From Aureispira anguillae (lineage in GTDB: Bacteria > Bacteroidota > Bacteroidia > Chitinophagales > Saprospiraceae), in the NCBI RefSeq assembly GCF_026000115.1, contig NZ_AP026867.1:2387501-2451500 (forward strand): a DNA stretch of 64,000 nucleotides, written 5' to 3'. This document shows, piece by piece, positions 1 through 64,000 of this stretch; position 1 is the first letter of the stretch, and each line of letters begins with the position of its first letter. The position numbers and the translations under genes were made by a program. The notes beneath the pieces were generated by a model, which was not told where the DNA came from, ran no database searches, and saw only the letters and a list, made by a program, of their open reading frames with translations.

Positions 1-309
1 GCCATTGATGACATCAATATTTCCGCACAGCAAGTTATTACCCATCATCCTACGACAACAAAAAAACAGACATTAATTAATGTATTTCCCAATCCCAATA
101 ATGGGCAACTAAACATTGATTTAGGGAACAGCACGAACAAAGCAACTGTTCAAACTTTTAATACGCTAGGAAAAAACATACACCAACAAATCTATCAAAA
201 TCAACAACTTATTTCGCTAACAATAAACCAGCCTGCTGGAATGTATATGGTCTGTATAAAAACAGACGATGGTGAAACGCATATTTTTAAAATTATAAAA
301 AGATCATAA
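1..309 (+). CDS. C-terminal fragment of a T9SS-secreted protein (type A sorting domain)
   Basis: Partial: the frame is open from the first base and stops at 307-309, giving 102 residues. The fragment has the pattern of the Bacteroidota type IX secretion C-terminal sorting domain: the NVFPNPNNGQLNIDL segment, then a 'tfNtlGKnihqq' strand, a 'PAGMYMVCIKTDDGE' strand and a basic end (KIIKRS). Such domains send the protein through the outer membrane, where they are cut off and the cargo is attached to the surface or released. What the missing N-terminal part does cannot be seen. The next gene starts 1 bp after the stop, so the two may be translated from one message. Confidence 0.85.
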   Translation, partial: AIDDINISAQQVITHHPTTTKKQTLINVFPNPNNGQLNIDLGNSTNKATVQTFNTLGKNIHQQIYQNQQLISLTINQPAGMYMVCIKTDDGETHIFKIIKRS

Positions 310-310
310 A

Positions 311-1306
311 ATGTCCAAGATTTTAATTTTAGGTGGAGCTAATTTTGTTGGGCGAAATTTATTAAATGAGCTGCAAAAAAGCAAGAAACACCAAATTACC
401 TTATTCAATAGAGGAAGGACAAATTCTGAACTTTTTCCAGAATTTGAACGCATTGTAGGAGACAGAAACAGTCAAGACGTACAACAACTCGCTCAACAAG
501 ATTGGGATTACATCATTGATATATCCTGTTATTATCCTGCTTCTTTGGCTGCTATCTTAAAAACGATTTCATTCAAACAACTAAAACGATATATTTTTGT
601 ATCTACTTGTTCGGTATACAATCATAAACAATATCCCTCTGACCAACCTACGTTAGAAGATGACCCTATTCTATCCTGTACCAAAGAACAAGAAACTTCA
701 GAACTTCCTGCCGCTTATGGCGAAAAGAAAGTTGCTTGTGAACAACTTTTGGCTGCTGCTGGAATAGATTATATCAGCCTGCGCCCTGGGCTTATCTATG
801 GTGCTTATGATTATACCGATCGATTTTATTATTGGCTTTATCAAGTTCAAAAAAAGGATTGCCTCCTCCTTCCCAACAATGGAGCTTCCCTTTTTTCAGT
901 TACTTATATTGACGATTTGGTTCAGGCAATTCTAGAAGCACTAAGCCACCCCAAACCTTCCAAGCTATACAATGTCATTAGCCAAACGCAAATTTCTATT
1001 CAAAAAATTGTCGATACCGCTTGCTCATTGTTGGATAAAGCCCCCAAAAGGGTCAATGCGCCAGCAACTTTTTTGCAGGAACAGAAGATAAGCGAGTGGA
1101 TAGAAATGCCAATTTGGGTAGATGGAAATTACTTTACCTTTTCCAATCAAAAATTAGTGACCGATTTTTCTTTTAAGTTGAGTGATTGGACAGCGAGTGT
1201 AGCTGCTACGATAGCCTATTATCAAGCACTAGATTGGCCAGTTCCTACTTATGGCATTAGCGAAGAACAGCGATTAGACTTGTTAGACTTATTAACGACT
1301 GCCTAA
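311..1306 (+). CDS. NAD(P)-dependent epimerase/dehydratase (extended SDR family)
   Basis: 331 residues. The N-terminus has a Rossmann nucleotide-binding loop (LGGANFVGRNLL, residues 7-18), followed by NRGR, as in NADP-preferring atypical/extended SDRs of the CSP41/isoflavone-reductase-like type. 'FVSTCSVYNH' near residue 97 and the later 'YGEKK' (Tyr and Lys two to three positions apart) correspond to the S/Y/K active-site area; the Tyr-Lys spacing is 3, as in YxxxK (AAYGEKK). The substrate cannot be told from sequence; related enzymes act on nucleotide sugars or act as RNA-binding SDRs. It is cytosolic, with no signal peptide. A strong hairpin terminator follows 9 bp after the stop. Confidence 0.8.
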   Translation: MSKILILGGANFVGRNLLNELQKSKKHQITLFNRGRTNSELFPEFERIVGDRNSQDVQQLAQQDWDYIIDISCYYPASLAAILKTISFKQLKRYIFVSTCSVYNHKQYPSDQPTLEDDPILSCTKEQETSELPAAYGEKKVACEQLLAAAGIDYISLRPGLIYGAYDYTDRFYYWLYQVQKKDCLLLPNNGASLFSVTYIDDLVQAILEALSHPKPSKLYNVISQTQISIQKIVDTACSLLDKAPKRVNAPATFLQEQKISEWIEMPIWVDGNYFTFSNQKLVTDFSFKLSDWTASVAATIAYYQALDWPVPTYGISEEQRLDLLDLLTTA

Positions 1307-1315
1307 TGAATACGG

Positions 1316-1347
1316 CCCATTTGAAAACAAACCTATTTTCAAATGGG
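1316..1347. terminator. Bidirectional hairpin terminator between convergent genes
   Basis: A perfect 12-bp inverted repeat (1316-1327 with 1336-1347, 8-base loop). A and T runs flank it on both sides, so it could end transcription of the epimerase gene and of the convergent minus-strand gene. Confidence 0.7.
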
Positions 1348-1353
1348 TCTAAT

Positions 1354-1992
1354 TTAATTTTTAATTTCTTCTTTGATTTTAGTAGAAGACTTTTGGTAGG
1401 TCTGTCTCATTACTTTATACGCAAATTCTTCAATAGCTTCTTGCTGCTGTTTAGGGTTTTTCATCTCTACAATTTCCAATATCTTCCGTTGACCACTGGG
1501 TGAGCTAATAATTCCCCTAGCATAGCCAGAAGAATAATTTTCATATTTTTCTATTGTTGATTCTACCAAAGAGTTATAATTTGAAAAACTTCGTCTCACC
1601 GTCGCCAATTGCCGACTTAATGTTTTTTTCTTTGCTTCCGCCAATTCCTTTTCGTGCTTTATTTCCATCAATTCTTGATTGATGATTTCCTTCTCTATTT
1701 TTGCACTATCTCTCCCCATCTTCAACTGAGCTAATTCAAAGGCCAAGGTCGCCTTTTCAGTTTTATATTGCTGAATTTCATTTTTTGTCAAAGCCTTCTC
1801 TAATGCTTCAATTTTATCCACATTATCTTGATTTACTTTAGCAAAATACTGGTAAAATCCTACCGCAGTAGTAATGACAATCGTCAGGGCAGAGACTAGA
1901 ATTGTTAAATAGGCTGGTTTTAACCAATCTGGTTTGCTCAATTGCTTCACCTCTTGCCTTAGTTTTTCTAATTTTAATTCTTCTTCTGTCAT
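1354..1992 (-). CDS. Coiled-coil protein with one membrane segment, unknown function
   Basis: 212 residues, not recognised. Residues 1-22 are charged and helical, residues about 27-50 (AYLTILVSALTIVITTAVGFY) form one transmembrane helix, and residues 55-150 are a long, highly charged heptad-rich stretch (KIEALEKAL...ELMEIKHEKELAEAKKKT) typical of a coiled coil. The rest is charged and ends in KIKEEIKN. The topology suggests a short cytoplasmic N-terminus and a long coiled-coil domain on the other side of the membrane, or the reverse. Its 3' end faces the bidirectional hairpin at 1316-1347. No catalytic motif is visible. Confidence 0.7.
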   Translation of the reverse strand: MTEEELKLEKLRQEVKQLSKPDWLKPAYLTILVSALTIVITTAVGFYQYFAKVNQDNVDKIEALEKALTKNEIQQYKTEKATLAFELAQLKMGRDSAKIEKEIINQELMEIKHEKELAEAKKKTLSRQLATVRRSFSNYNSLVESTIEKYENYSSGYARGIISSPSGQRKILEIVEMKNPKQQQEAIEEFAYKVMRQTYQKSSTKIKEEIKN

Positions 1993-2020
1993 CGTCTAAT
2001 TTTTAATTATTAGGAATAAA

Positions 2021-2063
2021 AAAGCTACCTTATCCTCCTTATTATGCAGCACAAGGTAGCTTT
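2021..2063 (-). terminator. Terminator of the DyP peroxidase gene
   Basis: An 11-bp perfect stem (2021-2031 with 2053-2063). On the minus strand it is followed by a T-rich run (tttattcc). It lies just after the 3' end of the 2083-3501 gene. Confidence 0.7.
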
Positions 2064-2082
2064 CGATTAACAGCGCAACGAT

Positions 2083-3501
2083 CTATTTAATGGTATCAAT
2101 CTTATTAAGAAAACCAATGCTAGGTGCAAAAAAATACTCCCCACCTCTCATGGTTACAAAGTCACCAAAATAAAAATCTACCTTATCTTTACTATTATAG
2201 GTTTTGGGCCATTGCTGCTCTACTTTTTTGCCAGCGCCAATAACAGGATCAATACCTGTTTTAGGTCTAGGAAAGGCAGGATTATTAGCCCAAGCTTTTT
2301 GCAAAAACACAAATTGCGCACGCAAATTGCTCTGGAAACACATAAAAAGCAAGCCCTTTTTGTTAGAGTCATTCGGCTTTCCATAAGGAATTGCTCTTCT
2401 GGTGATAAATCGCTTAGGGATCAATCCTTGCCCCCTTGGGTTGGTTTTGCGAATATGGGCATGAAAAGGGCATTTTCGACCTTTCCGATCTGTATTTTCA
2501 TAGGTAAAATTATTGGGACTTGGCACATCTCCATTGGGCATTTTATTTTCATAGGTATCACTCAATGCCAAAGGTGTTCCATCTTTAAACCGTCCTACCG
2601 CCAAGGCTCCTGCATATTCTTCTGCCGTTACGCCCTTCATTTTTTGAGCCTTTGTTAATACTAGCTCTTTAGCTAATTCCGCAATTTTATTGTCAAAGCC
2701 TTCTACATCTTGCTCCAACTTGCGATAAACCAAAAAGCTCCCATAGTTATCGTCATTTCGATCCGTAAAAGGGTCTTTGATTAAGATTTTTTTTAAGGGA
2801 AGAATAGGATTCCATTGATCTGCCCCCGTTCGTTCTACAATTTCTTTTTCAATATCTTGGCTAATAAATCGAGGGTTGGATATTCCATCCTTGTAACCAA
2901 AATGCTCTTTTTGATTGTCCAGTGCCGCTCCCTTTTCTTCAACAAAAACCATAGCAATGCCATTGCCTTCCAAAAAAGATTTGATGCCCTCTGTTTTTTT
3001 AATCAATTCCTGTTCGTCATCATCTGCCAGTAATAAGAGTGCGTGAATCTCTTCCTTATAGCCCTTTTCAAATTTGGTAGGAGAATCGCCCAACCATTTC
3101 AAAGATCGCTTAGAATTCATTCCTTCTTGAAAAATTTTATTGCCTTGCTTTCTGCCCAGTTTTTTAGGGTCAAAGCCCAATTCTTCGTAGCCTTTAGCCG
3201 ATAAGAAAAAATTCATAACAAGACCACCATCATGTGGTTTCACCCCCTTTTTAATGCTTAATTTTCGGTACTTTGAAGCATAAAGTTGATCCATCGTCGA
3301 GGTGAGTTTTAAGCCCTTTATCCATTGTTTCACCTCTTGTTCCTCCCCTTCAAAATTCAAAAACAATAGCCTCATATACTTCCTAGCAAATCCTTTGAGT
3401 ATATTTCCCTGCAAATTTTCAAATAATTTGGTATACTTTCCATTTCCGCTGCCTTCTGCTTCATTGGGTACGCCATGCGGTGTTTTTAGATCAATTGCCA
3501 T
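2083..3501 (-). CDS. Dye-decolorizing (DyP-type) heme peroxidase
   Basis: 472 residues. The hallmark GxxDG motif is present (GYKDG, residues 202-206; Asp205 would be the distal acid). So are the proximal-heme region CPFHAHIRKTNPR (344-356; His349 is the likely heme ligand by comparison with the family pattern AHIRxxNPR) and a downstream Arg pair (368-369) in the position of the distal Arg. The length fits the larger DyP subfamily of Bacteroidota and Cyanobacteria. There is no signal or Tat peptide, so the enzyme is probably cytosolic. It stands alone, with its own terminator and a 465-bp gap upstream that holds a MITE-like element. DyP enzymes oxidise dyes, phenols and Mn(II) with H2O2; the natural substrate here is unknown. 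Confidence 0.92.
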   Translation of the reverse strand: MAIDLKTPHGVPNEAEGSGNGKYTKLFENLQGNILKGFARKYMRLLFLNFEGEEQEVKQWIKGLKLTSTMDQLYASKYRKLSIKKGVKPHDGGLVMNFFLSAKGYEELGFDPKKLGRKQGNKIFQEGMNSKRSLKWLGDSPTKFEKGYKEEIHALLLLADDDEQELIKKTEGIKSFLEGNGIAMVFVEEKGAALDNQKEHFGYKDGISNPRFISQDIEKEIVERTGADQWNPILPLKKILIKDPFTDRNDDNYGSFLVYRKLEQDVEGFDNKIAELAKELVLTKAQKMKGVTAEEYAGALAVGRFKDGTPLALSDTYENKMPNGDVPSPNNFTYENTDRKGRKCPFHAHIRKTNPRGQGLIPKRFITRRAIPYGKPNDSNKKGLLFMCFQSNLRAQFVFLQKAWANNPAFPRPKTGIDPVIGAGKKVEQQWPKTYNSKDKVDFYFGDFVTMRGGEYFFAPSIGFLNKIDTIK

Positions 3502-3558
3502 AATTTTTTTATTTTTAAGTCAAATTGACGGTGTTTTTAATATTTTGAGTGTAATGGT

Positions 3559-3925
3559 CTGAGTACAGGACAAAAGAGGTAAAGGATGCTGATAAAGTAC
3601 TGTTTAAGCTAAAGCTATATTTCGATCTTAGATGCTAGACCGCTTTGCTTTTAGAGATTAGACCCTATAACAGCCTAATAGGGTCTAATCTCTAAAAGTT
3701 CAACGATCTAATATCTGAAAAACAGTTCCATTAATCCCTTACTTTATTTAAGTCCAATTGTTTAGCTATTAGCTCACTTCGTTCGTGAGGTCGCTACGCT
3801 TAGTTCGTTCCTCATGAGCGGGCTTTGCCTTTGTAGCTTTGGCTACAAGCTTACATCGTTCACTTCGTTCATACTTATAGTTCGCTTTGTTCGTGAGTCA
3901 GCAAGCTGGGTTGTCCTGTACACAG
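3559..3925. mobile_element. MITE-like element, copy 1 (non-coding, with terminal inverted repeats)
   Basis: Left end CTGAGTACAGGACAAAA (3559-3575); the right end (about 3911-3925, ttgtcctgtacacag) is its inverted counterpart. About 200 bp from the left end match copy 2 (35386-35603) in reverse orientation, including a 21-bp perfect hairpin (3648-3668 with 3678-3698). Unlike copy 2, this copy has about 147 extra bases before the right end (3764-3910), rich in TTCGTTC-containing small palindromes. No ORF lies inside. It fills the 3502-3966 gap between the DyP gene and the 3967 gene. Confidence 0.75.
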
Positions 3926-3966
3926 GTGTAATATTTAAAAAGTTCAACTGAACCCTTCAACAGTCC

Positions 3967-4752
3967 TTATTCATCCTCCCATTGATTATCGTAATCAACC
4001 TTATCAAAATAAAGCAGAGACTCATCTTCTTTTGCCTTATCAGGAGTCATCAAATCCATAGCTGAAAGCGCTCGTATTCCAAAAACAGGAGGCATCAAAA
4101 AACGGCTCTTGACCTTAGAGGCTCTAAACAAAGGCGTTAAGTTTTCTTGCGCAATAATTTTGGTAGATAAATCTTTGGAAAAAGAAATTTCAAAATTTAG
4201 CTCGGCATTAGCAATATCAATGGTAGCAGCTTCAGCATTTCCTTTGGCTTTCAATTCTACTTTTCCCTTGTTAGACCCCGAAATTAAAATGGTGGCACTC
4301 TCTGCGGTTACCAACTCGGTAATTACGGCCCAATCTTTATCCCACTTTCCTTCTTGGTACAATTTCAAAACTTTTTTCCCCAACCCAATTTGATCTTTAA
4401 TACTTGGCGATAAGGTTCCGTTTGCCTTAAACAAAACGGCATCTGTTTTAGAAAATTCAACCAACATTCCAGCATCCAATTCCCCCAAAACACTATTGGC
4501 TGGTGCCATAGATCCAGATGCCTTTGTACTGATAGATACGGCTCCTTCCGAGCTGTGTTCTATGTCCGATTTAGAATTGTCTTTTATTACTTCAAAATCA
4601 ATCCCCAAATCTGCAAGGTTTGAAATTCTAGTAAATTGATTTTTTTTGAGAATACCAATATCTCCTAGCGCCAAAGGGGTTTCAGGCAACCAAGTAGCTA
4701 AATAGCCAAATTTTCGACTTAATTCTCCAGTATATTTTTTATTGACTTTCAT
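3967..4752 (-). CDS. Beta-rich protein of 261 aa, candidate bacterial gasdermin-like protein
   Basis: No catalytic motif, signal peptide or transmembrane helix is visible. The N-terminus reads 'RKFGYLATWLPETPLALGDIG' and then 'FTRISNLADLGI'. From memory of the family, this resembles the start of bacterial gasdermins (short helix, aromatic-Gly-Tyr, 'LP', then a 'l..lG.L' strand). The middle and end alternate beta strands rich in Ser, Thr, Lys and Ala (ATILISGSNKGKVELKAKG; ELNFEISFSK) and close with 'LTPLFRASKVK' before an acidic tail of about 45 residues. Length (about 260) and position, 91 bp downstream of a caspase-like protease gene in the same direction, also match bGSDM operons. The N-terminal Cys palmitoylated in known bGSDMs is not seen. 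The call is inference; it could be another caspase-associated effector. Confidence 0.4.
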   Translation of the reverse strand: MKVNKKYTGELSRKFGYLATWLPETPLALGDIGILKKNQFTRISNLADLGIDFEVIKDNSKSDIEHSSEGAVSISTKASGSMAPANSVLGELDAGMLVEFSKTDAVLFKANGTLSPSIKDQIGLGKKVLKLYQEGKWDKDWAVITELVTAESATILISGSNKGKVELKAKGNAEAATIDIANAELNFEISFSKDLSTKIIAQENLTPLFRASKVKSRFLMPPVFGIRALSAMDLMTPDKAKEDESLLYFDKVDYDNQWEDE

Positions 4753-4843
4753 TGTTTTTTGTTGTTAATTTTTGAGATAAAAAAGGGCAAGATTTAGTAG
4801 TGTATTAAGGGGATCATAAAGCGTAGAAACAACTGCTTCGCAA

Positions 4844-5650
4844 CTAAATCGTAAAGGGAGTTTGTCGCCTAAAATCAGGGTTGGCTTTGCCTAAGATCAT
4901 AAAATTAGGCGACTGATAATCGGGTAAACGATCAACAATTCGAGCTCTAAATTGCTGATAATCGCCTCTAAATTTGCCGCCATTCCACACTATTTTTAAT
5001 GCTCTGGTAAACCATCCGTTAAAACTCCCCTCATAAGAAGACTGGTTATCTTGGCAACCTGAAATTAATAGAACAGTGGCTTTGATTAAAGACTCATCTA
5101 CGGCCTTAATATTTGCCAAAATAGGATCGTAAAAGCTTCTGTTGGCCATATAAGTCGTTAGCGCATTTTCGCTGGGCATTATTCTAGCAGGTGCATCTGT
5201 ATATTTCTCATTTGGAGTAGCGTGAAGCCTAATAATCGATCCACTGTGGCAGCTATCAGAAGTTACAAAAATCCGAACCCCTTCTTTAAATTCTGTCCAC
5301 AACGCCTTCAATTCATCATCCACTAGTTGCCCATCAAACAAACACCAGGTTTCATCCTGTCCGTCTGGCTCATCCCCATTTTGATCGGGCAATTGCCCCC
5401 CATGACCAGAATAAGAAAGATAAAAAATATCCCCTGCCTCCAATGTTTTGGCAGCTTCTTCTATAGCATTTTTCACTCGATCTCGACTGGCTTGTTCTCG
5501 TAACAAAGTTGAGGTAACAAAACCTTTTGAGGCCGCAATAAATTCCATATCTCTAGCGTCTTTTTCACAGGCATTTAATTTACCATCCCAACCTTGATAA
5601 TGTGTAGGGTCAACATAGTTTAACCCCACATGCAATGACATTCCTTTCAT
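4844..5650 (-). CDS. Caspase-family (C14, metacaspase-like) cysteine protease
   Basis: 268 residues. The p20-type caspase fold starts directly at the N-terminus (MSLHVGLNYVDP). The catalytic dyad is visible: His83 in YSGHGGQ (residues 80-86) and Cys134 in TSDSCHSG (130-137). A later 'SGCQDNQSSYEG...NGWFT' segment corresponds to the substrate-pocket region of metacaspase-like enzymes, which usually cut after Arg or Lys. There is no pro-domain, TPR or WD extension, so activation must depend on other proteins or small molecules. Its nearest partner is the 3967-4752 gene (same strand, 91 bp downstream). Prokaryotic caspase-like proteases of this type often sit beside pore-forming or other toxic effectors in immune operons. 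Confidence 0.88.
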   Translation of the reverse strand: MKGMSLHVGLNYVDPTHYQGWDGKLNACEKDARDMEFIAASKGFVTSTLLREQASRDRVKNAIEEAAKTLEAGDIFYLSYSGHGGQLPDQNGDEPDGQDETWCLFDGQLVDDELKALWTEFKEGVRIFVTSDSCHSGSIIRLHATPNEKYTDAPARIMPSENALTTYMANRSFYDPILANIKAVDESLIKATVLLISGCQDNQSSYEGSFNGWFTRALKIVWNGGKFRGDYQQFRARIVDRLPDYQSPNFMILGKANPDFRRQTPFTI

Positions 5651-5731
5651 CTTGTTTTTTTTAAATTGTTTTTTAATTTAATACTCCACTGATTTTTTAG
5701 TTTTTTAACAAAAAACATAAAAAAGCATCTT

Positions 5732-5805
5732 GTATCAATTTGATAATCAGCCTTTTAACATCACTGATCAATTTAAATTTATTTCGCTGATTATCAAGTT
5801 GATAC
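5732..5805. repeat. 20-bp inverted repeat upstream of the caspase gene
   Basis: The arms 5732-5751 and 5786-5805 are complementary at 19 of 20 positions (gtatcaa-t/c-ttgataatcagc), with 34 bases between them. They lie 80-155 bp before the caspase start. The wider 5681-5829 block begins with 'atactccact' and ends with 'agcggagtaat', a weaker outer inverted repeat, so this may be a small mobile-element remnant rather than an operator. Confidence 0.6.
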
Positions 5806-6109
5806 GATTTCCTAGCGGAGTAATGTTAATTGGTTTCCTTCCGAAATAGCATAGCATTCCCTCTTGTGCTAGGCACAGTTTTTAAATTTACACCGCAAAA
5901 AGAAGGAGTTTGGCTAAAAAAACAGCCTTATTTAATTGCTTGGTTTGCTATCTATTCCTTGATTATAATTCAAATATAAATCCTTCTAAATAGAGAAGAA
6001 AACCAACTTTTTAAAATTTGTAGAATCCCATTTCTAAGGCTCTTTTATTCTTTAAATTAGAAAGCCCGTATTATTGGAATAAAAGAAGAAGGGAGGCAAG
6101 CAAAAAAAT
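5806..6109. other. Non-coding gap between the caspase and flavoprotein genes
   Basis: About 300 bases without a supportable ORF. It has a 5-bp hairpin around 5868-5880 (tgtgc-tag-gcaca) and AT-rich sequence that probably holds the promoter of the minus-strand caspase gene. I could not assign a clear TAnnTTTG box. Confidence 0.4.
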
Positions 6110-6140
6110 TAGCAGCCTACTATCGCTTAGTAGACTGCTA
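6110..6140 (-). terminator. Terminator of the flavoprotein gene
   Basis: A stem of 13 bp with one mismatch (6110-6122 with 6128-6140, 5-base loop), followed on the minus strand by aatttttttgc. It lies 59 bp after the 3' end of the 6199-7779 gene. Confidence 0.7.
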
Positions 6141-6198
6141 AAACATGGAGCATAAAGTCCATCAATAAGAACACAAATTTTAGTACCTATCTTAACCT

Positions 6199-7779
6199 TT
6201 ATAGTCCAATTTTTTTCATTAATTCATTCGAAAATAGTTCGCAACCTTGCTCCCCCAAGAGTTCTGAACGCTGCTGCTTCCATCCTTCTACAACCTCTTC
6301 ACCATAACTGGTAGCAACCCACTCAGTATTAGCAGGCATTCTCTGCCCCCAATGATAGGTATGTGGAATGTCACTGGCTGCTAAGGCTTCAAATATAGCT
6401 TGATGCCCTTCATCTGCTAGGTTATCATCTAAGCCAGGCATTTCCAAGGTCACTGTAATTGGAGCATACTTAGTAAATGCCAAGGTTGCCGATGAATTTT
6501 TTACATAGCGAAAGGCAAGTGGCGCACCAAATACATGTTTTTCTGTTACGCTAAAAATCAGGTTCATTGCGTCCTCTATTCGTTCAAATGGAACGCCTAT
6601 TTCAATACTTGTACCAGGCAAAGGAGAAGGAGACGTAGGATCGCTCGAAGAAGCATTACCAAATTGATCCCCAGGGAACCCTACTTCAAGCTCTCCAGGA
6701 GGTGAAACAGGGAATGATAATTCTAATGCAATTTGTAAACCTTTTGGAATTAACCATTTTACAGGATCAAACCATCTTCCGATGCCATCTATCAAATCAT
6801 TTTCTAAGTTAACCGCTGTATTTTTTCTCAATGCTGCTCTTTCTGGGGTATATTCACTCTTGTACAATACCCGAACAAAAGCCCCTTTTTTTCCCGCCTC
6901 CAAGAAATACGGATTTACAGCGACCTCAAAATGAAAAGGCAACTCATCTCCTTTTGGAAGTCCTAACCCAGTCATGTCCAATGTGCAAATTGCATTTTTA
7001 ACTTCGTCGAAGTCACAGTTTTTGATAAAACGCTCTAGTAGATACAAGGGCTCTGTTTCTATCAATAATCCATGCACTACCCCATAACTACCAAAACTAA
7101 CCAAGGCAGCATTAAATAAATCATCGTCTTGAACCAGTTTCGTGTCCCCCAGCCAAGCACAAAACGCTTCCGTTATTACAGGTTCTGATTCACGCTGCAC
7201 AAATACGCATTCATCTGCTAGCGTCACTAAATGAATACCTCTAACATAATCTTGCATAGACCCCACTGAATGGGCAGCTCCATGTGTTCCTGTTGAGGCA
7301 GCCCCCACAAAAGTTTGTCCATCGCTGGCTCCCGAAGTTGGCAACGCCAACTGCTGTTCTTGCAATTTCTGATTAAGATCCTTTACCATTACACCACACT
7401 GGACAAAAGCAAAACGGTTGCGCTTTGCTTCAAATTCAGGATTAACATGACTAGGATCGCTCAAGCCAACTAAACAATAATCAAGCGCAGAACTATCAAT
7501 GAGATAATGATTGGTGAATGCAATGTTATTGAGCGACCAACGAGATCCATAAGCACGAATGACCTTGTTATCGGCAACGGCTCTTTGTACAATCTCTTGC
7601 AAGCCCGCTAAACCAGGTTCAAACCCCTTTTCAGGCGTAGTACTATCTTCATATTTATTGTGTGGCTTAAAAAGCTTATCAATGGCTCCCCACTGATTTC
7701 TCGTTCTATGCCAATTTTTCTTGGTTTGATTTTCTTCTACATCTATCAAAGGGACTTCATCTATTAATGTTTTTTTCAT
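6199..7779 (-). CDS. FAD-linked oxidoreductase, aldonolactone-oxidase-like (VAO/PCMH fold)
   Basis: 526 residues. The N-terminal half is a PCMH-type FAD-binding domain: 'VIRAYGSRWSLNNIAF' (73-88), 'LPTSGASDGQTFVGAASTG' (146-164) and 'THGAAHSVGSMQDYV'. The C-terminal region has 'PHTYHWGQRMP', resembling the 'HWGK' element of L-gulono-/D-arabinono-1,4-lactone oxidases. The family oxidises the lactone or alcohol group of sugar derivatives and passes electrons to O2 or another acceptor. The covalent-flavin His is not certain. There is no signal peptide. It is monocistronic by spacing (549 bp to the next gene downstream, with a terminator). The exact substrate is unknown. Confidence 0.78.
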   Translation of the reverse strand: MKKTLIDEVPLIDVEENQTKKNWHRTRNQWGAIDKLFKPHNKYEDSTTPEKGFEPGLAGLQEIVQRAVADNKVIRAYGSRWSLNNIAFTNHYLIDSSALDYCLVGLSDPSHVNPEFEAKRNRFAFVQCGVMVKDLNQKLQEQQLALPTSGASDGQTFVGAASTGTHGAAHSVGSMQDYVRGIHLVTLADECVFVQRESEPVITEAFCAWLGDTKLVQDDDLFNAALVSFGSYGVVHGLLIETEPLYLLERFIKNCDFDEVKNAICTLDMTGLGLPKGDELPFHFEVAVNPYFLEAGKKGAFVRVLYKSEYTPERAALRKNTAVNLENDLIDGIGRWFDPVKWLIPKGLQIALELSFPVSPPGELEVGFPGDQFGNASSSDPTSPSPLPGTSIEIGVPFERIEDAMNLIFSVTEKHVFGAPLAFRYVKNSSATLAFTKYAPITVTLEMPGLDDNLADEGHQAIFEALAASDIPHTYHWGQRMPANTEWVATSYGEEVVEGWKQQRSELLGEQGCELFSNELMKKIGL

Positions 7780-7931
7780 CTGGTATCATTTTTTATTAAT
7801 AACTCACCTTAGTATTGAGGTGTTACATAATTAATATTTTTTCATTAAAATATAAAATATTAATATGCAATTAATAAAAATATAATATCCCTTAAAGCAA
7901 TATCCCTACTCTTAAAAGCCTCCATTAACAA

Positions 7932-8804
7932 TCATGGTAATTGATGCCAAATACGACTAACTCTTTGAGACAGTTCTTTTTCCAACTCATGCGTTTTAAA
8001 ATTAAGAACAGAACGCTTAGACTGTCTAATATCCAAGCGTATCTCTCTAGGGTTGTCCTCCTTCTCGTACACCAATGCTATAAAAGCAATACTTTGCCTA
8101 TATTTTTTTAGTGTTGAGTTGGCAAAATCATAAAAATACTGCTGCTTAACTTGCTGATTAAAGAACGCAGCAAAGGCATTCCGCTCTTGACTGATTTGTA
8201 AAAAAGTAGGCTCCAAGGCCTTTTCAGTGGGAAGCATCAAGGATCTTTTGTCTTGTATAAGTCGATTCGTTGGTCTTATATGGTAGCCCGAAAAAGTTTT
8301 CACTTTCTCGGCTGACCATTCTAAATGGTCTATTGGTTTTTGTGCATCAAAAAAAGTAAACGGCTCATTCCTCTTTCCCATTTTATCCATCAAAAAATAG
8401 TCAAAATCTATCGTTTCCATATTTTTGACGTTCATTTCCTTAGCCAAGAAAGCGACTCCAATATCTGTCAATTCATAAATCGCTTCTATCGTTTCCCTAA
8501 TAAGGTTATTTTTTAACAAGAAATGAAATTGCATGGTAGCAAAACTATTGGGTTCAAGTCCCAAAAAAGCGCAAATTTCATGGTGCGTATCGATCCCCTT
8601 TGTAATCAACTCAAGAATAATTCGGCTAAAACGATCCAATTCAACCTCTTTTTCAACAACAATAGCCTGCTTACATTTCCAAAACGGCAAATAAATATCC
8701 TTGATTTCTATCAAAGCATAGCCGTCTGTTGTGTATTTGTCTTTGTAAGTTTCCCACAGTTTTTCAAATCGTTTCCCTTTTATTAAATGATTCGTTTTAT
8801 TCAT
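7932..8804 (-). CDS. Partner protein of the UPF1-type helicase, winged-helix-like, function unknown
   Basis: 290 residues. The start ATG overlaps the TGA stop of the upstream helicase gene (ATGA, 8801-8804), so the two are translationally coupled. Residues about 60-125 (ILELITKGIDTHHEICAFLGLEP...LLKNNLI...YELTDIGVAFL) look like a winged helix: a helix, a turn, a recognition-like helix, and a wing ending in 'ELTDIG'. The rest is mixed alpha/beta and ends in a basic, Arg-rich segment (DIRQSKRSVLNFKTHELEKEL). I looked for phospholipase D motifs (HxKxxxxD), as in MkoB partners of Mokosh systems, and found none. It may present nucleic acid or regulate the helicase. Confidence 0.6.
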   Translation of the reverse strand: MNKTNHLIKGKRFEKLWETYKDKYTTDGYALIEIKDIYLPFWKCKQAIVVEKEVELDRFSRIILELITKGIDTHHEICAFLGLEPNSFATMQFHFLLKNNLIRETIEAIYELTDIGVAFLAKEMNVKNMETIDFDYFLMDKMGKRNEPFTFFDAQKPIDHLEWSAEKVKTFSGYHIRPTNRLIQDKRSLMLPTEKALEPTFLQISQERNAFAAFFNQQVKQQYFYDFANSTLKKYRQSIAFIALVYEKEDNPREIRLDIRQSKRSVLNFKTHELEKELSQRVSRIWHQLP

Positions 8805-11800
8805 TGATCTAAAATTTCATCTAAGTTATTATAAACTAAGCCCTCTTGATCTAACTCCGCTACAATTTGTTGGAGCTTAAATTCAGAAAAATTACTCTTG
8901 GGATGCAAAATAGCTCGGTCGAGCAAATAGTCTCGATCCCCGATCACTAACAATAGCCGTTTAACACGAGAAAAAGCAACATTTATTCGTCGATAGTCAT
9001 CTAAAAAGCCAATCACATCTCTAGGGTTAGGGCTACTGCGCACAACATCGTAAATAATAATATCTCGTTCCGTTCCTTGAAATTGATCTACTGTATTAAT
9101 TTCAATTAAATATTTGTCTTTTTTCCCAGCATCAGCACCTGTTGGTTTTACGACAAAGTTGTTGTACTTAGCTAAATCAATTTTTTTCAATAAAGCAACC
9201 TGCCCCCGATAACCAGCAATAACGCCAATTGTAAGGGGTTGTTTTCGCTCTAAATTTCCAGCATAAAGTGCATTTAATTTTTCCAAAGTTTCCTCAATTA
9301 CCTTGGCATTACAGTTGTTCTTTCGATCCACCAAATTCCCATTATCGCTCGGATTTTCTCGATTAGAGGTACTTATAAAAACAATAGAGGTTTCTTTTTT
9401 AAACTTCAAACCGTGCTCTTTATCCATTGGAATATCAAAACTAGGATTTTGCAATTTCCCCTCGTAAAAAAATCTAGAAATCAAACTCCCAATTTGCCTA
9501 GGCATTCTATATTGGATATTTAACATTTTGGTGAAAGGACTTTTTTTATCGTCTTTCTGAAACGCTTCAATTAAGGTTTCAAATAAGCTAGTCCCAAATT
9601 CTTTGTTAAAATCTAAGCCATTATCTTCCAATTCTTCTTTCACATTCTTTCGCACCTTTTTATCCCTAGTAACAACAGGAGGCAACTGTTTGTGATCCCC
9701 AATTAAAATGATGTTTCGTCCCATGTTGATGGGCACTAAGGTCTCAGGAGGCGAAGCCTTACTGCTTTCATCCATAATCACATAATCAAACTGAAAGTTA
9801 ATTCGGCTATATTTACCACTAGCAATGTGAATACAAGTAGCTCCTATGATATTAATGTCTCGCATCATAGCAGTTAAAAAATCAACTTCTGTACTACCAT
9901 CTCTTAACATTGCCTGTTTTTTGTGGCTCCCTATGTCTATATTAACGCCATTCAAAAATGCCACCCAATCTCTTTGAATTTGCTTTAGCTCCAAAAATTT
10001 TTGCCCCAACACTTCCTGAAAAACCAACTCTGCCGCTGGCAAAGTGTCGCAGTTTTCAAAAAGGCGTTTTAGGTAAGTGCTTCTTAATTTTAATTTTTGC
10101 ACAAAAGTTTTCCACCCTGCTTTCCCCTTTAGCGAAGCATAATCATGGTACAACTGTATGAGTTCTTTTTGTTTGTATTCCTTAGGAAATAAGGTTTCCA
10201 AGTGCCTTTCCGATCGCTTACTTACTCCCTTTGTCCATTCGTCTAGTTTTCGTTCAAAAGTATGGGGAAGCACCTCAGGAGTCACATTTTCTTTTTCGAT
10301 AGCATGTGTACTTGCCAAACGTATAAAGGGTAAGGACTGCTGAGCCGATTCGTTAATTTTTTTTATCCGTTCCAAGACATTATCAACCGCCAAATTAGAT
10401 TGAGAAGTTAACAGGATTTTTGCTGTCTTTTTTTGCTGAATTATTTGTTGGATAAGCTCTACAATAACCGTTGTTTTTCCTGTACCTGGTGGTCCTTGTA
10501 TCAAATAGATGGGCTTTTGGTTCAATCCTTCTAAAACAGCTTCAGATTGGGTGGTATCATTGGCTAGCTGCTCATTAAATAGTGTTGCATTGAAACGATC
10601 ATAGTCGTCTTGAAACAAACGCTTGTTGTTGGGCAAAACGACCGTTTCTGGAGTTGCCAAAATACTACACAAGGCGGGGTTAGCAACGTCAGATTGCTGA
10701 AATTTTTCGCAAGCATCAACCTGCTTTCTAAATTGACTGGTTTCTTGCCGAACATCCTGCATTAAGGTTCCCGTTTTGGGGACTTCATCGAGCAAACAAA
10801 ATGGAGCTGTTATTGTCAAAATAAATTCTAGGGCTTCATAGTTCCCAATACTCCCCACTGCTTGTTGACCAATCCATAAAACAACCTGCTCATTTTTTAC
10901 TTTCCGAACAAGCGTCCAATCCACCTCGCTATCCTTAGCCAAGTAAAATTTAAAATCACCTTTCTTGGTTTCTTCTCGTCTGGTATAATTTACCTTAAAG
11001 GCATCCGCTTCAATAACAGCCTGCTCATTTTGGGGCAGCACTTTCCAAGTCGTCAACAGGTTGCGTTGCTTTCTATGTAGCGCAGCCAATTCGCATTTTT
11101 GCTCAAATTTCTCTGTAAAAAAAGGACGACAATCATAATTAGTAGCGTATTCGGTAAAAGAGGCATCTAACCGAAATGCTGTAACAGCCTTCAACACTTT
11201 ATCATTTGCCTGATTATTGCAATGAGGAATAAAAAGAGATCGATCATTGTTGAGTACAAATTTACCATTCCAATCAGAAGTACTAAAATTGCCTTCAATT
11301 GTCCCTTTGGTAGAACGTCGAGTTGCCATATCCATATAGACCCCATTACTCATATCTTTGAGCAACAAACGAAGCGTAGCAGCATCTATCTTTTTTTTAT
11401 TGACGACCACTCTAATTGCTCTGCGGTCTTCGTCTTGTGGCGTTTTGATTGGCAATTCTTCTAATAACTGAATAACCTGATGATAATTGGAAAAACGCTT
11501 TATTCGCTCTACTTCTAGTCCTTTTGATAATAATTGCACAACAGCCGTATGCCTTTCATGCTGTTTCAAGACTGATTTAAAAGATTTTAGTAGCGAATAA
11601 ATGTCATCTTGAAAATTAGGACGCAGGGCATCCGCTTTATTATCCATCCAATCGATTACATTTGCCGCCAAACAAGGTCTTTCTAACAAGTCATAATGCG
11701 CCAATAATTCAAACACTCCCATCCAACACAACATTCCTCTTCCCTTAAAGTTGACTCGTACAAATTGTGGGCTGATGGCATAAGCTTCAAAATTGTTCAT

Positions 11801-12154
11801 CTTTAGCTTACTCAATCCCTTGACTATATCCAAGATACTTTGTACACTTGCCTCTTCTCGTGCATTCATGATTCCACGGTAATCCTCCAAATGCAAATAA
11901 GCAATAAAATAACAGTTGTTGTTTTCATCTTCTCCAACCTCTTTTATTGGCTGGATTCCTTCTATAGTTTGGTGCACCCAAGGCTTTATTTCCCTGTTCA
12001 AAACCCGCTCTATACGCCTTGAATTATTATCTTGTTTTGCGATCGTTAACAGCTCATAAGTTGCTCCTCCACTATCTTGAGACAACCAAACCTTGATTTG
12101 GTCATTAAATTGCTTCAATTCCTGAAGGACAACATATTGATTGATCTGTTTCAT
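8801..12154 (-). CDS. Large SF1 (UPF1/COG1112-type) helicase with a kinase-like N-terminal region
   Basis: 1117 residues. Walker A GPPGTGKT at 554-561, motif Ia 'LLTSQSNLAVDNVL', Walker B 'YVIMDESSKA' (Asp795-Glu796), motif III 'LIGDHKQLPPVV', and C-terminal motifs V/VI 'QFQGTERDIII' and 'RRINVAFSRVKRLLL' define a UPF1-like superfamily 1B helicase. Residues 1-200 look like a divergent protein kinase fold: 'YVVLQELKQFNDQIKVWLSQ' as a glycine-loop/N-lobe start, and 'NFQDDIYSLLKSFKSVL' resembling the kinase 'DIYSLG' helix. The HRD and DFG residues are not evident, so it is a pseudokinase at best. It is first in a coupled two-gene operon. Kinase plus COG1112 helicase resembles MkoA of the Mokosh anti-phage system; this parallel is inference. 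Confidence 0.82.
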   Translation of the reverse strand: MKQINQYVVLQELKQFNDQIKVWLSQDSGGATYELLTIAKQDNNSRRIERVLNREIKPWVHQTIEGIQPIKEVGEDENNNCYFIAYLHLEDYRGIMNAREEASVQSILDIVKGLSKLKMNNFEAYAISPQFVRVNFKGRGMLCWMGVFELLAHYDLLERPCLAANVIDWMDNKADALRPNFQDDIYSLLKSFKSVLKQHERHTAVVQLLSKGLEVERIKRFSNYHQVIQLLEELPIKTPQDEDRRAIRVVVNKKKIDAATLRLLLKDMSNGVYMDMATRRSTKGTIEGNFSTSDWNGKFVLNNDRSLFIPHCNNQANDKVLKAVTAFRLDASFTEYATNYDCRPFFTEKFEQKCELAALHRKQRNLLTTWKVLPQNEQAVIEADAFKVNYTRREETKKGDFKFYLAKDSEVDWTLVRKVKNEQVVLWIGQQAVGSIGNYEALEFILTITAPFCLLDEVPKTGTLMQDVRQETSQFRKQVDACEKFQQSDVANPALCSILATPETVVLPNNKRLFQDDYDRFNATLFNEQLANDTTQSEAVLEGLNQKPIYLIQGPPGTGKTTVIVELIQQIIQQKKTAKILLTSQSNLAVDNVLERIKKINESAQQSLPFIRLASTHAIEKENVTPEVLPHTFERKLDEWTKGVSKRSERHLETLFPKEYKQKELIQLYHDYASLKGKAGWKTFVQKLKLRSTYLKRLFENCDTLPAAELVFQEVLGQKFLELKQIQRDWVAFLNGVNIDIGSHKKQAMLRDGSTEVDFLTAMMRDINIIGATCIHIASGKYSRINFQFDYVIMDESSKASPPETLVPINMGRNIILIGDHKQLPPVVTRDKKVRKNVKEELEDNGLDFNKEFGTSLFETLIEAFQKDDKKSPFTKMLNIQYRMPRQIGSLISRFFYEGKLQNPSFDIPMDKEHGLKFKKETSIVFISTSNRENPSDNGNLVDRKNNCNAKVIEETLEKLNALYAGNLERKQPLTIGVIAGYRGQVALLKKIDLAKYNNFVVKPTGADAGKKDKYLIEINTVDQFQGTERDIIIYDVVRSSPNPRDVIGFLDDYRRINVAFSRVKRLLLVIGDRDYLLDRAILHPKSNFSEFKLQQIVAELDQEGLVYNNLDEILDQ

Positions 12155-12278
12155 AGGGTTTTAGCACTTTTTTTTGTAAAATAATACTACTATTTTGAAA
12201 ATAAATATACAACAAAACCACTAATCTATAAGTTTTAAGACTGAATACATCTTAAAATCAATTAAAACCTCATTCCAA

Positions 12279-12446
12279 ATGGATCCACTAGATAATCCTA
12301 ATTTTAATGCTTCTCCTCCTCCTAAAGACCGCCTAAGGGATCAACTAAAGGTAATTGTTTTGCCTCTTGTTGGTTTGATTGGTGCATTCTTGATGCCAAT
12401 TGTTATCGCTTTGATTCTATTTTTAGTGACGATCTTTTTATTCTAA
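12279..12446 (+). CDS. Small membrane protein, 55 aa
   Basis: The ORF starts ATG at 12279 and stops TAA at 12444-12446. The N-terminus is Pro/Asn-rich and polar (MDPLDNPNFNASPPPKDR), followed by one or two tightly packed hydrophobic helices from residue 25 to the end (VIVLPLVGLIGAF...ALILFLVTIFLF). A 7-bp hairpin followed by a T-run (12526-12556) ends the unit. Codon use is ordinary, and the polar-then-hydrophobic layout is typical of real single-pass small proteins. Function unknown. Confidence 0.6.
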   Translation: MDPLDNPNFNASPPPKDRLRDQLKVIVLPLVGLIGAFLMPIVIALILFLVTIFLF

Positions 12447-12525
12447 AACAATTCTAAATCATTGAATTAGTTTCCTATAAACAACAACCATTAGAAAGTA
12501 CTGCAAATTTCTATGACAATTAATT

Positions 12526-12556
12526 GCTGCCAAAATGGCAGCTTTGTTTTTTTTTT
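12526..12556 (+). terminator. Rho-independent terminator after the small membrane protein gene
   Basis: Stem gctgcca/tggcagc (12526-12532 with 12536-12542, 3-base loop), followed by tttgtttttttttt. Confidence 0.75.
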
Positions 12557-12557
12557 G

Positions 12558-12565
12558 TACCTTTG
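12558..12565 (+). promoter_or_regulatory. Candidate -7 box for miaB
   Basis: TACCTTTG matches the Bacteroidota -7 consensus TAnnTTTG and lies about 140 bp before the chosen miaB start. No TTTG/TTG at the usual 19-21 bp upstream, so support is partial. Confidence 0.35.
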
Positions 12566-12703
12566 TAAGGTTATTCTAATCGCTTTAGATAAAAGAATAT
12601 TGATATTGCATTTTAGTAGAAATACAATATTAGGTCTAACTATTTCAACTTCATAGTGAAGTTGTTTAACAACAGCTTCCATATTCAATACGATACAACA
12701 AGA

Positions 12704-14164
12704 ATGTATAACAATAATCCAACGATAAAAGACATTGACGAAAGCAAACAAGGAGATGCTTTTTTCAAAGAACAAGTTGCCAACAATACAGGAGATAAGA
12801 ATAAGAAATTTTATATTGAAAGCTATGGCTGCCAGATGAATTTTAGCGATAGTGAAATTGTCGCTTCTATCTTAGCAGATGTTGGTTATTCATCGACTAG
12901 AGATATGGAGGAATCTGATTTGATTCTTATCAATACCTGTTCTATTCGTGAAAAAGCAGAAGATACTGTCCGTAAACGTCTGCGTGTTTTTGATAAAATA
13001 AAAGACAAAAAACCAGGTACCTTAGTTGGTGTTTTGGGGTGCATGGCAGAGCGCCTAAAGCAAAAATTGTTGGATCAAGAAAAATTGGTAGATTTAGTAG
13101 TTGGTCCTGATGCCTATCGTGACTTGCCCAACCTAATTGCCACAGCAGAAGATGGGGACAAAGGAATTAATGTATTCCTTTCTAGAGAAGAAACCTATTC
13201 TAATATTAATCCCGTTCGTTTGGGAAGTAATGGCGTTAGTGCTTTTGTAACCATTATGCGTGGTTGTGATAATATGTGTTCATTTTGCGTGGTTCCCTTT
13301 ACTCGTGGTCGTGAACGTAGCCGTGATCCTTTTAGCATTCTAGCAGAATGCACCGATCTATACAATAGAGGTTTCCGTGAAGTGACGCTTTTGGGGCAAA
13401 ATGTAGATTCTTACAAATGGAAGAACCCAGATACAGAAGAGAGCATTGATTTTGCAGATTTATTGGAATTAACCGCCAACATTAGCCCAGATTTGCGGGT
13501 TCGTTTTTCTACCTCACATCCCAAAGATATTACGGATAAGGTGTTGATGAACATGGCAAAACATGAAAATATATGCAAGTATATTCACCTGCCTGTTCAA
13601 TCTGGCAACTCGAATATTCTAAAAAAGATGAATCGTACCTACGATAGAGAATGGTACATCAATAAAATTCATCGAATTTATGAAATCATGCCAGATTGTG
13701 CGATTTCTTCGGATATGATTGCTGGTTTTTGTGGAGAAACGGAAGAGGAACACCAAGACACTTTGTCTATTATGGAAATTGCTCAATACAGCATGTCTTA
13801 TATGTTCTTTTATTCTGAACGTCCTAATACCTTGGCACACAAAAAATATGAAGATGACATTCCACTAGAGGTAAAAAAACGTCGATTGAGCGAAATTATT
13901 CGCCTGCAAAATCAAATGTCTTTTGAGCATAACCGAAAAGAAGTTGGACGATACCACAAAATTTTAATTGAGAAGGTTTCTAAAAAATCAGATCAAGAAT
14001 TGGCTGGACGTACCTCGCAAAATAAGATGGTTGTTTTCCCTCGAAAAGAGGCAATCATTGGCACCTATGCTTATGTCAAAATTGACGATTTTACTTCTGC
14101 TACACTAAAAGGGCATTTGGTCGATGAAGCAGAATATTTGGAACAAACCAAACAACCTAATTAA
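12704..14164 (+). CDS. miaB: tRNA-2-methylthio-N6-dimethylallyladenosine synthase
   Basis: 486 residues from ATG 12704; an in-frame GTG at 12656 would add 16 residues that look unlike the family, and the ATG is preferred. The N-terminal UPF0004 domain has the three cluster cysteines Cys43 (YGCQMN), Cys79 (INTCSIR) and Cys113 (LGCMAE). The radical-SAM motif CxxxCxxC is Cys188-Cys192-Cys195 ([10 protein letters not shown]). The C-terminal roughly 65 residues form the TRAM RNA-binding domain. The enzyme adds a methylthio group to i6A37 of tRNAs that read UNN codons, using two [4Fe-4S] clusters and SAM. 'RGRERSRDP' after the SAM motif is typical of MiaB rather than RimO or MtaB. Confidence 0.96.
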
Positions 14165-14279
14165 TAAAAAGCAATTGCAAAATATATACATCTGCATTTT
14201 ATTTTGCAGCTTAGTTAGTTACGTATAACCATTATCATTTTGCCTATTTGTTGCTTTTGTACTCCTAATTTCAATTTTT

Positions 14280-14780
14280 ATGAATGCAACAAATAGGCTA
14301 CATTTTAGAAATTTGGCGCAAGAAGATGCCCCAAGAATACTGGAAATTTATTCCAATAAGGAAGCCATGAAGTTTAGGGCTAGCAAGCCTATTAGCAGTC
14401 TTTCAGAAGCATCAGAAATGATTCAGAATTCGATTGCCCAAACCATGGATTACCAATCTATACGACTTGGAATTATTGAAAGCCAAAGTAATCATTTAAT
14501 AGGCACCATCTTAATAAAGTACTTAAAAAACAGTACTCAATGCGAGATTGGCTATTCTATTGATAAAGCGTTTTGGAATAGAGGTTATGGAGGAGAATCC
14601 CTAAATGCTATTGTACAAAAAATTAGATCAACTCATTATCATTTAATTACTGCTTGGGTGCACCAAGAGAATATTGGTTCTATCAAAATTTTGGAAAAAC
14701 AGGGTTTTAAAACAATCCATCAGCAAGAATTCCCCAATTTATTCTGCTACCGATTAAAACTAACCGCTCCTAACCCCTGA
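14280..14780 (+). CDS. GNAT N-acetyltransferase, RimJ/RimL-like
   Basis: 166 residues. The Acetyltransf_3 pattern is clear: 'LHFRNLAQEDAPRILEIYSNKEAMKF' at the N-terminus, 'LIGTILIKYLKNSTQCEIGYSID' as the central beta strands, and 'FWNRGYGGESLNAIV' as the acetyl-CoA pyrophosphate loop (Q/RxxGxG/A-like RGYGGE). It ends with 'VHQENIGSIKILEKQGFK', the usual Asn-x-x-S-x-x-x-x-E-K-x-G-F motif. The substrate (ribosomal protein N-terminus, amine or antibiotic) cannot be inferred. It stands between miaB and the lipoprotein gene with short gaps. Confidence 0.85.
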   Translation: MNATNRLHFRNLAQEDAPRILEIYSNKEAMKFRASKPISSLSEASEMIQNSIAQTMDYQSIRLGIIESQSNHLIGTILIKYLKNSTQCEIGYSIDKAFWNRGYGGESLNAIVQKIRSTHYHLITAWVHQENIGSIKILEKQGFKTIHQQEFPNLFCYRLKLTAPNP

Positions 14781-14847
14781 TTTTCAACCCTAGTAAACAA
14801 ATTAATTCTTAGCCCCAATTTAGAGGACACCATAAAAATAAAGACCA

Positions 14848-15447
14848 ATGGTAAAAATACAATTGCTGATTATTACAAGTATTTGCCTATTCTTATTAAT
14901 AGGTTGTAATTCATCTTCCTCCACTGTTCCTACTCGTGAAGAACTACAAGCACTCCCTGACCCAACGCCAACACCAACGGCAAAAGGAGCTATGACCAAT
15001 CAATCCCCAGAAGATATTACTCCTATAGTAATTGATGAAACTACAGCCATTCCACCAGAGGAATTATTGGGCTACATTCAAAATGCTATTATTCCGATCT
15101 ACAAAGATTGGGTCATTCTAAAGAACGGGACATATATTATTTTTGATGACATGAATAATATTCCTGATATTCAAACAGCCGCTATTCAACTATTAAACGA
15201 TCACAAGCCCAAAACTCCTGAGGACAACAACTGGGATTTTAGCATTACAGATTTGGACCGAGCAGAAGGTTGGTCTGTTTATGGAAATGGCTATGGTATT
15301 TATACCTATGTTCATCCTAAAGAAATTAGCGTAGAATCTAGCCCTCAAGAAATTAGTGCTTATGCCAAAGCTAAACGAGCTTTGGATGAAAAAAATCCTC
15401 AGATAATTTTTGTTAGCAGCCCCCAAGGTATTGTTAAAATTCAATAA
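14848..15447 (+). CDS. Putative lipoprotein of unknown function
   Basis: 199 residues. A lipoprotein signal peptide is visible: basic start MVKIQ, hydrophobic LLIITSICLFLLIGC with lipobox LIGC and Cys20, followed by a Ser-rich spacer and a Pro/Thr linker (PDPTPTPTAKG). The mature domain has 'WVILKNGTYIIFDD' and 'NNWDFSITDLDRAEGWSVYGNGYGIYTYVHP', a mixed beta fold that is not recognised. It is probably anchored to the inner leaflet of the outer membrane or in the periplasm. It lies 69 bp before the DUF4139 gene. Confidence 0.75.
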   Translation: MVKIQLLIITSICLFLLIGCNSSSSTVPTREELQALPDPTPTPTAKGAMTNQSPEDITPIVIDETTAIPPEELLGYIQNAIIPIYKDWVILKNGTYIIFDDMNNIPDIQTAAIQLLNDHKPKTPEDNNWDFSITDLDRAEGWSVYGNGYGIYTYVHPKEISVESSPQEISAYAKAKRALDEKNPQIIFVSSPQGIVKIQ

Positions 15448-15516
15448 TCATTCGAGTATATTTAGATATACTTTTAAGTAAGTTAATCTTCTTATTATCT
15501 CAAAAATCGCAGGTCT

Positions 15517-17148
15517 ATGCAACTTAAACAACTTATTCTAACTGGTTTTATCTTTGTTTTGCCCATTATTGGATTCGCTCAAACAGATTTAAATACTAAG
15601 TCCGTTTCTATCTTCAAAAATAAAACTGCTTTTTTTGTAAAACAGGGCTCTGTAACCACAAAAAATAGCTCTTGGGCAATCTATGGCGACACCATTCCTG
15701 CTGCTCTCAACGGAACGTTTTGGCTCTCTTCTCCAAACAATGATTTTGAATTGGTAAAGGCGTATCAAAAAGAGATAAAAACCCAAGAGCAGGCGGTTGC
15801 TCAAGATTTTGCGGCAATGCTAGCGTTAAACAATGGAAAAGAGGCAACCTTATATTTTAAGGATACCTTATTTGAGGGGACTATTTTATTTATGCAGGTA
15901 AAACCCAAGAAAAAACCAGCGATTCCCAACCTAAAAGCACCGCTTTTTGCCCTTCAAACCAAGCTGGGAAAAACAATCATCTTTACACAAGCTAGTATTA
16001 ATGCTTTAGAGCGATTAGAATTTAAGGATACGCCTGATTTTATTTACGATTATACCCAAACTAAACAATTGGCAACCCTCCAAATAGATTTTAAATCGGA
16101 CAAAGCAAAACAGCCGCTTGACATGATGTACCTAAGCAATAGCTTAGCTTGGAAACCCGATTATAAAATTGAGTTAATTGAAGAAGAAAAAGCTCGTTTG
16201 TCATTGCGCTCAACTGTCATTAATGAAGCTGAAGACCTTAAAACCAAGCAATTGAATTTAGTAGCTGGAGTGCCTAATTTTAAGTATGCAACAGGAATTT
16301 CTGATCTAATTAATTTTTTAAATATTCGCCCCTATGCTCAAATAGGTCGGGCTAATCTTGAAAACTTTACCATTGCCCAAAATAGCATCTCTAATAGAGC
16401 CGTTTACGACAGTCCTTCGCCAACTACCATAACGGGTACAGCAGGAATGCCCAATTTTGAAGAAGCAACAGCAATGGAAGATCTTTATTTCTATACCCTC
16501 AAAGACATTGAACTAAAAAAGGGAGAGCGTGCTTTCTTTGATATTTTTAGTGTGGAGGTTCCGATTGAACATATCTATGAGGTAGTTTTATCCGATAATA
16601 ACATCAATTATTCTCTAGAGTATAGCTTTATACAAAAAGAAAATCCTGTTATCCATACTATAAAATTGACCAATAATTCTGGCTATACATGGACAGCGGC
16701 TCCTGCCTTGGTCTTAAAAAATGAAAAGGGACAAAATGCTCCTATCAGCCAAGATAAATTGGGTTATACCTCTCAAAAGGACAATATCTCTGTTAAATTA
16801 ACAGAAGCTCCTGATGTTAGCGTTCAATTTTTGGATAAAGAGGTTGATCGAACGACCAACAAAAAGAGTATTAAAAAAGGAAACTATACCTATTATAACG
16901 ATCTAGTTACGGTCGAAACAGAAGTTACGGTACATAATTATAAAAACAAAGACATTAGGCTCGATCTAAAACGAGCGCTTATTGGCGATCCGATTAGTTC
17001 TAATGTTGACTGGAAATTGGCTCCACGAGTTCAATTTGGCTATACCTTAAATAAAAAGAATGATGTCTGTTGGGAAATGAAGTTAAAAGCTGGCGAAAAG
17101 AAAGTAATCAAGTATAGCTATTCTTTTTATACGACAGAACACAGATAA
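15517..17148 (+). CDS. DUF4139-type secreted protein
   Basis: 543 residues. A signal peptide (MQLKQLILTGFIFVLPIIGFAQ, cleavage after FAQ) precedes 'VSIFKNKTAFFVKQGSV', the start typical of DUF4139 proteins. 'MYLSNSLAWKPDYKIEL' followed by 'LRSTVINEAEDLKTKQLNLVAGVPNFK' is the DUF4139 core (Trp-x-Pro-x-Tyr, then 'V.N..eD...v.L.LvsG.P'). The C-terminus ('VTVHNYKNKDIRLDLKRALIGD') is an immunoglobulin-like region. The family is widespread in Bacteroidota and linked to envelope or mucoidy phenotypes, without a settled biochemical role. The sigma-54 activator gene starts 62 bp downstream, so the two may be co-transcribed. Confidence 0.8.
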   Translation: MQLKQLILTGFIFVLPIIGFAQTDLNTKSVSIFKNKTAFFVKQGSVTTKNSSWAIYGDTIPAALNGTFWLSSPNNDFELVKAYQKEIKTQEQAVAQDFAAMLALNNGKEATLYFKDTLFEGTILFMQVKPKKKPAIPNLKAPLFALQTKLGKTIIFTQASINALERLEFKDTPDFIYDYTQTKQLATLQIDFKSDKAKQPLDMMYLSNSLAWKPDYKIELIEEEKARLSLRSTVINEAEDLKTKQLNLVAGVPNFKYATGISDLINFLNIRPYAQIGRANLENFTIAQNSISNRAVYDSPSPTTITGTAGMPNFEEATAMEDLYFYTLKDIELKKGERAFFDIFSVEVPIEHIYEVVLSDNNINYSLEYSFIQKENPVIHTIKLTNNSGYTWTAAPALVLKNEKGQNAPISQDKLGYTSQKDNISVKLTEAPDVSVQFLDKEVDRTTNKKSIKKGNYTYYNDLVTVETEVTVHNYKNKDIRLDLKRALIGDPISSNVDWKLAPRVQFGYTLNKKNDVCWEMKLKAGEKKVIKYSYSFYTTEHR

Positions 17149-17210
17149 TTGTCCATCAATACCATTTGCGACTAGTCTCCTTGGGGTTAGTTGTAAAAAT
17201 AAACACACAC

Positions 17211-18509
17211 ATGAACTTACAAACGATAAAACAACGTTTTGGAATTATTGGAAACTCTCCTGCACTTAATCATGCTCTAAAAACAGCCGTTCAGGTTGCT
17301 CCGACTGATTTGTCGGTATTAATTGAAGGGGCGAGTGGGGTTGGTAAAGAATCCTTTTCCAAAATTATACATAGTTTATCTACGAGAAAACATCAAAAAT
17401 TTATTGCCATCAACTGTGGCGCACTGCCAGAAAGCACCCTATATTCAGAGCTTTTTGGGCATACAAAAAATGCCTTTACAGGGGCAACAACTGAGCGTAA
17501 GGGCTATTTTGAAACAGTTAGCGGTGGAACTATTTTCTTGGATGAAATTGGCGAAATGCCTCCTCGTTTGCAACAATTCTTATTGAGAGTGCTGGAGCAG
17601 GGAGAATTTGTTAAAATGGGCTCTAACAAAGTTGAAAAAACAGATGTTAGGGTTATTACTGCTACCAATGTAAAATTGTTGGAGAATGTACAACAAGGAA
17701 AATTTAGAGAAGATTTGTATTATCGTCTAAATACGGTTCCTATCAAAGTTCCTACCCTCAAAGAACGCCCTGAAGATATTCATATTTTGTTTCGAAAATT
17801 TGCCTCTGATTTTGCAGAGCGCTACAAAACTAGCCCTGTTCGACTTGATGAACGAGCACAGTTACTGCTAGAAAATTACGCTTGGCCAGGCAACATCCGT
17901 GAGTTAAAAAATATCGCCGAACAAATATCGGCTCTTTCTGAAAATAAAACCATTGCTGCTGAGGAATTGCTACAGTTTATTCCCAAAGCATTGGAAAGAC
18001 ATTTACCTGCGGTTAGCAATCAATTTGGAGGAAATTTTGATAATACTGCGGGCTCTGGTTTTTATGAACGAGAAATTTTATTCAAATTTCTCTACGATAT
18101 GAAAAAAGATTTAGCGGATCTAAAAACATTAATTGCCGAACTTGCGCATACCAATAATTTGCAGATGCCTTCTAATAGTGCTGCTCCTACGGCATCTAAT
18201 CTAACACCCGTTCCTAAATTTCAAACGCCACCGACCAACAACTTTGAAACGCCTGATTACAACAATGATTTTGAAACGGAGGTGAGTAATCCCTCTCCTA
18301 TTATTATCAATACAGATCGTACCAATACCAACAAATATAGTGATGTAGAAGAAATCGAAGAATCCTTATCGATTGAGGATATGGAGCAAGAGTTGATCAA
18401 AAAAGCGCTGTCCAAACATAGAGGAAGACGCAAAGAAGCAGCTAAGGAATTGGGAATATCTGAACGTACGCTCTATCGAAAGATTCGACAATATGAAATT
18501 GAAGCTTAG
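17211..18509 (+). CDS. Sigma-54-dependent transcriptional activator without receiver domain
   Basis: 432 residues from ATG 17211; a longer TTG start at 17166 is unlikely. The AAA+ domain begins almost at once: Walker A GASGVGKE (40-47), the sigma-54 contact loop NAFTGA (87-92, where GAFTGA is usual), Walker B 'GGTIFLDEIGEMP', and the sensor region 'FREDLYYRLN'. A Ser/Thr/Asn/Pro-rich linker follows, and the C-terminal Fis-type helix-turn-helix is 'RRKEAAKELGISERTLYRKIRQYEI'. There is no sensory or receiver domain, so activity must be controlled by level, by a partner or by the linker. Bacteroidota genes of this type often sit with cell-envelope genes. Confidence 0.92.
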   Translation: MNLQTIKQRFGIIGNSPALNHALKTAVQVAPTDLSVLIEGASGVGKESFSKIIHSLSTRKHQKFIAINCGALPESTLYSELFGHTKNAFTGATTERKGYFETVSGGTIFLDEIGEMPPRLQQFLLRVLEQGEFVKMGSNKVEKTDVRVITATNVKLLENVQQGKFREDLYYRLNTVPIKVPTLKERPEDIHILFRKFASDFAERYKTSPVRLDERAQLLLENYAWPGNIRELKNIAEQISALSENKTIAAEELLQFIPKALERHLPAVSNQFGGNFDNTAGSGFYEREILFKFLYDMKKDLADLKTLIAELAHTNNLQMPSNSAAPTASNLTPVPKFQTPPTNNFETPDYNNDFETEVSNPSPIIINTDRTNTNKYSDVEEIEESLSIEDMEQELIKKALSKHRGRRKEAAKELGISERTLYRKIRQYEIEA

Positions 18510-19042
18510 TATGGTTGATGATAAAACAAAATAAATTTTCTTCAAATTATTATTATTTTTATAAAAGTAGAAATAAATTTAAAGAACAGTGCCCTAAGCA
18601 AACTATGAAGTTGTTTAAAAATGGGATTGCATTATAAATGAGTACACCCCGAAGGGGCAACGAAGCTAATTTTTCTATAACCAAGAGAGTCCAAAGGTGC
18701 TTTACTTTTAAAATCGTGTAGTAAATGCTAAAAAAGGGTAAGCTTTTAACTACTTTTTAGCTTTGTTGTTAATGGCTTATGATCGCTGCTACTACCTAGT
18801 CTTAGAAAAAAGCTATAGGTCGCAAGTCGTATGCTTAGTTCCTGTAAATACAGGACATACGACCTATAACAAAAGTAGCAATAAACAGGCAAGATAGTTT
18901 TCTATTCCACACGATTAACTGCGTTGCTACTACGTGGTAGCTTCGCTGCTACTGCGTGGTTACTGCATGAGCCTTGTTACGCACCCTGTTCGGGTTGTCA
19001 AAGAAGCAAAAGTAATTTCCAAACACTCAATCTAACATAACT
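18510..19042. other. Non-coding region with several hairpins and a MITE-end fragment
   Basis: No supportable ORF in 533 bases. It holds a sequence at about 18605-18643 that matches the right end (reverse complement) of the 48411-48572 element (atgaagttgtttaaaaatgg and on to atgagta). Also present are a small hairpin ccccgaagggg (18647-18657), an imperfect hairpin 18812-18870 built from ctataggtcg, tatg and cctgta with their complements, and the near-palindrome gctactacgtggtagc around 18927-18942. It looks like accumulated repeat debris. Confidence 0.5.
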
Positions 19043-20056
19043 ATGCCAAACATTTTTGTATTTTCTCTATTAATCCTATTGAGTGCTGCCTGTGTATCTG
19101 TTCCTAAGAATACACATCAGACAGCTGACCGAATTGCCACAGGAGTAGGTCCTGAGGATTTACTGCTAGATACAATTTCTTCTGATCTACCACGAATACT
19201 CGTCTCTTGCATGGATCATCGCTTACGAGAAGCAGCACCCAATGGAGCTATTTATGCGATCAACTTAGACCAAGATTCCTTATTTAGCTATCCTTTAGAA
19301 CGAACCAATGAGCCTGACGGGCACGATTTTCATCCTCATGGATTTGATTTAATTCGTCGCAACGGCAAAGCCTATCTTTTTGTAGTATCGCACGATGAAA
19401 AAAACGCCAAACATTTTGTTTACAAATACGAAGTTCAAAAAAACACCATGAAATTTATTGCAGCGTATGAAAACGCATTGATGAATTCGCCCAATACCGT
19501 TGTTGCTCTTCGAAATGGTGGCTTTTATACTAGTATAGATCAAGGCAAAAGAGGAAATAAGTTGGCACTTTTATTCCGAGCTAAAACGGGTAGCATTGTT
19601 TTTTGTGACGAAAAAGGCGGATGGGCAAAAGTTGCCTCCAAATTAGCCTACCCCAATGGGCTATACATCACCGCAAAAGAACGCTATCTTTATGCCAGTA
19701 CAACCCGCCAACATCAGATTTTTAAGTTTGGAATTAAGTCTGATGGTAACCTAATTAGCAAAGAAAAAGTTGCAAAATTAGCAGGAGGTGACAATATACG
19801 ATTAGATCAAAACAAAGAACTCTTAATACCATCTCATCCCAAAATATTTAAATTTGTAGGACATTCTAAAGATTCTACCAAACATTCTCCTAGCCTTGTT
19901 TATAGTCTAAATATGAATAATGGAGAAAAAAAAGTAGTATATTCTAATGATGGTCAGCAAATTAGCGCCTCCTCTACCGCTATTAGTTATAAAGATTATA
20001 TTTTTATTTCTCAAGTTTATCAACCTTTCATTTTACGCATAAAAAAGAAAAAATAA
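19043..20056 (+). CDS. Paraoxonase/SMP-30-like beta-propeller lipoprotein
   Basis: 337 residues. The lipoprotein signal is MPNIFVFSLLILLSAAC (Cys17). Beta-propeller features of the arylesterase/paraoxonase and SMP-30 group follow: 'GVGPEDLLLD', 'HDFHPHGFDLIR' (calcium/active-site region HPHG), 'MNSPNTVVAL' (metal-binding Asn in SPND/SPNT) and 'LAYPNGLYIT' (PNG). These enzymes hydrolyse lactones or esters with Ca2+. The catalytic set is only partly checkable by eye, so lactonase is a reasonable family-level guess. It is predicted to be anchored in the cell envelope. The flanking regions are non-coding, so it is probably monocistronic. Confidence 0.72.
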   Translation: MPNIFVFSLLILLSAACVSVPKNTHQTADRIATGVGPEDLLLDTISSDLPRILVSCMDHRLREAAPNGAIYAINLDQDSLFSYPLERTNEPDGHDFHPHGFDLIRRNGKAYLFVVSHDEKNAKHFVYKYEVQKNTMKFIAAYENALMNSPNTVVALRNGGFYTSIDQGKRGNKLALLFRAKTGSIVFCDEKGGWAKVASKLAYPNGLYITAKERYLYASTTRQHQIFKFGIKSDGNLISKEKVAKLAGGDNIRLDQNKELLIPSHPKIFKFVGHSKDSTKHSPSLVYSLNMNNGEKKVVYSNDGQQISASSTAISYKDYIFISQVYQPFILRIKKKK

Positions 20057-20270
20057 GGTCTTAAAAAAAAACTTTTTTTTTTATTTTCGAAATAAATTCA
20101 CTTTTCTTTTCATTTTTCTTGCAAAGAAAAAGAAAAATTTAGACCTTCGAAATGGATTGAACAAATATCCAATCTTCAACTAAAAAATATAACAAAGAAA
20201 TTTTATTCTTTGTATTAAAAATATAATGGTTTTCATAGCTTAGGTTTGATGGGGTAATCAAGCCTAATCA

Positions 20271-20308
20271 GGGTTGGTCTGCTCGGGGGAAATGACCAAC
20301 CCATTTTT
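20271..20308 (+). terminator. Strong rho-independent terminator (possible end of a small RNA)
   Basis: 9-bp perfect stem gggttggtc/gaccaaccc (20271-20279 with 20294-20302), followed by atttttta. A second hairpin, taggtttga/tcaagccta with one G-T wobble, lies just upstream (about 20241-20266). It is over 200 bp from the nearest upstream stop codon, so it may end a separate small transcript. Confidence 0.65.
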
Positions 20309-20565
20309 TATGTTATGAATTAAACTTTTTTGCTATCCTAAAAAATAGTATCTACTACTCTTTTCTTCCACTTCCCTTTCTTCGCTCTATCTATTAATTT
20401 CCGAGCTTCCTTAATTAGAATTAAAATTTTCTGTAAAAAATAACGTACCCCAACAGATAGCGTACTAAAAGGGTCTTTAAATTACTCTCAGCATAAAAAA
20501 GAAGAAAAAAAAGCAACCTTTAAAAAAAATGTACGTTAGGTTATACAATTTCTCATTAACTTTTT

Positions 20566-20573
20566 TACATTTG
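20566..20573 (+). promoter_or_regulatory. -7 box (TACATTTG) before the DUF2795 gene
   Basis: Exact match to TAnnTTTG, 85 bp before the ATG at 20658. The -33 region is AT-rich without a clear TTTG. Confidence 0.45.
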
Positions 20574-20657
20574 CACGGTTCTACCAAAACTCCTATTCTA
20601 ACAGTTGTTGGTAGGGTCTATTAAATCGAATTTAAATAATTAAAATTATATAATACT

Positions 20658-20879
20658 ATGTATTGGACTTTAGAATTGGCCTCTCACCTACAAGATGCCC
20701 CTTGGCCAGCAACTCGTGATGAGTTGATTGACTACGCTATCCGTTCTGGCGCGCCTATTGAAGTAATTGAAAATCTTCAAGCTCTTGAAGATGAAGGCGA
20801 GGTATACGAAGGCATTGAGGATATTTGGGCTGACTTTCCAACAAAATCAGATTTTTTCTTTCCAGAAGATGAATACTAA
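20658..20879 (+). CDS. DUF2795 domain-containing small protein
   Basis: 73 residues, acidic. 'MYWTLELASHLQDAPWPATRDELIDYAIRSGAP' followed by 'VIENLQALEDEGEVYEGIEDIW' is nearly the full pattern of the small DUF2795 protein conserved across Bacteroidota. It probably folds as a compact helical bundle of the type that binds nucleic acids or proteins; the function is not established. It has its own promoter-like box and a strong terminator, consistent with an abundant monocistronic message. Confidence 0.9.
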   Translation: MYWTLELASHLQDAPWPATRDELIDYAIRSGAPIEVIENLQALEDEGEVYEGIEDIWADFPTKSDFFFPEDEY

Positions 20880-20959
20880 GATCTCACAAGTATAAATCTT
20901 CCATTCAGTTGGATTAAGCTCACAAAGAATGAGAAAGCTACTAGCCAATCTCACTTTAT

Positions 20960-20996
20960 AAATCGGCAGGAATTTTTTTTCTGCCGATTTTTTTAT
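20960..20996 (+). terminator. Rho-independent terminator of the DUF2795 gene
   Basis: 10-bp perfect stem aaatcggcag/ctgccgattt (20960-20969 with 20981-20990), followed by a T-run. Confidence 0.88.
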
Positions 20997-21360
20997 TTTA
21001 CCTTATATCCTATCGCATTCGATTGCTTTCCTCTCCTTCTTCAAACCATATAAAATTCTAAAAAAAAGGTTTCATAAGGCATTTTCAAAAACTATTCTAT
21101 CTTTTATAGTTCAAGGGTAAAATAAAATTTCAAATTCCAAGCTCAAAAACTTGCTTTTTTCCTTGGATTGCAATTACTTTGACACACTAAAAAAAAATAA
21201 TTTTCTAATGGAGTATTTTTAGTTGTCTAGGGTACTCTCAGGGATTAGAATACCGAAAAAAAAATACAACCTACCCGCTACTTAAACTAATGTCTATCCA
21301 ATATTCAAACGGATCGTATATTACTTGGTTTTATTCTAATCTCAAACTAACAAAAAAGCG
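20997..21360. other. Upstream region of pyruvate carboxylase
   Basis: 364 AT-rich bases with no ORF. The long leader probably holds the pyc promoter; TTTG at 21178-21181 and TAATTTTC at 21198-21205 are the nearest match, but their spacing is short. Confidence 0.35.
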
Positions 21361-24300
21361 ATGAAAACGCCAAAGCACAACCGCTTCCAAAAATTGCTGG
21401 TTGCCAATCGAGGAGAAATAGCCATTCGTGTATTACGTGCGGCCTCCGAACTAGAACTCACTACTGTTGCCATCTACACCCATGAAGATCGCTATTCACT
21501 GCACCGTTACAAAGCAGATGAAGCTTATCAAGTTGGAAAAGATGAAGCGCCATTGAAGCCCTATTTAGACATTGAAGAAATCATTCGAATTGCCAAAGAA
21601 AACAAGGTCGATGCCATCCACCCTGGCTATGGTTTTTTATCTGAAAATGTACAATTTGCCAAACGCTGTGGCGAAGAAGGAATTGTTTTTGTTGGTCCTT
21701 CTCCTAAAGCAATGCAACAATTAGGCGACAAGGTAGACGCTAAAGAAATTGCCAGAAAATTAGAAGTGCCTCTAATTGAGGACAGCCAACTACCTTTAAC
21801 GACTATCGAAATTGCGCTAGAAGAAGCTGATAGAATTGGTTACCCCATCATGGTCAAAGCCGCTTCGGGCGGAGGTGGTCGTGGTATGCGGGTTGTTCGT
21901 GCTGCTTCTGAGTTAGCCAAAGCTTATTCTGAAGCCAAGGGAGAAGCAAAAACAGCTTTTGGTGACGATACTATTTTTTTAGAAAAGTACATTGACTCGC
22001 CTAAACATATCGAAGTCCAAATACTTGCCGATAACTATGGCAATATGGTGCATCTTTTTGAGCGAGATTGTTCGCTCCAACGCCGATTCCAAAAGGTAGT
22101 AGAAGTTGCCCCTTCAGCAACCTTAGGGCAAAACACCAAGGATGCCTTGTATGAATATTCGCTTCGGATTGCCAAAGCAGTAGATTATAGCAATGCTGGA
22201 ACAGTAGAATTTTTGGTCGATAAGGAGGAAAATATCTATTTTATTGAAGTCAATCCCCGTATTCAAGTAGAACATACCATCACAGAACAAATTACGGGAG
22301 TTGATATCGTTCGTTCTCAGATATTAATTGCCATGGGCTATCCGCTCTCTCACCCTCAAATTTATATTTTGAGCCAGCAGAGCATTAGTCACATGGGCTA
22401 TGCCATTCAGTGTCGAATTACCACAGAAGATCCAACAGAAGGATTTAAACCAGATTATGGGCAATTAATTGCGTATAGAAATGCCGCTGGATTCGGCATT
22501 CGTTTGGATGCAGGATCGGCTTATGCAGGAGCTCAAATATCGCCTTTTTTTGACAGCATGCTGGTCAAGGTAACAGCTTGGGGACGCACCCTAAAAGGAG
22601 CTTCTTTGCGTTTGCATCGAGCCCTAAGAGAATATAGAATTAGAGGCGTTAAAACCAATATTCCATTTTTGCTAAACGTATTAAAAGACGAAACCTTTCA
22701 AGCGGGCAAAACCACGGTTACCTTTATTGATTCTAACCCCCAATTGATGCAATCCTCCAAACGTCGTCTGGACAGAGGAACCAAGATGCTTTCCTATTTG
22801 GGAGATGTTATTGTGAATGGAAATAGCGATGTAAAATATAGTGATCCTAACAAAGTTTTTAGGAAGCCCGTTGTTCCTGCTTTTTCCAAAATGGCAGATT
22901 TCCCAAAGGGTACCAAAGACAAATTAAATGAACTAGGGCGAGCAGGCTTTGTTGATTGGTTAAAAAATGAAAAATCCATTCAATTTACCGACACTACTTT
23001 TCGAGATGCGCACCAATCCTTATTGGCTACAAGGGTTCGTACACACGATATGATAAAAGTAGCAGAATCTTTTGCCAAAAACAACCCCAACATTTTTTCT
23101 ATGGAAGTTTGGGGTGGAGCAACCTTTGATGTCTGCTTGCGCTTTTTGAAAGAGTGTCCTTGGGAACGACTCCGCCTATTGCGCCAAGCCATGCCCAATA
23201 CCTTGTTGCAAATGCTGCTGCGAGGCTCCAATGCGGTTGGCTATACTGCTTATCCCGATAATTTAGTAGAAAAATTTATTGAAAAAGCAGCAGAAACAGG
23301 AATTGATGTTTTCCGAATTTTTGACTCACTCAATTGGGTGGAAGCGATGAAAGTAAGCATTCGAACGGTTCGAGAACGCACCAATTCTTTGGCAGAAGCT
23401 TGTATTTGTTATACAGGAAATATTGATGACCCTACTAAAAACAAATACACCTTACAATATTATCTAGATCTCGCCCGTCAATTGGAGGACGAAGGCGCAC
23501 ATATACTTTGCATCAAAGACATGGCGGGGCTATTACAACCCTATGCCGCAGAACAGTTGATTACGGGGTTAAAAGAAGCTGTTGATTTACCAATCCATTT
23601 GCACACACACGACACTTCTTCTATACAATCTGCTACCTATTTAAAAGCTATTGAAGCGGGAGTTGATGTAGTCGATGTAGCCCTTAGTTCTGTTTCTGGT
23701 TTAACCTCCCAGCCCAACTTCAATTCTATTGCGAGCATGCTTAAATTCCATGAGCGTTCTGCCAACCTAGACATTCAATCCTTAAATGGCTTTTCTAATT
23801 ATTGGGAAGCGGTTCGAGAGTTTTATTATCCTTTTGAATCTGAGCTTAAAGCAGGAACAGCAGAAGTCTATGGGCATGAAATTCCTGGGGGGCAATATTC
23901 CAATCTGCGTCCACAAGCTAGGGGGCTTGGTTTAGAAGATCAATTTGAAACCATCAAGCATAATTATGCGGTGGTCAATCGCTTATTTGGCGATTTGGTC
24001 AAGGTAACTCCTTCTTCTAAGGTCGTTGGTGATATGGCTTTGTTTATGACCGCCAATAATTATACAGAAAATGACATCATGACAAAGGGGACTACAATTG
24101 ATTTTCCCGATAGTGTCAAAGCCCTTTTTAGGGGTAATTTAGGGCAACCTCATGGTGGTTTTCCGCTTGAATTGCAAAAAATGGTCTTAAAAGATGAGCA
24201 GCCTTTTGTAGAACGTCCTAATGCTCATTTAGCGCCGATTGACTTTGACAAGGAATTTAAAGACTTTCAGGCTGAATTCGATGAGTTTTGCACAGAATTG

Positions 24301-24816
24301 GATTTTATCTCTTATAAGTTGTATCCTAAAGTTTTTAGGCAGTTTTATGAACATCATGAACAGTACAATGCCGTACAGCATCTTCCCACGTTGCCATTCT
24401 TTTATGGTCTGAAACAGAATGAGGAGACCATCGTAGAAATTGCCGATGGTAAAAACATTCTAATTCGCTATATTGGCTGTTCAGCTCCTGATGCAGCAGG
24501 AATGCGCAATGTCACCTTTGAACTCAATGGACAAACTCGTTCCGTTAAAATAAAGGACAACACCATCAAAACCGAAACCGTTGTTCATCAAAAAGCAGTT
24601 GGAGAACAACAAATTGGTGCCCCTTTGCAGGGTAGTTTGTCTCAAATTTTAGTGCAAGAGGGAGAAACGGTCGCCATTAATACGCCCTTGTTTATTATTG
24701 AAGCCATGAAAATGGAAAGCACCATTACGGCACCAATCGCAGGGAAAGTAAAAAAAATACACCTAGCAGAAAAAACGATGGTTGGGCAAGATGATTTGGT
24801 GATTGAATTGGAATAA
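21361..24816 (+). CDS. pyc: Pyruvate carboxylase
   Basis: 1151 residues, the normal length for the single-chain enzyme. The N-terminal biotin carboxylase domain starts at 'FQKLLVANRGEIAIRVLRAA' and has the Gly-rich ATP loop 'ASGGGGRGMRVV' and 'EVNPRIQVEHT'. The central carboxyltransferase TIM barrel ('QFTDTTFRDAHQSLLATRVR'; metal ligands in 'LPIHLHTHDTS') is followed by the allosteric linker. The C-terminal biotinyl domain has the biotin Lys1117 in EAMKMEST. The enzyme makes oxaloacetate from pyruvate, bicarbonate and ATP to refill the TCA cycle and feed gluconeogenesis. It is monocistronic, with a strong terminator downstream. Confidence 0.98.
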   Translation: MKTPKHNRFQKLLVANRGEIAIRVLRAASELELTTVAIYTHEDRYSLHRYKADEAYQVGKDEAPLKPYLDIEEIIRIAKENKVDAIHPGYGFLSENVQFAKRCGEEGIVFVGPSPKAMQQLGDKVDAKEIARKLEVPLIEDSQLPLTTIEIALEEADRIGYPIMVKAASGGGGRGMRVVRAASELAKAYSEAKGEAKTAFGDDTIFLEKYIDSPKHIEVQILADNYGNMVHLFERDCSLQRRFQKVVEVAPSATLGQNTKDALYEYSLRIAKAVDYSNAGTVEFLVDKEENIYFIEVNPRIQVEHTITEQITGVDIVRSQILIAMGYPLSHPQIYILSQQSISHMGYAIQCRITTEDPTEGFKPDYGQLIAYRNAAGFGIRLDAGSAYAGAQISPFFDSMLVKVTAWGRTLKGASLRLHRALREYRIRGVKTNIPFLLNVLKDETFQAGKTTVTFIDSNPQLMQSSKRRLDRGTKMLSYLGDVIVNGNSDVKYSDPNKVFRKPVVPAFSKMADFPKGTKDKLNELGRAGFVDWLKNEKSIQFTDTTFRDAHQSLLATRVRTHDMIKVAESFAKNNPNIFSMEVWGGATFDVCLRFLKECPWERLRLLRQAMPNTLLQMLLRGSNAVGYTAYPDNLVEKFIEKAAETGIDVFRIFDSLNWVEAMKVSIRTVRERTNSLAEACICYTGNIDDPTKNKYTLQYYLDLARQLEDEGAHILCIKDMAGLLQPYAAEQLITGLKEAVDLPIHLHTHDTSSIQSATYLKAIEAGVDVVDVALSSVSGLTSQPNFNSIASMLKFHERSANLDIQSLNGFSNYWEAVREFYYPFESELKAGTAEVYGHEIPGGQYSNLRPQARGLGLEDQFETIKHNYAVVNRLFGDLVKVTPSSKVVGDMALFMTANNYTENDIMTKGTTIDFPDSVKALFRGNLGQPHGGFPLELQKMVLKDEQPFVERPNAHLAPIDFDKEFKDFQAEFDEFCTELDFISYKLYPKVFRQFYEHHEQYNAVQHLPTLPFFYGLKQNEETIVEIADGKNILIRYIGCSAPDAAGMRNVTFELNGQTRSVKIKDNTIKTETVVHQKAVGEQQIGAPLQGSLSQILVQEGETVAINTPLFIIEAMKMESTITAPIAGKVKKIHLAEKTMVGQDDLVIELE

Positions 24817-24923
24817 ATCTATTCTGTTCTTTTACAAAGTGTTCTAGCCCTCATTCATTCTATGGTTTAGAAAAACAAAAAAACAGAGCTTGTTTTATTA
24901 AAAATAATCTTATTTTTAGCGCT

Positions 24924-24955
24924 AGAGGTACTGCTTAAGCAGTACCTCTTTTTGC
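24924..24955 (+). terminator. Rho-independent terminator of pyc
   Basis: 11-bp perfect stem agaggtactgc/gcagtacctct (24924-24934 with 24939-24949, loop ttaa), followed by a T-rich run. Confidence 0.9.
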
Positions 24956-24980
24956 TTTTTATTCTAACCTTAACTGTTAT

Positions 24981-25739
24981 ATGACTGATTCAATTTTTTA
25001 TACGCTTGTGTATGGGTGGATAGCGCTCGCCTGTATTACTTTTTTTTCGTTGTTTTTTGTTACCGCTCCCTTTGGGCGACACACTTCTAAGGAATGGGGT
25101 CCTATGATTAATGCACGACTGGGTTGGTTTATCATGGAAATTCCATCGCCTTTAGTTTTTACCTACTTTTTCTTTTCGGGAAGTACAGCCCCCAATTCCG
25201 TCACCCTAATATTTTGGGCCTTATGGGTACTTCATTACTTTAATAGAAGTGTTATTTACCCGCTACGCCAACGTGACCACAGCAAAAAAATGCCCATTAT
25301 GATTATGGGTTCTGCCATTTCTTTTAATATAATGAATGGTTTTATCAATGGTTATTTCCTAGGAAACTATGGCGATAGTTATACAACTGCATGGCTGTCT
25401 TCTCCTTATTTTGTTATAGGGGCTTCTCTCTTTTTTATTGGAATGTTTATTAATGTTCAGTCTGATAATATCCTATTAAATTTACGCAAACCTGGAGAAA
25501 CAGGCTACAAAATTCCCAAAGGAGGGCTCTTTGGTTATGTTTCTTGCCCTAATTTGTTGGGAGAAATCATTGAGTGGTTTGGCTTTGCCCTCATGCTTTC
25601 TGCTTTGCCTGCGCTATCTTTTGCTTTGTGGACCTTTGCCAACCTAAGCCCTAGAGCCATTGCGCATCACGAATGGTATCACCAAAAATTTGACACTTAC
25701 CCCAAAAAACGCAAGGCTGTATTACCCTTTCTTTGGTAA
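24981..25739 (+). CDS. Steroid 5-alpha-reductase family membrane protein
   Basis: 252 residues with about six or seven hydrophobic segments. The conserved C-terminal reductase pattern is present: 'GYKIPKGGLFGYVSCPNLLGEIIEWFGFAL' contains the GGLF, Y-V-S-x-PN and GE-x-x-EW elements that bind NADPH. 'AIAHHEWYHQKF' near the end is also typical. Bacterial members are NADPH-dependent enoyl reductases in membranes; the substrate (sterol-like, polyprenol or fatty aldehyde/ether lipid) is not known for most. Gene order gives no hint. Transcription is likely to end at the bidirectional hairpin at 25859-25903. Confidence 0.85.
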   Translation: MTDSIFYTLVYGWIALACITFFSLFFVTAPFGRHTSKEWGPMINARLGWFIMEIPSPLVFTYFFFSGSTAPNSVTLIFWALWVLHYFNRSVIYPLRQRDHSKKMPIMIMGSAISFNIMNGFINGYFLGNYGDSYTTAWLSSPYFVIGASLFFIGMFINVQSDNILLNLRKPGETGYKIPKGGLFGYVSCPNLLGEIIEWFGFALMLSALPALSFALWTFANLSPRAIAHHEWYHQKFDTYPKKRKAVLPFLW

Positions 25740-25858
25740 GTTTACAATCATTGGTTTTACTTTGTTACTTAAGTTCAATAAATTATATTTGTTAGAGGGA
25801 GTATTTTATTATTACCCCTAACTGATCCTAGTCTTCCAGTTAATTGATAAAAAAATAG

Positions 25859-25903
25859 TGAAGATTTGAAAAAAAGTATCAACTACTCCTTTTCAAATCT
25901 TCA
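25859..25903. terminator. Bidirectional terminator between convergent genes
   Basis: 14-bp perfect stem (25859-25872 with 25890-25903), with T-runs on both strands just outside or at the stem end. It lies between the reductase gene (+) and the esterase gene (-). Confidence 0.8.
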
Positions 25904-25908
25904 TTTTT

Positions 25909-26955
25909 TTATCCAGAGATCTTCTTTCTTAAAACATTTTTTCCGAGCTTAAATGCTTCGTAAGACAAACGAGCAACGACAGCCGTTTTTTCTCCCAAAG
26001 ATTTGGATTGAATAGAAGCCAAAGATTGCCATTCATTAATTTCTTCATCGGCTTTAATTTGTTCGTCTAGATAACCAGCAATATTACGAATAGCAGCTTT
26101 AGCCTCAGGTATATACTGCCAGAAAAAATGCCATACATGTGGCATTCCCTCTTCAATTTTTAAGGTAACAACAGAGTCTTTCATCGCAGCAAATGCCGCA
26201 AATCGTACCGAATCGCTCAATAAAATTTCTTCTGTTCCAACTTGTATTAAAATGGGGGGTAAATCGGATAAATCTCCAAATAAAGGTGAAACAAAGGGGT
26301 GGTTTAAGGGAGCGTTTCCTGCATACCACTTTGCCCATTCTTTTGCTTTGGACACATCTAAAATAGGATCTTTTTCTGGTTCGCTCAAAGCAGATTCTCC
26401 ACTCATTGTCAAATCAACCCAAGGAGAGATAACCACTGCTGACAAAGGATTGGGTAAGCCCGTTGCCTTTATTCTTAACAAAGTTGCCAAGGTCAGACCT
26501 CCTCCCGCAGAATCTCCCATTATAATGATGTCGTTTGCATTAAAATGCTCTTTTTCCAACAACCATTGATAAGCCTTTAGAGCATCCTCTAAGGCTGCGG
26601 GATAGGTATACTCTGGAGCCAACCGATAATTGATCGCAACATGAGGTATCCCTGTTTCTAATGCTATTTTCCCAATCAGCCCTGCGTGGCTTTTGATAGA
26701 TCCTGAGGTATAACCACCACCGTGAAAATACAAGACTACCTTATGCGCATATCTTGATTTAGGAGGAACAAAGCGAGCAGCCTCTACTCCATTCATATCA
26801 AAATACTTAACATTTACTGATTTGGGGCATGCTACACGACTGAATATTTTTTCTTTTTCTTTTCGAAATTCATCATGGTTTCCCATTAATCTAAACGCAC
26901 GACTCTTAAGTTTTCGCAAGAAAAAACTCATCATCTTAGCCTGCACACTTGCCAT
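25909..26955 (-). CDS. Alpha/beta hydrolase, hormone-sensitive-lipase (family IV) type
   Basis: 348 residues. The oxyanion-hole motif HGGG is at 78-81 (YFHGGGYTSGS), the nucleophile Ser149 sits in GDSAGGG (147-153), the acid is in 'SPWVDLTMSG...DPILD' / 'GTEEILLSD', and the catalytic His lies in 'GMPHVWHFF'. The N-terminal 45 residues are basic and helical and could form the cap domain. The C-terminal roughly 45 residues ('SLASIQSKSLGEKTAVVARLS') extend the core. It hydrolyses short- or medium-chain esters; the physiological substrate is unknown. No signal peptide is visible. Confidence 0.88.
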   Translation of the reverse strand: MASVQAKMMSFFLRKLKSRAFRLMGNHDEFRKEKEKIFSRVACPKSVNVKYFDMNGVEAARFVPPKSRYAHKVVLYFHGGGYTSGSIKSHAGLIGKIALETGIPHVAINYRLAPEYTYPAALEDALKAYQWLLEKEHFNANDIIIMGDSAGGGLTLATLLRIKATGLPNPLSAVVISPWVDLTMSGESALSEPEKDPILDVSKAKEWAKWYAGNAPLNHPFVSPLFGDLSDLPPILIQVGTEEILLSDSVRFAAFAAMKDSVVTLKIEEGMPHVWHFFWQYIPEAKAAIRNIAGYLDEQIKADEEINEWQSLASIQSKSLGEKTAVVARLSYEAFKLGKNVLRKKISG

Positions 26956-27353
26956 ATTTTTGATTTTTGTTCACAAAAGTCAACCTTTTTCAAAAAGATT
27001 GATGTATACTATCAAAATGAGATTTTTTTGGGGTGAATGGTAGGTGTTTTTTGAGATAGGAACGACTAAAGGTAAAAAAATTATTGTGTTTAAGCAAATG
27101 TTATTAAATCATTAGCCCATCCTTAATAATAAAACTTAGGTTATCAATGCATGAACAACTTTGATCCACAAGCCGTAAAAAGGAAGTCAATTTTTATACG
27201 TTCTATACGCTATTTTTCATAATTTTTAGAAAATTTGATTACTTTCCAATGGTACATTACTTAGTTTTGTCGCTACCTTGAAACCATTAAAAATCGCACT
27301 AACTTATCCGTAAATGTTTTTTTTCATCATCCAAAAACTAACAACCATAATCT
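26956..27353. other. Intergenic region between divergent genes
   Basis: 398 bases without a supportable ORF. On the plus strand TAGTTTTG (27262-27269) matches TAnnTTTG and lies 85 bp before the 27354 start; a TTTG at 27234-27237 is 24 bp upstream, longer than usual. No repeats are seen. Confidence 0.4.
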
Positions 27354-28475
27354 ATGGAAATTAAATACTCTTTCATTATTATCTGGATGGTTCTATCCTT
27401 TTTTATTTCAACAACTACGCCACTTAGCGCTCAGAAATTACAGCCTTACAATAAAGCTCTTATTTGGCGAGGATTTGAACATAAATGGACTTACAACCAC
27501 CGCATCAATCGAATTGGAAGCTTGGTGTCTATGCAAAAAGATCAAGGGTACTGTATTCATTATAGCGCAACAGGGTTAGGTTCCGATAGTACATTTGCTA
27601 CGACCTATTATTCTTATGTAGAAGCACCCAATGTCTATTTTAAGGAGACTGAGGTTAAAATCTTGGTCAATGGCAATGAGGGAGATTTGCTAACCAAAGC
27701 AGAAAATATTTATCTCGACCTAGATGAGTGGATGCAAAACAAAGCACATTATGATGTCTTGGTCAATGGTTTTGAGGTCAAATCTATGATAAAATCAGAC
27801 CAGCTTCAATTGCTTCAGTTCTTGGTAGAAGATCCTCAATATACCAAAGAGACTCAACAGATTTATTTGACGGCCAATTTTAACTTAGTAACCAATTGTA
27901 GAACATTGGAATGTGAACTATTCAAAGACAAAACAGCTTACGAACTTACCTTGCATTTATTGATTTTGGGGTTTGATGAAGATGTAGCAGAAGTTCGCAA
28001 TTCGTATACCACTAGAAATTATGCTTGGGACACCTCTGTAGAAGTAGAAGAACTGAGCAAAAAATTAACCATATCGGGGCAAAAAGATCATTATCCTGCG
28101 GCTTGTTTGGGCATTAAAGGGCTGGGGATTGTCCTCAACGAAGAGCATTGGTTATTGGAGTTAAACAATTATGTGACACCGCTGTCTTATAACCCCCAAA
28201 ATGGTCAAATGGATAGCCATATAAACATGAAAGTTGTTGCGTGGAATAACGGTATGGAAAATTTTTCGGTCGCACCATTCAAGGCAGAATTTGCCAAACG
28301 AAAAAGTGGCTTTGCTATGTTGGACACCAACCCTAGCTTGATCCAATTTTCCAATGCAAAAATAAAGCATGGGAAATCAACAACATCACTTTATTGGAAG
28401 GGACAAAATAAAAGTGCCGAAGCTCCTGAGGCTGAAAGTATCAAAAATATTAGCTCAAATCTAAATTTCAACTAA
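27354..28475 (+). CDS. Secreted protein of unknown function
   Basis: 373 residues. A signal peptide is visible (hydrophobic IIIWMVLSFFISTTTPLSAQ, cleavage after SAQ). The mature part starts 'KLQPYNKALIWRGFEHKWTYNHRINRIGSLVS' and is mostly beta: 'CIHYSATGLGSDSTFATTYYSYVEAP', later 'LTISGQKDHYPAACLGIKGLGIVL'. No T9SS tail and no catalytic motif. It is followed after 3 bp by an outer-membrane-like gene, so the two form an operon and the products may act together in the envelope. The family is not recognised. Confidence 0.7.
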   Translation: MEIKYSFIIIWMVLSFFISTTTPLSAQKLQPYNKALIWRGFEHKWTYNHRINRIGSLVSMQKDQGYCIHYSATGLGSDSTFATTYYSYVEAPNVYFKETEVKILVNGNEGDLLTKAENIYLDLDEWMQNKAHYDVLVNGFEVKSMIKSDQLQLLQFLVEDPQYTKETQQIYLTANFNLVTNCRTLECELFKDKTAYELTLHLLILGFDEDVAEVRNSYTTRNYAWDTSVEVEELSKKLTISGQKDHYPAACLGIKGLGIVLNEEHWLLELNNYVTPLSYNPQNGQMDSHINMKVVAWNNGMENFSVAPFKAEFAKRKSGFAMLDTNPSLIQFSNAKIKHGKSTTSLYWKGQNKSAEAPEAESIKNISSNLNFN

Positions 28476-28478
28476 ACA

Positions 28479-29147
28479 ATGAAAACAGTTTTAACTTTAT
28501 TCCTTTGTCATTGCCTCTTTAATCTTTACGGGCAAAAAAGTGGTGTCAGTGGCTATGGGCACAGTGAAATTATTTATATGGGTTGTGAGTTATCAGGCGA
28601 TATTTACCTAGGTGCTGGTGGGGGAATTGTTGTGAATGATAATTTTCAATTTGGTGTTTATTTGCGAGCACTTAACAAACCGTATAAATACGACGTTTTT
28701 GAAGCCAGCCAAAAAAGTGGTTTTCAAGACAGTTTATTAATAAACCCACTCTCCTTTTCAGAAAATGTATTCTCCAGCAGTATCAGTAATATAGAAACAG
28801 GGGTTAATGTGGGATTTAATATTATGCCTGACAAACCTTTTCAAATTACCTTCAACGGAATGCTGGGTCTCAACACGGTTTCTTTTAGTGAAATCACAGC
28901 AACAGAGGACTCTACTACCCTTTTGGGGCTTAGAGTTAAGGATGAATTATATACCATGTTTGGCATCAATACCGCCTTAGAGGTAAATTTTCAATTTAAG
29001 ATTGGAGGTTTTCTAAAAATGGGCGTAAAGGGAGGCTATCATTTTGCTTTTATTAATGGAGAAACCAGAAATGGTAATTTATTAAGAAGGCCAACCATGT
29101 TTTCAGGACCTTATATTGGTGCTAGCATCGTCTTTGGCAGTTTTTAA
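28479..29147 (+). CDS. Probable outer-membrane beta-barrel protein
   Basis: 222 residues. Signal peptide MKTVLTLFLCHCLFNLYGQ. The mature chain alternates Gly/aromatic amphipathic strands ('IYLGAGGGIVVNDNFQFGVYLRAL', 'NIETGVNVGFNIMP', 'FLKMGVKGGYHFAF') and ends with 'PYIGASIVFGSF', a terminal Phe as in barrel proteins. The size suggests an 8-strand barrel. It is coupled to the preceding secreted protein gene (3-bp gap). Role unknown. Confidence 0.7.
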   Translation: MKTVLTLFLCHCLFNLYGQKSGVSGYGHSEIIYMGCELSGDIYLGAGGGIVVNDNFQFGVYLRALNKPYKYDVFEASQKSGFQDSLLINPLSFSENVFSSSISNIETGVNVGFNIMPDKPFQITFNGMLGLNTVSFSEITATEDSTTLLGLRVKDELYTMFGINTALEVNFQFKIGGFLKMGVKGGYHFAFINGETRNGNLLRRPTMFSGPYIGASIVFGSF

Positions 29148-29327
29148 TCCAATCAATGCTTACAACGGGCGTTATATTTCACCTTTGGGGTTGAATTCAA
29201 ATTTTAAGTACAAAATTTTCTACCACTTAAAATGACTTTAGACAATATATCTGAAGGAATCATCCCTTTCAGTACTAACATAGACGCTAGAGTTCTCAAA
29301 GAATGTTTTTATTACTAGCTGCTTTTT

Positions 29328-29358
29328 TTTGCATAGCTGTTTAGACTTCTTAAATTTG
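29328..29358 (+). promoter_or_regulatory. Bacteroidota-type promoter of dcd
   Basis: TTTG at 29328-29331, 19 bp spacer, TAAATTTG at 29351-29358, matching the TTTG-N19/20-TAnnTTTG pattern. The dcd ATG is 45 bp downstream. Confidence 0.65.
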
Positions 29359-29402
29359 TCCGTTCAACGACACAAAACACTATAATTATAAACAAAGGGA
29401 CA

Positions 29403-29939
29403 ATGATACTATCCGATAAGGAAATACTAAAGGCAATTGAAAACAAAGAAATTGTAATCGAACCATTTGACCCCAACTGCTTAGGTACTAACTCTTATGA
29501 TGTTCACTTAGGTAAATACTTGGCGACTTACAAAAATCGTGTACTAGATGCTAGGGCGCACAACGAAATTGAATCGTTTGAAATTCCAGATGAAGGTTTT
29601 GTTTTACAATCGGGCATGCTTTATTTAGGAGTAACAGAGGAATATACGGAAACGCACAATTCCGTTCCTTTTTTAGAAGGAAAATCAAGTGTAGGGCGTT
29701 TGGGAATCGACATCCATGCTACTGCTGGAAAGGGGGATGTTGGCTTTTGTAATACTTGGACGCTTGAAATTTCATGCACCCATCCTGTTCGAGTTTATAA
29801 AGGAATGCCAATTGGGCAACTTATTTATTTTATGGTGCATGGAGACATTCAAACCTACTATAACAAAAAACAAAATGCCAAATACAATGAGCGCACGATC
29901 CGCCCTGTTGAATCGATGATGTGGAAAAATAAGTTTTAA
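29403..29939 (+). CDS. dcd: dCTP deaminase
   Basis: 178 residues. Family signatures: 'MILSDKEILKAIENKEIVIEPFD', 'GTNSYDVHLG', 'FLEGKSSVGRLGIDIHATAG' (nucleotide-binding SSxGRxG...TAG) and 'NTWTLEISCTHP' with the catalytic Glu. It converts dCTP to dUTP, feeding dUMP for thymidylate synthesis. The bifunctional deaminase/dUTPase version shares these motifs and cannot be excluded. The C-terminal 'YNERTIRPVESMMWKNKF' is the usual lid region. It is monocistronic by promoter evidence, although the next gene starts only 40 bp later. Confidence 0.95.
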   Translation: MILSDKEILKAIENKEIVIEPFDPNCLGTNSYDVHLGKYLATYKNRVLDARAHNEIESFEIPDEGFVLQSGMLYLGVTEEYTETHNSVPFLEGKSSVGRLGIDIHATAGKGDVGFCNTWTLEISCTHPVRVYKGMPIGQLIYFMVHGDIQTYYNKKQNAKYNERTIRPVESMMWKNKF

Positions 29940-29979
29940 TTTTTTACTTTTTCTTTTGTTGCTCTTCAATCCATTTTGT

Positions 29980-30963
29980 ATGACTTTTCTTGTTGTTGTT
30001 GGTGCCTTCCTTCCTTTTGTGATAATATTTGTTATTGTCATTAGAAAAAGTGCCCGTATTCAACAAAAAGTACAAGAACTTGAAGAGCAACAAAAGGAGT
30101 TACGTGCCATTAACTCTCTATTGGAAATTGAGAAGGGGGACTTACTAAAAAAACAGGCCGTACTCGACAAAGAATTGGCTTCCGCTATTCAAGACAATGC
30201 AAGCCAACAAGAAAAACTAAACCAATATGCTGCTCGTCAACAGGAGTTTCACATCATTAAATTTGGTCGTATTTCTGCTTGGGGCAGCCCTGCTTATAGC
30301 ATTTCGGTAGATGCATTGGGCAATGTCTTGTACCACGGAAAAGAAGCCGTTCGTATGATTGGCTTTTTTCAGTGGAAAATCTATAGAAAACGGATTAACA
30401 ACATCAATCACATCATTAAGAAATCTGATTTTTTTAAGATTGAAGAAGATGAATTTAAAAGTACCTTAGAGAACATTTCTGCTGTTGTCATTGAAATCTA
30501 CCTCAAGAATGGCCTCCACAAAAAAATAAGTTACGATCATGCTGCTCAATACCCTATGGGCTTAGGTTTTTTAGAACGCAAATTAGATCTTATTTTGGGT
30601 ACTCAAAAACTCTGGCTTTTTTGGGGGCAAAATGTGGTTCAGTTTTCCATCAAAAGGGGCTTAAATTACCAAGTTTCTTTTATTGTTAACCAAGGTCTGT
30701 TGTATACCATATTAGGGCAAGAATATTTTAGCGATTGGTATATAAATGGCTGGAAGGACATCAATGATTTGGTACTAAAATACGAAACTTCGCTCATTGA
30801 AGAGACGCATTATTCTTACCAAAAACATCCTAGAGATACCATTTGGGTAGAACTCGAAACTGGTTTTCGTTTCCTCATTAGTCCGAACAAACAACCTGAG
30901 TTTTATCAAGAATTTGCTCTGCTTGTAGAACTTCATGGTAAAGAATTGCAAACTAAAGTCTAG
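29980..30963 (+). CDS. Membrane-anchored coiled-coil protein with a DUF6438-like domain
   Basis: 327 residues from ATG 29980; a TTG at 29956 would add 8. One transmembrane helix (TFLVVVGAFLPFVIIFVIVI, residues 2-21), then a coiled coil (about 25-90, rich in Gln/Glu/Leu), then a domain 'FGRISAWGSPAYSISVDALGNVLYHGKEAVRMIGFFQWKI' resembling DUF6438 ('G.CP.Y.l.i..dG.v.Y.G...v...G'), with Ser in place of the usual Cys. The C-terminal 110 residues are not recognised. Function unknown. Confidence 0.65.
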   Translation: MTFLVVVGAFLPFVIIFVIVIRKSARIQQKVQELEEQQKELRAINSLLEIEKGDLLKKQAVLDKELASAIQDNASQQEKLNQYAARQQEFHIIKFGRISAWGSPAYSISVDALGNVLYHGKEAVRMIGFFQWKIYRKRINNINHIIKKSDFFKIEEDEFKSTLENISAVVIEIYLKNGLHKKISYDHAAQYPMGLGFLERKLDLILGTQKLWLFWGQNVVQFSIKRGLNYQVSFIVNQGLLYTILGQEYFSDWYINGWKDINDLVLKYETSLIEETHYSYQKHPRDTIWVELETGFRFLISPNKQPEFYQEFALLVELHGKELQTKV

Positions 30964-31001
30964 CACAAGACATATACAATTAATTCTAACAGAGCTAAAA
31001 A

Positions 31002-31493
31002 ATGAAATTCTTAAAAAAAATAAAACAATGGTTTGGAGCCCCAAAAGTGCTACTTAGTATTACTGACGAAGTATTCGGGAAACTTATATTAAAAGAGTTT
31101 AAAAATTCAAACTATTGGCAAGGCATATTACTTTTTAAGCCGACTAGAACAGAAATAGAGTTCTTTATACGTACAAAAGAAAAAGAACGACCAAATTCTA
31201 GGCAAAAAGATTTTTTCTTTGACCTAAATCAAAACTATTCTCTTTTATCAAAAAAATGGAAAAAAACAATCAATGGTGAAATTGGCGATTCATTATTTGA
31301 AATGGGAATTACTCTTGAAAATGCTCCGCTAGAAAATTATTTTAAATTAAGTCATATAGAGATTCCCGAAATATTCAATGATGAAATAAATTGGAGTGTT
31401 ACTTTTTTTGCGATTCCCGAAATCGATCCAAATCATGAATTTACTATTGAAATGAAAGGTTGGAAGGCTCTAGGACTTTATATAAACGGTTAA
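31002..31493 (+). CDS. Hypothetical protein, 163 aa
   Basis: Not recognised. Soluble, no signal peptide, basic N-terminus (MKFLKKIKQWFGAPK). Alternating strands ('WQGILLFKPTRTEIEFFIRTKE') and 'NYSLLSKKWKKTINGEI' suggest an alpha/beta fold, as in many small immunity-type proteins of Bacteroidota, but no toxin gene is adjacent. It lies 38 bp after the DUF6438-like gene and is probably co-transcribed with it. Confidence 0.65.
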   Translation: MKFLKKIKQWFGAPKVLLSITDEVFGKLILKEFKNSNYWQGILLFKPTRTEIEFFIRTKEKERPNSRQKDFFFDLNQNYSLLSKKWKKTINGEIGDSLFEMGITLENAPLENYFKLSHIEIPEIFNDEINWSVTFFAIPEIDPNHEFTIEMKGWKALGLYING

Positions 31494-31575
31494 TTTAAAA
31501 ATAGTAAACATCAAAGAAGTTAGTAAGGGCTTATAAAAAAGACATATATACACACAAATCGAACCAACACCCCAC

Positions 31576-32565
31576 CTATCCGCCAATCAGAATCATAGAT
31601 CGATTTTGTCCATGATTTTCAGGATTAGCCAAGTCTTCAAAATTATCCCATCCGCCTCTTTCAGCAGCCTTAGATCGAATGCCATTAAGAATTATAGGTT
31701 TAATATCTTCTCCTGCACGAAAGGGACTAAGTAAATCTGTTTCAGATGTGGAAAAGAGACAATTTTTGATGCGCCCATTTGCCGTTAGACGAATGCGATT
31801 ACAAGTGCTACAAAAAGGATTGGTAATGGTACTGATGATGGCAAAGCTACCTTCATACGTTTTTATTTTGTAATTTACAGCTGTGTCATTGGGCTTATCC
31901 TGAATTCTTAAAACTTGGTCTTCGCCATAATGAGCCGTTGCTTTTTCAAGAATTTCAGCCAAGGAAATTCCTTTCTCCCAGTCCCATTTATTGCCCCCAA
32001 AAGGCATAAATTCGATAAACTGTACTTGCAATGGACGGGATTTAGTTAATTCTATAAAATCGATAATTTCATCAAAATTAATTGCTCGCATCAGCACTGC
32101 ATTTACTTTCACTCTAAATCCCTCTGCTAACAATAAACCAATATTTCGATAGACCTGTTCAAAATAATCTCGCTTGGTCACAATAGCAAACTTATCTCTA
32201 TCCAAGGTGTCCAAACTAATATTGACCGCTTTTAGTCCTGCCTTTTTAAAAGTATCGATAAAACGATGGACAACAATTCCATTTGTTGTCACCCCTAATT
32301 CAACAGGTAATTTCCCCAAAGCTTCAATAATAACATGCGCATCCTTTCTGACCAAGGGCTCGCCGCCAGTCAGACGAATTTTTCGCACTCCCATTTCCAC
32401 AAAAGTAGTTGCAATGGCTAGAATTTCTTCATAAGTCATCAATTCAGCTTTGGGGGCTAATTCTACCCCTTCCTCTGGCATGCAATAAAAACAGCGTAAA
32501 TTGCAACGTTCCGTCAATGAAATACGCAAATAATCATGAATCCTATTATGTTGGTCTATTATCAT
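31576..32565 (-). CDS. moaA: GTP 3',8-cyclase (molybdenum cofactor biosynthesis)
   Basis: 329 residues, normal length. The N-terminal radical-SAM cluster is Cys21-x3-Cys25-x2-Cys28 (CNLRCFYC), with 'LTGGEPLVRKD' as the GGEP SAM motif. The C-terminal second cluster is in 'NPFCSTCNRIRLTANGRIKNC', and the protein ends with GG (ILIGG), the C-terminal diglycine seen in MoaA. It turns GTP into 3',8-cyclo-7,8-dihydro-GTP, the first step to molybdopterin. The other moa genes are not in the window. It follows xdhC by 9 bp on the same strand, so Moco synthesis appears linked to a molybdenum hydroxylase. Confidence 0.95.
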   Translation of the reverse strand: MIIDQHNRIHDYLRISLTERCNLRCFYCMPEEGVELAPKAELMTYEEILAIATTFVEMGVRKIRLTGGEPLVRKDAHVIIEALGKLPVELGVTTNGIVVHRFIDTFKKAGLKAVNISLDTLDRDKFAIVTKRDYFEQVYRNIGLLLAEGFRVKVNAVLMRAINFDEIIDFIELTKSRPLQVQFIEFMPFGGNKWDWEKGISLAEILEKATAHYGEDQVLRIQDKPNDTAVNYKIKTYEGSFAIISTITNPFCSTCNRIRLTANGRIKNCLFSTSETDLLSPFRAGEDIKPIILNGIRSKAAERGGWDNFEDLANPENHGQNRSMILIGG

Positions 32566-32574
32566 ATCAATACC

Positions 32575-33543
32575 TTATCCATCAATATTTCGAATGGCAA
32601 TTATCTGAGCAGCAACACTTACTGCAATTTCAGCAGGAGTTTTACATTTTATTGGCAAACCAATTGGTGTATGCACCCGATCAAAATCCTCCTTTGTAAT
32701 TCCTTTGTCTAACAAGGTTGCTCTAATTCTGTCTACTTTTACTTGGCTAGCCATCATACCAATATAACAAGCAGGTTTATGAATTAGTTGACTTAAAATC
32801 AACGTATCCAATGCACTAGAAAAACTCATAATTATAATATAATCATATTGTGTGCTTGGTACAAAAGTAGCTATTTTTTTATAGCTAGTGATGATTTTTT
32901 TCGAAATAAATTGGTCATATTTCCCTGTGGGCAAAGCAGCTCGATTATCAATCAAAACAATTTTAAAATCCAACAGAAATAGCTGTTGGCACAAAGCCAA
33001 GCCGACATGACCTGCTCCAACCAAATAAACCGTTTCTTGAAAGCCAACAATATATTGATAGTGCCAAGTATCCTCTGTTTTAAGTTGATAATCAAACCTA
33101 GGTACATCAATGGGCACTTGTTCTAGGTGGATGGTATTTTCGGCTCTCAAAACTAAGTAATAAGAAGCTTCTTTTTGGCAGGCAATTATTATGTTTTGAA
33201 CTAAGTTTAGATGGCGTTGATTTAGAAAAAAAATCAAAATTGTCTGCTCCCCAGAGCAAGACAATCCTGACCATTTACTTTTATCCGATGGGTTGTGAAT
33301 CAACCGCTTTCTTAAGCATTCTTTTTGCCCTTTTACCAAAAGCTTTTTGCAAGCTTCTACCTGTTGATATTCCATCACACCACCACCAATAGTTCCATGC
33401 ATGGTAGCATCGCTTGCCACTGCCATTTGATGCCCCTGACGCCCTGGACTGCTGCCAATACTCTCAGGCACCCACATTAGCGCAACGCCTTGTTCTTCCT
33501 TTAGTTTTTGCGCTACATATAACCACAATTTTTGTTCTTCCAT
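32575..33543 (-). CDS. XdhC-family molybdenum hydroxylase maturation factor
   Basis: 322 residues. N-terminal XdhC/CoxI domain: 'VALMWVPESIGSSPGRQGHQMAVASDATMHGTIGGGVMEYQ' has the 'T..GSsPr..G..M.v..dg...GtiGGG..E' pattern. The C-terminal Rossmann domain is 'VYLVGAGHVGLALCQQL' followed by 'VLIDNRAALPTG'. Family members bind molybdenum cofactor and insert the sulfurated form into xanthine dehydrogenase and related enzymes. The gene lies between moaA (9 bp) and the DUF6986/HpcH-like gene (12 bp) in one operon. The hydroxylase subunits themselves are not in the window. Confidence 0.9.
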   Translation of the reverse strand: MEEQKLWLYVAQKLKEEQGVALMWVPESIGSSPGRQGHQMAVASDATMHGTIGGGVMEYQQVEACKKLLVKGQKECLRKRLIHNPSDKSKWSGLSCSGEQTILIFFLNQRHLNLVQNIIIACQKEASYYLVLRAENTIHLEQVPIDVPRFDYQLKTEDTWHYQYIVGFQETVYLVGAGHVGLALCQQLFLLDFKIVLIDNRAALPTGKYDQFISKKIITSYKKIATFVPSTQYDYIIIMSFSSALDTLILSQLIHKPACYIGMMASQVKVDRIRATLLDKGITKEDFDRVHTPIGLPIKCKTPAEIAVSVAAQIIAIRNIDG

Positions 33544-33555
33544 GCTTAACCTATC

Positions 33556-34986
33556 CTATTTCCCACGACGTCCTTCTAGAATTGCCAAAAAAGAACGGCT
33601 GCGAATTTCATCCAAAGTAAGTCCCGTTGCCATTGCTTCTTCCTCTGAAATTGCACCACTATTCAAGCCTTTCAAGAAATAATTTAGCAAGCCCTGTCCT
33701 GTAGCAGCATCATCAAAAATATCTGTTGTTAGGGTGGCACGAGCCGCTTTTTCTACAAAATTTTTCAAGCGCAAGGCAGCATCGCTATAACTCTCTAAAA
33801 AGAAAGCATATACCGCAGCATATCGAGCTATAAATTGAGCAGGATGCAAATCCCATCCCTGATAAAACCCATTCCATAAAGAGTGACGCACATGATCATA
33901 GCCCATTTTCCAAGCACGATGTACAATTTCTGTATTTTCCTTAAGCTCTGCAAACGTCAACTGCTCTCCTCGATGAGGGCCTACAGGCATTACATTCGTT
34001 GCACCATCTGACAACCAAATTCCAGTATGCGACAATGCCACTTTGGTAACATGGTGTGCAAAATCACAAACAGGGTGATCCATCGTTTGGTATTTGGCCG
34101 TAATATTACAAGATGCCGTATAATCATAGGTTCCAAAATGGCAAGCAATTAAACGTCCTTTGCTTGCACGAATAAATTTCAACAATGGATTTTTGCCATC
34201 TTCAGCCATAATTGACTGAGTTGTTTCGACCATCATTTCCATCTTAAGTTGATTCGGCTCAATATTGTTTGCCTTTTCTAGCAATTCAAACAATTGAACC
34301 ATTGCCTCTACCTGTGCCGCAATGGTTACCTTAGGCAACATAACCACAAAGTTATCGGGAAGCTGCCCACCTGTTTCACTGCACAACGTACTAATAAATA
34401 TATCTAAGGTACGTATTCCTCGCTCCTTTAAGTCTTCACTAAACGGCTTAATTCTAATGCCAATATAGGGCGGTAAAGAACCATTTTTCATTCCTTTTGC
34501 AACTTCCTTAGCAGCTCGAACGGCTGTTTCATCCTCTTCTTGATCGCTTCGATTGCCAAAACCATCCTCAAAATCTATTCTAAAATCTTCTAAAGGTTCT
34601 TGATCCAATTTAGCGACCAATTTATTATAAACGGTATACGCCAGCCAATGCGTTTCTTTTTTACGTTCTGTTTCTGAAAGCAAATCCAACCTATTTTTGA
34701 GGGTTTCTATTGCTTCAATATTTTGAGGTAAATGTTCCCAACCTTCTAGCTTTAAAACACGTCCTAAAACGCAAAAATTAGGAGCATAAGTTGTTAAGCT
34801 ACTTACTGCTTTTTCTCTTAACTTGGTAACAATAGCTGAATCAAAAAGATTTGCTCCTCCATAAACCGTATGAACAGGTTGTCGATCTGCTCTATCTCCA
34901 TTATAAATTTGTTGAAAAGCAAGATTATGCTTACTTAGTTCACTGGTAATTAACGCTTTTTCTTCTTTTGTGATTGATAATTTCAT
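33556..34986 (-). CDS. DUF6986/HpcH-HpaI-like aldolase or lyase
   Basis: 476 residues. 'DRADRQPVHTVYGGANLFDS' near residues 31-50 and a TIM-barrel-like middle ('LEDFRIDFEDGFGNRSDQEED', 'FVVMLPKVTIAAQVEAMVQLF', 'MEMMVETTQSIM') fit the DUF6986 branch of the HpcH/HpaI aldolase/citrate-lyase superfamily. The acidic 'DFEDGFG' and 'MVET' would supply metal and acid ligands as in malyl-CoA/citrate lyases. The operon with xdhC and moaA, and nearby urate-pathway genes, suggests a role in purine or ureidoglycolate/glyoxylate metabolism. The reaction is not known to me. Confidence 0.7.
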   Translation of the reverse strand: MKLSITKEEKALITSELSKHNLAFQQIYNGDRADRQPVHTVYGGANLFDSAIVTKLREKAVSSLTTYAPNFCVLGRVLKLEGWEHLPQNIEAIETLKNRLDLLSETERKKETHWLAYTVYNKLVAKLDQEPLEDFRIDFEDGFGNRSDQEEDETAVRAAKEVAKGMKNGSLPPYIGIRIKPFSEDLKERGIRTLDIFISTLCSETGGQLPDNFVVMLPKVTIAAQVEAMVQLFELLEKANNIEPNQLKMEMMVETTQSIMAEDGKNPLLKFIRASKGRLIACHFGTYDYTASCNITAKYQTMDHPVCDFAHHVTKVALSHTGIWLSDGATNVMPVGPHRGEQLTFAELKENTEIVHRAWKMGYDHVRHSLWNGFYQGWDLHPAQFIARYAAVYAFFLESYSDAALRLKNFVEKAARATLTTDIFDDAATGQGLLNYFLKGLNSGAISEEEAMATGLTLDEIRSRSFLAILEGRRGK

Positions 34987-35385
34987 ATTTCAAATCAGGA
35001 TTTATTTAATATTTGGATAAAACAAAGGGCTATTTTAATTAACATTTACTTATTATCATTGCATCTACTATACTAATATTTTATATGTTCTATTCAATTA
35101 AAATCAACAAACTCAATAAACTACTCTAGTATATGAAAAATTTAAGATACTCACCCTTCGCTAAAAAGAGAAAAGATAGCTCTTTTAGAGGGACAAAAAA
35201 AATACATTGTAGACTTTTTATCTTACATAGTGCAATTTATTGGGTTGTATAAAAACATTACTCCGCTGAAAAACGCACCACATTATTGCATGAGCTAGCA
35301 AAGCTAAGCCAAAACTATAAAAGCAACGGAGTAAGTAATGAACCTAAATTATTTATTATAAAAAAATACAAGGGTTAAATTTATT
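34987..35385. other. Non-coding region before MITE copy 2
   Basis: No convincing ORF; a 39-codon frame at 35133-35252 is not supported. At 35262-35340 an imperfect element runs from 'attactccgctgaaaa' to 'agcaacggagtaagtaatg'. It is followed at about 35331-35359 by a sequence (taagtaatgaacctaaatta...) that matches the left end of the 63468-63631 element. Confidence 0.45.
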
Positions 35386-35603
35386 CTGTATACAGGACAA
35401 AACAATTGGAATTAAATAAAGTAGGGATTAATGGAACTATTTTTTAGATCTTAGATCATTACATGTTTAGATATTAGACCCTATTAGGCTGTTATAGGGT
35501 CTAATATCTAAAAGCAAAGCGGTCTAGCATCTAAAATCGAAACATAGTTTTAGCTTAAATAGTACTTTATAAGTATCCTTTACCTGTTTTGTCCTGTACT
35601 CAG
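35386..35603. mobile_element. MITE-like element, copy 2 (218 bp)
   Basis: The ends CTGTATACAGGACAAAA (35386-35402) and ttttgtcctgtactcag (35587-35603) form a 17-bp terminal inverted repeat with one or two mismatches. The interior matches copy 1 (3559-3925) in reverse orientation, and a 19-bp perfect hairpin with 9-base loop sits at 35466-35484/35494-35512. No coding capacity, so it would be mobilised in trans. Confidence 0.8.
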
Positions 35604-35951
35604 AAATTTATTTTTAAAATAGCCTTTCACAATGGAAAATCGAGGCATTTAAATTCTGTCACATTTTCCAGTATTTACAACTAAAAATTGTCTTTATTCG
35701 AATCCAATCACACAAATTAATATTCTAAAAAAAGAACAAAAATCAATAGAATAAATCGAACAAGAAATGCAACCGCAAGATAAAGTTTTGATTTCAAAAA
35801 ATCATTTGGCTAAATAGCATTTAATATATATATTTGCAATTATTTTTTTATTCCCCAAGTTTAATTATTACTAAATGAGTAATTTCTGTCCTATTTTCTT
35901 CTTTTAAACCATAACTCCCACTTCCCTTACTTTTCAAAAAGAAAAAACAAA
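35604..35951 (+). promoter_or_regulatory. Upstream region and promoter of the large T9SS protein gene
   Basis: 348 bases without an ORF. A good Bacteroidota promoter is visible: TTTG at 35805-35808, 20 bp spacer, TATATTTG at 35829-35836, 115 bp before the ATG at 35952. The 'acttttcaaaaagaaaaaac' before the start is purine-rich without a canonical Shine-Dalgarno, as is common in this phylum. Confidence 0.6.
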
Positions 35952-38900
35952 ATGACCTTTATTTTTAGATGTATTGTTTGCCTTTTTTTTACTTCCCTTT
36001 TGGCATTCCCTTCTACAGCTCAATTATCTTGGAACACAACAAGCACAGGAAACATCAATCTTAACGTTTGCCATAATGAAGATACAGTCCATGTCACATT
36101 TTCTAATATTAGTGGCAACCCGATGACTAGTGATAGTTTGATCCTTCAACTTCCTCCTGGCGTTCTTTATATTTCGGGCAGTTTAATCGAAACCAGTAAC
36201 TATAGCTTAACCCCAACAACAACTAGCACGGCTAATAGAATTGCTTTAGTCCTCAAAAACTTACCAGCCATTGGAGGAAATGTAGATTTTTCCTTTAGAA
36301 TTAGTGCCAATTGTGCAGCAATCGCTCATTTTGAAGGAGGAGGCAGCTTTAGTAATACCTATACTTATTATCACGATGGTATAACAGAGCCCTCTCATAT
36401 TACCCCTGACTTTAATATCAGCTATCCTGCATTGAGTTTTAGTAATGTTAGCAATGCAAATGTTAATGCCAATTTGGGTGCTACTTATACGCAAGAATTA
36501 ACCATCACGAATGGAGGAAATGGTCCTGTAAGTAGTTTCTTTGTAGCCCTTAATCCTCCTACTGGCTTACAGTTTTCTAATTCTACCAACGGCATCATGA
36601 ATGCTACAAACGATACGATATTTTTTGCCAACAACCATTTGGGCAGTGATAGTTTATTCACCTCCAACGAAACAATTGTCGTTCGCTATCAAATCACAAT
36701 TAGTAACTGTACCGATATAGCAACTGATTTGCATCTAAGTTGGGGCTGCGACAATGCAGCCTGCGAAACCATTGCTTATCCTATTTCTGCCTCTGTACCT
36801 CCAATTGCTCCAATTCTTAGCACAGTAGCGACCCCATCGGGCGTTCAATGTTTTAATGAGCCTCATTTACAACAAGTTCAAATTATTAATACAGGTACAG
36901 GGATTTCTATTGGTAATGTATTTGAAATTTTTGCAGGAAATGCTTACGGAAATACCGCAACTATTCCCAATCGTGTTTTTCCGATTGATACTAGTAGTAT
37001 TCAATTGCAGCTAGGAACAACAAGCCCTCCCTTTTCTATCTCTCCTTTTTTTACACAAAATGGTAATGGTTCTTTTGCCAATCTATGTGGTGCCAACAAT
37101 CAAATTGGCAGAGCTAGAATTAATTTGCCAGACTTAGCTGTTGGAGATACCATTATAGTATCTTGGACACAAATGGCTTGTTGTTCACAAACTTGTAATC
37201 AAGGATTAACATTTAACTCTTGGGAATACAAAGTGGATTATGAAAATGAATGTTTGACCAATTACACCACAGGTTATAGGCGAGGAAGCGTTCGTGGATA
37301 TGACCATATCAGTGCCTATAGTTCTGTACCTTCAGGACCTACAGACATCAACCACGGAGATACCTCTACGTTCATACTAGAATACACCAATAGCAATGGT
37401 CTAACAGTACCCGCTACAGACGGCTGGTTAGAGGTTGAAATTATCTTACCTGCTGGCGTAGCTTTTTCGGGCAACCTTACTCTATTCAACCGTCTATTCA
37501 CTTGTTCGAGAACTCCTGATAGTTTAATAGTTGTTAGTGATACAGTTAAAGCCTTTTTTGATTTTTCAAGCTTAGTAAGTTGTATTGGTAGCAATGGCTC
37601 TGCCAACAAAGCAGAAATGCATGTTGGGCTGGTTGCGGATTGCAATCAAACAGGAGCAAGCAGTGGGCCACTTGCCATTCCCATTAGCACCTATCTTGTT
37701 TTGTATCCCAATTGCCCTACTGTTTGCCGAAAACCCATGTATTGCCAAACATGGCACACCGATTTACACTGTCCAGAACCCTGCCCCAATGGAGGCTTGC
37801 AATTCACTACATTTACGGCTCAACGCCATAATTTAGGAGCTGCTGATAATGACAACAATGGAGTAGCGGACCCTTCTGGCAGCCTAGACCTTAGTAAAAT
37901 ACGTGCTAAAACACTGATTGCTGGCGATACATTAGCATTGAGGTATGAAGCTAGAATTGATACAGGATCGGGAAATCCTCAATTTGAGTTTGCTTACCTT
38001 AATACCCGCATGTTGGGTATGGCTCCCAATGCTAGAACCCTAAATGGCATCCATGCCAATATTCAGATTTTTGATGCTAGTGCCAATTTAACCTATGCTT
38101 GCAATAATAGTGCGATTATCACCAATAGCACCAATAACTTTAGCATAAACATTAACGCCTGTACTCCTAGTGGATTTGTCTTTGAAACAGGCGATTCTAT
38201 TGCGATAGAAAGTTTTTATCGGTTTGTCACCCCGTTTAGTGGTGCTGTTTTAACCCACAATATTGAAAACGATTTTTATGTTAGTCGTATTGCCAATCCA
38301 ACCGACACCGCAGATCAGCACGCTTGTAGTACATTAGGCGCACAATTCAAAACCATTGGTTATTATCACACTACTTGCTGTGGTAGCTCTCGCACAATGA
38401 ACTCTTGTGGCAGTACCCAAGTTTCTAAAAATTATTACCTATCAATAGGTCCATGTTGTAGCAATTACGCCAATGGGAATTACTTTAGAAATGAAATTCG
38501 ACATTTTTCTTATATTGATACCTTCGAATTTTTGCTCCCTCCTGGCTATGTTATGGACACCACACAGGTTGCTGATTTTCGGTATTCTTATACTGGAGGA
38601 AGCGTTGGTTATACTCCAATTACTCCTATAGATCCCAATAGCAATCCCGTTCGCTTTGTCCTAGGTGACTTTTTTACACCTAGAGGAGGAACCCATCCCA
38701 TTTCGGATGAAGGCTATTATGGTACCGTTCGTATGTTTATTCGCCCTTCTTGTAATGCTCCTGCTAGTAGTAGAATTTATTATTATGGCTATTATCAAGA
38801 CATTAATCCTAGTGGTACCTTTTTTGATTCCTACCAAGGAACAAGTGATTTGATCAATTACACGAGCCCCGATTTAGAATTAGCAGCCATCACTCCTATT

Positions 38901-41159
38901 GTTGTTTCTACCACAGATACCGTGGTTTGGCAATTTCGAATTGATAACAATTCAAATATAGCGGATGCATTTAATACCTTTTTTAGCCTAAGTAGTGCCT
39001 CAGGGGGTATTGCTATTGAAGAGGTTCGGAATCTCAATACTTCCACCTTATTAACGCCCAATGCTAATGGTCTATATGAACTAGGTGTAATGGGAGCATC
39101 CACGAACAATGTTTATGAAATTGTGGCCACCCAAAACTCCTGTATTCCAGATAGCTTATTAATATTAGCAGGTTGGGACTGCGGAGATTACCCCACTAAT
39201 ACGGCCACCTATCCTTGTCAATTTGATAGCTCTTATCTCAAAATTACCAACCCTGAATCTGCGCTTCAAGTTGCCGTAACAAGAGATACCACTTCAGGAG
39301 TCGATTCTATCGATATTTGCACCCCCTTAAGTTATGAAATAGAACTCACCAGTGCACAATCCAGTTCGGTTAAAGAAATTTTTGCTCGACTACAAAATTT
39401 GCCTGCTGGTCTTAGTTTTATAACGGGTTCTGTCCAATATGAATACCCTAGTGGTAGTGGTTATCAAGCTGGCGTAGATCCGACTTTAATCGGTGCTAAT
39501 TTAGAATTTGACCTCACCAAATACGCAGCAGCCTTAGACGATGAAGGGCTATTGGGTACGGTTGATGCTGATAGTATTGGCGATCGGAAAATAAAATTGC
39601 GTTTTCAACTGGAAACAGATTGTAATTTTATCTCTGGCGATGCGTTTAATGTCCAAATTAGTGCTGCTCGTCCTTGTGGTGATCCTTTACCCAATACGAC
39701 TTACACGGTTGCTCCTATTCTGATAAAAGGAGCAGAAATAGCACCCTATGTAACTCAAATTAATATGAGTTCGGATATTATTACCGCTTGTGGCAATCAG
39801 CATTCTTATGCTTATAATGTTTCGATCAAAAATCTTGGCGCAGGAACAACAACTGCCAATGACAGCATTTTAATCCGATTGCCATCGGGAATTTTATTTT
39901 CGGCTTACGATCCTAGTGCCCCAAGTTTCCACAATGCTCCTTCTACTCAACCAAGCATAACAAATACGGGAAGCGGAACAAACCTTAGTTGGTCAATGAC
40001 TGGGGGCGTTGTGCCTGGTGACAGTGTTGTCTTTTCGGTAAGTATAGACGCTGAGGATCTTCCCAATATTTGTCGGACACATGATTTAGAGGTATTGAGT
40101 TTAATCAACACTTCTATTTTCTGCTTATCGTCTGGAAGCAATTGTATAACGAGTACTCCCAGCGGAAGAAACAATTCAAATGTTACCGTAAACCGCCCTG
40201 TATTAGTAGTTAATGTAGCCCCTAGTGGAAATCGTAATTTCCAACTAAGTTCTGGGCAAAATATCATTTCTATACAAGGTACCATTGACAATACAGGAAA
40301 TGATGTGCTTGCAGGTGATGTCCTAACAGTCGAATTTTTCTGTGATCAAGATGGTTCTGGAAATTACACAACTGGTGATACCTATATCGATGCCTACACA
40401 ACCAATGCAGGTTTGTTGTCTGGCAACAGCCATCCTTTTACGTGGACAGATACCTTTAGTTCAGCACTTTGCGATGTTAATAATGGCGAAAATATTGTTG
40501 CAGCGATTCGGGCTCAACCCAATTCGAATCCTAGACAATGTGCCTGTGAATACAGCCAACGTCTTGTTCAAGATATTTTGCTTCCTGTTGATTTAGCTTC
40601 TTTTTATGCCAATGTACAGCCTGAATCCTGTCAAGTACAGCTAATTTGGGAAACTACAGCCGAAGGGAATCTCGATTATTATGAATTACAACGCAGTTTA
40701 GATGGTGTTCATTTTGAAACGTTAAAAAAGATTGCCGCTATCGGTTCTTCCAGAATTCACCAAACTTATAAATGGACAGACAAATCTATCCATCAAGCTG
40801 GTTATTATTACCGACTAAAGATTGTTGAATTGGGCGGAGGAAGCCGCTATTCTGATTACATACATGTATTGACACCTTGTGCTGCTTTTCAGGGGCAAAG
40901 TGGCATTGTAGCCATCTACCCCAACCCTAGTCAATACAAACTCAACATCAAATTTTATAACCATCAGACCAAGGCTATAAATAGCGAACTAAAAGTACTA
41001 GATCAATTGGGTAGAGTGGTTTATCAACAAGCTCAAACAATTGTTCCTGGAATGCAACTCCTTCCCTTGGATGTAACCCAATTGCCTGAGGGCAGCTATA
41101 TGCTTGAGATTAAAAACGAGGAGTGGTCAAAGCATAAGAAGTTTGTTAAAATAAAATAA
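35952..41159 (+). CDS. Very large T9SS-secreted surface protein with DUF11-like repeats
   Basis: 1735 residues. Signal peptide (FRCIVCLFFTSLLAFPSTAQ). The body consists of repeated beta-sandwich units of DUF11/conserved-repeat character: phrases like 'DSLILQLPPGVLYISGSL', 'GWLEVEIILPAGVAFSGNL', 'SILIRLPSGILFS' and 'GDSVVFSVSIDAEDLP' recur. It is rich in Cys, Asn, Ser and Thr. Near 1540 'LASFYANVQPESCQVQLIWETTAEGNLDYYELQRS' is the fibronectin-III-like domain usually placed just before the sorting domain. The T9SS type A domain follows ('IYPNPSQYKLNIKF', 'LPEGSYMLEIKN', end KKFVKIK). It is probably an adhesin or matrix protein on the cell surface, transcribed alone from its own promoter. Confidence 0.9.
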   Translation: MTFIFRCIVCLFFTSLLAFPSTAQLSWNTTSTGNINLNVCHNEDTVHVTFSNISGNPMTSDSLILQLPPGVLYISGSLIETSNYSLTPTTTSTANRIALVLKNLPAIGGNVDFSFRISANCAAIAHFEGGGSFSNTYTYYHDGITEPSHITPDFNISYPALSFSNVSNANVNANLGATYTQELTITNGGNGPVSSFFVALNPPTGLQFSNSTNGIMNATNDTIFFANNHLGSDSLFTSNETIVVRYQITISNCTDIATDLHLSWGCDNAACETIAYPISASVPPIAPILSTVATPSGVQCFNEPHLQQVQIINTGTGISIGNVFEIFAGNAYGNTATIPNRVFPIDTSSIQLQLGTTSPPFSISPFFTQNGNGSFANLCGANNQIGRARINLPDLAVGDTIIVSWTQMACCSQTCNQGLTFNSWEYKVDYENECLTNYTTGYRRGSVRGYDHISAYSSVPSGPTDINHGDTSTFILEYTNSNGLTVPATDGWLEVEIILPAGVAFSGNLTLFNRLFTCSRTPDSLIVVSDTVKAFFDFSSLVSCIGSNGSANKAEMHVGLVADCNQTGASSGPLAIPISTYLVLYPNCPTVCRKPMYCQTWHTDLHCPEPCPNGGLQFTTFTAQRHNLGAADNDNNGVADPSGSLDLSKIRAKTLIAGDTLALRYEARIDTGSGNPQFEFAYLNTRMLGMAPNARTLNGIHANIQIFDASANLTYACNNSAIITNSTNNFSININACTPSGFVFETGDSIAIESFYRFVTPFSGAVLTHNIENDFYVSRIANPTDTADQHACSTLGAQFKTIGYYHTTCCGSSRTMNSCGSTQVSKNYYLSIGPCCSNYANGNYFRNEIRHFSYIDTFEFLLPPGYVMDTTQVADFRYSYTGGSVGYTPITPIDPNSNPVRFVLGDFFTPRGGTHPISDEGYYGTVRMFIRPSCNAPASSRIYYYGYYQDINPSGTFFDSYQGTSDLINYTSPDLELAAITPIVVSTTDTVVWQFRIDNNSNIADAFNTFFSLSSASGGIAIEEVRNLNTSTLLTPNANGLYELGVMGASTNNVYEIVATQNSCIPDSLLILAGWDCGDYPTNTATYPCQFDSSYLKITNPESALQVAVTRDTTSGVDSIDICTPLSYEIELTSAQSSSVKEIFARLQNLPAGLSFITGSVQYEYPSGSGYQAGVDPTLIGANLEFDLTKYAAALDDEGLLGTVDADSIGDRKIKLRFQLETDCNFISGDAFNVQISAARPCGDPLPNTTYTVAPILIKGAEIAPYVTQINMSSDIITACGNQHSYAYNVSIKNLGAGTTTANDSILIRLPSGILFSAYDPSAPSFHNAPSTQPSITNTGSGTNLSWSMTGGVVPGDSVVFSVSIDAEDLPNICRTHDLEVLSLINTSIFCLSSGSNCITSTPSGRNNSNVTVNRPVLVVNVAPSGNRNFQLSSGQNIISIQGTIDNTGNDVLAGDVLTVEFFCDQDGSGNYTTGDTYIDAYTTNAGLLSGNSHPFTWTDTFSSALCDVNNGENIVAAIRAQPNSNPRQCACEYSQRLVQDILLPVDLASFYANVQPESCQVQLIWETTAEGNLDYYELQRSLDGVHFETLKKIAAIGSSRIHQTYKWTDKSIHQAGYYYRLKIVELGGGSRYSDYIHVLTPCAAFQGQSGIVAIYPNPSQYKLNIKFYNHQTKAINSELKVLDQLGRVVYQQAQTIVPGMQLLPLDVTQLPEGSYMLEIKNEEWSKHKKFVKIK

Positions 41160-41170
41160 AGCACAATAAC

Positions 41171-41213
41171 AAAAAAGTTTACCTTACTCAAAGTGATAAG
41201 GTAAACTTTTTTT
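41171..41213 (+). terminator. Terminator of the T9SS protein gene
   Basis: 16-bp perfect stem (41171-41186 with 41197-41212, 10-base loop), T-run inside and after the right arm. Confidence 0.88.
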
Positions 41214-41678
41214 GTATTGTGATCTAATATACACTTTAGTAATCCCTTAAAACATACAAAGCATTGTTTACTAGACCTTAGCAATAAATTTAACTGATTC
41301 TTTTTAATAAAGTAAACATTAGAAGTTTTAATCTAGACCCCATTTTAGAGGCAAAATAACAAAAAGTGGGGTAAGCAATACCTCTTGTTCTTTTTGCATC
41401 GCCCAAAAAGAACCAAAAACGCTAGGACTGGATGACTTCTTGGACAAAGTATCTTCTTGCAAGCTTAGGCTTTCAGAAACTCGCTCCGCTCAGACACCTG
41501 AAAACCTTATTTTTCTCTAGGAAAAATAACAGCTTTCTGCGGCGTACTTTGTTCCCAATCAGTCATATGCCCACCAAAAAAAACATTCAAAAGAAACTTA
41601 TTTCAAAACTTTTTATTCCAAAAATGACATCTAAAACACTTGGAACAATACATTTATTTAACTCCTGAAAGCCCCTAA
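41214..41678. other. Non-coding region with repeat-like sequence
   Basis: A 78-codon frame at 41432-41668 is rejected as a gene. The stretch about 41390-41530 ('gcatcgcccaaaaagaacc', then 'gctccgctcagacacctga') has the look of an intergenic repeat found widely in Bacteroidota, judging from memory. Only one copy lies in this window, so I cannot prove it. Confidence 0.35.
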
Positions 41679-42017
41679 CTAAGAGCCTCTATAGGTAGAA
41701 TATCCGAATGGATTCAACAACAACGGTACGTGATAATGGCTATCGTCAAACACTTCAAAAACGATCCCCACTTCTGGATAAAAAGTCTTAATTTCTAAAC
41801 GTTTATAGTAAGCACCTGTTTCAAAGAACATTCTATAAACACCAGGTGCTAATAATTTTCCATCTGCTAATAAATTGGCAACCCGTCCATCATTATTGGT
41901 AACTCCAGTAGCAATAGTCAACCATTCATTTCCATTAGACTCCTGCAAACTAATTTGAACACCTGCCGCAGGTTTCCCCAAACTGGTATCCAAAATATGT
42001 GTGGTTATTTGGCTCAT
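41679..42017 (-). CDS. uraH: 5-hydroxyisourate hydrolase
   Basis: 112 residues. Transthyretin-like fold with the signature ends: N-terminal 'MSQITTHILDTSLGKPAAGVQISL' (His of the active site in THILD) and the C-terminal tetrapeptide YRGS, diagnostic for 5-HIU hydrolases versus true transthyretins. 'HYHVPLLLNPFGYSTYRGS' completes the active site. It hydrolyses 5-hydroxyisourate to OHCU. It overlaps uraD by 4 bp (ATGA, 42014-42017), so the two are translationally coupled. Confidence 0.96.
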   Translation of the reverse strand: MSQITTHILDTSLGKPAAGVQISLQESNGNEWLTIATGVTNNDGRVANLLADGKLLAPGVYRMFFETGAYYKRLEIKTFYPEVGIVFEVFDDSHYHVPLLLNPFGYSTYRGS

Positions 42018-42517
42018 GCTAATAATTTTTGAATTCTTAGTTTTGTAATTTTATGTTGTTCAGCTGCTGCAATCTTTAATTCACTGGCTCTATCATTAGG
42101 CAATCGTTTTAACAAAAGATCAAGCATCTGTTTTGCGGTTTTGCCTGTTGCAAAAACAATAAAGATAAACCCAAAACGAGCTTCATAATCGGCATTGCCT
42201 TGGGCTAGCGCTTCAATAACGTCCATAGCAGCACCATCGACCAATTCTTGTTCATTCCCTGCCCATTGTTTGGTTGCTTCAAATTTTTTGGCCAAGCTGT
42301 TGACATCACCAATTTTAGGATGTCCTAAAAATGCTTCCAAATAATCCGACTCTGAACAATCGGACCAAATTTTATCCGCAGCATTTTCTAAGGCTTTTTG
42401 ATCTGAGAAAGGAAATTCTGCCGCTAGATTTTTGAACCACTTAGAGGCTGCACAACACTGCTCTAATTTGTCTTCTAGCTCTGGTAAACTTAATTGATTT
42501 AGTGCTTCTAATTTCAT
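42014..42517 (-). CDS. uraD: 2-oxo-4-hydroxy-4-carboxy-5-ureidoimidazoline (OHCU) decarboxylase
   Basis: 167 residues, all-helical. Motifs: 'FLGHPKIGD' (catalytic His in GHPxIGD) and 'ARFGFIFIVFATGKTAKQMLDLLLKRLPND', typical of UraD (fGf.Fiv.a.g.s....l..l..Rl.N). It makes S-(+)-allantoin from OHCU. It lies between allantoicase (90 bp upstream, with a 16-bp inverted repeat in the gap) and uraH (coupled). Confidence 0.95.
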   Translation of the reverse strand: MKLEALNQLSLPELEDKLEQCCAASKWFKNLAAEFPFSDQKALENAADKIWSDCSESDYLEAFLGHPKIGDVNSLAKKFEATKQWAGNEQELVDGAAMDVIEALAQGNADYEARFGFIFIVFATGKTAKQMLDLLLKRLPNDRASELKIAAAEQHKITKLRIQKLLA

Positions 42518-42538
42518 ACTATAAATGAATGCTTAAGT

Positions 42539-42596
42539 TCTTTGACCACTTGAAAGAAGCAAATTACAAGATTCCTCTCCTTCAAGTGATCAAAGA
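42539..42596. repeat. Inverted repeat between alc and uraD
   Basis: Arms 42539-42554 and 42581-42596 pair at 15 of 16 positions (tctttga-c-cacttgaa), with a 26-base loop. No T-run follows on either strand, so it is more likely an mRNA processing or attenuation hairpin, or a protein site, than a terminator. Confidence 0.55.
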
Positions 42597-42607
42597 AAAA
42601 TTATATA

Positions 42608-43615
42608 TTATACAAAATTGCCAAATAATCGCATCCGACTAATGCCTCCATCTGGATAAATATTAAGTCGAACATGTGTAAAAATTTCTTCGGTTGGAAT
42701 ATCATTGTAATAATGTTCTTGATCCGCTTCTAACTTTTGCTTAGACAAAATTTCTTTCCATTCCAGTGTTTCTACATTGTCATCAGTAATCCTTGTGCCA
42801 GCTGGTAAATTTACCCCTTCTAAAGAAAAAGTATCGGGATAATTGCCCTTAAAATGACAGGTATCAATCAAAGCCTGATTGATTCGCCCTGCTCTAGCTA
42901 GTTTGACGACCACCCAATCTCGGTTATTAAGCATGCGGTTACGCTTTGTTTCCCATCCATCGCCCATATTAATTCCTCGATTGGGCATAATTAAGTTTTG
43001 CATATGGCTAAAAAACATATCATTACACAGGACTGCTTTGCCCCCCATATTAGCAGCAGCTAAATCAATTGTACTTTCTTTATTATACATAGACCAATCT
43101 ACCTGTACATGACCATATACCTTAAAACGAGCTACTCCTCCATCAGGATAAATCCGTAACTTTAGATGTGTATAGCCATAGTCTGAGTACATGTCTATAA
43201 AATGTTGGCTTCCTGGATTTAGTGCAACTTTTTTTACCAAATTATCCCAATCTTCATGTTTAAGAACCGTTTCTACATCCGTATCCAAAGGCAAACAACA
43301 AGCCTCTACAGAAGCATAAGGGGGGTGATTCCCAAGAAAATGATTGGTATCAATATCCAAACCTCTCAATCTTCCCACTGCTCCTAGCTTTATAATACAA
43401 AAGTCATGACCTTCTGTACGTTTCCTTCTAGATTCCCATCCATCCATCCACTTTCCTCTATCGGTGTACTTATCCGCTATAAAGATCCCACGCCCTGGCT
43501 TTAATAAATTCTCTACGGGTGCAAAAAAATCATCTGTACAATATATAACTTTTGCACCAAATTGCTCAGCGGCAAGATTTTGTAAATCTATAAAATCGGG
43601 TTGTTTCATTATCAT
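42608..43615 (-). CDS. alc: Allantoicase
   Basis: 335 residues; the start is either Met1 or Met3 (MIMKQP). Two tandem allantoicase repeats are visible. Repeat 1 is 'FIADKYTDRGKWMDGWESRRKR...DFCIIKLGAVGRLRGLDIDTNHFLGN'. Repeat 2 is 'NLIMPNRGINMGDGWETKRNR...DWVVVKLARAGRINQALIDTCHFKGN'. Each ends in a 'LRIYPDGG' type strand. The enzyme splits allantoate into ureidoglycolate and urea. An allantoinase for the step before it is not in the window. It is first in the alc-uraD-uraH operon. Confidence 0.96.
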   Translation of the reverse strand: MIMKQPDFIDLQNLAAEQFGAKVIYCTDDFFAPVENLLKPGRGIFIADKYTDRGKWMDGWESRRKRTEGHDFCIIKLGAVGRLRGLDIDTNHFLGNHPPYASVEACCLPLDTDVETVLKHEDWDNLVKKVALNPGSQHFIDMYSDYGYTHLKLRIYPDGGVARFKVYGHVQVDWSMYNKESTIDLAAANMGGKAVLCNDMFFSHMQNLIMPNRGINMGDGWETKRNRMLNNRDWVVVKLARAGRINQALIDTCHFKGNYPDTFSLEGVNLPAGTRITDDNVETLEWKEILSKQKLEADQEHYYNDIPTEEIFTHVRLNIYPDGGISRMRLFGNFV

Positions 43616-44220
43616 TTTTAATTAACAATTACAAATAACTTAATAGTCTATTTTGAACTAAGTTGCTAAGATAATAATACCTTCGTATAATATGGCATTA
43701 AAAAAGAATATCGTCTCATAAATACAGAAAATTAAAGGCATTTTTTGCACTGATTTAAGCACTATTTCTCACTCTTTATCTGCCTTTTATCCAGTTTATT
43801 TGCCCAAGAAATCAACAGCATACTGTCTACCTCTTGAAAATAAGTTCAATATGAAAACGAATTTATTTTATAAAAATCTATACAAACTTAATAATCAACA
43901 TATAGCAGAAATGGCACTAAATTCGTTTTTGGAGAGATCAAAATTAATAAAGGGCTTTATTTTATTAAATATTTTTATTTTTTAAGAATAAACTTTTATG
44001 CTCATAATCAATAAAATAGAGCCCGTTTTTTCTCCTTTTCTCTTTTTGCAATCAAAACAAACAAAAAATAATCTTATTTTTCAGTTTAATTATTTTGATT
44101 TTTATAGTTTATATAAGTTCAAAAAAAAACATAGAAACATTCTTTTTTTAAGGGTTTTTAGCTTTTTTTTCATTATTTTAGTTGTAACAACTTTTTTTGC
44201 ACGAACAAACACACTCAACT
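43616..44220. other. Intergenic region between divergent genes
   Basis: 605 very AT-rich bases. Two short frames (43800-43985 with TTG start, 43998-44231) have low-complexity Phe/Ile/Lys composition and are not accepted. I see no repeats, RNA gene or clear promoter boxes. Confidence 0.4.
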
Positions 44221-45060
44221 ATGAATTTTAAATTTATTACCATCCTAAATTTTCTTTTCCTCTTTGGAGGTGTCCTACAAGCGCAGGACAACCTAGAATC
44301 TCTTTTAGGCATGGTTGAGACAGGCAAGACTTACGCTTTATACAAAGCAAAGCCTAGTGACAAAAAAGTAATCAAGGAAAAACAAACGCATTACCTCAAA
44401 TTGGTTCCTCCAAAGTATAAGACAATCTTCGACACCATCGAACTTGCCCCTGCTTTAAATGGAAATTTGGATACCAGCAACTACTTTATCCAAACAGAAG
44501 TTTTGGTGCTAAAAGAACCTGGCGCAGAATGGAAAACGGCACGAGTTTCTCCTCTCTGTAGAGAAAACGATGGCGTTCCTCATTTGGCACTTTGTCTCAT
44601 CAAAACCATTCCCGATTATCAAATTATTCACCGCAAATTTTTTCCATTCAAAAATATTTTTGACGTCAGCACTACGGATTATATTATTCCTGCCGAAACA
44701 GTTGTTGTTGAACGAAAAGTTCTTGTTCAACAAGCAGGCATTTACTATGTCACTGCTGAGCAAAAAAACAACATTGGACCAGAGGAAAAATTAGTAACAA
44801 TTCCTGCTGGAAAATGGAAATACTGGGAAGAAATCACTTGCCCCTATGGAGAATTTAACGATCCTTCTATTACGGACATTCAAGAAGCACTAAAGAAGCA
44901 ACAATACGAGGTTAGAGTTACTGGTAAATTTGATGAGCAAACTAAGCGATTCTTAATGCTATTCCAACAAGATAATATGCTGGAAGAAGGAGGAATTACT
45001 CCCGAAACATTACAACGTCTAGGCGTTAAAAGAGAAAAATTAATTACGATTGAATTTTAA
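44221..45060 (+). CDS. Secreted protein with a C-terminal peptidoglycan-binding-like domain
   Basis: 279 residues from ATG 44221; the TTG at 44197 is less likely because the signal peptide MNFKFITILNFLFLFGGVLQAQ begins at 44221. Residues about 25-200 are beta-rich and unrecognised ('SLLGMVETGKTYALYKAKPSDKKVIKEKQTHYLKLVPPKYK', ending 'VTIPAGKWKYWEEITCP'). Residues about 215-275 ('PSITDIQEALKKQQYEVRVTGKFDEQTKRFLMLFQQDNML...GITPETLQRLGV') match the PG_binding_1 helical fold. It is periplasmic or surface-exposed and probably docks to the cell wall. A hairpin terminator follows. Confidence 0.8.
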   Translation: MNFKFITILNFLFLFGGVLQAQDNLESLLGMVETGKTYALYKAKPSDKKVIKEKQTHYLKLVPPKYKTIFDTIELAPALNGNLDTSNYFIQTEVLVLKEPGAEWKTARVSPLCRENDGVPHLALCLIKTIPDYQIIHRKFFPFKNIFDVSTTDYIIPAETVVVERKVLVQQAGIYYVTAEQKNNIGPEEKLVTIPAGKWKYWEEITCPYGEFNDPSITDIQEALKKQQYEVRVTGKFDEQTKRFLMLFQQDNMLEEGGITPETLQRLGVKREKLITIEF

Positions 45061-45083
45061 AGATTTATTCATAAAAATAATTC

Positions 45084-45120
45084 AAGAAAAGTCATTCTAA
45101 CTATTAGGATGGCTTTTCTT
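45084..45120 (+). terminator. Hairpin terminator
   Basis: 12-bp stem with one G-T wobble (45084-45095 with 45109-45120), the right arm itself T-rich. Confidence 0.6.
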
Positions 45121-45155
45121 GTAAAGATAGACCACCCAACTTAACTTCCTATACA

Positions 45156-46691
45156 ATGAGCACATGGCAAGAATTGGTACGACAAGCTTTGATTGGCAAT
45201 GTTTCTAACAAAAAAATTATTCCTATTCTCCTTCGTCAATTGGAGCAGTATGGCTTAACATTGCCTCAAAATCAAGCACCTGAAAAAACGTTGCTAAAAG
45301 CAGCTGCAATACAAAACAAGTTGTACACCTCAGCTCAAATTCTTACTGTTCATTCCTCTAAGGTTCCAAATGCGATTGCTCCCGAAGAAGAATTGGACTA
45401 TTGTAATCCTCAACGCAAATTTCAATTTCAGTATATACTCAAGCATAAATACGATGACATTCTTTTAGAACTATTAGAATTATTGGCGAATAGACAGTTG
45501 ATTGTCATGCCTGAATTATTGCCTGAGTTATTGGATTATGGCATTCAAAGAAATGATTTACAGCCTTTTATTTGTGCATGTATTGGTCAGCGAGGGCATT
45601 GGTTGGCACAACAAGCCCAACAATGGAACTATGCGCTTAAGCAAGCTCCAACAGAAGCGATCTTTTTTTATGGCAATCAAGAAGAACGAGTTCAATATCT
45701 AATTCAGATTCACCAATCCAATCCAGAACAAGCCATTGAATTGCTTCAACAAGTTTGGGATCAAGAAGGTTTTATGACTAAAGCAAATTTCATCCGTGCC
45801 TTAGGTCAGCACTTAGCGCCATCGGATGCCCCTTTTTTGGAGTTTGCGTTACAGGATAAAAGGCAAGAAGTTAGAAGCCAAGCTGCCAAGCTATTGGCAT
45901 TACTCCCTAATTCTAAGTTGGTCCAAAGGATGCAAGATTTAGCCCAACAATTGATTAGCTATCATCCTAAAAAAAATATTCTCGAAGTTGAATTGCCTGC
46001 TTCTTGTACCAATCGCATGAAAATAGATGGCATTCTACCTCGCCAAGTTTTCATCAAAGATCATGGTCCCAAAGCCAACCAACTGGCTCAAATCATTGCT
46101 AAAATTCCGCCCCAATGGTGGGAAAATTTATTTTATAAAAATCCACAGCAATTGCTACTGCTTTCTGCCAAAACAGAATGGAAAAATGTTTTGGTTTGGG
46201 GTTGGGCTAAAGCTGCCAAAAATTTTGGGGCAACAGAGTGGATTATAGCCTGTCATAGATTCTATTTGGATACCTTCTTTAAGCACAACTGGTCCAATCT
46301 TTCTATTGATTTTTTATATCAAGATTTACCCAATGACTTATTTAATGCGTTGGCAAATGAATATTTAAAAACAGACAATCGCCCTACGTTATCGGATGAC
46401 CATCCTATTGTTTCCTTCTTATTAGCGGAGGGGCAAAAATGGAATGAATCCATTAGCAAAAAAGTAATTCAGCGAATAAAAAATACGATCAAACAGGATA
46501 CTTACGTTTTTCATTGGAGCCTAAAAACCGTATTAAAACGAGCAGCCTTTTCTATTTCTCCCAATTTATACGATACCATCAAAGAGGGTTGGCCTACTCA
46601 ATGTCATGCTTGGCATTCTTGGCAAAAAGAAGTAGATCACATGCTCTCTATTTTAAAGTTTCGCCAAGAAATCAGCCAATTAGAAGACTAA
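45156..46691 (+). CDS. DUF5691 family protein (HEAT-like)
   Basis: 511 residues. 'MSTWQELVRQALIGNVSNKKIIPILLRQLEQYG' and 'LQPFICACIGQRGHWLAQQAQQWNYAL' match the DUF5691 pattern (start 'W..Lv..ALlGt', later 'G.RG.WLa.~np.W.~'). The middle has helical HEAT-like repeats ('APFLEFALQDKRQEVRSQAAKLLALLPNSKLVQRM'). Family members usually sit near SWIM-zinc-finger, MoxR AAA+ and VWA genes; none are adjacent here, so this copy is an orphan or its partners are elsewhere. It converges on obgE with only 4 bp between stop codons. Confidence 0.8.
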   Translation: MSTWQELVRQALIGNVSNKKIIPILLRQLEQYGLTLPQNQAPEKTLLKAAAIQNKLYTSAQILTVHSSKVPNAIAPEEELDYCNPQRKFQFQYILKHKYDDILLELLELLANRQLIVMPELLPELLDYGIQRNDLQPFICACIGQRGHWLAQQAQQWNYALKQAPTEAIFFYGNQEERVQYLIQIHQSNPEQAIELLQQVWDQEGFMTKANFIRALGQHLAPSDAPFLEFALQDKRQEVRSQAAKLLALLPNSKLVQRMQDLAQQLISYHPKKNILEVELPASCTNRMKIDGILPRQVFIKDHGPKANQLAQIIAKIPPQWWENLFYKNPQQLLLLSAKTEWKNVLVWGWAKAAKNFGATEWIIACHRFYLDTFFKHNWSNLSIDFLYQDLPNDLFNALANEYLKTDNRPTLSDDHPIVSFLLAEGQKWNESISKKVIQRIKNTIKQDTYVFHWSLKTVLKRAAFSISPNLYDTIKEGWPTQCHAWHSWQKEVDHMLSILKFRQEISQLED

Positions 46692-46695
46692 ATCT

Positions 46696-47703
46696 CTAAG
46701 ACAATCCATCGTCATTAATGGACGCCCAAAGCATATCTTTTAGCTCTGTTATCCCCTGTTGAGCAACGGAGGAAATAAAGATCGTAGGCACATCCTTGGG
46801 CAATTCTTCTTTCAAAAGCTCTTTTAGTTCTTCATCCAAAATATCAGCTTTTGTAATGGCTAAAATATGGGGTTTGTCCAACAATTCCTCATTGTATTGC
46901 TTCAATTCATTCAACAGAATGTGATATTCTTTTGCAATGTTATCGCTATCTGCTGGAACCATATACAACAGGGTTGCATTCCGTTCAATATGCCTCAAAA
47001 AACGGTGCCCTAATCCCTTTCCTTTGTGCGCATCCTCAATAATACCAGGAATATCTGCCATTACAAAAGAACGATTGTTTCGATAACTGATCATTCCTAA
47101 ATTTGGCACTAAGGTCGTAAAAGGGTAATCTGCTATTTTGGGTTTTGCAGCAGAAAGCACAGACAATAGAGTTGATTTTCCAGCATTCGGGAAACCAACT
47201 AAACCTACATCTGCTAAGACTTTTAGTTCGAATATTTTCCATTCTCTTCGCCCCATTCCAGCAGGTGAAGTGTAAGTAGGAATTTGATTGGTCGGTGATT
47301 TGTAATGCCAATTCCCTTTTCCTCCGTGTCCTCCAGCAGTAACAATCACAGTTTGTCCATCCTCTGTTATTTCATGCTCTACCTCTCCTGTTTCCGCATT
47401 TTTTATAATCGTTCCCAAAGGCACTTCTAAGATAATATCTTTACCCTCTGCCCCCGAAGATCGGCTAGAACCACCAGGATTTCCCTTGGTAGCAATCACA
47501 TGCTTTTTATATTTGAGATGTAGTAACGTCCACATCTGGCTGCTACCTCTTGCAATGATATGACCACCACGACCACCATCTCCACCATCAGGTCCACCTG
47601 TACTAGTAAACTTATCTCTAAAAAAATGTGCAGAACCAGCCCCTCCTTCTCCAGAACGGCAGCAAATCTTTACATAATCTATAAAATTCGAGTTATCAGC
47701 CAT
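46696..47703 (-). CDS. obgE: Obg-family ribosome-associated GTPase
   Basis: 335 residues. The N-terminal Gly-rich OBG domain ('[26 protein letters not shown]', '[15 protein letters not shown]', ending '[13 protein letters not shown]') is followed by the G domain: G1 'GFPNAGKST', G2 '[11 protein letters not shown]', G3 '[25 protein letters not shown]', G4 'ITKAD'. The variable C-terminal OCT domain is absent, as in most Bacteroidota. It acts in 50S ribosome assembly and in the (p)ppGpp response. Confidence 0.97.
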
Positions 47704-47842
47704 AATTTACACCTATTAAAAATATACAGTTAGAGATCTCTGACATGGTAAAAATCACCTCCTTGATCAACAAAGGGTACAAAGATACAGCTTTAGTTTT
47801 AGACTCTGACACTTTCAAGGTTTTAAATTCTATTTTTTTCGC

Positions 47843-47883
47843 AAAAAAAATCGGTTAGACCAATCCAAGATTGACCTAACCGA
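47843..47883 (-). terminator. Terminator of the AhpD-like gene
   Basis: Stem tcggttag/ctaaccga (47851-47858 with 47876-47883), with further partial pairing inside, followed on the minus strand by a run of 8 T (47843-47850). Confidence 0.75.
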
Positions 47884-47933
47884 CTCCAATTCTCACCTCA
47901 TTTATAGGCAACTTCTAGCATTTTTTTTACTCA

Positions 47934-48383
47934 TCACTTGACTTGGTAATGCCCAGGTTCAAAACGAAAAACTTTCATTAGCGTATTCCAAGTATTAATT
48001 TGCCCTATAGCCAGCGTTAAATAACTTATCTCAGCCTTATTAAAATAAAGCAATAAGGACTCATAGGTAGCTTCTGACAGTTCCTTGGTTGAAAGATTTG
48101 ACAACTCCTCTACAAATTGTAAAACCACCCGTTCACGCTCAGAGAAAAAAGGCGTTTCTTTCCAAACACAAAGCGAAGAAAGTCTTAACTCAGTCTCTCC
48201 TGTATGTTTTAATTCCTTGTAATGCATATCAACACAATAGGCACATTTATTAATTTGTGACAACCTTAGTTTTATCAATTCCAACAGCTGATAATCTATT
48301 TTAGAATGGGTAATATAGTCTTCAATTGTTCTCAAATTTTCGAACATGCCCTTTGGTATGTCTTGATAAGAAATTCGTTCCAT
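47934..48383 (-). CDS. AhpD-like / carboxymuconolactone-decarboxylase-family protein
   Basis: 149 residues, all-helical. The active-site pattern CxxC-x3-H is present: Cys47-Ala-Tyr-Cys50-x3-His54 (INKCAYCVDMH), typical of alkylhydroperoxidase AhpD-core proteins. It probably acts as a small thiol peroxidase or disulfide reductase. The Crp/Fnr-type regulator gene lies 256 bp upstream on the same strand, a common pairing in Bacteroidota in which the regulator controls the AhpD-like gene. Here a MITE-like element (48411-48572) sits between the two. Confidence 0.88.
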   Translation of the reverse strand: MERISYQDIPKGMFENLRTIEDYITHSKIDYQLLELIKLRLSQINKCAYCVDMHYKELKHTGETELRLSSLCVWKETPFFSERERVVLQFVEELSNLSTKELSEATYESLLLYFNKAEISYLTLAIGQINTWNTLMKVFRFEPGHYQVK

Positions 48384-48410
48384 AACATTTCGTATTTTAA
48401 ATTCATTAAT

Positions 48411-48572
48411 TGAAGTTGTTTAAGAATAGCCTTACATCGCTAATGAAAGCTAATTTCTAGCTACTCTGCGTTAAAAATTTGCTCCATAGCGCTGCTATGA
48501 AGAAAATTTTTGCCTTGTTTATCTAAAAATTACTACTCATTATCAACAAAATTCCATTTTTAAACAACTTCA
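48411..48572. mobile_element. MITE-like element with 12-bp terminal inverted repeats (162 bp)
   Basis: The ends tgaagttgttta (48411-48422) and taaacaacttca (48561-48572) are perfect inverted repeats. The centre holds a catagc-gct-gctatg hairpin (48485-48499). The core 'ctgcgttaaaaatttgc ... ttttgccttgtt' is similar to the core of the 63468-63631 element, and the right end is similar to the fragment at about 18605-18643. No ORF. Confidence 0.7.
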
Positions 48573-48639
48573 TTGTATTTATAATACTCAAAGCTATTGC
48601 AAATGAAATGGAAAAAAATTAAGATTTCTTAAGAAATCA

Positions 48640-49221
48640 CTATCGCTTTATTTTTCTCAACTCACTTAGATATTCTGGCGTAATTTCTAAATAGGAAGCC
48701 ACCATATATTGAGGGACACGTTGTGCAAAATGAGCAAGTCTACTGATAAAAAATTCATATCGCTCCTTGCTATTCCTTTTCATAAAAAAGTTGGCTCGTC
48801 GTTGTATTGCAATTAATTTGTTTTCTGTAATGAGTCTAAAAAAACGCTCTAACTTAGGAATGGTTCTATACAGTGTTTCTAAATTCGTTTTGCTCAAACA
48901 AAGCACACTAGTTTTTTCAACAGCTTGGATATTTACCATTGAGGGGCATTCCATTTTTAAGCTTTCTATTTCTGTTAACCACCAATTCTCTATGGCAAAT
49001 TCTGTAATTTTTTCTGTTCCCTTCTCATCGATGTAAAAGGAACGAACGAGCCCTTTGGTTAAGAAAAAATATTGCCTACAAATCTGCCCTTCTCTCAATA
49101 AAAAATCCTTTTTATTATACGTTTTAACCGTCAATGCCTTATAAATAATTGCTATCTCCTGATCGCTAAACTTAACATAACGAAGTAGGTATTTTTTTAA
49201 TTGCTCTTTTAGTTCCTCCAT
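48640..49221 (-). CDS. Crp/Fnr-family transcriptional regulator
   Basis: 193 residues. The N-terminal cyclic-nucleotide-binding-like beta barrel ('YNKKDFLLREGQICRQYFFLTKGLVRSFYIDEKGTEKIT', 'VEKTSVLCLSKTNLETLY') is followed by a helical dimer interface and a short C-terminal helix-turn-helix ('VPQYMVASYLEITPEYLSELRKIKR'). There are no Cys ligands for an Fe-S cluster, and it belongs to the common Bacteroidota group with unknown ligand. It stands between the CYP102-like gene (18 bp downstream of the P450 stop) and the AhpD-like gene, so it may read through from the P450 gene. Confidence 0.9.
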   Translation of the reverse strand: MEELKEQLKKYLLRYVKFSDQEIAIIYKALTVKTYNKKDFLLREGQICRQYFFLTKGLVRSFYIDEKGTEKITEFAIENWWLTEIESLKMECPSMVNIQAVEKTSVLCLSKTNLETLYRTIPKLERFFRLITENKLIAIQRRANFFMKRNSKERYEFFISRLAHFAQRVPQYMVASYLEITPEYLSELRKIKR

Positions 49222-49239
49222 CCTTCAACATCTTATGAT

Positions 49240-52200
49240 TTAAGTCCAAATTTCGGTTTTGTAACGTCCATTCCTTTTCATATTTTCCAACCAAGTTGTT
49301 GCCTCATTGTCTGAGTTATTTTGATTATAAATCTGTTCAAAAGCCAATTCAACTCCTTTCGCCATTCCTGCTGCATCTCCACAGATATAGACAATGGCAT
49401 CTCGCTCTAAACAGTCCCAAATTAGATCCTGTTGCATTAATAGCTGATCTTGAACATAAACTTTATGCTGAGGCTTCTCTCTTGAAAATGCTGTATACAG
49501 CTCCAATACGCCCTTTTCTACCGCCGATTCTAGTTCCTCCCTATAGAGAAAATCTTGCGTGGAGGCTCTACAGCCAAAAAACAACAAAGCATTGCCTAAT
49601 TCTTGCCCTTCTTTTTGCCTCCATAACCGCTCTTGAATAAAACCTCTAAAAGGAGCAATTCCCGTCCCCGCTCCAATCATAATGATGGGTCTTTCGTTTT
49701 TTTGTGGCAAGGTAAAATCTAGATTTGGTCGCCGAACAGCAACTAAAATTTTTTGTCCATGCTTTGCCCTTCCCAAATAATTAGAACAAATTCCCTGATA
49801 ATTGCCCTCGTCCAACACTCCAACCGTTAAACTACAAGTATTACCTTCTACCAATGGAGAAGAAGCAATGGAATAATAACGAGCTTGTAAATGGGGCAAC
49901 TGCTCCAAAAACAACTCAAAGGAAAGTTCGCAAGCCTCAAATTCTTCTAGTAAACTTAGTAAAGAGCGCTTTTTGGCAACAATTTCGGCATTAAAATTTT
50001 GCTCGTATAACTGCAATCTCATTTTTTCTGGTGGGCAACTTGTCCAGTTTATCAACAACTTAAGTTGTCTCCTAGTTGCTAGCGACTGCAACTCCACAAA
50101 ATGGCGCAACAAATCGTAGAGTAAAATAGGTTGCTGTAGTGGCAAATTTCCACTTTTATCATTGCTATCTATTTCATAACAATTTGTAGCCGATAGTTTA
50201 AATCGATGGCATACCCGTTCGATAAGTTTCGGGTTATTCTGAGGCTGTACCAACAAATAATCGCCAATTTGGTAATTGCTTCCTTTTGGCAAAGCTATTT
50301 GAATCTGCTTGGTAGAACGTTGGGACCTTTCAGTATTTTGTAATTCTTTATTTTGGACAATTGTTCCCCAATCAAACCCCTTAGGTACAAAATTAGGGCA
50401 TTGATAAACTGCATTTTTTTCTACTTTTTTAAGCTTTAAAACTGTTTTTTCTACAGCGGTCTCTTTTGCAGTAATTTTTAATTGTTTTCGTAAATTTGCC
50501 CAATAATTAGCGTACCATTTTTCAAAATCTGCATCAAAATCTACACTAGCATCTGCTGCCCCTTTTGCACAAAAAGCAACTGCGCCTAATTCAGACAAGC
50601 GTTTATCAAGCCAGTTTGGAAAAGCCTGATAACTCTTCCATTGAGAATTTCCACAGCCAAAAACAGCATATTTTAATCCCGAAAGATTATGCGTTGCACT
50701 CTTCAACCAATCCGCAAACTGTCGAGCATTGTCAGGAGGCGTTCCATTATAAGTAGAGCAAATAATTTGCACCAAGCCTGTTTGTGGCAATCGCTCTTTG
50801 TAGGCATCTAAAGTTGCTATAGTTGTTTTAAAACCATGTCGTTTGCCGTCTTTGGCCAATTGATGCGCCAACTCTTCAGAATTTCCCATATTTGACCCGT
50901 ATAAGATCAGTAAAGGAGTTTTATGTTGCTGTTCTTCATTGGCTACTTCCGTTACTTTATTTGCTGCTTCATTGGCTATAAAACGATAACGGTCTGCCTT
51001 GGTTCTTGGTTCTAAACGAACCTTTAAATCCAAGGGGCGCAACGTCACCGTTTCGTTAAATCCAAAGGTATAATTAGGGTCTAAATGCAATTTGTAACGT
51101 TGTAATATCATGGCAAGGGCAAGCGTTGCCTCCGTCAAGGCAAATTGACTCCCAATACAGGCTCGCTTTCCATTGCCAAATGCTTTAAAGGCATCTTTGT
51201 CTCGTTTAGCTACCTTTTCTGGCAAAAAGTGGTTGGGGTCAAATGTTTCTGGATCATCGCCCCAAATTGCTTTATCTCGATGCAAATGATACGGCCAAAC
51301 GGCAATAGAAGTTTCCTTGGGCACTTTATAGGCTCCATTTTTTAGAGTAGTATCTTGAGTTGGGGCAAGGGTCATAACAGGAACAGGAGGGTAAAGTCGT
51401 AGGGTTTCGAAGAGTACCTGACGAATCACCTTCATTTTTGCCAATTCCCTATGCGTAATTTCTTGTTCCAAATCATCCCCTAGCACTCCATCAATTTCCC
51501 GATACACCTTATCTAGCCATTCCTTATGGGTCAATAGATTGTAAAAAGCAAAAGAAAGCAAGCCACTGGTCGTTTCGTGTCCTGCAATCATAAATGTCAA
51601 AATCTGATAGCGCATATTTTCGTCGCTCAATTGCGTTCCTGTTTCCTTGTCGTATGCATTCATCATCAAACTCAAAAAATCAAACTTATTGGCATAAGCT
51701 TCGGGATTTTGTTTGCGTTTGGCAATGATTTCATCAATCAAATTATTAATGTAAGTAAGATGCTTTTTAAAGGCTTTGTTCCGCTTAAACCTAAATGGCA
51801 TCAAAAAAGGAATGGTTCGAGCTCGTCGCACTGCTTCGTCTAAAGCAAACAACATAGCAGGAATAAAATCGTGCTCTTTTTCAGATTTAAAGCTATCAAA
51901 GTTATAATCAAAACCACAGACACCTATTGTATCAAACGTATAACGAGTCATGTCGTCTGATAAGTTGAAATATTTTGTTGGGGGAATTTTCTCCCATTTT
52001 TCTAACAAACGATCTACAATTTTCTTCATAACGGGCACATAACCTCGCATGGAACGCTGAGAAAAACCTGGCATTAAAATATTGTGTGCCTTCTTCCAAT
52101 TTGGCTCATGAGACCAAGCTGTAAATAAACCATCTCCTGCTATTACCCGCAAATGTTGAGTTGGCACATTGATGTGTTTTGGAAAGCGCTCTTCGTCGGA

Positions 52201-52386
52201 AAGAATTTCTTTGCTGAGTTCAAAATTATTGATGAATAATAATTTTTCGTTTAGAATCGCAATTTCGAAAATGGGACCATATTCATAGCCCAACTGGATC
52301 ATTTTATTTAGTGTATCTTTTCCTGCAATTTGAGGTAGATTTCCAACGAAAAAGGTACGTGGTGGATGAGGAATTTTGTTAGCCAT
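49240..52386 (-). CDS. Self-sufficient cytochrome P450 / NADPH-P450 reductase fusion (CYP102-like)
   Basis: 1048 residues, the size of P450 BM3. P450 domain (1-about 465): I-helix AGHETTS (268-274), K-helix ETLR (327-330), heme loop FGNGKRACIGSQFA with Cys410 as thiolate ligand. The FMN (flavodoxin) domain starts at 'LLILYGSNMGNSEELA' (about residue 485). The FAD/NADPH domain has 'ARYYSIASSP' (FAD, RxYSxxS), 'GAGTGIAPFRGFIQER' and the terminal 'IYICGDAAGMAKGVE'. CYP102 enzymes hydroxylate medium- and long-chain fatty acids near the omega end using NADPH. It is intracellular, and the Crp/Fnr gene follows at once. Confidence 0.96.
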   Translation of the reverse strand: MANKIPHPPRTFFVGNLPQIAGKDTLNKMIQLGYEYGPIFEIAILNEKLLFINNFELSKEILSDEERFPKHINVPTQHLRVIAGDGLFTAWSHEPNWKKAHNILMPGFSQRSMRGYVPVMKKIVDRLLEKWEKIPPTKYFNLSDDMTRYTFDTIGVCGFDYNFDSFKSEKEHDFIPAMLFALDEAVRRARTIPFLMPFRFKRNKAFKKHLTYINNLIDEIIAKRKQNPEAYANKFDFLSLMMNAYDKETGTQLSDENMRYQILTFMIAGHETTSGLLSFAFYNLLTHKEWLDKVYREIDGVLGDDLEQEITHRELAKMKVIRQVLFETLRLYPPVPVMTLAPTQDTTLKNGAYKVPKETSIAVWPYHLHRDKAIWGDDPETFDPNHFLPEKVAKRDKDAFKAFGNGKRACIGSQFALTEATLALAMILQRYKLHLDPNYTFGFNETVTLRPLDLKVRLEPRTKADRYRFIANEAANKVTEVANEEQQHKTPLLILYGSNMGNSEELAHQLAKDGKRHGFKTTIATLDAYKERLPQTGLVQIICSTYNGTPPDNARQFADWLKSATHNLSGLKYAVFGCGNSQWKSYQAFPNWLDKRLSELGAVAFCAKGAADASVDFDADFEKWYANYWANLRKQLKITAKETAVEKTVLKLKKVEKNAVYQCPNFVPKGFDWGTIVQNKELQNTERSQRSTKQIQIALPKGSNYQIGDYLLVQPQNNPKLIERVCHRFKLSATNCYEIDSNDKSGNLPLQQPILLYDLLRHFVELQSLATRRQLKLLINWTSCPPEKMRLQLYEQNFNAEIVAKKRSLLSLLEEFEACELSFELFLEQLPHLQARYYSIASSPLVEGNTCSLTVGVLDEGNYQGICSNYLGRAKHGQKILVAVRRPNLDFTLPQKNERPIIMIGAGTGIAPFRGFIQERLWRQKEGQELGNALLFFGCRASTQDFLYREELESAVEKGVLELYTAFSREKPQHKVYVQDQLLMQQDLIWDCLERDAIVYICGDAAGMAKGVELAFEQIYNQNNSDNEATTWLENMKRNGRYKTEIWT

Positions 52387-52561
52387 GTATATTGTTTTTC
52401 AGATTAAATGGGCAATTAAACTACATTTACCTATTTTAAATCTTCATATTTATTATTAAATAAATTTACCTTTTATAAACTCTTCAAAAATAGCTTGTAA
52501 GAATTAGAAAAAATGCTATCAGTTGGCTATTTTTTTTCTTTAGAACTGTTCTATATAAATA

Positions 52562-53599
52562 TTAAAACTCAAATTGCACCTTATATAAATTCGGCATGTC
52601 TTCCAAAAAAGATGGTTTTTCCGTAAATTTATTGTGATAGACGGTCAATTCTTGAAGGTTAGATAATTTATGGATGGACTCTGGGAGTTTGGTGAGTGCG
52701 GACTTTACAATGGTTAATTTTTCTAAGGATTTTAATTCCCCTATTTCACTTGGTAATTCCTTAATTTGGCTGGTATAGATTTGTAAGTGTTTGAGTTTTT
52801 TCATGCCCAAAATCACTTCTGGAAATACCTTAAGTTCCTTTCCTCCTAATACTAATTCTTCTAACTTTTTTAGTTTTAATAGTTCTAATGGCAAGTCTTC
52901 TATAGGGTTTCCAAATAGTCTAAGTGCTTGTAAATTTTTGAGATTACCGATAGAAGCATCAATTGTTTTTATTTTGTTTTGGGCTAAATTCAATTCCTTA
53001 AGTTTGGGGAGAGTACAAACTTGACTCGGAAACGTCCTAAATCGATTTCCATACAAAACAATTTCTTTTAAGCCAACCATTTTTTCTATAGAATCGGGCA
53101 ATGCCTTGAGGTGATTATCTGATGCATCTAGTGTTTTTAGCCCCACCAAATTTCCAATGGACACTGGTAATGCTTTTAATTTATTCTGGTCAATTTTTAG
53201 CTCTTTTAACCCAACTAGGTTTCCAATAGACTCTGGCAAAGTCTCCAACTCGTTATAACGCAAATTTAACTTCTGTAAGTTTTTTAGTTCTCCCAATGAC
53301 GCTGGCAATTCAGTTAGGCGATTGTAATCCAATCTCAATCTATTGTTATGCTCTAATAAATGCATAAAATCAGGCAAAAAGGTTAGCTTTTTGGATCGTA
53401 TTAAACCTGTCTTAAAACTAGCGATGCCTTTTGCTAAAGTAGCAATCGTTTTTATATCAAAAGCTTTTATTATTGGCTGATAATGCTTCCATACTGCTTC
53501 TTTTAAAGCAGCATTTCCTTTTAGTATTTCTAAGGCAACTTTTGCGCTTTGGGCATCTGCTTCTAATAAAACACAAACATTTTTTAATTGATCCGTCAT
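52562..53599 (-). CDS. Leucine-rich-repeat protein
   Basis: 345 residues from ATG 53599; a TTG start would add 8. Residues about 75-345 form about 11 tandem LRRs of 23 residues with the consensus 'LPxSIGNLxxLKxLxLxxNxL' ('ALPVSIGNLVGLKTLDASDNHLKALPDSI'), of the type seen in bacterial and plant intracellular Ras-group LRRs. The first about 70 residues are helical. There is no signal peptide or effector domain, so it is probably a protein-binding scaffold. Its start lies next to repeat sequences (53622-53650, 53761-53810) that look like arms of the cassette repeats downstream. Confidence 0.88.
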   Translation of the reverse strand: MTDQLKNVCVLLEADAQSAKVALEILKGNAALKEAVWKHYQPIIKAFDIKTIATLAKGIASFKTGLIRSKKLTFLPDFMHLLEHNNRLRLDYNRLTELPASLGELKNLQKLNLRYNELETLPESIGNLVGLKELKIDQNKLKALPVSIGNLVGLKTLDASDNHLKALPDSIEKMVGLKEIVLYGNRFRTFPSQVCTLPKLKELNLAQNKIKTIDASIGNLKNLQALRLFGNPIEDLPLELLKLKKLEELVLGGKELKVFPEVILGMKKLKHLQIYTSQIKELPSEIGELKSLEKLTIVKSALTKLPESIHKLSNLQELTVYHNKFTEKPSFLEDMPNLYKVQFEF

Positions 53600-53843
53600 T
53601 TTAAACAATTTGGCGTCATACAATATATACGATGGCGTTCCTAACGAGCGTCAACACTAAGATAAAGTAAAAATGATTATATTAACAAAAAAGTTTATCC
53701 TTGTCCTAATTGGTGGAAGTACACATCATTTTATCCTGTTGTTGTCTGAACACCTTAAAATTATCAAGGGAATAAAATATATATACGCCATTGTGTATAT
53801 TGGTTTGTTAGCTTCCATATAAATCCCTAAAATACTAAATTAA
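53600..53843. other. Left boundary of the cassette-like array
   Basis: Contains 'caatatatacgatggcgttcctaacg' near 53619-53645, which resembles the reverse complement of the repeat arm in 53781-53810. The 50-bp repeat copy 53761-53810 and the first cassette start GTTAGCTTCC (53808-53817) follow. Confidence 0.45.
53761..53810 (+). repeat. Short attC-like repeat, copy 1
   Basis: 50 bp starting attatcaagggaataa and ending gtgtatattggtttgtt. The same sequence with a 4-base gap recurs at 60313-60358. It contains a self-pairing core (aatata...tatatt) and abuts GTTAGCTTCC, the start of cassette A. Confidence 0.7.
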
Positions 53844-54518
53844 ATGATTCAAAAAATAAATGAGGCTTTTATAAAATTAGGCTTCTACCCTTCTCGAAAT
53901 TTCAATCCAGATTATGAATATCACCTTGTACGAAATATTGAAAAAGGAAAACAAGTTATTACTCTCTCTGTAGATGATAATTATCCAAACGACAAATATG
54001 TCTTTGATGTTTCTCTAAGTATTTACTTTGATGAAATCGACGAAATAACACAATTCGGAAATCTAAAATATATTCGTTTTTCTAAAATAGAATCTAATTT
54101 TGAATTAGACTTCCTAAATATACCTGTAGTTGATTTTGATTTTGACTTTATTACCAATACTTACACAAACCAACCACTATCAAATAAATTAAAAATAGAT
54201 GATGAAGACTCATTAAATTGGTTAATCCAACTCTATGATTATGATTTAAAAGATTTTTTCAAAAAATATTCAAATATTGAAGAAGCTAAATTAAGTTTAA
54301 ATCATCCTTATTCATTCTATAAAAAAAATGAACCTCATTGGAATGGCTGTATTCTAAAACTCCTTTTTACCGCTCAAAATTCTAAATCAGATTTCGAAAA
54401 TCAAATCCTAGAAGTATTTAAAATATATGAGAAAGCTCATGATGGTTTTAAATTAAACCTACCTAAAAGTCTTTTAGAAGCATATATTATAAAACTAAAA
54501 TCAAATTTTGGTTATTAA
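53844..54518 (+). CDS. Cassette A gene: hypothetical protein, 224 aa
   Basis: Not recognised. Acidic, soluble, rich in Asp, Asn, Phe and Tyr. 'MIQKINEAFIKLGFYPSRNFNPDYEYHLVRNIEKGKQVITLSVDD' and 'YVFDVSLSIYFDEIDEI' suggest alternating strands and helices, as in small immunity-like or defence-accessory proteins. Very AT-rich compared with the core genes. It is the only gene between cassette start 53808 and attC-like repeat 54531. Confidence 0.7.
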   Translation: MIQKINEAFIKLGFYPSRNFNPDYEYHLVRNIEKGKQVITLSVDDNYPNDKYVFDVSLSIYFDEIDEITQFGNLKYIRFSKIESNFELDFLNIPVVDFDFDFITNTYTNQPLSNKLKIDDEDSLNWLIQLYDYDLKDFFKKYSNIEEAKLSLNHPYSFYKKNEPHWNGCILKLLFTAQNSKSDFENQILEVFKIYEKAHDGFKLNLPKSLLEAYIIKLKSNFGY

Positions 54519-54530
54519 AATAAGAATAAC

Positions 54531-54732
54531 GGAAGCTAACAATATGTACAGAGCCATGCTAGAAAAAAAGTACAATTTATACGGTTAACGCATGAACTAC
54601 ACCGCAAAATCTGTGATTTTGCCACTAGACGAAAATAAATTTACTGCCAAAATCACAGATTTTGCTCAGGGAACACCTATATTTATTCTCCGCATGGCTT
54701 TCGCACGGTCTATACATGGGCCGTTAGTGGTA
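54531..54732 (+). repeat. attC-like palindromic repeat A
   Basis: Starts ggaagctaac (54531-54540), the exact reverse complement of the cassette A start (53808-53817), and ends at ccGTTAGTGGTA (54723-54732), the start of cassette B. In between are an 18-bp perfect hairpin (54604-54621 with 54648-54665) and outer pairs such as gagccatgc/gcatggctttc. This is the layout of an integron attC site: R'' at the left, R' (GTTRRRY) at the right, imperfect palindrome between. Confidence 0.7.
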
Positions 54733-54733
54733 A

Positions 54734-54883
54734 TTGTCCTTTGCTCAAAAATCCTTCGTCCAAAAGCTAGAAAAAGAGATTAATCTCAACATCTATCAAA
54801 ACATCACAAAATTAATTTCTCCAGATACTTTATTCCTTTTTTTAGTACTAAAAGAATTTAAACCTTGGCTTAAACCAAAATAA
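54734..54883 (+). pseudogene. Possible 3' remnant of a gene, or a TTG-start small ORF
   Basis: 49 open codons directly after the cassette boundary, reading 'SFVQKLEKEINLNIYQN...SPDTLFLFLVLKEFKPWLKPK'. The composition looks like a real protein C-terminus, but there is no ATG. It may be the tail of a gene cut by a cassette exchange. Confidence 0.3.
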
Positions 54884-54926
54884 TTACTAATTTTCATTTA
54901 TCGAAAAACGTATTATAAGATATTAG

Positions 54927-56888
54927 ATGATTACATTATCAAAGAAATTAAAGCTAGAATTATTTAATGTAATTTTGAACGAAAAATCTCCATTTGGCTT
55001 TATCTCAGATGAAGATGGTCTTATCCCTTTTTTAAATAAAATCTGGGATTTAAAAAATATGCCTTCAACTGACCCTCGTTTTTCAACAGCTGAACAAGAT
55101 ATTGCCCAACATACGATAAGAAATGATGATTGGGAGTTAGAGTTTCTCTTTGATGAAATATTAAACCTTTTTGAGGATGATTCTAAATATCGTCTTTTTA
55201 TCGAGACTATACTTAGTCCAGAATTTAGAGAAACCGAGGATGGAATTACTAAATACTTCTATTTAATAAATCCTTATTTAGAGAAAGAAAGCTATGCCTT
55301 AATTATAAATGAATACAATAATGAGGATTTACCTATATACAAAGTTGGGCTAAAAGCAGAAGCAGAAGAACTTCTCATCGAATTAAAGGAAAACACTATT
55401 CCCTTCATAGTAGAGACTCAACTAACTGGAAAATCTTCATTAGCTAGATCTCATAAAACACCAAAAACAACTCCATCTTTTGTTTTAGCATTTAATAGTG
55501 GCTGGAATGATTATAGTGTTGTCTCTAGTTTTTCTCTATTCTATTATTCAGAAGGTATACAATATGTATATATTGGAGATGTTAAAATAATACACATTGA
55601 GACCTTAAATACCTCAAAAAAAATTCCTTTATCTTTCAATTCTTTACCTGATATTTTTTGCTCGTTAGGTCAAAATATTAGTTATTATAATAGGTTGAAA
55701 GAACATTTTGGAAAAGAATTTAAAAGTATATTATTTGCGTTAAGAGATGCTGCATTCTTTCCTGACATTCACGAAAAATATGAACAAAACTCGAATTTCA
55801 TTAATTCCCTAATTCGAACTAATACTGCCGAAAGATTACTCCGAGAAGCAAAATATCAAGTTTACAACTATGACTTATCGAATTTATACAGTTTTAAATA
55901 TACTTTCCAACCTAAATACTCAAAAGAATCTATTGAAGTAGATTTTAACTTTAATAACAATAAAAATTTACCCAATCGAATTTATGCAATTATTGGGAAA
56001 AATGGAATTGGAAAAACACAGTTAATCTCATCTCTTCCATTTGATATATACAAAAAGAAAGACGATGTTTTTATGCCCAAAACACCATTATTCAGTAAGG
56101 TAATAGCTGTGTCTTACAGCATTTTTGACTCATTTAAAGTCCCTCAGAAAACAGCATCTTTTAACTATTTATATTGTGGTCTAAAAGATGAGAATGGAGA
56201 AAACATTTCTGAAAAAGACTTAGTAAGACGCTTCCATAAATCCTCTCAAAAAATAAAAAATTTAAAACGAATTCAAGAGTGGAACCAAATCTTACTCAAT
56301 TTCATAGACAAACAGTTGCTAAGTCAATTTATTCGCTTAAAAAGAATAGACCAAAGAAGAGAATACGTCATAGACTTTGAGGGTTTTTCAAAAATTAAAA
56401 ACATCCTTAGTTCAGGGCAAAATATTATATTATATATTATCACAGAAATAGTGGCTAATATAAGATACGATTCTTTATTGTTGTATGACGAACCTGAAAC
56501 ACATTTACATCCCAATGCTATTTCACAATTAATAAATACCATCTATGAACTCGTAAATGAATTTGAGTCTTATTGCATTCTTGCTACACACTCTCCTCTT
56601 ATCATTAGGGAACTTCTCTCTCGAAATGTATATATCTTAGAACGGTTTGATGATACTCCAGCAATTCGTAAATTAAATATTGAAACTTTTGGAGAAAACC
56701 TTACAACTTTAACAGAAGAAGTTTTTGGGAATAGAGAAATTCCTAAACAATACAAAATTATTCTTGAGAATCTTGTCTATGAAGGTAAGAACTATGAACA
56801 AATTCTCTCGCTTCTTGAATCTGACAACATTCCCTTAAGTCTAAATGCAAAGATTTATATCAAAAGTTTACTAAATGAAAAATATTAG
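54927..56888 (+). CDS. PtuA-like ABC ATPase with an AbiJ-NTD3-like N-terminal domain (anti-phage candidate)
   Basis: 653 residues. The N-terminal about 150 residues ('DLKNMPSTDPRFSTAEQDIAQHTIRNDDWELEFLFDE', then 'YFYLINPYLEKESYALI...LPIYKV') fit the AbiJ-NTD3 pattern of abortive-infection proteins. The C-terminal ATPase (from about 340) has Walker A GKNGIGKT (357-364), ABC signature LSSGQ (494-498), Walker B LLLYDEPE (517-524) and switch His555 in ATHSP: an SMC/RecF-like AAA_21 of the PtuA/OLD group. It overlaps the HNH gene by 14 bp. With that nuclease it matches a Septu-type operon, in which ATP binding or loss restrains the nuclease. The pairing with an AbiJ-type domain is the unusual part. 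AT-rich, inside cassette B. Confidence 0.85.
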   Translation: MITLSKKLKLELFNVILNEKSPFGFISDEDGLIPFLNKIWDLKNMPSTDPRFSTAEQDIAQHTIRNDDWELEFLFDEILNLFEDDSKYRLFIETILSPEFRETEDGITKYFYLINPYLEKESYALIINEYNNEDLPIYKVGLKAEAEELLIELKENTIPFIVETQLTGKSSLARSHKTPKTTPSFVLAFNSGWNDYSVVSSFSLFYYSEGIQYVYIGDVKIIHIETLNTSKKIPLSFNSLPDIFCSLGQNISYYNRLKEHFGKEFKSILFALRDAAFFPDIHEKYEQNSNFINSLIRTNTAERLLREAKYQVYNYDLSNLYSFKYTFQPKYSKESIEVDFNFNNNKNLPNRIYAIIGKNGIGKTQLISSLPFDIYKKKDDVFMPKTPLFSKVIAVSYSIFDSFKVPQKTASFNYLYCGLKDENGENISEKDLVRRFHKSSQKIKNLKRIQEWNQILLNFIDKQLLSQFIRLKRIDQRREYVIDFEGFSKIKNILSSGQNIILYIITEIVANIRYDSLLLYDEPETHLHPNAISQLINTIYELVNEFESYCILATHSPLIIRELLSRNVYILERFDDTPAIRKLNIETFGENLTTLTEEVFGNREIPKQYKIILENLVYEGKNYEQILSLLESDNIPLSLNAKIYIKSLLNEKY

Positions 56889-57717
56889 TGCTTATAGTAA
56901 AAATTCTATGGATTTTTTTGATGAAGTCCTTAACTCCAAAAAAGATCCCATTTTGGTATCTAGAATTAATGTTTTATACCCAAACATTACTCATCTATTT
57001 CAAACTTATGATACACTCTTTAGCTCAAATTCATTGGTTAATGCTAACTCATTTGGTTATTCAGGACAGAATAAAAGTGATTTAGAAAAACTATATAATT
57101 ATAAAAGAAAAGCATTTAGAATATTAGAGCTAGAATTAACAACTAATAGTAAAAACCGCCGTAATAACACCTGCCAAAACTGCACACTTGAGTCAATTAA
57201 TTCATTTGACCATTTACTACCTCAAACAGAATTTATTGAATATGTAATTCATCCTAAAAATTTATTCCCTAGTTGTACTACTTGCAATAGTCATAAGAGT
57301 AAAATATGGAGGGATAATGGAAAAACTCTTTTCTTAAATCTATACTTAGATACACTTCCTCAAGTCCAATATCTATTTGTAGATATAAACATAACTAATG
57401 GTCTAGTTGAACCCACTTTTTATCTTGAAAATAGACATCATATTCACCCTGACTTATTTGAATTACTAGAAAACCATTATACTAAACTGCATCTTTTTAG
57501 AAGATTCAAAGAAAAAAGCGGAAATATCATTGAGGAATTAGAAAATTCTTTGAAGCCCTATAAAAACTCAGGAAACTTATCAAAAACAGATATTATTTCT
57601 ATTGTCGAAGATAAGATTGCTTTTGACAAAACTAGCTTTGGGATAAATTATTGGAAATCAATTTTAGAATATGAATTAATACACAGCAATTCTTTCATTG
57701 ACACCTTAATAAAATAA
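56875..57717 (+). CDS. HNH endonuclease, PtuB-like
   Basis: 280 residues. HNH core at residues 100-141: Cys100-x2-Cys103 (CQNC), Asp112-His113 (FDHLLPQ), Asn129 (HPKNLFPSC), Cys134-x2-Cys137-Asn138 (CTTCN) and His140-Lys141. Two zinc Cys pairs frame the betabetaalpha-metal nuclease site, and His113 is the general base. It overlaps the upstream ATPase gene by 14 bp, which implies coupled translation and a fixed ratio. In Septu, PtuA oligomers hold PtuB and release DNA cleavage on infection; the same is inferred here. The attC-like repeat B begins 4 bp after the stop codon. Confidence 0.9.
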   Translation: MKNISAYSKNSMDFFDEVLNSKKDPILVSRINVLYPNITHLFQTYDTLFSSNSLVNANSFGYSGQNKSDLEKLYNYKRKAFRILELELTTNSKNRRNNTCQNCTLESINSFDHLLPQTEFIEYVIHPKNLFPSCTTCNSHKSKIWRDNGKTLFLNLYLDTLPQVQYLFVDINITNGLVEPTFYLENRHHIHPDLFELLENHYTKLHLFRRFKEKSGNIIEELENSLKPYKNSGNLSKTDIISIVEDKIAFDKTSFGINYWKSILEYELIHSNSFIDTLIK

Positions 57718-57720
57718 AAC

Positions 57721-57923
57721 TACCACTAACAAAGTGCAAATACGGTCATGCTAAAGATTGGGCTAAAGAAAAAGATGGTGGGCTTTGCTTTACTTCCGCA
57801 AAATCACAGATTTTGCTAGTACTAGAAGATAAATTACTGCCAAAATCTGTGATTTTGCTTCGGGGAATGCTTATATTTCTGTTCGCATAACTTGTGGCAC
57901 GATATATAGCAAGACGTTACCAA
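57721..57923 (+). repeat. attC-like palindromic repeat B
   Basis: Starts taccactaac (57721-57730), the exact reverse complement of the cassette B start (54723-54732), and ends at cGTTACCAA (57916-57923), the start of cassette C. An 18-bp perfect hairpin (57798-57815 with 57841-57858) is inside. The same hairpin is present in repeat A with its two arms exchanged. Confidence 0.7.
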
Positions 57924-57946
57924 CAAGCTGAACAAAAAATCTGCTA

Positions 57947-58693
57947 ATGAATAAACTTTCGACAGAGAATCTTAATCTTCTACCAAACTCAAAGGAATTA
58001 AGAAGGATTTGTAAATCCATTTCTGCTATAGAGGCAATTATTTCTCCTGAATGGGAATACAGGTACTACTCTTATCAAAAGGATTGGAGTGAAACAGAAG
58101 AGTTTTGTGAAATGCGGAACGGGCAAGGAGACCAAATGTTGATTCTATTTAGCAATGATGGAATATGCATAAATGGATTCGCTAGCGAAAGTGAAATGAA
58201 TGGTTGGAAAAATGTTCACATAGAAGAGAAAAAGTCTTTTATAGACAAATTATCTGACTCAAAAAAAGAACCTACAACAGAATTGATTCAAGAGATACCA
58301 AGTGGGGTTGTCACAGAATTACCAAAAGCTTTTAACGAGTTCATATATGGAGAACCTGTAAAGAGCATTGGAACAACATTTTGCATTTGGAACACTGGAA
58401 CAGATACAGATTGGAAAATTGGAAAAATCAATCTTCCTAATGATGATTACAAAGATGGTTCTTCGGACTTACTTGAATTATTGGATGGGAAACCAACGAC
58501 TTACAAAAAATGGGCAGAGGAATACTATGAAGAAGAATTTGAGAATAGAGAACTTAAATTAGAAGTGGTAGAAAAGATTTATTCGGGAATTATTATATCA
58601 AAAGACTTAGTTCTTGACATCAATCCAGAATTTGAAGATTTTGAAAAACTGAAAAGTGATTTGAATGAAATTGGGTATGAAAATGAATTATAA
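57947..58693 (+). CDS. Cassette C gene: hypothetical protein, 248 aa
   Basis: Not recognised by name. Strongly acidic. 'CKSISAIEAIISPEWEYRYYSYQKDWSETEEFCEMRNGQGDQMLILFSNDGICINGF' resembles a group of uncharacterised proteins with conserved 'W..RYY.~...W' and 'rNG.GD......' segments that often sit in cassettes. 'FCIWNTGTDTDWKIG' follows in the middle. No catalytic residues can be named, and there is no signal peptide. It is the only gene in cassette C. Confidence 0.7.
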   Translation: MNKLSTENLNLLPNSKELRRICKSISAIEAIISPEWEYRYYSYQKDWSETEEFCEMRNGQGDQMLILFSNDGICINGFASESEMNGWKNVHIEEKKSFIDKLSDSKKEPTTELIQEIPSGVVTELPKAFNEFIYGEPVKSIGTTFCIWNTGTDTDWKIGKINLPNDDYKDGSSDLLELLDGKPTTYKKWAEEYYEEEFENRELKLEVVEKIYSGIIISKDLVLDINPEFEDFEKLKSDLNEIGYENEL

Positions 58694-58701
58694 AAAGCCA
58701 A

Positions 58702-58747
58702 TTGGTAAAAATGTGTAAAAACGCATTTTACACTAAACGTTATCTGC
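58702..58747 (+). repeat. Short attC-like repeat C
   Basis: Starts ttggtaa (58702-58708), complementary to the cassette C start GTTACCAA at 7 positions (the outermost base differs), contains the hairpin gtgtaaaa/ttttacac (58713-58720 with 58726-58733), and ends at GTTATCTGC (58739-58747), the start of cassette D. Confidence 0.65.
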
Positions 58748-58758
58748 AATCAACTAAA

Positions 58759-59487
58759 ATGAAAAAAGAGAATTTATCCGACATACAACTTCATTCAGCA
58801 GGAGCGACGGTTAGGCATAAGAGCCCTTTTGAGGATTTAGATTCTTATGTAAATGATGTTGAAATTTCTCAAGAATTTAGAGAGAAATGGGTTATCCCTT
58901 TTTACTTTGAATTAAACAATCAATCTGACGAATGGATTAATAGAATAATTGAATTAAAACCTAAAATAAATGAAGAGATAATTCTTCAGAATTTAGGTAA
59001 TTTTGATTGGAGAACAAGATCGACAGGAAGCTATTTTGCTGCAGTTAAAAAATCGACTCATCTCGAAGAGATCATTGGGACACATCTATTAAAAAGTGAA
59101 GTCTGTTATGCTGGCTCAGAATATGCACTAACATTGGCTTCATTTAATACTTCAAAATCGGTAGGTTATTTCGATAAATACCTTGAATTTTATTTAAAGC
59201 AACCCCAATTATATTTCGATCAAAGTTCAGTAATAACCGCCATGAAATATCTTGATGAAGTAAATAACACCAATAATACAGAAAAGCATTTGAAGAATTG
59301 GCGGGACTTTCTTTTATGGCGGGATAAAGCTCAATTAGAAAATCTCAAAAACCTAAAAAATATAGTGCCAGATAAGAGTGAGGAGATTGATAAACAAATT
59401 AAAGAATTGGAACCACAAAATTCTTCAATTGACACAGAATATTTTCACCAATCGATTGAATCAATTAATCGAATTAGTAATGGATAA
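58759..59487 (+). CDS. Cassette D gene: DUF6000-like protein
   Basis: 242 residues from ATG 58759; the longer TTG frame begins inside the repeat and is rejected. The pattern 'WVIPFYFELN', 'ILQNLGNFDWRTRSTGSYFAAVKKSTHLEEIIGTHLLKSEVCYAGSEYALTLASF' and 'YLKQPQLYFDQSSVITAMKYLD' fits the DUF6000 family: a helical protein with a conserved NWR/DWR motif, then 'G..Ll.s...~~G~~Y..aLa'. Such proteins have no known activity and are common in variable regions. The cassette-end sequence GCAGATAAC starts 5 bp after the stop. Confidence 0.7.
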   Translation: MKKENLSDIQLHSAGATVRHKSPFEDLDSYVNDVEISQEFREKWVIPFYFELNNQSDEWINRIIELKPKINEEIILQNLGNFDWRTRSTGSYFAAVKKSTHLEEIIGTHLLKSEVCYAGSEYALTLASFNTSKSVGYFDKYLEFYLKQPQLYFDQSSVITAMKYLDEVNNTNNTEKHLKNWRDFLLWRDKAQLENLKNLKNIVPDKSEEIDKQIKELEPQNSSIDTEYFHQSIESINRISNG

Positions 59488-59491
59488 AAAA

Positions 59492-59633
59492 GCAGATAAC
59501 GTTTTGATATATGCAGTACCACAAGTCCTGCGAACAGAAATATAGCTAATCACAAAGCAAAATCTATGATTTTGTGGTGTCTCACACGCAGATGGACTTT
59601 AGCTTTAGCCCTAAACGACTAAATTATTTAGTC
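59492..59633 (+). repeat. attC-like repeat D (right half unclear)
   Basis: Starts gcagataac (59492-59500), the exact reverse complement of GTTATCTGC at 58739-58747. Then 'gatatatgcagtaccacaag ... gcgaacagaaatata' matches the reverse complement of the right arm of repeat B, and one copy of the caaaatctatgattttg palindrome follows. A gactaaa-tta-tttagtc palindrome is at 59617-59633. No GTTRRRY end can be fixed, so the right side may be decayed. Confidence 0.5.
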
Positions 59634-59700
59634 AATCTTGTAAGTCACAAAAGATAAAAGTTCTACACAATCCATTAGTTTTATTACACTAAACAGCCCT

Positions 59701-60294
59701 ATGCATCAATATTCAAAAATTATTTGTGCCTTTTCTCTCTTAAGTTTTTTGGGAAATATGCCTTTGACAGAAGCTCAGAATCCGTTCAAGGTATTAGATA
59801 AAGCAGAAAAATTTTACAGAAATGGGCTTTTACAAAGAGCCTTAATCAAAATAAAAAAAGCAGAGAGTACTAAATATTGCTCTTGTGGAGATTGTCTTGA
59901 CCAAATCAACAAAAAAACACACTTGCTTCGGTTCAAAATATTTAACTCATTAAAGAAATATCAACTAGCAAGGAATTCTTTAGATGCTATCATGTCTTCT
60001 TCTTCTGAGTATGATTCTTTAAAAATACTAACTTATCAAGCTGAATTTGGCAAAAAATTCTTATCCCAAAACATTGATTCATTTGAAAAAATAAATATAT
60101 ACTGTGAGGAAGAAGCTTGTTTTTTAGAAATTCCATTCAAAGAAAAACGCCCTCCCATTCTATTAAAATTAGATCCTGGTGAGAGCATTGTTTATCTTTT
60201 GGGAAATGAAAAACAATCAAAAAAGATAAAAGAGTATTGGCTTGAAAAATTTAAAACTTCAAAAAACTATGAATTAATAAAACAAGAAAATTAA
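59701..60294 (+). CDS. Secreted small helical-repeat protein, unknown function
   Basis: 197 residues. Signal peptide (IICAFSLLSFLGNMPLTEAQ). The mature part begins 'NPFKVLDKAEKFYRNGLLQRALIKIKKAESTKYCSCGDCLDQI', a TPR-like helix pair with a C-x-C-x2-C cluster, then more helices ('KKYQLARNSLDAIMS'). The C-terminus 'RPPILLKLDPGESIVYLLGNEKQSKKIKEYW' is different and could be a small binding domain. It may be the gene of a fifth cassette ending at the 60313 repeat. Confidence 0.65.
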   Translation: MHQYSKIICAFSLLSFLGNMPLTEAQNPFKVLDKAEKFYRNGLLQRALIKIKKAESTKYCSCGDCLDQINKKTHLLRFKIFNSLKKYQLARNSLDAIMSSSSEYDSLKILTYQAEFGKKFLSQNIDSFEKINIYCEEEACFLEIPFKEKRPPILLKLDPGESIVYLLGNEKQSKKIKEYWLEKFKTSKNYELIKQEN

Positions 60295-60312
60295 TAACAA
60301 TTCATCCTCAAC

Positions 60313-60358
60313 ATTATCAAGGGAATAATATATGCGCCATTGTGTATATTGGTTTGTT
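60313..60358 (+). repeat. Short attC-like repeat, copy 2
   Basis: 46 bp matching 53761-53810 except for a 4-base gap and a few changes. The flanks ctcaaca (60308-60314, overlapping) and GTTGTTGAG (60356-60364) are partly inverted to each other, as at an attC junction. Confidence 0.65.
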
Positions 60359-60478
60359 GTTGAGCAAGGAAAACCGAGTGAACGCTATACTGCAAAAGCT
60401 TCTCTTATTTTGAAAATTAAAAGTTAAACTCTAAAAGAAATTTCATTTATTTTTTCCTTAAATTTTAAATCAGATTTT

Positions 60479-61018
60479 ATGCGTATAATTGATAGTACTC
60501 TTTTTTCTCCTTTTTATATTTTTATTAAAGCGTCTGATTTATCAGATTCAGAGGTGTTAAATTTATTAGGAATTAAAAAATTTGAATTACTAAATAAGTA
60601 TCAAAAACATCCTAAAAATTGGCAAAAAAAAAGAACTTTATTCATTACTGAATGTAAAAATTGGATTCATATAATGGACTTTATGGATTATAATTTATGG
60701 CATAATCCTCAACTACGCATAAACTTAGAGCTTATTTCGAAAAAGTATGATATTTTCTATTGTTCAACAGGAGATGACGATTATTCATATGATTTTACAT
60801 ACTTAAAAGAAGGCATTCTAAAACGCAAATTAATAGTTGAGTATCCTAATTATAAAGGACCTATTATTAAAGAAAATATTGGTAAAAGGCTTTTGGGCGA
60901 ATCAGAAAAAATTGTACTAAAAGATGAAAGAAAAGAAGTATTATCGATTGCAAAAGCAATTGGTATTAATTTAAATCATGAAGAAAGTAAAATTCGGCAG
61001 TATTTGTATGAGTTATAG
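60479..61018 (+). CDS. Hypothetical protein, 179 aa
   Basis: Not recognised. Soluble, no signal peptide. 'SPFYIFIKASDLSDSEVLNLLGIKKFELLNKYQKHPKNWQKKRTLFITECKNWIHIMDFMDYNLWHNP' followed by 'YDIFYCSTGDDDYSYDFTYLKEG' and 'KRLLGESE' resembles small SUKH-like or immunity proteins in its pattern of 'l.~~~~w.hI.D' and 'S..eda..~f~yf..G'. This could be an immunity protein whose toxin is lost. AT-rich, like the cassette genes upstream. Confidence 0.65.
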   Translation: MRIIDSTLFSPFYIFIKASDLSDSEVLNLLGIKKFELLNKYQKHPKNWQKKRTLFITECKNWIHIMDFMDYNLWHNPQLRINLELISKKYDIFYCSTGDDDYSYDFTYLKEGILKRKLIVEYPNYKGPIIKENIGKRLLGESEKIVLKDERKEVLSIAKAIGINLNHEESKIRQYLYEL

Positions 61019-61139
61019 CCCAAGATATAAATCAGATCAAAATTGAAACAAGCATTGTTATATCAAGAGAAAAAATCTTTAGACACACCATAGGCACTCA
61101 CATTCCTAAAAATTTAACACAAAAGCATTCCACCATTCC

Positions 61140-62372
61140 ATGAAAAATAAAACCATCTATTTTGGATCTGCCATAGTCCTTGCAATTTTTTTCTTTACCA
61201 TTATTTATAGCAACCGCCCCAGCAATGCTGAAGCAACAGAACACTTGGTTGAAGAAAATAATAAAGCGTTTAAGGAGGTAAAAAAAGCCATTCCCTTTCC
61301 TTCAAATACCCCTGATATTATTCCTATAACTTCAGTAGAATCCATCATAAATCTTGGCTTGTTGGGACACTATTGGAATCATAATTTTGTTCGTCTTAAC
61401 ACTCCTAATAGTGGGGACGAATCATTATCTCTTAGCATTAATCCAGAAAATGAAAATAGCCTTGCTTTGGAATTTACCGTTTATACTGTTCATAAAGATC
61501 GTACTGTCGAAAATCTTTCTAGTTGTCACACCATTCCTTTAAACATTATTAATAACACCCTATTTATAGATACTACTGAATACACCTGTTTTCAGCAATT
61601 TAATCGTATGTGTTTCTTGAAAATAGGCAATCAAATTGGACTTTCTTTTAACGGAAAGCATATTGCTTTTTATAGCCAACCAACTATTTTTCCTAATGTC
61701 TATTCTCCTACTCTATTAAAAGGATTGTACCCTCATCCTTATTATACCATCTTAGGAGATAGCATAGCAGATGGTGGCGTTGATAGTAAAGTAAGCATTC
61801 GTTCGGTTGAAACATTAGCGCTAAATAATGAACAATATAGCCTTGCTTTTCTAATAGACCAATTTTATGTTGAATATGATCCCAGACAAGGCGGAGACCT
61901 AGCTAGAGCGCTAAGTATTGCGCTTTTCAAAAAAACAGAGCAAGGGCATCAATTATTATACTTTGATGATAGACCTGATTATAGTCATTTTAGCCATAAA
62001 ACAGGTGGTCATAAGATTTCTGACCTTCCTAAGAACTTTAGAATTCAACAAATTGGAAAGAACTATTTTTTCTTTAAAGAAGTAGTTGATGAGCTTAACG
62101 ATAAGCTAGTAAAAACGGTATATTGTTATGATCTATTTGAACGAAAAGAAGTCTTCTCTCATAAACTAGAGCAGTATACTGTTGGTGTAAATGGTAAGAA
62201 AAATTATAGCTATCGCAAACAAATAACATTTGCTGAAAAGACTAGTGATTGTGCTATTATTATCAATGCATGGAACCTAGAAGAAAATGTTATCAAGCCA
62301 CTAGGATTAACTGTTTATGTCTATGATGAAGATTCAAATGAATTTGTCAATCCTAATAATCTAATAAATTAG
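61140..62372 (+). CDS. Membrane-anchored protein of unknown function, 410 aa
   Basis: A single N-terminal hydrophobic segment (TIYFGSAIVLAIFFFTIIY, residues 4-22) acts as signal anchor or uncleaved signal. The rest is periplasmic and mainly beta, with two roughly repeated parts: 'HYWNHNFVRLNTPNSGDESLSLSINPENENSLALEFTVYTVHKD' and 'GDSIADGGVDSKVSIRSVETLALNNEQYSLAFLIDQFYVEY'. No enzyme motif and no T9SS tail. Followed 27 bp later by a small gene. Confidence 0.68.
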   Translation: MKNKTIYFGSAIVLAIFFFTIIYSNRPSNAEATEHLVEENNKAFKEVKKAIPFPSNTPDIIPITSVESIINLGLLGHYWNHNFVRLNTPNSGDESLSLSINPENENSLALEFTVYTVHKDRTVENLSSCHTIPLNIINNTLFIDTTEYTCFQQFNRMCFLKIGNQIGLSFNGKHIAFYSQPTIFPNVYSPTLLKGLYPHPYYTILGDSIADGGVDSKVSIRSVETLALNNEQYSLAFLIDQFYVEYDPRQGGDLARALSIALFKKTEQGHQLLYFDDRPDYSHFSHKTGGHKISDLPKNFRIQQIGKNYFFFKEVVDELNDKLVKTVYCYDLFERKEVFSHKLEQYTVGVNGKKNYSYRKQITFAEKTSDCAIIINAWNLEENVIKPLGLTVYVYDEDSNEFVNPNNLIN

Positions 62373-62399
62373 CAACTTTAAAAGCCTAAAAAACTAAGT

Positions 62400-62639
62400 A
62401 TGTTGCCTCCTTGGAAAAAATATCCTAAAATTTGGCGTTTTTCAATTGGTTGGAGAATGGGAAAAGGGGAAAGTTATCTCTACCAATGGGAAAGTTGGTT
62501 TCTAAAATTACCAAAAGAAGAGCAAAGGAATTATATCTCTCAAAACATAGGAAGTAGTGGTGGTCTATATGAGGAATTCGCCATTCTAACTAAAATTGAA
62601 ACAACAAATGAACTCAAAAATCGCAGCCCAAGGATTTAA
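62400..62639 (+). CDS. Small conserved-looking protein, 79 aa
   Basis: 'MLPPWKKYPKIWRFSIGWRMGKGESYLYQWESWFLKLPKEEQRNYI' resembles a group of short hypothetical proteins from Gram-negative bacteria that start with 'MLPPW..YP....SiGWRMG.GE.Y...W..W...l'. Soluble and Trp/Tyr-rich; no known function. It overlaps the next gene by 32 bp, which suggests coupled translation. Confidence 0.65.
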   Translation: MLPPWKKYPKIWRFSIGWRMGKGESYLYQWESWFLKLPKEEQRNYISQNIGSSGGLYEEFAILTKIETTNELKNRSPRI

Positions 62640-63048
62640 ATTGCTCATCAGCCTAAATTGTATTTTTCTATTTATTGTTCCATTGAATTACTCCCTTGGC
62701 CCTCTCAATGATACGAATCGTGAATTTGGATGGCGGCCTGACTATTTTTACAACGATGAAATATCCTTAATTTTTATCGCCCCTTTTTTATTTTTATGGG
62801 CTATGTATATAACTAATAAATCAACTAAAACTATACTTGCTATTCTCCTTTGGGCAATATCCGCTTTTTATGCATTCATTAGTTTTATGTCCGTTTCGAT
62901 GTTGGCTCAAGATTATCAACCCTATTGGGGAATGCTCTTGCTCTTTTTGTTTTTCCCTTTACTAAGCATCTTCTTTATTCTTGAAAAAAAAGCAGCACAT
63001 ACAAAGAAAATTTATAGCGACAGGATTCTTGATGAAAATAATTTGTAA
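62608..63048 (+). CDS. Integral membrane protein, 146 aa
   Basis: ATG at 62608 is preferred to the TTG at 62596. Four hydrophobic helices (about LLISLNCIFLFIVPL, ISLIFIAPFLFLWAMY, TILAILLWAISAFYAFISF, WGMLLLFLFFPLLSIFFI). The loops are short and the basic C-terminus (KKAAHTKKIY) is probably cytoplasmic. Not recognised. It overlaps the preceding 79-aa gene. Confidence 0.65.
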   Translation: MNSKIAAQGFKLLISLNCIFLFIVPLNYSLGPLNDTNREFGWRPDYFYNDEISLIFIAPFLFLWAMYITNKSTKTILAILLWAISAFYAFISFMSVSMLAQDYQPYWGMLLLFLFFPLLSIFFILEKKAAHTKKIYSDRILDENNL

Positions 63049-63091
63049 AAACAGAACTGAACATAACAGTTAAAATACAATTCAACCGAAT

Positions 63092-63442
63092 ATGAAAGAA
63101 AAGTTAAAAACCATAGGGGTTAAAATAAGGCTAAAAAAAGGCTCCCTAAAAAAAGTACAGCGTTGGGCAAAAGAGCTTAACCATAGAATTGAAGAGGCAA
63201 TGGAAACGCTTCGTGATGAAGGTGTTTTTCTCGAAGCTGCTTTTTTGGACAGAGGGGAAAACGACGATTATTTAATCTATTTCATGAAGGTTAAAAACCT
63301 TGAAAAAGCTGGCGAAATAGCCCAAAAATCTACCCATGCTATTGATAAATTTCATCAGGCGTTCAAGAAAGAATGCTGGGTAGAAGGCAAAAATCTTGAA
63401 CTCCTGATTGATTTTGACCGTTATCATGAATTTCACGAATAA
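63092..63442 (+). CDS. DUF6176 family protein
   Basis: 116 residues. 'VKIRLKKGSLKKVQRWAKELNHRIEEAMETLRDEGVFLEAAFLDRGENDDYLIYFMKVKNLEKA' matches DUF6176: ferredoxin-like alpha/beta with conserved 'L..l...~.Ea.eTLr.EGv..Es.Fl' and 'dYLiyym.~.~~~~A'. 'AIDKFHQAFKKE' follows as in the family (HPID..H). It is probably a small dimeric alpha-beta barrel protein. Function unknown. Confidence 0.82.
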   Translation: MKEKLKTIGVKIRLKKGSLKKVQRWAKELNHRIEEAMETLRDEGVFLEAAFLDRGENDDYLIYFMKVKNLEKAGEIAQKSTHAIDKFHQAFKKECWVEGKNLELLIDFDRYHEFHE

Positions 63443-63467
63443 GGTATAGAGCAACGTTAATCTTACT

Positions 63468-63631
63468 TAAGTAATGAATCTAAATTATTGATAGTTTATT
63501 CGAGCAATCTTTTTAATCTTAACTGTGTTGAAAATACTCGCCATAGCTAAGGCTATGACTGTGTTTTTCGCCTTGTTAATATCAAAAATCTTTTACTGCA
63601 AATTCTATAAATAATTTTGCCCCATTACTTA
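63468..63631. mobile_element. MITE-like element, 164 bp, related to 48411-48572
   Basis: The ends taagtaatgaatctaaatta (63468-63487) and the inverted taatttt...cattactta (63611-63631) form an imperfect inverted repeat of about 27 bp. The centre 'ccatagctaaggctatg' is a hairpin, and the core 'gttgaaaatactcgc ... ttcgccttgtt' parallels 'gttaaaaatttgctc ... tttgccttgtt' of the 48411 element. The right arm overlaps the stop codon of the minus-strand gene. Confidence 0.6.
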
Positions 63632-64000
63632 TTTTAAATCATAATACTCCAATTTGCGTTCTATCGTTTGGTGGATCTCCCCATTGTTGTCTTTTTCTAC
63701 CTGTTTGATCCAATTCCCTTGCGCATCGTATTCATAATCCCAAGTAAAAATAGAAGCCTCTTCTTCTCCATTGTACAACAGTTCTATTTTAGTAAGGTCA
63801 TTGTGCTGATTGTAAGTATTTTGTACTTTTTCATAGCGTTTTCCGTTTTCATAAATTGCTTCACTGGTGCAATTTCCTGCCTCATCAAAGGTTCGAATAG
63901 TCTTGCGAACTGACTTTTCACCTCCTGTCTCCAAATCATCTAATTCGCTTAGCATCTTTTTGTCCTCCTCGCTTAATTCAGTGCCATATTGTTGGTACAG
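63629..64000 (-). CDS. YD-repeat-like protein, C-terminal part (runs off the window)
   Basis: Partial: the frame is open to the window edge, giving 123 residues (upstream of the first Met are LYQQYGTELSEEDKK). Two YD-type repeats are visible: 'RTFDEAGNCTSEAIYENGK' and 'WDYEYDAQGNWIKQVE', followed by 'QTIERKLEYYDLK' at the end. Such tails occur in Bacteroidota secreted lipoproteins of unknown role. The N-terminus is not in view, so no function is proposed. Confidence 0.7.
   Translation of the reverse strand: MYQQYGTELSEEDKKMLSELDDLETGGEKSVRKTIRTFDEAGNCTSEAIYENGKRYEKVQNTYNQHNDLTKIELLYNGEEEASIFTWDYEYDAQGNWIKQVEKDNNGEIHQTIERKLEYYDLK

Follow-up and report, generated by a model that had tools for sequence, protein, structure and literature searches.

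The stretch 53807-59500 of the window is, judged by its sequence, a small array of integron-type gene cassettes that has partly decayed. It lies in the genome of Aureispira anguillae (Saprospiraceae); the window is the whole stretch of DNA analysed, 64,000 nucleotides of contig NZ_AP026867.1. The window is quite probably explained as a partly decayed integron-type array whose fitting recombinase is a relative of IntI without the additional, IntI-specific domain (I2). This explanation draws on an arm-pairing rule, the cassette borders, a site family, the integrase-attI-array layout in relatives, the lack of I2, and a relic in the genome itself. We further consider it likely, if with more reserve, that natural I2-less IntI relatives run a second lineage of cassette-capturing integrons in the Saprospiraceae and related families, and that the arrays of the window are its orphaned cassettes.

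Cassettes and sites of the window

The cassettes start with GTT plus 7 nucleotides and end with the complement of this start, closing in ...AAC, after which a hairpin site follows. The features are as follows (positions in the window).

53760..53809, plus strand: array-start element, occupied copy, ending in GTGTATA-N7-GTT (putative insertion point)
53807..53816, plus strand: cassette 1 start arm GTTAGCTTCC, complementary in 10 of 10 positions to 54531-54540, with A/C at position 11
53844..54518, plus strand: cassette 1 gene, encoding 224 aa (unmatched in Pfam at 0.05 and in PADLOC at 0.01)
54538..54725, plus strand: attC-like site A1, AAC to GTT, 188 nt
54927..56888, plus strand: cassette 2 gene a, AbiJ_NTD3 and AAA ATPase (PADLOC PDC-M01A, 2.7e-163; also PtuA-like)
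56875..57717, plus strand: cassette 2 gene b, HNH-like (PADLOC PDC-M01B, 2.6e-57)
57728..57918, plus strand: attC-like site A2, AAC to GTT, 191 nt
57947..58693, plus strand: cassette 3 gene, 248 aa (no match in Pfam or PADLOC)
58702..58741, plus strand: site A3, short, with a damaged end arm TTGGTAAA and then a small hairpin extending to GTT
58759..59487, plus strand: cassette 4 gene, DUF6000 family (4e-39)
59492..59615, minus strand: site A4, end arm GCAGATAAC, then an inverted, truncated core
60313..60358, plus strand: array-start element, second copy, carrying no cassette

The two copies of the array-start element are 90% identical over 50 columns, the likeness stopping at GTT (87.7% over 57 columns), and GTGTATA-N7-GTT occurred four times in the nine loci scanned. 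No complementary end was found for the copy at 60313..60358, and the folding of this element was not significant (z 0.4).

An earlier note on this DNA had described four gene units, each opening with a GTT-type word whose complement follows its gene or genes. The named words are all present, with the first, GTTAGCTTCC, beginning at 53807 and not at 53808. Site A1 lies between two arms, one ending cassette 1 (from 54531) and one starting cassette 2 (up to 54732); model R1 matches it at C1:2442030-2442233, A1 being among the sites used to build R1. The end arm at A2 (57721-57730) pairs in 10 of 10 positions with 54723-54732, with A/C at position 11. The third pair (TTACCAA, 57917; TTGGTAA, 58702) spans 7 letters, and its second border has lost the C of AAC. 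The repeats run on to the next GTT, as had been described, in A1, A2 and A3; at A4 the pair is exact (9 of 9 positions, with 58739-58747), but the core is inverted and truncated (matched by the profile in minus orientation at 59615-59493, with E 5.5e-16), and no closing GTT was found for it. The folding of A3 was not significant (z -1.3). Units 3 and 4 are degenerate, and sites A3 and A4 are damaged.

The cassette genes share one orientation, and no match to a Phage_integrase domain was obtained anywhere in the window, both in agreement with the earlier note. With A1 and A2 about 3 kb apart and no integrase domain in the window, the array qualifies as a CALIN (two or more attC spaced by under 4 kb, with no IntI in the vicinity), as judged with the site profile made in this analysis rather than with IntegronFinder's attC model. 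Some cassettes bear predicted anti-phage genes. For the P450 gene beside the array, relatives within the genus reach only 37-61%.

Arm pairing and the site family

Start/end pairs of 10 letters are by themselves not rare in AT-rich DNA. Between 53500 and 60600, six exact 10-mer pairs were found versus a mean of 1.2 (maximum 5) in 100 shuffles, and two pairs with AACAA at the end versus a mean of 0.19 (maximum 2) in 300 shuffles; chaining of generic GTT/AAC pairs without site evidence gave arrays that were not separable from shuffled DNA. The weight of evidence is carried by the site family.

The genome search for the repeats, as the earlier note had proposed, showed that the hairpin sites of the window array belong to a family recurring elsewhere in the genome. 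A set of 38 sites from five genomes was defined by the core profile, and the arms were permuted among sites 300 times. A complementary end was present downstream of 20 of 35 starts (permuted mean 1.8, maximum 6) and a complementary start upstream of 17 of 32 ends (permuted mean 1.2, maximum 5); in the A. anguillae genome alone, 6 of 14 starts and 5 of 14 ends were matched. Self-pairing of a site's two arms over 9 nt was observed in none of the 38 sites. The proposed relation of integron cassettes to attC sites is supported, in that the arms pair across cassette ends and not within a site, the sites run from AAC to GTT, and an identical 187-nt core is present twice with differing arms.

In 19 of the 20 matched pairs, the start carries A and the end carries C at arm position 11. 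Pairs over 12 letters except for this A/C numbered two in stretch A (the window plus 20 kb), six in stretch B and two in stretch C, and 0-1 in each of the shuffles (five per stretch). One of the two pairs in stretch C is without AACAA and is taken as chance.

Ten long sites, when aligned, have two-sided changes at 12 of 34 predicted pairs. Of 38 and 20 sites, 22 and 11, respectively, have a single extra-helical base in the left arm, and 2 of each set have one in the right arm; two sites of stretch B, a stretch broken up by IS-type transposase genes, fold with z -4.5 and -3.2. Bottom-strand recombination at G/TT would agree with three observations, namely the consistency of the borders, the extra-helical base and a G.T on the bottom strand at position 11. 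The features of an integron that are present comprise the cassette array, attC hairpins, complementary R arms and AAC/GTT borders.

Integrases, attI sites and cassette chains

The I2-less integrases form a group that is common in the order. Their clade with IntI has a support of 100/100 (100/99 after adding two XerA), and a grouping of I2-less integrases with XerA was rejected (p-AU 0.0055); the integrase and IntI have a common ancestor that is not shared by Xer or XerA. L144, a copy of L050, was omitted from the trees, and L137 (broken C-terminus) also from the second tree. The IntI-specific I2 domain is absent: 33 alignment columns are filled in at least 60% of 14 IntI and in at most 20% of the I2-less rows.

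No canonical IntI above the cut-off was found in the nine genomes of the genus, that of A. anguillae included, for which the earlier note had called for such a search. The recombinase hits of this genome include none above Xer-like scores and no intact I2-less integrase, which counts against the main explanation, as do the damage to sites A3 and A4, the integrase loci without a cassette chain (below) and the report, in the part of the source cited here, that I2 is essential for IntI1 activity (PMC7790495). The search did reveal a C-terminal relic of an I2-less integrase, reduced to its last ~16 codons, together with an attI-like site (C1:3665.7 kb).

In the Aureispira genome G377, the integrase gene stops ~50 nt before an attI-like site, TTTAGCAAGTA/GTT, which is followed by at least 16 arm-paired cassettes; integrase, attI and array all lie on one strand. 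The attI is present at two further places in G377, each with remnants of the integrase gene, and Aureispira sp. CCB-QB1 harbors a decayed integrase copy with attI and a cassette. An attI next to an integrase gene was found in G377, CCB-QB1 and G284; in A. anguillae it adjoins only the 16-codon relic, and the window has none. The G377 integrase scores 223 bits with the IntI profile, below the cut-off of 265; NCBIfam NF040815 (cut-off 220) passes both this integrase (228) and the XerD of A. anguillae (223), and is not discriminating.

Cassette chains were counted at loci with at least 1 kb downstream and taken as positive when above all shuffles. An integrase was followed by such a chain at 5 of 19 loci (two of them in Aureispira) and at 5 of 12 loci of a second set, which comprised 20 loci, with the contig ending within the integrase gene or at most 600 nt after it in eight. 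No chain above all shuffles was found at 13 or 14 of the 19 loci (L144 being doubtful) and at 7 of the 12. Negative loci were L126, L128, L129, L131, L136, L139, L142, L145, G544 and G477 in the first set, and L212, L218, L219, L223, L226, L227 and L228 in the second. G477 and G544 have I2-less integrase hits but neither long-type sites (1e-6) nor a chain. L127 (score 2, equalled in 10 of 40 shuffles; one attC-like hairpin after the integrase by eye), L140 and L143 (each equalled by 1 of 40) and L144 (score 3, above its 40 shuffles, but with an upstream control of 6) were not counted as positive. No chain follows the two Xer genes of A. anguillae.

It is unlikely that the array is an ordinary CALIN that a canonical IntI with I2 left behind or serves, the I2-less integrases being neighbours of arrays through chance or as passengers. 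The same family does include a true IntI with adjoining attC-like repeats (G017, 421.9 bits), 105 of the 395 genomes in a phylum sample have a canonical IntI above the cut-off, and I2 is described as essential in the cited part of PMC7790495; however, none of the nine genus genomes exceeded this cut-off, and the same attI comes after an I2-less gene or its remnant three times in G377, once in CCB-QB1 and once in A. anguillae. Chains above all shuffles in other genera, and the two Xer genes without one, also argue against an ordinary CALIN.

Movement of the cassettes by other resident recombinases, i.e. XerC/XerD or the island integrases near several orphan sites, is very improbable. Xer enzymes are able to act on folded phage DNA (CTXphi), and island-type tyrosine recombinases are located near orphan sites at C1:1.88, 1.95, 4.07 and 4.40 Mb; yet two such loci, when read, represent truncated sites at island ends, the two Xer genes lack a chain, and the genus attI adjoins the I2-less gene. 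As candidates for the cognate enzyme, the four were dropped as island integrases with truncated sites (two loci read fully, gene lists of four). Near stretch B, at C1:2.5918 Mb, lies a fragment of an integrase that looks by eye like this island type.

A reading of the repeats as terminators, as REP/MITE-like palindromes or as ends of transposons, paired by chance, is hardly credible. In its favor are the palindromic cores, the transposase genes in stretch B and the frequency of lone 10-nt pairs. Against it, the two outer arms of a plain palindrome would pair with each other, which those of none of the 38 sites do over 9 nt, the pairing running across cassettes instead, and Rfam gave no match at gathering scores in 53500-60600; the unrelated terminators that the earlier note had named as its refuting case are not borne out.

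Proposed mechanism and known systems

For the decayed array and its I2-less IntI relative, we infer the following course of strand choice, catalysis and insertion, in which such an integrase would also have served the window's own cassettes. The attC bottom strand of a circular cassette would fold via its R and L arms, the strand being marked by the asymmetric extra-helical base and perhaps also by a G.T wobble at arm position 11. The integrase would then join the folded attC to attI, to another attC or to the secondary site GTGTATA-N7-G/TT, the point at which the window array begins, and the junction would be resolved through replication. In A. anguillae, loss of the integrase gene, save its C-terminal relic with attI, would have led to orphan arrays.

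If true, folded attC capture would be possible without I2, another part of the enzyme would read the strand from the site (extra-helical base, G.T wobble), and the system may preserve a pre-I2 state. The I2 helix is described, in the cited part of PMC7790495, as necessary for cassette capture, absent from all other proteins and lacking known intermediates; natural I2-less relatives beside attI/attC arrays would open the origin of single-strand cassette recombination to direct tests. A large survey, in its cited part, reports complete integrons in Bacteroidetes only from Salinibacter ruber M1 (PMC9024848), and I2-less integrons could help to explain why no others were reported. No earlier description of I2-less integrons was found in the literature search.

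The system is predicted to be integron-like in its working, but it is outside IntI membership by I2. It shares with IntI integrons (TIGR02249) and CALINs an attI adjoining the gene for the integrase, cassettes all in one orientation, attC hairpins running AAC...GTT, cassette starts complementary to the ends, the extra-helical base of the left arm, and orphan arrays. In contrast to these, the integrase is without I2 and under the IntI cut-off, pairing of the Aureispira arms extends over 10 letters with A/C constant at position 11, and the length of many sites is ~145-190 nt. For the subgroup of integron-like tyrosine recombinases (PMC8138268), the insertion is called essential to the function of integrons, and the cited part of that source mentions no arrays of I2-less members. 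XerC/XerD and archaeal XerA resemble the I2-less integrases in overall fold, length and the lack of I2, but they fall outside the clade of I2-less integrases and IntI (100/99), and the Xer genes of A. anguillae are without a cassette chain.

Cassette array of the window

The genome of Aureispira anguillae (Saprospiraceae) comprises 7.79 Mb on three contigs, with the window at C1:2387501-2451500. The window's array holds four cassettes, which typically run from a start arm opening with GTT to a complementary end arm closing with AAC, and the attC-like sites run from AAC to GTT. The features discussed are as follows (window coordinates).

53760-53809: element copy at the array start
54927-57717: cassette 2, a predicted two-gene anti-phage system as one cassette (PADLOC PDC-M01A/B, Septu-like ATPase and HNH-like protein)
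Cassette 4: gene for a DUF6000 protein
59492-59615: core after cassette 4, truncated, orientation opposite to sites A1 and A2 of the window
60313-60358: cassette-free element copy

The arm words named in the earlier note are present in the window, one of them displaced by a single position, and the pairing proposed for four units holds for cassettes 1 and 2 (10 of 10 letters each) and cassette 4 (9); in cassette 3 it extends to 7 letters and the border is damaged. Single arm pairs of such length are not rare, and a family of sites was therefore sought. The inverted core at 59492-59615 may be left from a recombination event that used the other strand.

The two element copies resemble each other up to the GTT, where the similarity stops. 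The motif GTGTATA-N7-GTT occurs four times in nine scanned loci: at the array starts of the window and of stretch B (another scanned region of this genome), in the cassette-free copy, and in a copy in the scanned stretch C that has no exact partner. The arrays would thus have been seeded at secondary sites of this type.

Site family and arm pairing

Relatives of the long-type hairpin that follows cassette 1 lie at C1:2.596-2.641 Mb and 4.12 Mb. Searches with a profile from 13 sites and a sequence-only model from 10 both found further sites; the latter gave 54 matches in the A. anguillae genome (E <= 0.01, both strands of the palindrome counted) and, at 1e-6, matches in 15 genomes out of 398 from the family, including seven of nine Aureispira genomes, the exceptions being G477 and G544. 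Sites B34 and B40 of stretch B share one 187-nt sequence whose limits are precisely AAC and GTT, and they differ in their arms. A second repeat family was seen in stretch B (coordinates 44622-44803, 51619-51800, 32662-32843 and 69099-69261; L033, C1:2610001-2630000, and L032), where the cassette ends ATGGCAGTGAAC are identical at three sites. Ten cargo proteins were taken from stretch B and from scattered loci; PADLOC matched five of them at 1e-5, in part only weakly.

Pairing was tested on 38 sites of five genomes (A. anguillae, Aureispira sp. CCB-QB1, G377, G198 and G508), their borders being taken from the core profile; other loci submitted to the script, including G284, yielded no sites. 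Of 35 usable sites, 20 had a nine-letter start arm from GTT whose complement, closing with AAC, lies between 150 and 5000 nt further downstream, against a mean of 1.8 and a maximum of 6 when arms were permuted among sites (300 permutations). The upstream search from AAC paired 17/32 (permuted mean 1.2, maximum 5); A. anguillae alone contributed 6/14 downstream and 5/14 upstream. No site among the 38 was self-complementary over nine letters. In 19 of the 20 matched pairs the start has A and the end has C at position 11, a mismatch on the top strand that becomes G.T pairing on the bottom strand. The earlier note had set its cassette reading against unrelated terminators; pairing across cassettes, absence of self-pairing and an identical core with different arms uphold the former, and these relations fit integron cassettes and would not be predicted for terminators.

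In the predicted bottom-strand fold, 12 of 34 pairs show two-sided changes among ten aligned long sites. When the arms of Aureispira-type sites were aligned to each other, the first indel beyond the outer stem was a single extra left-arm base in 22 of 38 sites and a single right-arm base in two; sites of integrase-linked loci gave 11 and 2 of 20, respectively. The extra base lies 5-12 nt into the stem; in the remaining aligned sites the stem is absent, or it has longer indels or none at all. This asymmetry is of the same kind as the extra-helical bases of attC, which have been linked to strand choice (PMC4792948).

Integrases and their linkage to cassettes

The A. anguillae genome has no match over the IntI cut-off. 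None of nine genus genomes passed it, nor did 297 of the 298 genomes sampled in the order, as against 105 passing among 395 in the phylum sample; among the passing genomes listed, the class is represented only by the one exception in the order, G017. Its locus (L063, G017:C40) encodes a canonical IntI of 415 aa that exceeds the cut-off, and attC-like repeats accompany it on the opposite strand; no second case was seen among the 298 genomes.

Genome G377 carries an integrase of 283 aa directly upstream of an array and on the same strand; its match to the IntI model is split into two parts, of 135 and 92 bits. About 50 nt past its stop, the attI-like sequence TTTAGCAAGTA meets the GTT with which the first cassette starts. 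The main array has at least 16 cassettes by arm signature, some with one further mismatch, a lower bound in that the stretch examined may stop short of the array end. The attI recurs at 5253.3 kb, where a short remnant of the integrase gene end and attI precede a second array (five cassettes by arm signature), and once more, behind a 107-aa fragment, at 1549.1 kb. In strain CCB-QB1 a decayed integrase C-terminus is followed by attI and a cassette with arms that match by eye. The A. anguillae genome has, at C1:3665.7 kb, the C-terminal reading HVSKQNLKKVARPLVF and a stop, then an attI-like site (78% identity to that of G377) and GTT; a complementary cassette end was sought for this site and not found. 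The genome thus appears to have lost the integrase gene and kept orphan cassettes.

Linkage was scored as a GTT within 500 nt past the integrase stop that opens a chain of arm-paired, hairpin-bearing cassettes; loci outside the genus were picked by the IntI model alone, their neighbourhood ignored. In a first set (25 loci, of which 19 had 1 kb or more of downstream sequence), all 40 shuffles were beaten by G284, L133, L134, L141 and the second array of G377; L144 did so weakly and was excluded from the count. Upstream controls, run for this first set, gave scores of 2, 2, 6 and 6 at four loci, and every other locus scored 0; the score of L141 itself is also 6. In a second set (20 loci, 12 of them with 1 kb or more of downstream sequence), L221, L224, L225, L229 and L230 beat all 100 shuffles. 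Chains comprised four cassettes in L133, three in L134, L224 and L229, two in G377 and G284, and one in the other positives. Contigs ended within the integrase or at most 600 nt beyond it in 8 of the 20 loci of the second set, as expected if repeats lie downstream. Two Xer genes of A. anguillae, with two windows each, gave chains no better than shuffles. G477 and G544 have matches to IntI relatives that lack the IntI-specific insertion (I2), but no long-type sites and no chains, which does not favour a role of such integrases.

Two islands (L094 and L095, C1:1.87-1.96 Mb) encode almost identical integrases of 431 aa and, at the end where the integrase lies, have attC-like sites that are orphan or truncated; a cargo gene has a match to PDC-S73.

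Relation to IntI integrons

An alignment including 14 IntI and 7 Xer sequences has 33 columns with residues in 60% or more of the IntI rows but in no more than 20% of the I2-less rows; trees were built without columns of this kind. I2-less integrases and IntI grouped against Xer (53 rows, 100/100), and likewise against Xer plus two archaeal XerA (54 rows, 100/99), with IntI as one clade (100/100). In the first tree the I2-less set forms a grade and in the second a clade of weak support (84/57), so that either a gain of I2 in IntI or its loss in the I2-less set would fit. Core identity is 34% for I2-less/IntI, 27% for I2-less/Xer and 26% for IntI/Xer, and TIGR02249 (NCBIfam, cut-off 265) scores 223 for the G377 protein, 132 for A. 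anguillae XerD and 112 for XerC. Long N-terminal extensions are frequent among the I2-less integrases of other genera (L126, L127, L131, L134, L139, L142 and L143), with open frames of 519-665 aa compared to 283 aa in G377.

No description of cassette arrays with an I2-less integrase was found among titles and abstract openings of the open-licence literature. One paper describes an integron-like subgroup in which the insertion is incompletely conserved, yet terms it essential for integron function (PMC8138268). By the accepted I2 criterion the system falls outside the IntI integrons; judged by the sequence criteria examined, its predicted working is integron-like, and it is filed as a putative integron-like platform with an I2-less relative of IntI, reduced here to orphan arrays.
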